A stretch of DNA of 20,232 nucleotides from positions 20,599 to 40,830 of the IMG/VR virus record IMGVR_UViG_3300000101_000022, one strand, 5' to 3'. This DNA is from a virus. The position numbers and the translations under genes are program-made. The notes beneath the pieces are model-generated. The model saw only the letters and a list, made by a program, of their open reading frames with translations. It had not been told where the DNA came from and ran no database searches. This document shows, in pieces, positions 1 through 20,232 of this stretch; position 1 is the stretch's first letter, and each line of letters starts with the position of its first letter.

Positions 1-3000
1 CAAAGTGCAATACCAGTAGAAAACGATGCTGTTTTAGTTTTAGATAGACTAACAACAGTAAAAGTAAATGACATTGTAGGATTGTATGATGTTACTGAAG
101 AAGTACAAGGCTTTTTCAAAGTTAAAAGTGTAGAACTGAATAGAATTACTATAACACTACCAGAAGACGTAGCACTAACAACAGAGGCTACAGGCTTAAC
201 AGGAATACTTACAACGTTTGTTTCAAATCGTGTTGCAACACTTGCAGATGCAAATGCGTTTGCTGAAACAGATGTTGAATTCGGAGAAACAATTTGGGTA
301 GATAGTATTACTGCTGACGGCAAAGGTAAATGGAATGTTATTCGAGCAGGTAATAGTTTTGATTTAGATGAAAATTTAATTAACCCTGTAGAGAATAATA
401 TATCCTTTGGCGAAAGTATTGCAAACGATAGTGCAAATACTGTAGTTGCTGTAGGCTCGCCACTAGACGGTGACGGAAAAGTTTACATTTATGAAAGACA
501 ACAAGACGGTAGTACAACGTTTGGAACATTACAACCTAAACAAGTAATAGAACCTATTGCTAATTATTCAACTACTCCAGGCAAGTTTGGACAAGCAATG
601 TCTATGAGCCCAGATGGTGAATACTTGGTTATTACTGCTCCTAATTCAAGTAATGTTAAGACTGCATATAAAGATGAATTTACTTTTGCTACTGACTACA
701 AGTTAGGTTCTATTGTACAATACAATGGTAACTTATATAAGTCAAGAAGAACTGTTAAAGGCAGAACTGATAACGTAGTATTTGGCACATTTGATAGTGC
801 TAGTCGTTGGAGATCAGAACTTTATAAATTGCATGGCGCATATGATGATGTACCATTAATAGCATTAGGTGATTTACCACTTATAGATGTTGAGATTGAT
901 CACATATTAGTTAGAGCTCCGTTAGATGCATACGAAGGAAGTAATATTGGAGATACTTTATATCTTGATTGGAATGAATTAAGTTTAAATTATACACCAG
1001 ACGTTAAGCCAGAGATTGTTAATATTGAATTAACTAATCCAGTTAGACTAACAACTAATAGTAACCATGGTTTAGCAAATGGTGATCAAGTTATACTAAC
1101 TGATGTTCCAAATGATAACTTATCATTTAGACCTATTGCGTTCCCATACTTGTATGACAACAGCAATATTAACACACCATTTGATACAGTACAACAAAGT
1201 AGTGTTAAAGGTATTGAAGGTACAAAATATTATGCTAAAGTATTAACAAATCAACAAATTGAATTATACAGTGATGAAGCATTAACAATTAAAGTTAATG
1301 GTACTGTAGGATTTGTAGGTACAGCAAATATTGGTGGCTTTAATGGTTACCTAAATAAAATAAACAAACCTTTTGATAATACGTTTAGTGGAATTAATAA
1401 AGACTTCCTTAGTCTAAATCCACATATTATAAGACGTAAAGTACAGGAAGTATTTTATATACTTGACCCTGTTAATGTTCCTAGTGTTTCAGCAGGCGAC
1501 AGAGTAACTACTGCAACAGGTAATGCTGATGTTGTTCGTGTTAGAAATGAATTAGGACGTCTAGTAATTTATGCAGATAGAAAGAATGGTGTATTTGACG
1601 AGTCAGGTACGCTATACATTAACGATCAGTTCTTAGTAGGTAGTTATACAAGACCACTAGCCGACAATGTAGATAGAAGTACTGTATTAGGTGGCTATTG
1701 GGAAATACCATTAGCATCAGGCTTTATACCTAAAAACCAACAGTTAACAAATACTCCAACAACAGATTCAGGAGAAGGACTAGTTGTTGTTGATGTTAAA
1801 AACAATTACAATCCAGCAACGTTACCAGGTGTTGGCTGGACAGAAAGTACAGCAAGACTGCCATATAAGAGTAGTGTACAAAATACTTTAGAAAATCCAG
1901 TTGTAGTTCTTTCGTCAACATCAAAAGCATTTAAGAAAGAAACTGATCTTATTAGAGTGCTTAGTCATAAGAGTCAAGGCGTTGCGGGCAACGTTACTGA
2001 AGTTGATATATTAGATCCAAGATTTGTTGTACGTTTACCTAAAAACGTATCTGACAAGGCAGTATCAGCAACAGCTGATGGCACAACGCCTAATCCGTAT
2101 GTTGGTGTTTACTTAAATGATATTCCAGCAAATGGCGTACTACCAGATATATCTGATACAGGATTTGGTGCAGACCCATATGCTATTATTAATGTAGACA
2201 AACGACTTCCAACAGACTTATGGAATGGTTATATTGACTATGATGTATTTGCTGAAGTAGATTTAGCCCCAGGCGATACTATTAGAGAAGGTCAGTCAGG
2301 TGCAACAGCAGTAATTACATTCATACAAAGAGATTTAGATAAGTCAAGACTGTATGTTAAAGGTGTTGCAGGCGAATTTAGTTTTGGTTCACGTTATGTT
2401 GACGGTGACGGAATAGCACCGCAATCAATGTGGTTATACAAACAAATAGGTGCAAACCTAACAAGAATTGGTACTACCGAATCAAGACAATTAGCAGACG
2501 AAGATATTGGTTATCTTGCAGTGTTTACTCACACTACAAATTTAAGTATACCTCCAAAGTTAACATTTGCACTAAACAGTATCACAGATGAAGTTGCTGA
2601 CTACGAAACAAAATTCATTACAGGTATTGAATATCAAACATGGATTGAAGAATTTAAACCAGGCTTACCTCGTGTAACATTAGAACCTAGTACAGAAAAT
2701 AATGACTGGGCACAGGTAGATAACATTCCTATTAACGTAGGTAGAGATGCAAGTTCTTATACTAAAGAAGGAGCATACTTTGTATATCAAAACAATAGTA
2801 CAACTGGACAATATGATTTAGTTAGTGGATATATTCTTCCTAATCGTTCAAACAGTCGCGAACTAGGACACAGTGTAAAACTTATTAAAGATAATAATTT
2901 CTATAAACTTGTTATCAACAGTAAAGAGGCACACACTAATGACGGCACCGATGGTAATGGTAGACTTTACTTTGTACTAAACGGTACAAGTGAGTTTGGC

Positions 3001-6000
3001 ACATATAATTGGTCACTAGGTAGAGATCCAGATTTCAAAGGCGAATACAATACTATTTCATCTTACTATCAAGATCAAGTTGTAATTTATAATGATGTAT
3101 TCTACAGAGCACTTACTAATTTAAGTAACGAAGAGTTTACTCCAATCAAATGGCAAGTAATAGGAAGTGATATAGACTTCGTTGGTTACTTACCAAATAC
3201 ATCAGGACTTGTTATTCCGGGTGATGATAGTAGTATTGTAAACTTATCAACTAGCGGATACGGCGAAGTATTTGATATTAGTGATAATGGCAGAGTATTA
3301 GCAACAGTAGCAAGATATGACAGTGGCAATAAACTTGTAATATACACACTCAAGGATATGCACTTCCAATACGTAACAGAATTTACTGCACCTATTGACT
3401 CAGACGGTTATGGTAACAGTATAACAGTTTCAGACAATGGTAACTTAATTGTTGTAAGTGCTCCTGGCACAGACGCTAGAGAGTCGCAACAAGGCAAAGT
3501 ATTTGTTTACAAAAATGTTGCAGGAACATATTCATTACAACAGGAACTAAACAGTCCTAATGCAGAATTAGTTGAAGGCTTCGGACAAACTTTAGGATTT
3601 GACGGCAATCAATTAATTGTAACAGGTGCAACTAGTGATATACTACTTGACACTACATTTGATAGATATGAGAATAGAGACACAACACGTAATGACTATG
3701 TTAACGATCCAACTAAAGGATTTAATGTAGCAGAAACAACTTACGATAATGGATTTACTACATTTGTTAAGCGTGTAAGTGACAGTGGCAATGTTTATGT
3801 TTATGAAAATATAAATGATACTCTTGTGTTTGGACAGCGTTTAAAATATTCAAACTTTAATGTTAAAAACTTTGGCAAGAACGCTATTGTAAACAACAAC
3901 ACAATACTAGTAGGTTTACCTGCACTAGGCGTTACAGGAAATATTCAAGGTCAGGTAGCAGTATACATCAAAGATGATATTGACAGCACTTGGTCAGTTT
4001 ACAGAGAACCAATTGATCCTGCAGACCTAAACAAGTTTAGAGGAAGTTTTGTTTACGACACTAAACAAAATAATATGCTAACAAGACTTGATATACTTGA
4101 TCCTATATTAGGTAAGATACCTGGCACAGCAGAACAAGAATTATCATACAAAACACATTATGATCCTGCAAATTATAATGTAGGCTTTACTAATAATAAA
4201 GAACAGTACATTGCTTGGGACGATAGAAATAAAGGTAAACTATGGTGGGACCTAAGTACAGTAAAATATATTGACTATCATCAAGGTTCAATAACATACT
4301 CACAAAATACATTTAACAAACTTGCAGAAGGCGCAAGTATTGATGTTTACGAGTGGGTAGAGTCAAACATATTACCGTCAGCATGGGATAACTTAGCAGA
4401 TACTAATAGAGGCACAGCATTAGGTATAAGTGGTACTTCTAAATATGGCGATACAAAATATGCAACACAAGAAATATATGATAGTGTTGGACAAGTGTTT
4501 ACTACAAAATATTACTTCTGGGTTAAAGCAACTAAGGTACTACCACAAATTGAAGGTAGAAATTTAACAGCATATGATATACAAAATATCATAACAGACC
4601 CTGCAGGACAGAAATTAAAATTCGTTACTATACTTGGTAATGATAGATTTGTTTTATATAACTGTAATAACTTAGTTAGCGATACAGATGTTGCAATTAA
4701 TTTCCGTTACTGGACTATTGAAAATCAAGATAATAATATTCATACAGAATATCAAATTGTTACAGACGGATTTGAAACAAGTAAACCTAAATCAAGTATT
4801 GAACAGAAATGGTTTGATAGTTTAATCGGAACTGACAAGTATGGCAGAGCAGTACCAGATCCAACATTAAGTATAAAACAAAAATACGGTAACTTAAATA
4901 GACCAAGACAAGGTTGGTTTGTAAATCGTAAAGAAGCACTAAAACAATTTATTGAAAGAGTAAACAGAGTTCTTATAAAAGAGCTTGCGGTTGATAACTT
5001 AGATCTTACAAAATTATCTAATAAAGATCCTCGCCCAACAATACTGTCAGGCATGTTTGATAGTATTATTGATACAGAAGCAGAATTAAGATTTGTTGGT
5101 ACTGTTAGAGCAGAGCAAGCAGTATTAGAACCTGTTTGTGTAGACGGCACAGTAACCAAAATAAAGGTAATAACTAGAGGTAGAGGTTATAAAAATCTTC
5201 CAAAAATTACTATTAACGGAACTGGAACAGACCTAGAACTAACACCTGTTTTAAACAACATAGGCGCTATTACAAGCGTTACTGTTGTTAATGGCGGCAC
5301 TAACTACACAGACGACTTAACGCTTACTGTAAGACCTCTTAGCACCCTTGTAAGGTCAGATAGTACACTAGGTGGCAAGTGGTCAATTTATGTTTGGGAT
5401 AGTACAAATAGAAATTGGACAATATCAAATCAACAGTCGTATGATGTAGCAGAATATTGGAATTACAAAGATTGGTATGCAGAAGGTTACAGTGAATTAA
5501 CTTCAGTAGACTACTTAATTGATAATCTATACGAATTAAATATTATACAAGATACTATTGGTGACATTGTTAAGATATCTAGTGTAGGCACAGGCGGCTG
5601 GATATTACTAGAAAAAATTGTAAACGTAGATACACCAGACTATAGTTCAGGATACAAAACTGTTGGACGTGAAGACGGTACACTAGAATTCCTATCAAAA
5701 CTTTATACACAAGACGGTGGATCATTAGAGTTACGTAAAATATTAGAAACTATTAGAGATGATTTATTTGTTGACGAACTTGCAAATGAATATAACCAAT
5801 TGTTCTTTGCAGGACTGCGTTATGTGTTTACAGAACAAAATTATGTTGACTGGGCATTTAAAACAAGTTTCATAAAAGCAAAACACAATGTAGGCGAGCT
5901 AAAAGAAAAAACTACATATCAAAATGATAACTTACCAAGTTTTGAAAAGTACATTGAAGAAGTTAAACCTTACAGAACAAAAGTTAGAGAATACTTATCA

Positions 6001-9000
6001 GCATATGATAAGACAGATAATACTCAAAGTGTTGTAACAGACTTTGAACTATCGCCGTTTTATGATACAGAGCGTGGCGAAATAGTTAGTCCACAAGTTA
6101 AAATTAATGACGGAGTGTTATCAGGTATAAACTTTAATATTGATCAGTATCCACAAAAGCATTGGGTTGATAATTTTACATACAGTGTTGAAGAAGTTAA
6201 AATTGAAAATGGTGGCTCGGGCTATACTAATATTCCACAAGTAACTATTACTGGAGGCGGCGGCACAGGTGCAACTGCAAGTGCATATATAGGTAGTGGT
6301 AGTGTTAAAAATATTGTTATTACTAACAGTGGCTCAGGCTTTACAAGTATTCCAACTATTACAATCGACGGTGTACAAGACGAAGGCGGAACACCACCTA
6401 AAGTAAGTATTGTATTAGGAAACAAAAAAGTAAGAAGTTTAAATATTACACAAAAATTTGACAGACTATCTCCAAACTTAGAAATATTAAACTTACCAGA
6501 AACAGAATTATTTACAAGTACTGGTACTGAACTTACACTAACACTGAAGTTTCCAATGGACTTAACAAGAACTAATGTTAGAGTGTTCTTTAACGATACT
6601 GAAGCACTAAGCAGTCAGTATAGTTTCAATAACAAAGAATTGTTTAGTACAAACAAAACACACATTCGTAACCAAGGTTATATTACATTAACTAATGCAC
6701 AACTAGTTGGAACAATAATTAGAGTTGAGTACAACAAAGATATTAGTATGCTTACAGCGGCAGATAGAATTAACTTATTCTACAATGCAACTGATGGGCA
6801 GTTAGGTAAAGACCTAGGACAACTAATGGACGGTGTTGACTACGGTGGCGTTGAAGTTAAGAGTTTTGAATTTGGTCAAGACTTAGGTTGGGACAGTAAA
6901 GAATGGTACACTACTTCATGGGATTCATATGATGAAAACTTTGATGATGAAAGTTTTGTAACAACTGGTCCTACATTTAGATTCCAACTATCTAAACCTT
7001 TACAAGAAGATGCAATATACAATGTATATGTTAATGCTACAAGAGTTGATGATATTAACTATGACGGTAGTACTAAAACTTATATTGCAGGTGATGGTTC
7101 AACAGTTCTTTCATTAGGTAATCCAAATGCAATTATGTTATCAATTACTTCAGACAGTACTGAGTATGTAGTTGAGAACGGAAACTATTATATTGATATA
7201 CAAAATGTTGAGGAATGGGAAGAGTTCTTTGCTACTTCTAATCCAACAATTACTTTTAGAAAATCTACAAGCGATGGTAGTTTCCTACCAGAAGGCATTG
7301 GCTTTGATAGTTTAATTGAAGGTGGTAACTTACAGTATGGTACTGCAACAGGAATTGATGCAGGTGATATTAACCTTGACGGTGACGGATTTGTTACACC
7401 AACAACATCAAAAGGTCCAGAAGAATTAGTTCCAGGACAGTTACATGATACATTAGACTTAAAAGTTTACGATAGATCAGCAGACGGCGGAAGTTTAATT
7501 AGCACAAGAAACTATACTGCAACTGATGGACAAGTAAACTTTGATTTAGATGTTTTACCACACAACATATTCAGTGCTATTGTTAAAGTTAACGGAAAAA
7601 TATTACAATCCGAAGACGTTCCAGGATCTGATAGTTCAGTAGTTGGAACACCAGAGTACAGTATAAACTTTACAGATAAGAAATTAGTTCTAAGAGATGC
7701 ACTAGTAGCAGGAGACAAAGTAAATGTATTGTCAATGGCAGGCAGTGGAGAAAGAATTTTAGACACAGATCACTTTATTGGTGACGGCACAACAAGAACA
7801 TTTGTAACAAGTGTGATATGGTCAGACGGTATACAAAATTACATCAATGTAGACGGAGCAAATGCTCAAGTATCATTATTTGAAACAGATAGTTCCTATG
7901 GTGATAAAGCAGGACTAGTTGGACTAGACTTTGTTATTCCGCCAAACGATAATGCGTTTGTTTATTACTCATTGTTTGATACTAATGAAGAAACAATACA
8001 AAGATATAGCGAAGTAATTATTGATAGATTTATTGGAGATGGTAGTACAGTACAGTTTGAATTGTCACCTGAGCCTGCTTCAAGGCTTCCACTAAGTCAT
8101 AACATTATTGTTAAAGTTGATGATAAAATATTATTTCCAGGATACACACAACAATGGTACATCACTACAGCACGTGAATATGTATTAGATAGATCACAGT
8201 ATCCAACAAGCAGTCTAAGTCCAGATGCAGTTGATGTATACATTAACGGTATTAAAAAAGTATTACTAAAAGACTATCGTTGGAACTTTAATAACTCATC
8301 AGTTACTTTGTTTGATAACGTAGGTGAAACTGGCGATGACTTAGAAATTGTTATTACAGATTCAGCAGAATATGAATTTAGTAAAAATACATTAATTGGA
8401 CTACCAACAGTAACAGGTACATTTGAACCAGGCGAAACTGTAGAAATAGGAACTGGAGACAGTACAGTTTATACAGCAACAGTAAAATCATTTACTACTG
8501 GTACAGGTAACTTAGTTGTAGTAGGCACTGTTCCAGGACTATCCCAAGCAGTTGACCTTGACGGTAGTATTCCAATTGTAGGCTTAACAAGTAATGCAAC
8601 AGCATCATCGATTGTAAGTATAACACTTGTTGAAGCAGGCGACAGACTAGTATTAGATAGCATACCTGCAGATGGTAAACAAATTGATGTATATAAATTT
8701 AATAGACACGAACTACAAGATATACAAATGGAAACAAAAACTAACGTTTCACGTAGTGTACTTACAGTTGGTACAGATGACTATTATGAATTTAATAGAC
8801 TAACAAAAGGCTTAGTTAAACTACGTGCGCCAGCAGTAGATACTGCGTACCTTTGGATAAGTTTAAACGGAACATTGTTAACTCCAAACGTTGACTACAA
8901 GTTAGTTAAAATGGATAATTACGTACAAATAGATAGACCCGTTAAACCAAATGATAAAATACAAGTAATTCATTTTGCGGCTGACAAAGCAAGTGAAAAG

Positions 9001-9741
9001 TTTGGATATAGAATGTTTAAAGACATGCTTAACAGAACGCACTATAAGAGACTAAACCAAGCAAATGTTTACTTCTTAGCAGAGCCGTTAAGTATATCAG
9101 ATCAAGCAATTCAACTTACAGACGCACAAGGTATTACACAACCAAATAAAGAACTAAATGTTCCAGGCGTAATATTTGTTAACGGAGAAAGAATTGAATA
9201 CTTTGAAGTAGTTGGAAAAGAATTAAGACAACTACGTAGAGGTACATTAGGAACAGGACCTGCTGATACTTACCCTGCAGGAACAGAAATTATGGATCAA
9301 AGTAATTCTGAAACTATTCCTTATACAGACGAAATGGTAAGTTCAATAGCACTAGATGATGAAAGTACACAAATATTGCTAGATTGGATCCCTACTAACG
9401 GAGTAAACGAGTTTGAAGTGTTTGTAGCAGGACGTAGACTACGTAAGAATTCAATTAGTATGTACCAAAATCAAGTAGTTGATGCTAATGGAATTGTAAC
9501 AACAGAGCTTATTGCTAAAGATAGCCCAGAAGGCGACATTACTTTAGCACCAGAGTTTACGTTAAATATTACAGATTCATCAGCAACAGTAACACTTGCA
9601 GACGCTCCAGTAACAGGTACTAGGGTTGTTATAGTAAGAAAAATAGGAAAAACGTGGCAAACACCAGGGGAGCAGTTAAGATACGCAAATAATTCAATTG
9701 CTGAATTCATCCGCGAGGCAACAACTGACTTACCTAAATAA
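1..9741 (+). CDS. Giant modular baseplate/tail structural protein, 5' end missing (possible gp7-like wedge protein)
   Basis: The reading frame is open from base 1 (codons CAA AGT GCA ...), so the gene starts upstream; the TTG at 82 is only an internal codon. 3246 residues are visible, ending with TAA at 9739-9741. Modules in order: FG-GAP-like propeller units (403-663 and 2860-3980) separated by about 730 residues; a Tyr/Trp-rich region (about 4130-5040) with WWDLSTVKYIDYHQGS and YYFWVKATK; two GxGYTxxPxVTI modules (5161-5340, 6187-6420); the motif NLPSFEKYIEEVKPYRTK (about 5926-5990); many beta-sandwich-like modules (6960-9640). The C-terminus, with TWQTPGEQLRYANNSIAEF, resembles ends of marine T4-like virion proteins as I remember them. 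It lies directly before fibre genes, where baseplate wedge genes sit in T4-like phages. Virion structural protein is secure; equivalence to the wedge initiator gp7 is an inference from memory of the central motifs. A gp10-like or fibre-like role remains possible. Confidence 0.85.
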   Translation, partial: QSAIPVENDAVLVLDRLTTVKVNDIVGLYDVTEEVQGFFKVKSVELNRITITLPEDVALTTEATGLTGILTTFVSNRVATLADANAFAETDVEFGETIWVDSITADGKGKWNVIRAGNSFDLDENLINPVENNISFGESIANDSANTVVAVGSPLDGDGKVYIYERQQDGSTTFGTLQPKQVIEPIANYSTTPGKFGQAMSMSPDGEYLVITAPNSSNVKTAYKDEFTFATDYKLGSIVQYNGNLYKSRRTVKGRTDNVVFGTFDSASRWRSELYKLHGAYDDVPLIALGDLPLIDVEIDHILVRAPLDAYEGSNIGDTLYLDWNELSLNYTPDVKPEIVNIELTNPVRLTTNSNHGLANGDQVILTDVPNDNLSFRPIAFPYLYDNSNINTPFDTVQQSSVKGIEGTKYYAKVLTNQQIELYSDEALTIKVNGTVGFVGTANIGGFNGYLNKINKPFDNTFSGINKDFLSLNPHIIRRKVQEVFYILDPVNVPSVSAGDRVTTATGNADVVRVRNELGRLVIYADRKNGVFDESGTLYINDQFLVGSYTRPLADNVDRSTVLGGYWEIPLASGFIPKNQQLTNTPTTDSGEGLVVVDVKNNYNPATLPGVGWTESTARLPYKSSVQNTLENPVVVLSSTSKAFKKETDLIRVLSHKSQGVAGNVTEVDILDPRFVVRLPKNVSDKAVSATADGTTPNPYVGVYLNDIPANGVLPDISDTGFGADPYAIINVDKRLPTDLWNGYIDYDVFAEVDLAPGDTIREGQSGATAVITFIQRDLDKSRLYVKGVAGEFSFGSRYVDGDGIAPQSMWLYKQIGANLTRIGTTESRQLADEDIGYLAVFTHTTNLSIPPKLTFALNSITDEVADYETKFITGIEYQTWIEEFKPGLPRVTLEPSTENNDWAQVDNIPINVGRDASSYTKEGAYFVYQNNSTTGQYDLVSGYILPNRSNSRELGHSVKLIKDNNFYKLVINSKEAHTNDGTDGNGRLYFVLNGTSEFGTYNWSLGRDPDFKGEYNTISSYYQDQVVIYNDVFYRALTNLSNEEFTPIKWQVIGSDIDFVGYLPNTSGLVIPGDDSSIVNLSTSGYGEVFDISDNGRVLATVARYDSGNKLVIYTLKDMHFQYVTEFTAPIDSDGYGNSITVSDNGNLIVVSAPGTDARESQQGKVFVYKNVAGTYSLQQELNSPNAELVEGFGQTLGFDGNQLIVTGATSDILLDTTFDRYENRDTTRNDYVNDPTKGFNVAETTYDNGFTTFVKRVSDSGNVYVYENINDTLVFGQRLKYSNFNVKNFGKNAIVNNNTILVGLPALGVTGNIQGQVAVYIKDDIDSTWSVYREPIDPADLNKFRGSFVYDTKQNNMLTRLDILDPILGKIPGTAEQELSYKTHYDPANYNVGFTNNKEQYIAWDDRNKGKLWWDLSTVKYIDYHQGSITYSQNTFNKLAEGASIDVYEWVESNILPSAWDNLADTNRGTALGISGTSKYGDTKYATQEIYDSVGQVFTTKYYFWVKATKVLPQIEGRNLTAYDIQNIITDPAGQKLKFVTILGNDRFVLYNCNNLVSDTDVAINFRYWTIENQDNNIHTEYQIVTDGFETSKPKSSIEQKWFDSLIGTDKYGRAVPDPTLSIKQKYGNLNRPRQGWFVNRKEALKQFIERVNRVLIKELAVDNLDLTKLSNKDPRPTILSGMFDSIIDTEAELRFVGTVRAEQAVLEPVCVDGTVTKIKVITRGRGYKNLPKITINGTGTDLELTPVLNNIGAITSVTVVNGGTNYTDDLTLTVRPLSTLVRSDSTLGGKWSIYVWDSTNRNWTISNQQSYDVAEYWNYKDWYAEGYSELTSVDYLIDNLYELNIIQDTIGDIVKISSVGTGGWILLEKIVNVDTPDYSSGYKTVGREDGTLEFLSKLYTQDGGSLELRKILETIRDDLFVDELANEYNQLFFAGLRYVFTEQNYVDWAFKTSFIKAKHNVGELKEKTTYQNDNLPSFEKYIEEVKPYRTKVREYLSAYDKTDNTQSVVTDFELSPFYDTERGEIVSPQVKINDGVLSGINFNIDQYPQKHWVDNFTYSVEEVKIENGGSGYTNIPQVTITGGGGTGATASAYIGSGSVKNIVITNSGSGFTSIPTITIDGVQDEGGTPPKVSIVLGNKKVRSLNITQKFDRLSPNLEILNLPETELFTSTGTELTLTLKFPMDLTRTNVRVFFNDTEALSSQYSFNNKELFSTNKTHIRNQGYITLTNAQLVGTIIRVEYNKDISMLTAADRINLFYNATDGQLGKDLGQLMDGVDYGGVEVKSFEFGQDLGWDSKEWYTTSWDSYDENFDDESFVTTGPTFRFQLSKPLQEDAIYNVYVNATRVDDINYDGSTKTYIAGDGSTVLSLGNPNAIMLSITSDSTEYVVENGNYYIDIQNVEEWEEFFATSNPTITFRKSTSDGSFLPEGIGFDSLIEGGNLQYGTATGIDAGDINLDGDGFVTPTTSKGPEELVPGQLHDTLDLKVYDRSADGGSLISTRNYTATDGQVNFDLDVLPHNIFSAIVKVNGKILQSEDVPGSDSSVVGTPEYSINFTDKKLVLRDALVAGDKVNVLSMAGSGERILDTDHFIGDGTTRTFVTSVIWSDGIQNYINVDGANAQVSLFETDSSYGDKAGLVGLDFVIPPNDNAFVYYSLFDTNEETIQRYSEVIIDRFIGDGSTVQFELSPEPASRLPLSHNIIVKVDDKILFPGYTQQWYITTAREYVLDRSQYPTSSLSPDAVDVYINGIKKVLLKDYRWNFNNSSVTLFDNVGETGDDLEIVITDSAEYEFSKNTLIGLPTVTGTFEPGETVEIGTGDSTVYTATVKSFTTGTGNLVVVGTVPGLSQAVDLDGSIPIVGLTSNATASSIVSITLVEAGDRLVLDSIPADGKQIDVYKFNRHELQDIQMETKTNVSRSVLTVGTDDYYEFNRLTKGLVKLRAPAVDTAYLWISLNGTLLTPNVDYKLVKMDNYVQIDRPVKPNDKIQVIHFAADKASEKFGYRMFKDMLNRTHYKRLNQANVYFLAEPLSISDQAIQLTDAQGITQPNKELNVPGVIFVNGERIEYFEVVGKELRQLRRGTLGTGPADTYPAGTEIMDQSNSETIPYTDEMVSSIALDDESTQILLDWIPTNGVNEFEVFVAGRRLRKNSISMYQNQVVDANGIVTTELIAKDSPEGDITLAPEFTLNITDSSATVTLADAPVTGTRVVIVRKIGKTWQTPGEQLRYANNSIAEFIREATTDLPK
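403..663 (+). repeat. FG-GAP-like propeller units 1-2 within giant protein
   Basis: Two units of the form FGxSxxxxxxxxxLVVGAPxxxxGxVYVY are visible. Unit 1 reads FGESIANDSANTVVAVGSP and ends GKVYIYER; unit 2 reads FGQAMSMSPDGEYLVITAP. The pattern fits the FG-GAP type 2 repeats that form beta-propeller blades. The remaining units resume only at 2860. Confidence 0.65.
694..825 (+). repeat. Aromatic carbohydrate-binding-like module, copy 1
   Basis: The segment YKLGSIVQYNGNLYKSRRTV followed about 20 residues later by a Trp matches the loose pattern Y-x-x-G-x-x-V-x-Y-x-x-x-x-Y ... W seen in CBM5/12-like modules and common in marine phage structural proteins. It follows propeller unit 2 directly. 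A second copy lies at 3049-3165. Sugar binding is inferred from the pattern only. Confidence 0.4.
2860..3980 (+). repeat. FG-GAP-like propeller units 3-7 within giant protein
   Basis: Five more units are readable: LGHSVKLIKDNNFYKLVINS (about 2860), GYGEVFDISDNGRVLATVA (about 3256), GYGNSITVSDNGNLIVVSAP with GKVFVYKN (about 3406-3514), GFGQTLGFDGNQLIVTGA with GNVYVYEN (about 3577-3810), and NFGKNAIVNNNTILVGLP with GQVAVYIK (about 3868-3972). With units 1-2 this makes seven, the usual number of blades in an integrin-type propeller. Units 3 and 6 carry extra sequence between their strands. The classic DxDxDG calcium loops are not evident. Confidence 0.65.
3049..3165 (+). repeat. Aromatic carbohydrate-binding-like module, copy 2
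   Basis: The segment SSYYQDQVVIYNDVFYRALT, followed by FTPIKWQVIG, repeats the pattern of the module at 694-825. Here it sits between propeller units 3 and 4, so both copies project from the propeller region. Confidence 0.4.
5161..5340 (+). repeat. GxGYTxxPxVTI beta module, copy 1
   Basis: It contains RGRGYKNLPKITINGTGTD and then SVTVVNGGTNYTDDLTLTV, two half-repeats of the form V-x-N-G-G-x-x-Y-T-x-x-P-x-V-T-I. The module resembles short Gly-rich beta repeats that are frequent in marine phage virion proteins. A fuller copy lies at 6187-6420. Confidence 0.6.
5926..6006 (+). other. Conserved-looking baseplate motif in giant protein
   Basis: The stretch NLPSFEKYIEEVKPYRTKVR is helical and charged, set among beta-rich modules, and is preceded by a WAFKTSFIKAKH segment. 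From memory it resembles a segment of large baseplate proteins of T4-like marine phages. I use it as the main, tentative, hint that this is a wedge protein. Confidence 0.4.
6187..6420 (+). repeat. GxGYTxxPxVTI beta module, copy 2
   Basis: Two half-repeats are clear: GGSGYTNIPQVTITGGGGTG and then ITNSGSGFTSIPTITIDG, with an Ala/Ser-rich linker between. It is the better-preserved partner of the copy at 5161-5340 and stands just before the C-terminal beta-sandwich series. Confidence 0.65.
7501..8990 (+). repeat. Series of divergent beta-sandwich-like modules at the giant protein's C-terminal end
   Basis: At least four units share the scheme DGxxxFxL ... IxVxVNGxxL ... DY ... ILxxxPxxGDxIxV. They begin near 7510 (TATDGQVNFDLDVLP), 7768 (DHFIGDGTTRTFV), 8023 (DRFIGDGSTVQFELSPEPAS) and 8770 (YLWISLNGTLLTPNVDYKL). 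The FIGDGTT/FIGDGST openings of the second and third are nearly identical. Between the third and fourth lies a GETV-type module (about 8407-8620). Related units occur at about 6960-7280 and 9340-9640. Such modules usually form stalks or spacers in tail proteins. Confidence 0.6.
8998..9340 (+). other. GVIFVNGERIEYF / LRRGTLGTG module of giant protein
   Basis: The segment has FGYRMFKDMLNRTHYKRLN, then PGVIFVNGERIEYFEVVG and LRQLRRGTLGTGPADTYPAG. This combination is, as I recall, one of the best-conserved pieces in large virion proteins of marine T4-like phages, and it supports the assignment of the phage type. Its function is unknown. Confidence 0.5.
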
Positions 9742-9749
9742 ATACACTA
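9737..9749 (+). promoter_or_regulatory. Putative late promoter overlapping the giant gene's stop codon
   Basis: The sequence AATAAATACACTA spans the TAA at 9739-9741. It contains ATAAATA, matching the core of T4-type late promoters (TATAAATA), and the ATAAATAC-TA arrangement recurs at 14857 and 19768. It lies about 15-25 nt before the ATG at 9763. The next gene has a good Shine-Dalgarno site, AGGAAG at 9752-9757. Confidence 0.5.
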
Positions 9750-9762
9750 GCAGGAAGATAAA

Positions 9763-10380
9763 ATGACAGATACATTTAAAGATTTAAACGGAGTACTACT
9801 CCAAGGACATATCAAAATTAGTGATCCTGAGAGTGGCGAGATTCTTATTGATAAGCGTAATGCTATTCATTATGAGAACATGAGTTTGGCACTAGCGGAA
9901 TCACTAGCCAACGCAGGACAAGGGCCTATATATAAAATGGCATTTGGTAACGGTGGTACAGCAGTTGATCCAACAGGAATTATTACTTACTTAACACCAA
10001 ACAGTACAGGTACAAATGCAAGTTTGTACAACCAAACGTTTGCTAAAGTAGTAGACGATCAAGCAGGTAATAATACAGATCCTGTAAGAAACAAAATAGA
10101 AACAAGACACGTTAGTGGTACAAACTATACAGACATACTTGTTAGTTGTTTGCTAGACTATGGTGAACCAAGTGGACAAGATGCATTTGATACTACAACA
10201 AATACAGAAAACTTATATGTATTCGATGAACTAGGACTAATAAGTGCTGGGGCAGGCGGTACAGACGGTAGACTTTTAACACACGTTATCTTCCATCCAG
10301 TACAGAAATCATTGAATAGACTTATTCAAATTGACTACACTGTAAGGGTACAGAGTTTAACTGGCTTTACAGAGGTATAA
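9763..10380 (+). CDS. Probable virion structural protein, 205 aa, between giant baseplate protein and fibre genes
   Basis: The start ATG at 9763 follows AGGAAG with a 5-nt spacer and a putative late promoter. The protein has no signal peptide or membrane segment. Readable segments are IHYENMSLALAESLANAG near the N-terminus, YKMAFGNGGTAVDPTG, a central SGTNYTDILVSCLLDYGEPS, and HVIFHPVQKSLNRLIQIDYT near the C-terminus. As I recall, similar proteins of about 200 residues occur beside baseplate and fibre genes in marine T4-like phages, without assigned function. Only 3 nt separate it from the next gene, so it is very likely co-expressed with the fibres. It may be a baseplate-fibre connector or a small tail protein; the sequence does not decide this. 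Confidence 0.65.
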   Translation: MTDTFKDLNGVLLQGHIKISDPESGEILIDKRNAIHYENMSLALAESLANAGQGPIYKMAFGNGGTAVDPTGIITYLTPNSTGTNASLYNQTFAKVVDDQAGNNTDPVRNKIETRHVSGTNYTDILVSCLLDYGEPSGQDAFDTTTNTENLYVFDELGLISAGAGGTDGRLLTHVIFHPVQKSLNRLIQIDYTVRVQSLTGFTEV

Positions 10381-10383
10381 TAA

Positions 10384-12588
10384 ATGGCATACGCAATTAA
10401 ATATTCCGATTTTGTTAATAAAGGCAGTATTACTGTTGAAGACAACACTATTAACCAAGAGACTTCTCTTAAATTACCAGGGCGTAATACTACAGCGTAT
10501 GGTTCTAGTATTGCAGAAAACTTTTTACACTTACTAGAAAACTTTGCTAACAGTTCAAATCCTGGTAGTCCAGTAGAAGGTCAACTATGGTATGACAATA
10601 GTCCAGGTGTTGATCAGTTAAAATTATGGGACGGTAGTGCTTGGGTAGCGGCCGGCGGCCTTAAAAAAGCAAATATTGCTCCAGATGCAGAAACATCAGT
10701 CATTGGCGACCTTTGGGTTGACACCGATAACCAACAGTTATACCTATTTGCAGGTTCAGGTTGGCTATTAGTAGGACCAGAGTTTGCAGAAGGACTAGCA
10801 ACTGGCTCTAGACCAGACAAAGTTGTAGCGATTGACAATAACGAATACGATGTTGTGTTCATAGAAGTTAAAGGTAGTCCAGTTGCTATTATAGCAAGTG
10901 AAGCATTTAATCCAAAAGCTACTATAGTAGGTTTTGAAAGTGGACTAAAACCAGGTGTAAACTTATCGGCAGCCAATGTAGGCGGCGATGGAGTACCACA
11001 GTTTAATGGTATTTCAGAAAAAGCATTAGGTTTAGTAGTACCAGGTGCAACAACAGCACAAGATGTATTAATTACAGCGGCTAATGTTATGCGTAAAGAC
11101 GCTATTAACATTACTAACTTTGCAATTAACGTTAAAAACTCAGAAGGTATTAGTGTTGGTGAAGGTAGTTTAGTAAAAATGCAAATGGACGGACAAGCAG
11201 GTATTATTTCACATGCTGGTCCAGGTGCAAACTTACAAATTAGAATGAATACAAGTTCTAATCAAGCAAATGCTCCATTAGAGTCAATACTTACAGTTGA
11301 TAGTACTAGAAAAGTTGGTATTAACAAGTCAGGACCTGAAGTTGCATTAGATGTAAGCGGTGTTATACAATCAGATAACCAAATACGTTCAACAAGTTTA
11401 CTTGAAAGTGCAACAATAAGCACAGGAAGTATTACTTCAACTGGCGGAATGGGTATTGCTAAAAATGTTAATGTTGGTGGACAAGCAAAAGTAGCAGGTC
11501 CGTTGATAATAGGTAGATCTCCAGATAGTATTCCACTTACAAGTACAGACTTATCTGAGATAGGTATCGATGATTTAAGAAATACTTACAATGTTGCGTT
11601 GTTACCAGATGAAAATAATTTAAGAACTATAGGTACACCAAACAAAGTGTTTGCTAGTATGTATGCTACAGAATTTGTAGGTAGTTTAAAAGGTGAAGTA
11701 CAAGGTTCTGTATCAGGTAGAGCTGGTCAAGCAGATAGATTGTCATCGCCAACAGTATTCCAATTAACAGGCGATGTTGTTGCAAACAATATTTCCTTTG
11801 ATGGACAACAAGGTAGTGTAACATTTACTACAGCAGTTAGTAATAACTTTATTGCAAACAGACCTAGTGTAATAGGCGATGGCGCAAACGCTACTCCAGT
11901 TGCATCAGAAAGCAATGATGAGTTTTTAGTTAACAAACCGTCAGGCGTATTTAAAATGCCTAGAGATAGAATACTAGCAGGAGTTAAGGCTATTGTACCA
12001 GTAGGGTCAATTATTCCTTATGCAGGTATTATTGATAATGTAGACATTCCTATTCCAGATGGTTGGTTAGTTTGTGATGGTACTAACTATTTGATTGCTG
12101 ATAAAACATCGTTACATGCAGTAGTACAATGGTCATTTAAATCAAAATCACAAATTGAAACAGAAACAGGTGACTCAGACGCATACTTTGCAGTACCAGA
12201 CTTACGTGGTAGACTACCAATGGGTAAAGATAACATGGGTAAAGGTAGTGCAAACGTTACAGACAATGCGGCGGCAGATACTTTAGGTGCTTCCAGCGGT
12301 ACAGAAAAAGTAACACTAGCAGTTAGTAACTTACCAGAACACGAACACGATATGATAAATGATAGAGACGGTGGCGAAGGATCACAGTTTTATGCATTTA
12401 GTGATACATCATCTGTTGCTAACTTAGGTGCATCAGGTACAGTAGAAAAGACAGACTTAGTTGGTACAGGAACAGGCGCATTATACGCAGGGTCAGGCGG
12501 TATTGATACACAAAGTACATTAGGGCAACCGATAGATGTTATGAATCCATTCTTAACACTCAACTACTTAATTTACGCAGGGGAATAA
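10384..12588 (+). CDS. Tail fibre protein with C-terminal phage tail-collar (gp12-type) tip
   Basis: ATG at 10384 follows AGAGG (10371-10375). Residues 1-230 are the anchor shared with the next two genes: MAY start, AENFLHLLENFA, GQLWYDN, GDLWVDTDNQQLYLF, LLVGP. The middle is a shaft with DSTRKVGINKSGPEVALDVS and a YATEFVGSLKGEVQGSVSG segment. From about residue 541 comes a tail-collar domain: GSIIPYAG, PDGWLVCDG, then PDLRGRLPMG (residue 605 on), LPEHEHD with His653 and His655, and a NPFLTLNYLIYAGE end. This is the signature of the Phage Tail Collar family. In T4 gp12, an HxH motif in this kind of domain binds zinc at the trimer axis; the HEH here probably does the same (inference). Probable role: short tail fibre or fibre tip making receptor contact. 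Confidence 0.85.
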   Translation: MAYAIKYSDFVNKGSITVEDNTINQETSLKLPGRNTTAYGSSIAENFLHLLENFANSSNPGSPVEGQLWYDNSPGVDQLKLWDGSAWVAAGGLKKANIAPDAETSVIGDLWVDTDNQQLYLFAGSGWLLVGPEFAEGLATGSRPDKVVAIDNNEYDVVFIEVKGSPVAIIASEAFNPKATIVGFESGLKPGVNLSAANVGGDGVPQFNGISEKALGLVVPGATTAQDVLITAANVMRKDAINITNFAINVKNSEGISVGEGSLVKMQMDGQAGIISHAGPGANLQIRMNTSSNQANAPLESILTVDSTRKVGINKSGPEVALDVSGVIQSDNQIRSTSLLESATISTGSITSTGGMGIAKNVNVGGQAKVAGPLIIGRSPDSIPLTSTDLSEIGIDDLRNTYNVALLPDENNLRTIGTPNKVFASMYATEFVGSLKGEVQGSVSGRAGQADRLSSPTVFQLTGDVVANNISFDGQQGSVTFTTAVSNNFIANRPSVIGDGANATPVASESNDEFLVNKPSGVFKMPRDRILAGVKAIVPVGSIIPYAGIIDNVDIPIPDGWLVCDGTNYLIADKTSLHAVVQWSFKSKSQIETETGDSDAYFAVPDLRGRLPMGKDNMGKGSANVTDNAAADTLGASSGTEKVTLAVSNLPEHEHDMINDRDGGEGSQFYAFSDTSSVANLGASGTVEKTDLVGTGTGALYAGSGGIDTQSTLGQPIDVMNPFLTLNYLIYAGE

Positions 12589-12591
12589 TAG

Positions 12592-14835
12592 ATGGCTTAT
12601 AAACTAAACAAGACAGACGGAACGCTATTAACAGAACTAGTTGACGGCCAAATAGACACTACTAGTTCGGACATAACATTAATAGGACGTAACTACGTAG
12701 GGTTTGGTGAAGCGTTCAACGAAAACCTTATTAAAATATTAGAAAATTTTGCAAGTACAGCGGCACCAGCAACTCCTATTACAGGACAGTTATGGTACGA
12801 TAAATCACAAGGCAGACTAAAAGTATATGACGGGACAGGTTTTAAATCAAATGGTCCTATAGTTAGTAACACACAACCACAAATGGTTGCAGGTGATATT
12901 TGGATCAACAATGCTACTAACCAAATGAAGTTCTTTGATGGTACAGGAGATCCTGTACTAGTTGGACCAATATATACAGATGCCCAAGGCAAGAGTGGAT
13001 TTGAAGTTGATACAGTTAGAGATAAATCATCAGTTGACCATACACTAATTAAATTGTTTATCGGTGAAACTACAGTTGCTCTTATTAGTAACGATGAGTA
13101 TAGTCCAACACTTGCAGAACAATCAAGACTAAATTACACACAAGATATTAAACGTGGCTTCAATATTATTGATGCTGATAACTTTAGATTCTATGGTGTT
13201 GCTGATTCATCTAACTCACTAATTACAGACCAAATTGATCCTGACACACAATTAAGAATTAGAAAAACAGCAGGACAGTTCCTAGCATCAGATGCTAACA
13301 GTATTACAACTGGAACAATCTTTATTCAAAACTCCGGCGGTTTAACTGTTGGACAATCAGGCGAAGCAAAGTTTCAAGCAACAGACGAACTTACAAGTAT
13401 TGAACTTACTGGTAAAGATGATAGGTTTAGAATTAACTTATTAGGGGCTACTGAATATGATGGATTTGTTTTAACTTCTAATAATAGAAGAGCTGGTATT
13501 AATATGGACTTAGGTCAGTTACCGACTGCTACATTAGATATTAATGGTGATGCTCTTATTAGAGGTAACTTAACTATTGAAGGTTCAAGTACAACTATTG
13601 AAACACAAAACTTAACAGTTGATGACTACAATATTGAACTAGGACATGCAGATACAGTAATAACACTTAATGCGGCATTGGATGCTACTATTGCAGGACA
13701 ATTTGCAGTAGGTGAAACTGTTACACAATCAAGCACATCAGCAACAGGTACTTTTAAAAGTATTAGCTCAGACTTAGTTACACTTACATTAGAACCAACT
13801 AACGGAACATTTAGCTCAGGCGCTGACACATTAACAGGCTCAGCAGTTGGTTTATTAAATCAAGAAGGCGGAGCAAATGCAGTAGTATCTAGCGTAGTGC
13901 AACGTAGTGACTCAACAGCAAATAATGCTGGTGTTATAATTAAAGGTGCTCCGTCAAATGTAAATGCAAATGACAAGTATCTTAAATGGTTAAATGATGG
14001 AACTGAAGGCGACAACTGGCAAGTTAGTGATCATTTAAATCTTTATGACGGCAAAGCATACAAAATTAATAATGTTGTTATAGCACAAGAAAATTCAGGA
14101 GGTACATTCCATGAATTAGGGTCTGCGATTGAAGTAGCGGCAGGATTGCGTGAAGTTGGCCAAATGGACAGAGTACGTATAAAATCTTCTATGGAGATAC
14201 GTGATAGCGGTGGTACTCCAATCATAGATACAACAGCAGGTCTGCAAGTCAATAGTGGCGGAACAGTTGTGTTCAACAATGTAAAAATTACAGGTGTTGC
14301 TACTACTAACTATGCTACAGGTGCAACAACTGATGTTGCAAACAAAGACTATGTAGATACACAGATGGAAAGTGATACTATAGCACTAATAATAGATGTT
14401 ACAGACATGCCACAAACAGGTTTTGCAAGTTTAGATGCACAAGTTATTGACAGTATAAACTTTTTACATCCAGCGTCAGAAAAACGCATTAATACATATG
14501 CAAGAGTAATTACTACTTCGCTAAGAGGAGCAGTTAGTAACATTGCAATTGGATCAAGTATTAGTACAACAAAAATTGGTGTAGACTTTTCAGACTTAAA
14601 TGTTATTGAACCGTATGGTGCAACACCAACAGCGGCAGGTCCAGCAAACCAGCAACTAGTACAAGATATTGGATTTACAGGAACAACAACAGGTGATGTT
14701 ACGTTAAAGGCAGATGACGGAGCAACACCTACAGCAAATACAACTCGAGTTAAAAGATTCTTTAAAGTAGAGGATGTAGGCGGAACAAAGACATGGGTAA
14801 CTTCTGCTACGGGTCCAAACGGTGAAACTCCGTAA
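12592..14835 (+). CDS. Tail fibre paralogue 2, without recognised receptor tip
   Basis: The start ATG is 3 nt after the previous stop and is preceded by AGGGG within the end of the upstream gene, so translation is probably coupled. The N-terminal 230 residues match the shared anchor: MAY start, FNENLIKILENFAS, GQLWYDKSQGRLKVYDG, GDIWINNATNQMKFFDG, VLVGP, then ALISNDEYSP. The shaft has ATLDINGDALIRGNLTIEGS, NLTVDDYNIELG and GDNWQVSDHLNLYDGKAYK, a series typical of marine phage tail fibres. A segment at about residues 357-438 interrupts this series. Later come NKDYVDTQ and a helix-rich part. The end, TWVTSATGPNGETP, has no collar, lectin or chaperone motif, so it may be a shaft component that joins another protein. 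Confidence 0.8.
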   Translation: MAYKLNKTDGTLLTELVDGQIDTTSSDITLIGRNYVGFGEAFNENLIKILENFASTAAPATPITGQLWYDKSQGRLKVYDGTGFKSNGPIVSNTQPQMVAGDIWINNATNQMKFFDGTGDPVLVGPIYTDAQGKSGFEVDTVRDKSSVDHTLIKLFIGETTVALISNDEYSPTLAEQSRLNYTQDIKRGFNIIDADNFRFYGVADSSNSLITDQIDPDTQLRIRKTAGQFLASDANSITTGTIFIQNSGGLTVGQSGEAKFQATDELTSIELTGKDDRFRINLLGATEYDGFVLTSNNRRAGINMDLGQLPTATLDINGDALIRGNLTIEGSSTTIETQNLTVDDYNIELGHADTVITLNAALDATIAGQFAVGETVTQSSTSATGTFKSISSDLVTLTLEPTNGTFSSGADTLTGSAVGLLNQEGGANAVVSSVVQRSDSTANNAGVIIKGAPSNVNANDKYLKWLNDGTEGDNWQVSDHLNLYDGKAYKINNVVIAQENSGGTFHELGSAIEVAAGLREVGQMDRVRIKSSMEIRDSGGTPIIDTTAGLQVNSGGTVVFNNVKITGVATTNYATGATTDVANKDYVDTQMESDTIALIIDVTDMPQTGFASLDAQVIDSINFLHPASEKRINTYARVITTSLRGAVSNIAIGSSISTTKIGVDFSDLNVIEPYGATPTAAGPANQQLVQDIGFTGTTTGDVTLKADDGATPTANTTRVKRFFKVEDVGGTKTWVTSATGPNGETP
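13660..13905 (+). repeat. GETV-type beta module inserted in tail fibre shaft
   Basis: The segment includes AGQFAVGETVTQSSTSATGT, then a GTFSSGADTLTGSAVG stretch. It resembles the VTGTFEPGETVEIGTGDST module of the giant protein (about 8407-8620) and, more distantly, the DLAPGDTIREGQSGATAVIT segment (about 2260-2330). It lies between NLTVDDYNIELG and NNAGVIIKG, two motifs that I recall as nearly adjacent in related fibres. Confidence 0.5.
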
Positions 14836-14852
14836 GAACATTAACAGGGAAA

Positions 14853-14874
14853 TACGATAAATACTATTATCGTA
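14853..14874 (+). promoter_or_regulatory. Putative late promoter inside a perfect inverted repeat
   Basis: TACGATAA and TTATCGTA form a perfect 8-bp inverted repeat around the 6-nt loop ATACTA. The promoter core GATAAATACTA (14856-14866) runs from the left arm through the loop and is identical to the element upstream of the minus-strand fibre gene. The ATG at 14892 follows a GGGG-containing Shine-Dalgarno-like site at 14878-14881. No T-run follows, so it is not a typical terminator. Confidence 0.5.
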
Positions 14875-14891
14875 ATAGGGGATATTAACGA

Positions 14892-17525
14892 ATGGCTTAT
14901 ACAATATTTAATACTCGTAATAACAGCGTAGCAGTAGTTGAAGATGGTACTATTGACAACACAACTGACCTAAAACTAATAGGTAAAAACTATGCAGGTT
15001 ACGGCGAAATACAAAATGAAAATTTTGTTTACTTACTAGAAAACTTTGCTGGTGCAAACCAACCACCAAGACCAATAGCAGGACAGTTATGGTTTAACAC
15101 TACTTCTAAAAAAATAGAAGTATATGATGGTAATAGTGAAAGCGTTTTTGTTCCCCTTGGAAACGTTCACATTGGTTCTAAGCCAAGCGGTTCAGCAATT
15201 ACAGCGGCAAATGTTAACAAAGGTGACTTATGGTGGGACGATGTAACAAGTCAGCTATATGCACATAACGGTGCAGTATCAGGAGATCCTTTTGTACTAG
15301 TTGGACCAAAAGGCAACCAAACTGTTAAAACAACAGTAGATGATGCTGAAGTTTATGATAACTTGTTTGCAGGCCAAGCAGACGATACTCCATACAAGCA
15401 CAGAATTTTAAAAGGTTTCGTAGATGACGTTGTTATCTTTACAGTAAGTAATGACGAATTTACATTAGATGATTCAAACCCAATTACTGGCTTTGATAGA
15501 ATTAAAAAAGGTATTACATTACTTAATACACAAAATGCAAACAGCGGAGTTACAACAGGTAACTATCAATTACATGGTACTGTTTCAAATGCATTACAAT
15601 TAGGTGGAACACTAGCGGCAGAGTTTGTACAACGTTCAAACCCAACGTTTGTTACACAAGTTGATATTGCTGACAATGATGGTTTATTAATTGGACCAAA
15701 CGACGAATTACTAGTTAAAATATCCGGCGGCGAAACAATACTTGAGTCAACTATTACAAATGCTGATATGTCATTTAAAGTTAAAGACGCAGGCGGCTCA
15801 ACAGTTATTCCATTAAAACTTTCAGCAACTGGCCCAATGCCAAATGCAGATAACACAATGGATATTGGTTCTACAACTAAGCGTTGGAACGAAGTACATG
15901 CTGTAAACTTTAGAGGTATAGCAGACGAAGCAAATACTGTATTAAGTGACGGAACATACAAAATTGCTACTAAAGGAAACACATTTGACGCTCTTGTAAC
16001 AAGAGATAGCGTAGGTGACATCTTTGGTACTAGTTTCCGCGGAACGCACTTATACAACAGCACAGACGCTACAGCGGCGCTTACAGGTAGAGTTACTAAA
16101 GCAGATGGTGTACAAGTAGACAACGGAGCAACATTTATTGGTGCGGCAACTACTGCTACAGCAAACACACTAGTTGCTAGAGACAATTCAGGTAATATTA
16201 CAGCAACACAATTTAGTGGACTAGCATCAAGAGCGGCAACACTACAAGTTGCTACAGGTGCAAATACATATGAATATAGAGTTGGTCAAGTTGCAGACGG
16301 TGCGGCACAGCCAGACACAGTTGCAGTTAGAGACAGCAACGGAAAACTATATGCTACAGAATTTATAGGTGCATTAAACGGTGCGGCCGCAACAGCAAAT
16401 AAATGGACTACTGCAAGAATATTAACAGTAGACGGTGATTTATCAGGACAAGTTACAATAGATGGCTCGCAAGATGTTACTTTAACACTAACAGCTGGTA
16501 GTAACAGTGTTTCTTTAGGAACAGATACTACAGGTAATTATGTACAAAATATATCAACATACAACAGTGATCCTTATCTTAATGTTTATGTAAACAATGT
16601 ATTAGACGGTGCAGGCGCAGAAAGTGCAGTACTACAATTAGGACTTGATGCTAGTACAACTAAAACTTCAAACTCATTAGTTGCACGAGATGCATCTAAT
16701 GCTATTGCTGTAGGTCCTATTAGTTCAGATGATATTACTGCTACTACTATAGACGGTAGTATAATAACAGCAAGTACTAGATTTACAGGACACGTAAACG
16801 AATCAGGTACAGCAAACGATGGTTGGTTTGATAACTTAACTGTTGGAACACTTAATGCTACTAACTTTAACTTTAACAGTATTGTAACTGCTATTGCAAA
16901 TGGTGGTACAGGCGCAACAACTGCTCCTCTTGCTAGAACTAATTTAGATGTTTATAGTAAAGGCGAAGTTGATACAACAGTATCTAACTTAAATAGTGCG
17001 ATTGCTGGTGTTAGCTCTACATCAATATCAAATGGTAATAGTAGCGTAGCAGTAGCAAACGGCGGCGATACAACATTTACGCATAATGGTACTGTAATTG
17101 GTAAAGTTAAATCTACAGGTATTGACTTAGAAGCAGGATTTAAATTTATTGGTACAGCAACAGAAGCAGACTTTGCTGACTTAGCTGAGAAATATACAAC
17201 AAACGAAGAATTAGCACCAGGCACAGTAGTATGTGTTAGTGCAGATGAAGATAGCGAACTTAAAGCATGTGGACCAAACGATTTTCCAGTAGGAATTATA
17301 TCTACTGATCCAGCTTACTTAATGAACGCAAGTGCAGACGGACAAGCAATAGCACTTAAAGGTCGTGTACCAACTCGTGTACTAGGAGCAGTTAATAAAG
17401 GTGATATACTTTATGCAAGTTACGATGGTGTACTAATTAAAGACGGTGCACAAAAAGTTGCTATAGCACTTACTACAAGTACTATTGAAGAAGAAAAAGT
17501 AGTTGAGTGTATGATAATTCTTTAA
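14892..17525 (+). CDS. Tail fibre paralogue 3 with C-terminal Peptidase_G2/chaperone-like domain
   Basis: ATG at 14892 has its own putative late promoter and a 56-nt leader, unlike the preceding fibre gene. Residues 1-235 are the shared anchor: MAY start, NENFVYLLENFAG, GQLWFNTTSKKIEVYDG, GDLWWDDVTSQLYAHNG, FVLVGP, FTVSNDEFTLDD. The shaft includes DIGSTTKRWNEVHAVNFRG and four RD-G/N-type units with Arg at residues 371, 430, 480 and 599 (for example VARDNSGNITATQFSG and VRDSNGKLYATEFIG), then GDLSGQVTIDGSQDVTLTL. From about residue 760 the C-terminus has DLAEKYTTNEELAPGTVV, VGIISTDPAYLMN and ALKGRVPTRVLG. That pattern resembles C-terminal domains of the Peptidase_G2 kind, which help trimerise fibres and may cut themselves off. 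No catalytic residue can be assigned by eye, so cleavage is unproven. Confidence 0.8.
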   Translation: MAYTIFNTRNNSVAVVEDGTIDNTTDLKLIGKNYAGYGEIQNENFVYLLENFAGANQPPRPIAGQLWFNTTSKKIEVYDGNSESVFVPLGNVHIGSKPSGSAITAANVNKGDLWWDDVTSQLYAHNGAVSGDPFVLVGPKGNQTVKTTVDDAEVYDNLFAGQADDTPYKHRILKGFVDDVVIFTVSNDEFTLDDSNPITGFDRIKKGITLLNTQNANSGVTTGNYQLHGTVSNALQLGGTLAAEFVQRSNPTFVTQVDIADNDGLLIGPNDELLVKISGGETILESTITNADMSFKVKDAGGSTVIPLKLSATGPMPNADNTMDIGSTTKRWNEVHAVNFRGIADEANTVLSDGTYKIATKGNTFDALVTRDSVGDIFGTSFRGTHLYNSTDATAALTGRVTKADGVQVDNGATFIGAATTATANTLVARDNSGNITATQFSGLASRAATLQVATGANTYEYRVGQVADGAAQPDTVAVRDSNGKLYATEFIGALNGAAATANKWTTARILTVDGDLSGQVTIDGSQDVTLTLTAGSNSVSLGTDTTGNYVQNISTYNSDPYLNVYVNNVLDGAGAESAVLQLGLDASTTKTSNSLVARDASNAIAVGPISSDDITATTIDGSIITASTRFTGHVNESGTANDGWFDNLTVGTLNATNFNFNSIVTAIANGGTGATTAPLARTNLDVYSKGEVDTTVSNLNSAIAGVSSTSISNGNSSVAVANGGDTTFTHNGTVIGKVKSTGIDLEAGFKFIGTATEADFADLAEKYTTNEELAPGTVVCVSADEDSELKACGPNDFPVGIISTDPAYLMNASADGQAIALKGRVPTRVLGAVNKGDILYASYDGVLIKDGAQKVAIALTTSTIEEEKVVECMIIL

Positions 17526-17540
17526 GAATAATCCACTCAA

Positions 17541-17569
17541 TAAAAAAGGAGCATTACGCTCCTTTTTTT
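17541..17569. terminator. Bidirectional hairpin terminator between convergent operons
   Basis: GGAGC (17548-17552) pairs perfectly with GCTCC (17558-17562) around ATTAC, and the stem is extended by A6 on the left and T7 on the right. A T-run therefore follows the hairpin on either strand. It stands 15 nt after the plus-strand fibre stop and 14 nt after the minus-strand BolA-like stop, so it probably ends both transcripts. Confidence 0.9.
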
Positions 17570-17583
17570 ATGACTAAAAAATA

Positions 17584-17811
17584 TTATTGTTCTGAGGGTG
17601 TTAAAGTTTTTACAGTAAGTGCATGAAGTTCACCACTTGCCATTTCTTCTTTTACTAATTTTAAAACTAGTCTTTGTCTATTTACTTTTGATATTCCTTC
17701 AAAAGCAGGCGAAATAATAACTGCTGAACAGTTGCATCCGTCGCCTTGCATAGTTACAATAGATTCTGATATACCAGATTCAAGCCTTGCTTGTACTTCT
17801 TCTAAAGTCAT
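17584..17811 (-). CDS. BolA/IbaG-family protein, Cys-loop type
   Basis: This 75-residue protein aligns over nearly its full length with the IbaG/BolA fold (E. coli IbaG is 84 residues): an N-terminal helix (TLEEVQARLESGI), GDG followed by CNC at residues 26-28, VIISPAFEG, SKVNRQRLVLKLVKEEM, and the C-terminal HALTVKTLTP with His63. BolA proteins pair with monothiol glutaredoxins, sharing a [2Fe-2S] cluster, and act in iron-sulfur trafficking or regulation. The family's cluster ligands are the C-terminal His and a His or Cys in the loop after strand 1; here the loop offers two Cys. The start ATG at 17811 has AAAAGAG just upstream. It lies 18 nt after the fibre gene and just before the terminator, so it is probably a late gene. 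It is a phage-borne cellular-type gene; the target is unknown. Confidence 0.85.
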   Translation of the reverse strand: MTLEEVQARLESGISESIVTMQGDGCNCSAVIISPAFEGISKVNRQRLVLKLVKEEMASGELHALTVKTLTPSEQ

Positions 17812-17829
17812 GTTAACTCTTTTTAGTTA

Positions 17830-19722
17830 TTAGTGTAGGTCTGCCCAGGTTGAGCCTGTGTATACTTGTAATTTTGTATCTGTAGTATTAAACACAACCA
17901 TGCCAGCTGCCGCTGTTAGTGCATTACGCTGTGTAGTTGTCATACTAGCAAATTTAACAGCAGTACCAAAGTCTGCAACATCTTCTACAATTTTAGTTTT
18001 AATTGTATAGTTTGAAATGTCTTGTAGCTCTGCCGGATCAGTTACTGAACCTGCATATTCAGTTACAAAGAAACCACTGTTTGTTTCACTTAATGCTGTT
18101 CTGTGAATTGCAGTAATTGCACGGTCACCAAATGCTGAAAGTTTACCTGTAACAGTCAGGTCGTTAGTTACATTAACGTTACTGTCAATTACTAATTCAG
18201 TTGTATAATCGTTTACATCTGCGCATATGCTGTTAATAGCAAGTTTTGTAGGGTTACTTGCACTGTATGCATCAATGTTATTATCGTTAATTACAACGCC
18301 AGTTATGCCACCTATGCTTACAGCATTGTCAACAGTTAAGTCACTACTCATAACTACTGCTGGAGTAACTGTAATAGCACTTGAATCTGCACTATCAATT
18401 AAAGTAGTAAACACGTTACCTGTAAATGTGCCTGTATGATCACCTGCCGCATTACCAACTACTGCACCAGTATGTGTACCTGCACTGTTACCAGTTAAAT
18501 CACCTGTTACGTTACCAATTAATGTGTTATTTACAGCATCTACAATAACAGTACTGTCATCGCCAAATACTGAACCTTTAACATCGCCTGTGTGATAACC
18601 TGCTGTATTACCAGTTACATTGCCTGTTAGTGTTCCTGAAAGTGTTGTTGCTGTAACTGAAAGTACACTTAAAGCCGCATCTGATGGACCTGTGTTTGCC
18701 GCTAATACTGTTTGCGCACCTGATCCTTTTACATCACCAGTTACGTTACCAATTACGTTACCAGTTAAATCACCTTGTAAATCAAATGCAGGACTTGCTG
18801 TATGTGTAACTTCTCCTGACGAAGCATCATACATCAGTATAGTTGTACCAACAGCACTTCTAACTGGTTTAACTACAAATGTATCTGCTACAATGTTGTT
18901 TACGGCAACACCAGTGGCATTTATTACAATCGAGTTTGCGGCTTGATTTGTTTCACCTGCTTTTTCACCAATGGCTATTGCATTTACGCCTTGAGTTGTA
19001 TAACCTGCGTGAGTACCAATTGCTACAGCAAGGTCACTTTGTGTAGTTTTGCCTGCGGCTTCACCAATTGCTATTGATTGTATGCCTTGAGTAGTTTGAC
19101 CTGCGTCATAACCAATTGCTACTGAGTAAAGTCCGCTTGATTGTCCTGCACCCGAGCCAAGTGCAATACCTGTTTCACTTGTTCTTAAACTTGTTGTTTC
19201 GATATCACCAACAATCTTATTGTTAACGCCATCTACTAATAGTGTGCTATCATCGCCAAATACACTACCTTCTACGTCACCGTCAAGTCTTACTGCGTGT
19301 ATGTTATTCCACTTTAATGTGCTTGAACCTAAATCATATGTAGCGTCTGCGTTCGGAGTTAATGAACTTGTTATTCGTGCGCCTAAGTTAACAGTGTCGT
19401 CACTAGCATCATCACCTAAGATAATGTCGCCAGTAGCAGTAATAGTACCGGTAATATTAATATTACCTTGACCAATTATGTTGTTGCCGTTAAGGTCTAA
19501 ATTTTGTTGTAAGTCTAATGTTGAGTTTATTGTATCAGCTACAATGTATTCACCTATGCTTGCAATAGCTGAACCAGCCATTGGCATACCGCCTGCTGTT
19601 GCTCCGTCACCTATATATAATTTGTCGGTATCTGTTACATACACCAACTCGCCGTTTGCGAAAACTACACCGCCACCTGCGGTACGTTCAGCATCTGTGC
19701 CACGTCTGATCTGTAATGCCAT
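17830..19722 (-). CDS. Tail fibre with Mtd-type N-terminus and YadA-head-like repeats
   Basis: ATG at 19722 follows AGGAG (19732-19736) and two ATAAATA elements. The N-terminus, MALQIRRGTDAERT, NGELVYVTDTDKLYIGDG, matches the N-terminal domain found in Mtd-type and other phage fibre proteins, which attaches to the virion. Residues 128-150 hold YDLGSSTLKWNNIHAVRLDG, a shaft motif also present in the plus-strand 877-residue fibre. Residues 186-265 are five AIGxxAG-type repeats like the YadA adhesin head. TGNVTGD-type repeats (315-435) follow, suggesting a beta-helical shaft. GSVFGDDST occurs twice (residues 152 and 383). The C-terminal part has MTTTQRNALTAAAGMVVFN and ends KLQVYTGSTWADLH, a common phage fibre ending. 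It is oriented opposite to the other fibres and probably forms a separate adhesin. Confidence 0.85.
   Translation of the reverse strand: MALQIRRGTDAERTAGGGVVFANGELVYVTDTDKLYIGDGATAGGMPMAGSAIASIGEYIVADTINSTLDLQQNLDLNGNNIIGQGNINITGTITATGDIILGDDASDDTVNLGARITSSLTPNADATYDLGSSTLKWNNIHAVRLDGDVEGSVFGDDSTLLVDGVNNKIVGDIETTSLRTSETGIALGSGAGQSSGLYSVAIGYDAGQTTQGIQSIAIGEAAGKTTQSDLAVAIGTHAGYTTQGVNAIAIGEKAGETNQAANSIVINATGVAVNNIVADTFVVKPVRSAVGTTILMYDASSGEVTHTASPAFDLQGDLTGNVIGNVTGDVKGSGAQTVLAANTGPSDAALSVLSVTATTLSGTLTGNVTGNTAGYHTGDVKGSVFGDDSTVIVDAVNNTLIGNVTGDLTGNSAGTHTGAVVGNAAGDHTGTFTGNVFTTLIDSADSSAITVTPAVVMSSDLTVDNAVSIGGITGVVINDNNIDAYSASNPTKLAINSICADVNDYTTELVIDSNVNVTNDLTVTGKLSAFGDRAITAIHRTALSETNSGFFVTEYAGSVTDPAELQDISNYTIKTKIVEDVADFGTAVKFASMTTTQRNALTAAAGMVVFNTTDTKLQVYTGSTWADLH
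18508..18576 (-). repeat. GSVFGDDST module, downstream copy
   Basis: It encodes residues 383-405, beginning GSVFGDDSTVIVDAVNNTLI. This is the second copy of the module at 19201-19269 in the same gene, with most hydrophobic and Gly/Asp positions kept. Confidence 0.75.
18913..19173 (-). repeat. Five YadA-head-like 15-16-residue repeats
   Basis: Units begin at residues 186, 201, 217, 233 and 249 with IALG, VAIG, IAIG, VAIG, IAIG, each followed by x-x-A-G-x-[ST]-[ST]-x. The spacing is 15, 16, 16, 16 and 16 to the following IVI at 265. AIGxxA repeats of this type form the trimeric left-handed roll of YadA-type adhesin heads. Confidence 0.85.
19201..19269 (-). repeat. GSVFGDDST module, upstream copy
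   Basis: It encodes residues 152-174, beginning GSVFGDDSTLLVDGVNNKIV. It precedes the YadA-like head repeats, and its sister copy (18508-18576) follows them, so the two copies bracket the head and the TGNVTG tract. Confidence 0.75.
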
Positions 19723-19743
19723 TCTAGTTAACTCCTGATAACA

Positions 19744-19768
19744 TATTTATTTGTTATTAGTATTTATC
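19744..19768 (-). promoter_or_regulatory. Tandem late promoter elements before the minus-strand fibre gene
   Basis: On the minus strand, GATAAATACTA (19768-19758) is followed by ATAAATA (19750-19744), both matching the T4-type late core. The first is identical to the 11-mer upstream of the plus-strand fibre at 14892. The fibre ATG is at 19722, about 35-46 nt downstream of the first element. They lie in the 54-nt gap between the upstream 105-residue gene and the fibre gene. Confidence 0.55.
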
Positions 19769-19776
19769 CATCTGAA

Positions 19777-20094
19777 CTATCTTCTTAACTTTAAAAATTT
19801 CTTAGTTCTTTTGGTAATATCTGCTTTAACCTTGTCTGTATCTAGTCTAAAGTCAACATTCTTTATTACATTTTGATACTGTTCAAATAGGTCGTCTAAG
19901 GATTTTTCTAGATCTTTTACAGGCTTTTTGTCTGTATTAATATCAATGTCCCATATTTTACCGTCAGTAAACTCTACTCTGACAGAGTTAAGGTACTCAA
20001 GTGGTACAACATCAATGTGTACGTCCTTGAGTACCTCTGGCCAATGATCTATTACTTCTTTTGGAAGTTGCTTTTTACGAGGTTTCTTTTGCAC
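19777..20094 (-). CDS. Hypothetical protein of marine T4-like phage type, 105 aa
   Basis: The start is GTG at 20092-20094, overlapping the end of the upstream gene by 20 nt; no ATG is available in this frame and no strong Shine-Dalgarno is seen, which suggests translational coupling. The protein is highly charged and Lys-rich, opening KKPRKKQLPKEVIDHWPEVL. A compact core, SVRVEFTDGKIWDIDI, is followed by two likely helices with VKDLEKSLDDLFEQYQNVI and DTDKVKADITKRTKKFL. There is no signal peptide or membrane segment. I recall similar small proteins in T4-like cyanophage genomes, without a known function. Basic ends could suit binding to nucleic acid or to an acidic partner, but that is speculation. 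Confidence 0.75.
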   Translation of the reverse strand: MQKKPRKKQLPKEVIDHWPEVLKDVHIDVVPLEYLNSVRVEFTDGKIWDIDINTDKKPVKDLEKSLDDLFEQYQNVIKNVDFRLDTDKVKADITKRTKKFLKLRR

Positions 20095-20232
20095 TAGACT
20101 TGGTTTTCTTCTTTGTAGGTACCAATTCCTCTGCTTGTTCTCGTAGTACTTTTGCTTCCTTAAATAAAGTGTCTGCTTGTGAACGATACTGTGCGGCTAA
20201 ATCTTCGTCGCTTAATGTATCTGTTGCAGGTG
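20075..20232 (-). CDS. C-terminal fragment of an Ala/Glu/Lys-rich protein, cut by the window edge
   Basis: Reading from 20230 down to the TAA at 20077-20075 gives about 51 residues without a stop, including LSDEDLAAQYRSQADTLFKE and AKVLREQAEELVPTKKKTKS. It is a probable helix or coiled coil followed by a Lys/Thr/Ser-rich tail. The 20-nt overlap with the next gene and the matching codon style support that it is real. Its N-terminus and function lie outside the window. Confidence 0.6.
   Translation of the reverse strand, partial: PATDTLSDEDLAAQYRSQADTLFKEAKVLREQAEELVPTKKKTKSSAKETS

Follow-up and report, generated by a model that had tools for sequence, protein, structure and literature searches.

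A captured IbaG-type bolA gene behind the tail-fibre gene of a T4-like phage, and its possible pairing with a host monothiol glutaredoxin

The DNA analysed here (the window) is a stretch of 20,232 nucleotides that covers positions 20599-40830 of a 52,819-base virus record, IMG/VR IMGVR_UViG_3300000101_000022. A minus-strand open reading frame falls exactly at window positions 17584-17811 and encodes a 75-residue product (MTLEEVQARLESGISESIVTMQGDGCNCSAVIISPAFEGISKVNRQRLVLKLVKEEMASGELHALTVKTLTPSEQ), referred to below as phage BolA. It lies directly behind a tail-fibre gene whose protein matches the Pfam model Mtd_N (1.2e-9), and a convergent structural gene follows on the other side (Table 1). 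The first-pass annotation, made from the sequence alone, had proposed a BolA/IbaG-like protein behind a tail-fibre gene, and both the identity and the position were borne out; it did not give the strand, the recent insertion from a Thioglobus/SUP05-type source or the empty site in sibling phages, all of which are described here.

Table 1. Features of the bolA locus and its surroundings, in window coordinates
Feature	Position	Strand	Basis or precision
Convergent tail/virion structural gene, far side of the insertion	14892..17525	+	
Bidirectional intrinsic terminator between the convergent genes	17542..17568	.	z-scores -7.0 and -5.9
bolA, 75 aa, IbaG/YrbA type	17584..17811	-	Pfam, PDB searches, predicted structure, profile
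Inserted segment, missing in one piece from two siblings (L013 and L014)	17586..17821	.	ends placed to within a few bases
Gap between fibre stop and bolA start, 18 bp, with ribosome-binding-site-like AAAAAGAG	17812..17829	-	sequence
Tail-fibre gene, 630 aa, N-terminal Mtd_N; upstream of bolA, in what is likely the same transcription unit	17830..19722	-	
Late-promoter-like AATAAATA, upstream of the fibre gene	19744..19751	-	position and conservation
Late-promoter-like GATAAATA, upstream of the fibre gene	19761..19768	-	position and conservation
Conserved 105-aa neighbour, function unassigned; query for syntenic loci	19777..20094	-	

The stretches that had suggested the family (GDG, FEG, RQRLV and HALTVKTLTP) are all present in the product, which matches Pfam PF01722 with an E-value of 3.4e-13 (50.1 bits, above the family cut-off of 25.7). 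A sequence search of the PDB retrieved the BolA protein 3tr3 (1.1e-11), 1xs3 (4e-11) and E. coli YrbA/IbaG, 1ny8 (6e-8); when the family profile was searched against the PDB, YrbA 1ny8 was the best match at 1.2e-14, and E. coli BolA, 2dhm, was found at 5.4e-6. Against the BolA equivalog PRK11628 the phage protein scored 20 bits, far below the cut-off of 137. By these sequence comparisons, phage BolA is closer to YrbA than to classical BolA. The AlphaFold2 model (mean pLDDT 88.9, pTM 0.75) was compared with the PDB by Foldseek, and ranks 1-22 were all BolA proteins (top match 3tr3, TM 0.86), which rules out a non-BolA fold. A chance reading frame or an assembly chimera is also ruled out: three other IMG/VR contigs carry the gene with 100% identity at the protein level and 0-1 nucleotide differences, synonymous, among the bolA-bearing contigs, and siblings show an empty site.

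In the [2Fe-2S] complexes of BolA with glutaredoxin, BolA supplies its C-terminal His, which is invariant, and either His or Cys of the beta1-beta2 loop (PMC7538681). The C-terminal His63 of phage BolA is invariant in both of our alignments (A1 and A2), the second of which has 14 rows and takes in Amphritea, Thiodiazotropha and UBA7310, and Cys26 of the loop is invariant in those 14 rows; homologues thus keep the two residues that the first reading had expected them to keep. The [H/C] loop of the phage protein contains Cys26 and Cys28 and no His, and Asn27 occupies the position of His32 in S. meliloti YrbA. Because Asn27 stands between the two cysteines and the loop His is missing, the protein is IbaG-like but not of the BolA_H type. 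Its loop Cys makes it a candidate for the BolA_C type, to which it may belong, and cluster ligation is predicted.

The bolA gene lies between the end of the fibre gene and a bidirectional terminator (an 11-bp stem with, on both strands, an A tract before it and a T tract after it), so it should share a late-promoter transcript with the fibre gene. The T4 late promoter is TATAAATA, which the NATAAATA-form motifs upstream of the fibre gene resemble. Such a motif is present there in 22 of 24 syntenic loci; one of the other two ends before the site (L008), and the other has a different gene there (L062). The number of late-promoter motifs in the window is not above chance, and it is their position and conservation that support them. 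Given the conserved motif and the late sigma factor of the phage, bolA is likely transcribed late, together with the fibre gene, as had been supposed. Exact RATAAATA matches occur four times in the window, all four just upstream of gene starts, in a count that is itself not above chance; two of them, at 9737-9744 and 14856-14863 on the plus strand, precede by 20-40 bp the structural genes that begin at 9763 and 14892. The middle of the fibre gene (window 18731-19330) is hypervariable, with 48-77% identity and length changes between phages that are otherwise more than 99% identical, and we read this as a sign of rapid fibre exchange.

The rest of the phage fragment encodes a late sigma factor (phrog_12791, 2e-75), and the fragment also codes for a gp46/SbcC-like protein, a baseplate wedge protein (phrog_10646), GTP cyclohydrolase, a QueE-like radical SAM protein, a 5'-3' exonuclease and a MoxR-like ATPase. 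On the strength of these genes the contig is a fragment of a T4-like phage. Every match of the baseplate wedge protein in the phage collection was below 60% identity. No tRNA genes were found in the phage stretches scanned, and DsrC was found neither on the 52.8-kb fragment nor in any of 24 related contigs. The QueE-like protein (phrog_2076; L007:7490-8383, minus strand, on the same phage contig) has its third motif Cys displaced: C-x3-C is followed by about 49 residues and then by C-D-T-Y-A-S, an insertion inside the cluster-binding motif. Beside the baseplate genes, a frame open for about 5,200 codons, in which one base is ambiguous, extends on the plus strand from L006:4710 to window position 9741 and is predicted to encode a giant virion protein.

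Two sibling phages (L013 and L014) have tail genes that are about 95% identical and a clean empty site in which about 236 bp are missing; the breakpoints of the insertion sit in AATAA-type microhomology. With the 105-aa neighbour gene, 61 syntenic IMG/VR loci were recovered, some of which end before the bolA site. The only other syntenic loci with bolA are 3300009024_000029, 3300048036_000164 and 3300025870_000173, already found by BolA itself, and the gene is absent in the six loci where both flanking genes are comparable (L013, L014, L015, L017, L018 and L020). Since more distant relatives also lack bolA, its deletion in the two siblings is unlikely, and the comparison indicates that the gene is a recent insertion into the phage genome. 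Over the convergent tail genes, identity among the bolA-bearing contigs exceeds 99%; in the middle of the fibre gene they diverge strongly. As a host-derived gene in a true phage genome that the closest siblings lack, bolA is a candidate auxiliary metabolic gene, one that would change host metabolism during infection, and its absence from nearly all relatives means that it is dispensable for this T4-like phage group. In distant relatives other cargo occupies this place behind the fibre gene (L042:9410-12668, L046:9875-14652 and L062:9453-10064), including Asp/Arg beta-hydroxylase-like (PF05118) genes, which suggests a cargo slot of general use.

A scan of 84,980 genomes for bolA returned 14 loci. 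The ten closest cellular loci, with 59-75% amino acid identity and the GDGCNCS loop common to all, belong to Candidatus Thioglobus, related marine gammaproteobacterial MAGs and SAGs and a Bathymodiolus endosymbiont, and one comes from a bin labelled PS1 clade. The family of the best hit had a match in 76 of 83 genomes (73 of them full-length), with a top identity of 76%. In a tree limited by the 75 residues available, phage BolA is nested in the Thioglobus-type clade (support 100/100) and groups as sister of the best hit, modestly supported (89/79), on a long branch. We conclude that phage bolA was acquired recently from Candidatus Thioglobus/SUP05-type bacteria. In the genomes read in detail, the donor-clade gene lies 3' of a DUF47-pit phosphate-transporter pair, with rpmE, hemE, trpA and accD after it in three of four; this chromosomal neighbourhood marks it as an ordinary cellular gene of the donor clade, whose genomes also contain a second, classical BolA. 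In five Thioglobus-type loci (L069, L071, L076, L077 and L078) bolA comes directly after the DUF47-Pit pair, a genomic link between BolA and phosphate uptake. With bolA as the one pointer, the hosts are probably Thioglobus/SUP05-type sulfur oxidisers; a search of 83 Thioglobaceae-type genomes, run without a positive control, found no relatives of the phage.

How widespread is bolA among viruses? We scanned 2.9 million viral contigs six times, with the phage protein, Thioglobus-type and gammaproteobacterial IbaG-type alignments and classical BolA as queries; four scans led to the same three contigs and two to nothing. Such scans depend on short conserved peptides and may overlook distant viral BolA genes. 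Three GenBank hits labelled as phage (H1, H2 and H42) were rejected as BolA of cultured phages, being pieces of bacterial chromosomes with the gene beside murA, rpoN and 5S rRNA, or tRNA genes; H3 and H43 are twin records of checked hits, and four short, unannotated hits (H4, H5, H41 and H44) were left out. The records AGRM01000002.1, CAKLQF020000038.1 and CAKLQH020000009.1 are bacterial chromosome contigs filed as phage, which leads to false "phage BolA" annotations. No PHROGs family matches phage BolA, and the viral structure library gave no match at E <= 0.001. The open-access text searched gave no account of bolA as a phage gene, and matches there for BolA beside phage were mostly the author name Bolanos; a paper on pelagimyophages names bolA only as regulated by sprT and not as a phage gene (PMC7029224). 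Across the viral contigs, the GenBank hits checked and the open-access text searched, no second clear example of a virus with bolA came up. Phage bolA thus adds a new gene family to a known kind of viral cargo.

The 52.8-kb fragment and the 24 related contigs, most of which are fragments, yielded no glutaredoxin, so a partner would have to be the host's. A Grx4-family monothiol glutaredoxin scored over the cut-off in eight of ten donor-clade genomes. A relative of bolA lies directly behind a monothiol glutaredoxin gene in Amphritea (CGFS), UBA7310 (CGYS) and the gammaproteobacterium L143 (CGFS); in the other sampled loci CGFS was not seen, and this adjacency is thus a minority pattern among the relatives. 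E. coli IbaG and Grx4 form a His63-ligated [2Fe-2S] complex (as cited in PMC10051749), and GrxD loads ErpA under iron limitation (PMC11327457).

The reading we favour, with a probability of roughly 55%, is that a T4-like phage captured an IbaG-type bolA whose late product pairs with the host CGFS glutaredoxin and sustains or redirects iron-sulfur delivery. A phage probably of Thioglobus/SUP05-type sulfur oxidisers would recently have taken up the Cys-loop gene of its host, to be transcribed with the fibre gene from a phage late promoter. The protein, predicted to fold as a BolA and retaining the residues expected to ligate iron, would most likely form a [2Fe-2S]-bridged heterodimer with the host monothiol glutaredoxin. 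This heterodimer would sustain or redirect cluster delivery late in infection, to the presumed benefit of the phage. Iron limitation as a possible driver, proposed in the first-pass annotation, would fit the biology of GrxD.

Among the rivals, the foremost, although unlikely, is that bolA is host DNA captured by chance in a permissive slot behind the fibre gene and expressed with little or no effect. The gene is carried by a single population of near-identical phages, its recent capture would have left little time for decay, and the same slot holds other cargo (Asp/Arg hydroxylase-like) in distant relatives. However, trimming has left an insert of one gene, which has a ribosome-binding site of its own and sits before the terminator; the frame is intact, all core residues are kept, and four contigs show no amino acid changes. 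Identity to the nearest known donor is 75%, and pairwise comparison of the phage and donor genes gives dN of about 0.2 and dS of 1.0-2.4, values that suggest purifying selection over much of the phage-donor separation and do not resolve the time spent in the phage. It is rather improbable that a late BolA/IbaG would alter host transcription, shape or envelope and aid lysis without iron-sulfur chemistry. In favour of this, BolA acts in E. coli as a morphogene that binds DNA, and in Vibrio cholerae IbaG influences the envelope. Overexpressed IbaG can harm growth, but it leaves E. coli cell shape unchanged (PMC10051749); moreover, the phage protein is of the IbaG type, not the additional classical type of the donor clade, and what is conserved are the residues expected to bind metal.

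The same evidence, up to the binding step, would serve the idea that phage BolA competes for host GrxD, blocks iron-sulfur delivery and shuts down host functions, and BolA has been proposed to move GrxD out of its homodimer and into a heterodimer (PMC10051749). We regard this as very improbable: this protein is made by the host anyway, so that further copies could count only through dose, and the ligand residues show no sign of alteration. Least probable of all is a BolA associated with the tail fibre in the virion, a role raised in the first-pass annotation. Co-transcription with the fibre gene is likely, but siblings with the same tail genes lack bolA, and the protein is close to its cellular counterpart over the whole length, with no tail-specific addition. 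Taken as a whole, that first interpretation stands for identity, fold, residues, position and likely late expression; a virion role gained no support, and the phage glutaredoxin that it suggested looking for was not found on the fragment or in the related contigs.

If the favoured reading is true, the virus intervenes in iron-sulfur trafficking by way of a glutaredoxin partner rather than an assembly gene, in bacteria that are central to marine sulfur and carbon cycling. The empty site in near-identical siblings offers a natural comparison with and without the gene, bolA serves as a host marker for an uncultured group of T4-like phages, and the donor clade, with its Cys-loop BolA in bacteria, bears on the distribution of BolA_H and BolA_C. 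A bolder version can be put forward only tentatively, with the odds somewhat against it: a captured Cys-loop BolA, made late with tail genes, would take over the monothiol-glutaredoxin iron-sulfur relay of the host in phages of uncultured sulfur oxidisers. Such a protein would be the first BolA shown to be encoded by a virus, as well as a bacterial partner of the BolA_C type, a class described as usually absent from prokaryotes.

Phage BolA has the same fold and length as E. coli YrbA (1ny8), S. meliloti YrbA (5nfk) and the Coxiella protein (3tr3), and it shares with the IbaG/YrbA subfamily the GDG, F-E/D-G, R-Q-R/K region, HA(L/V) and TP-E motifs. YrbA has a loop His, whereas the phage protein has Cys26, Asn27 and Cys28 there, and unlike the subfamily its gene is carried by a phage and does not adjoin murA. 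Human BOLA3, a eukaryotic BolA_C, resembles it in having an [H/C]-loop Cys and the invariant C-terminal His (PMC7538681), but the phage protein is of the bacterial/phage IbaG lineage, and its loop Cys is a putative counterpart of Cys59 of BOLA3. The chromosomal, pit-linked bolA of Thioglobus/SUP05-type bacteria has the same GDGCNCS loop, 75 residues and up to 75-76% identity; it follows DUF47-pit, whereas phage bolA follows a tail-fibre gene and has a long branch. The dsrC of SUP05 viruses is likewise a small gene that passed from the same bacterial group to phages, although gene and pathway differ and the paper makes no mention of BolA (PMC4164917). Like phage bolA, the sufE and nifU genes borne by viruses in marine viromes are iron-sulfur auxiliary genes (PMC8940887, where BolA is not mentioned), but they act in cluster assembly, whereas BolA acts in cluster transfer with glutaredoxin.
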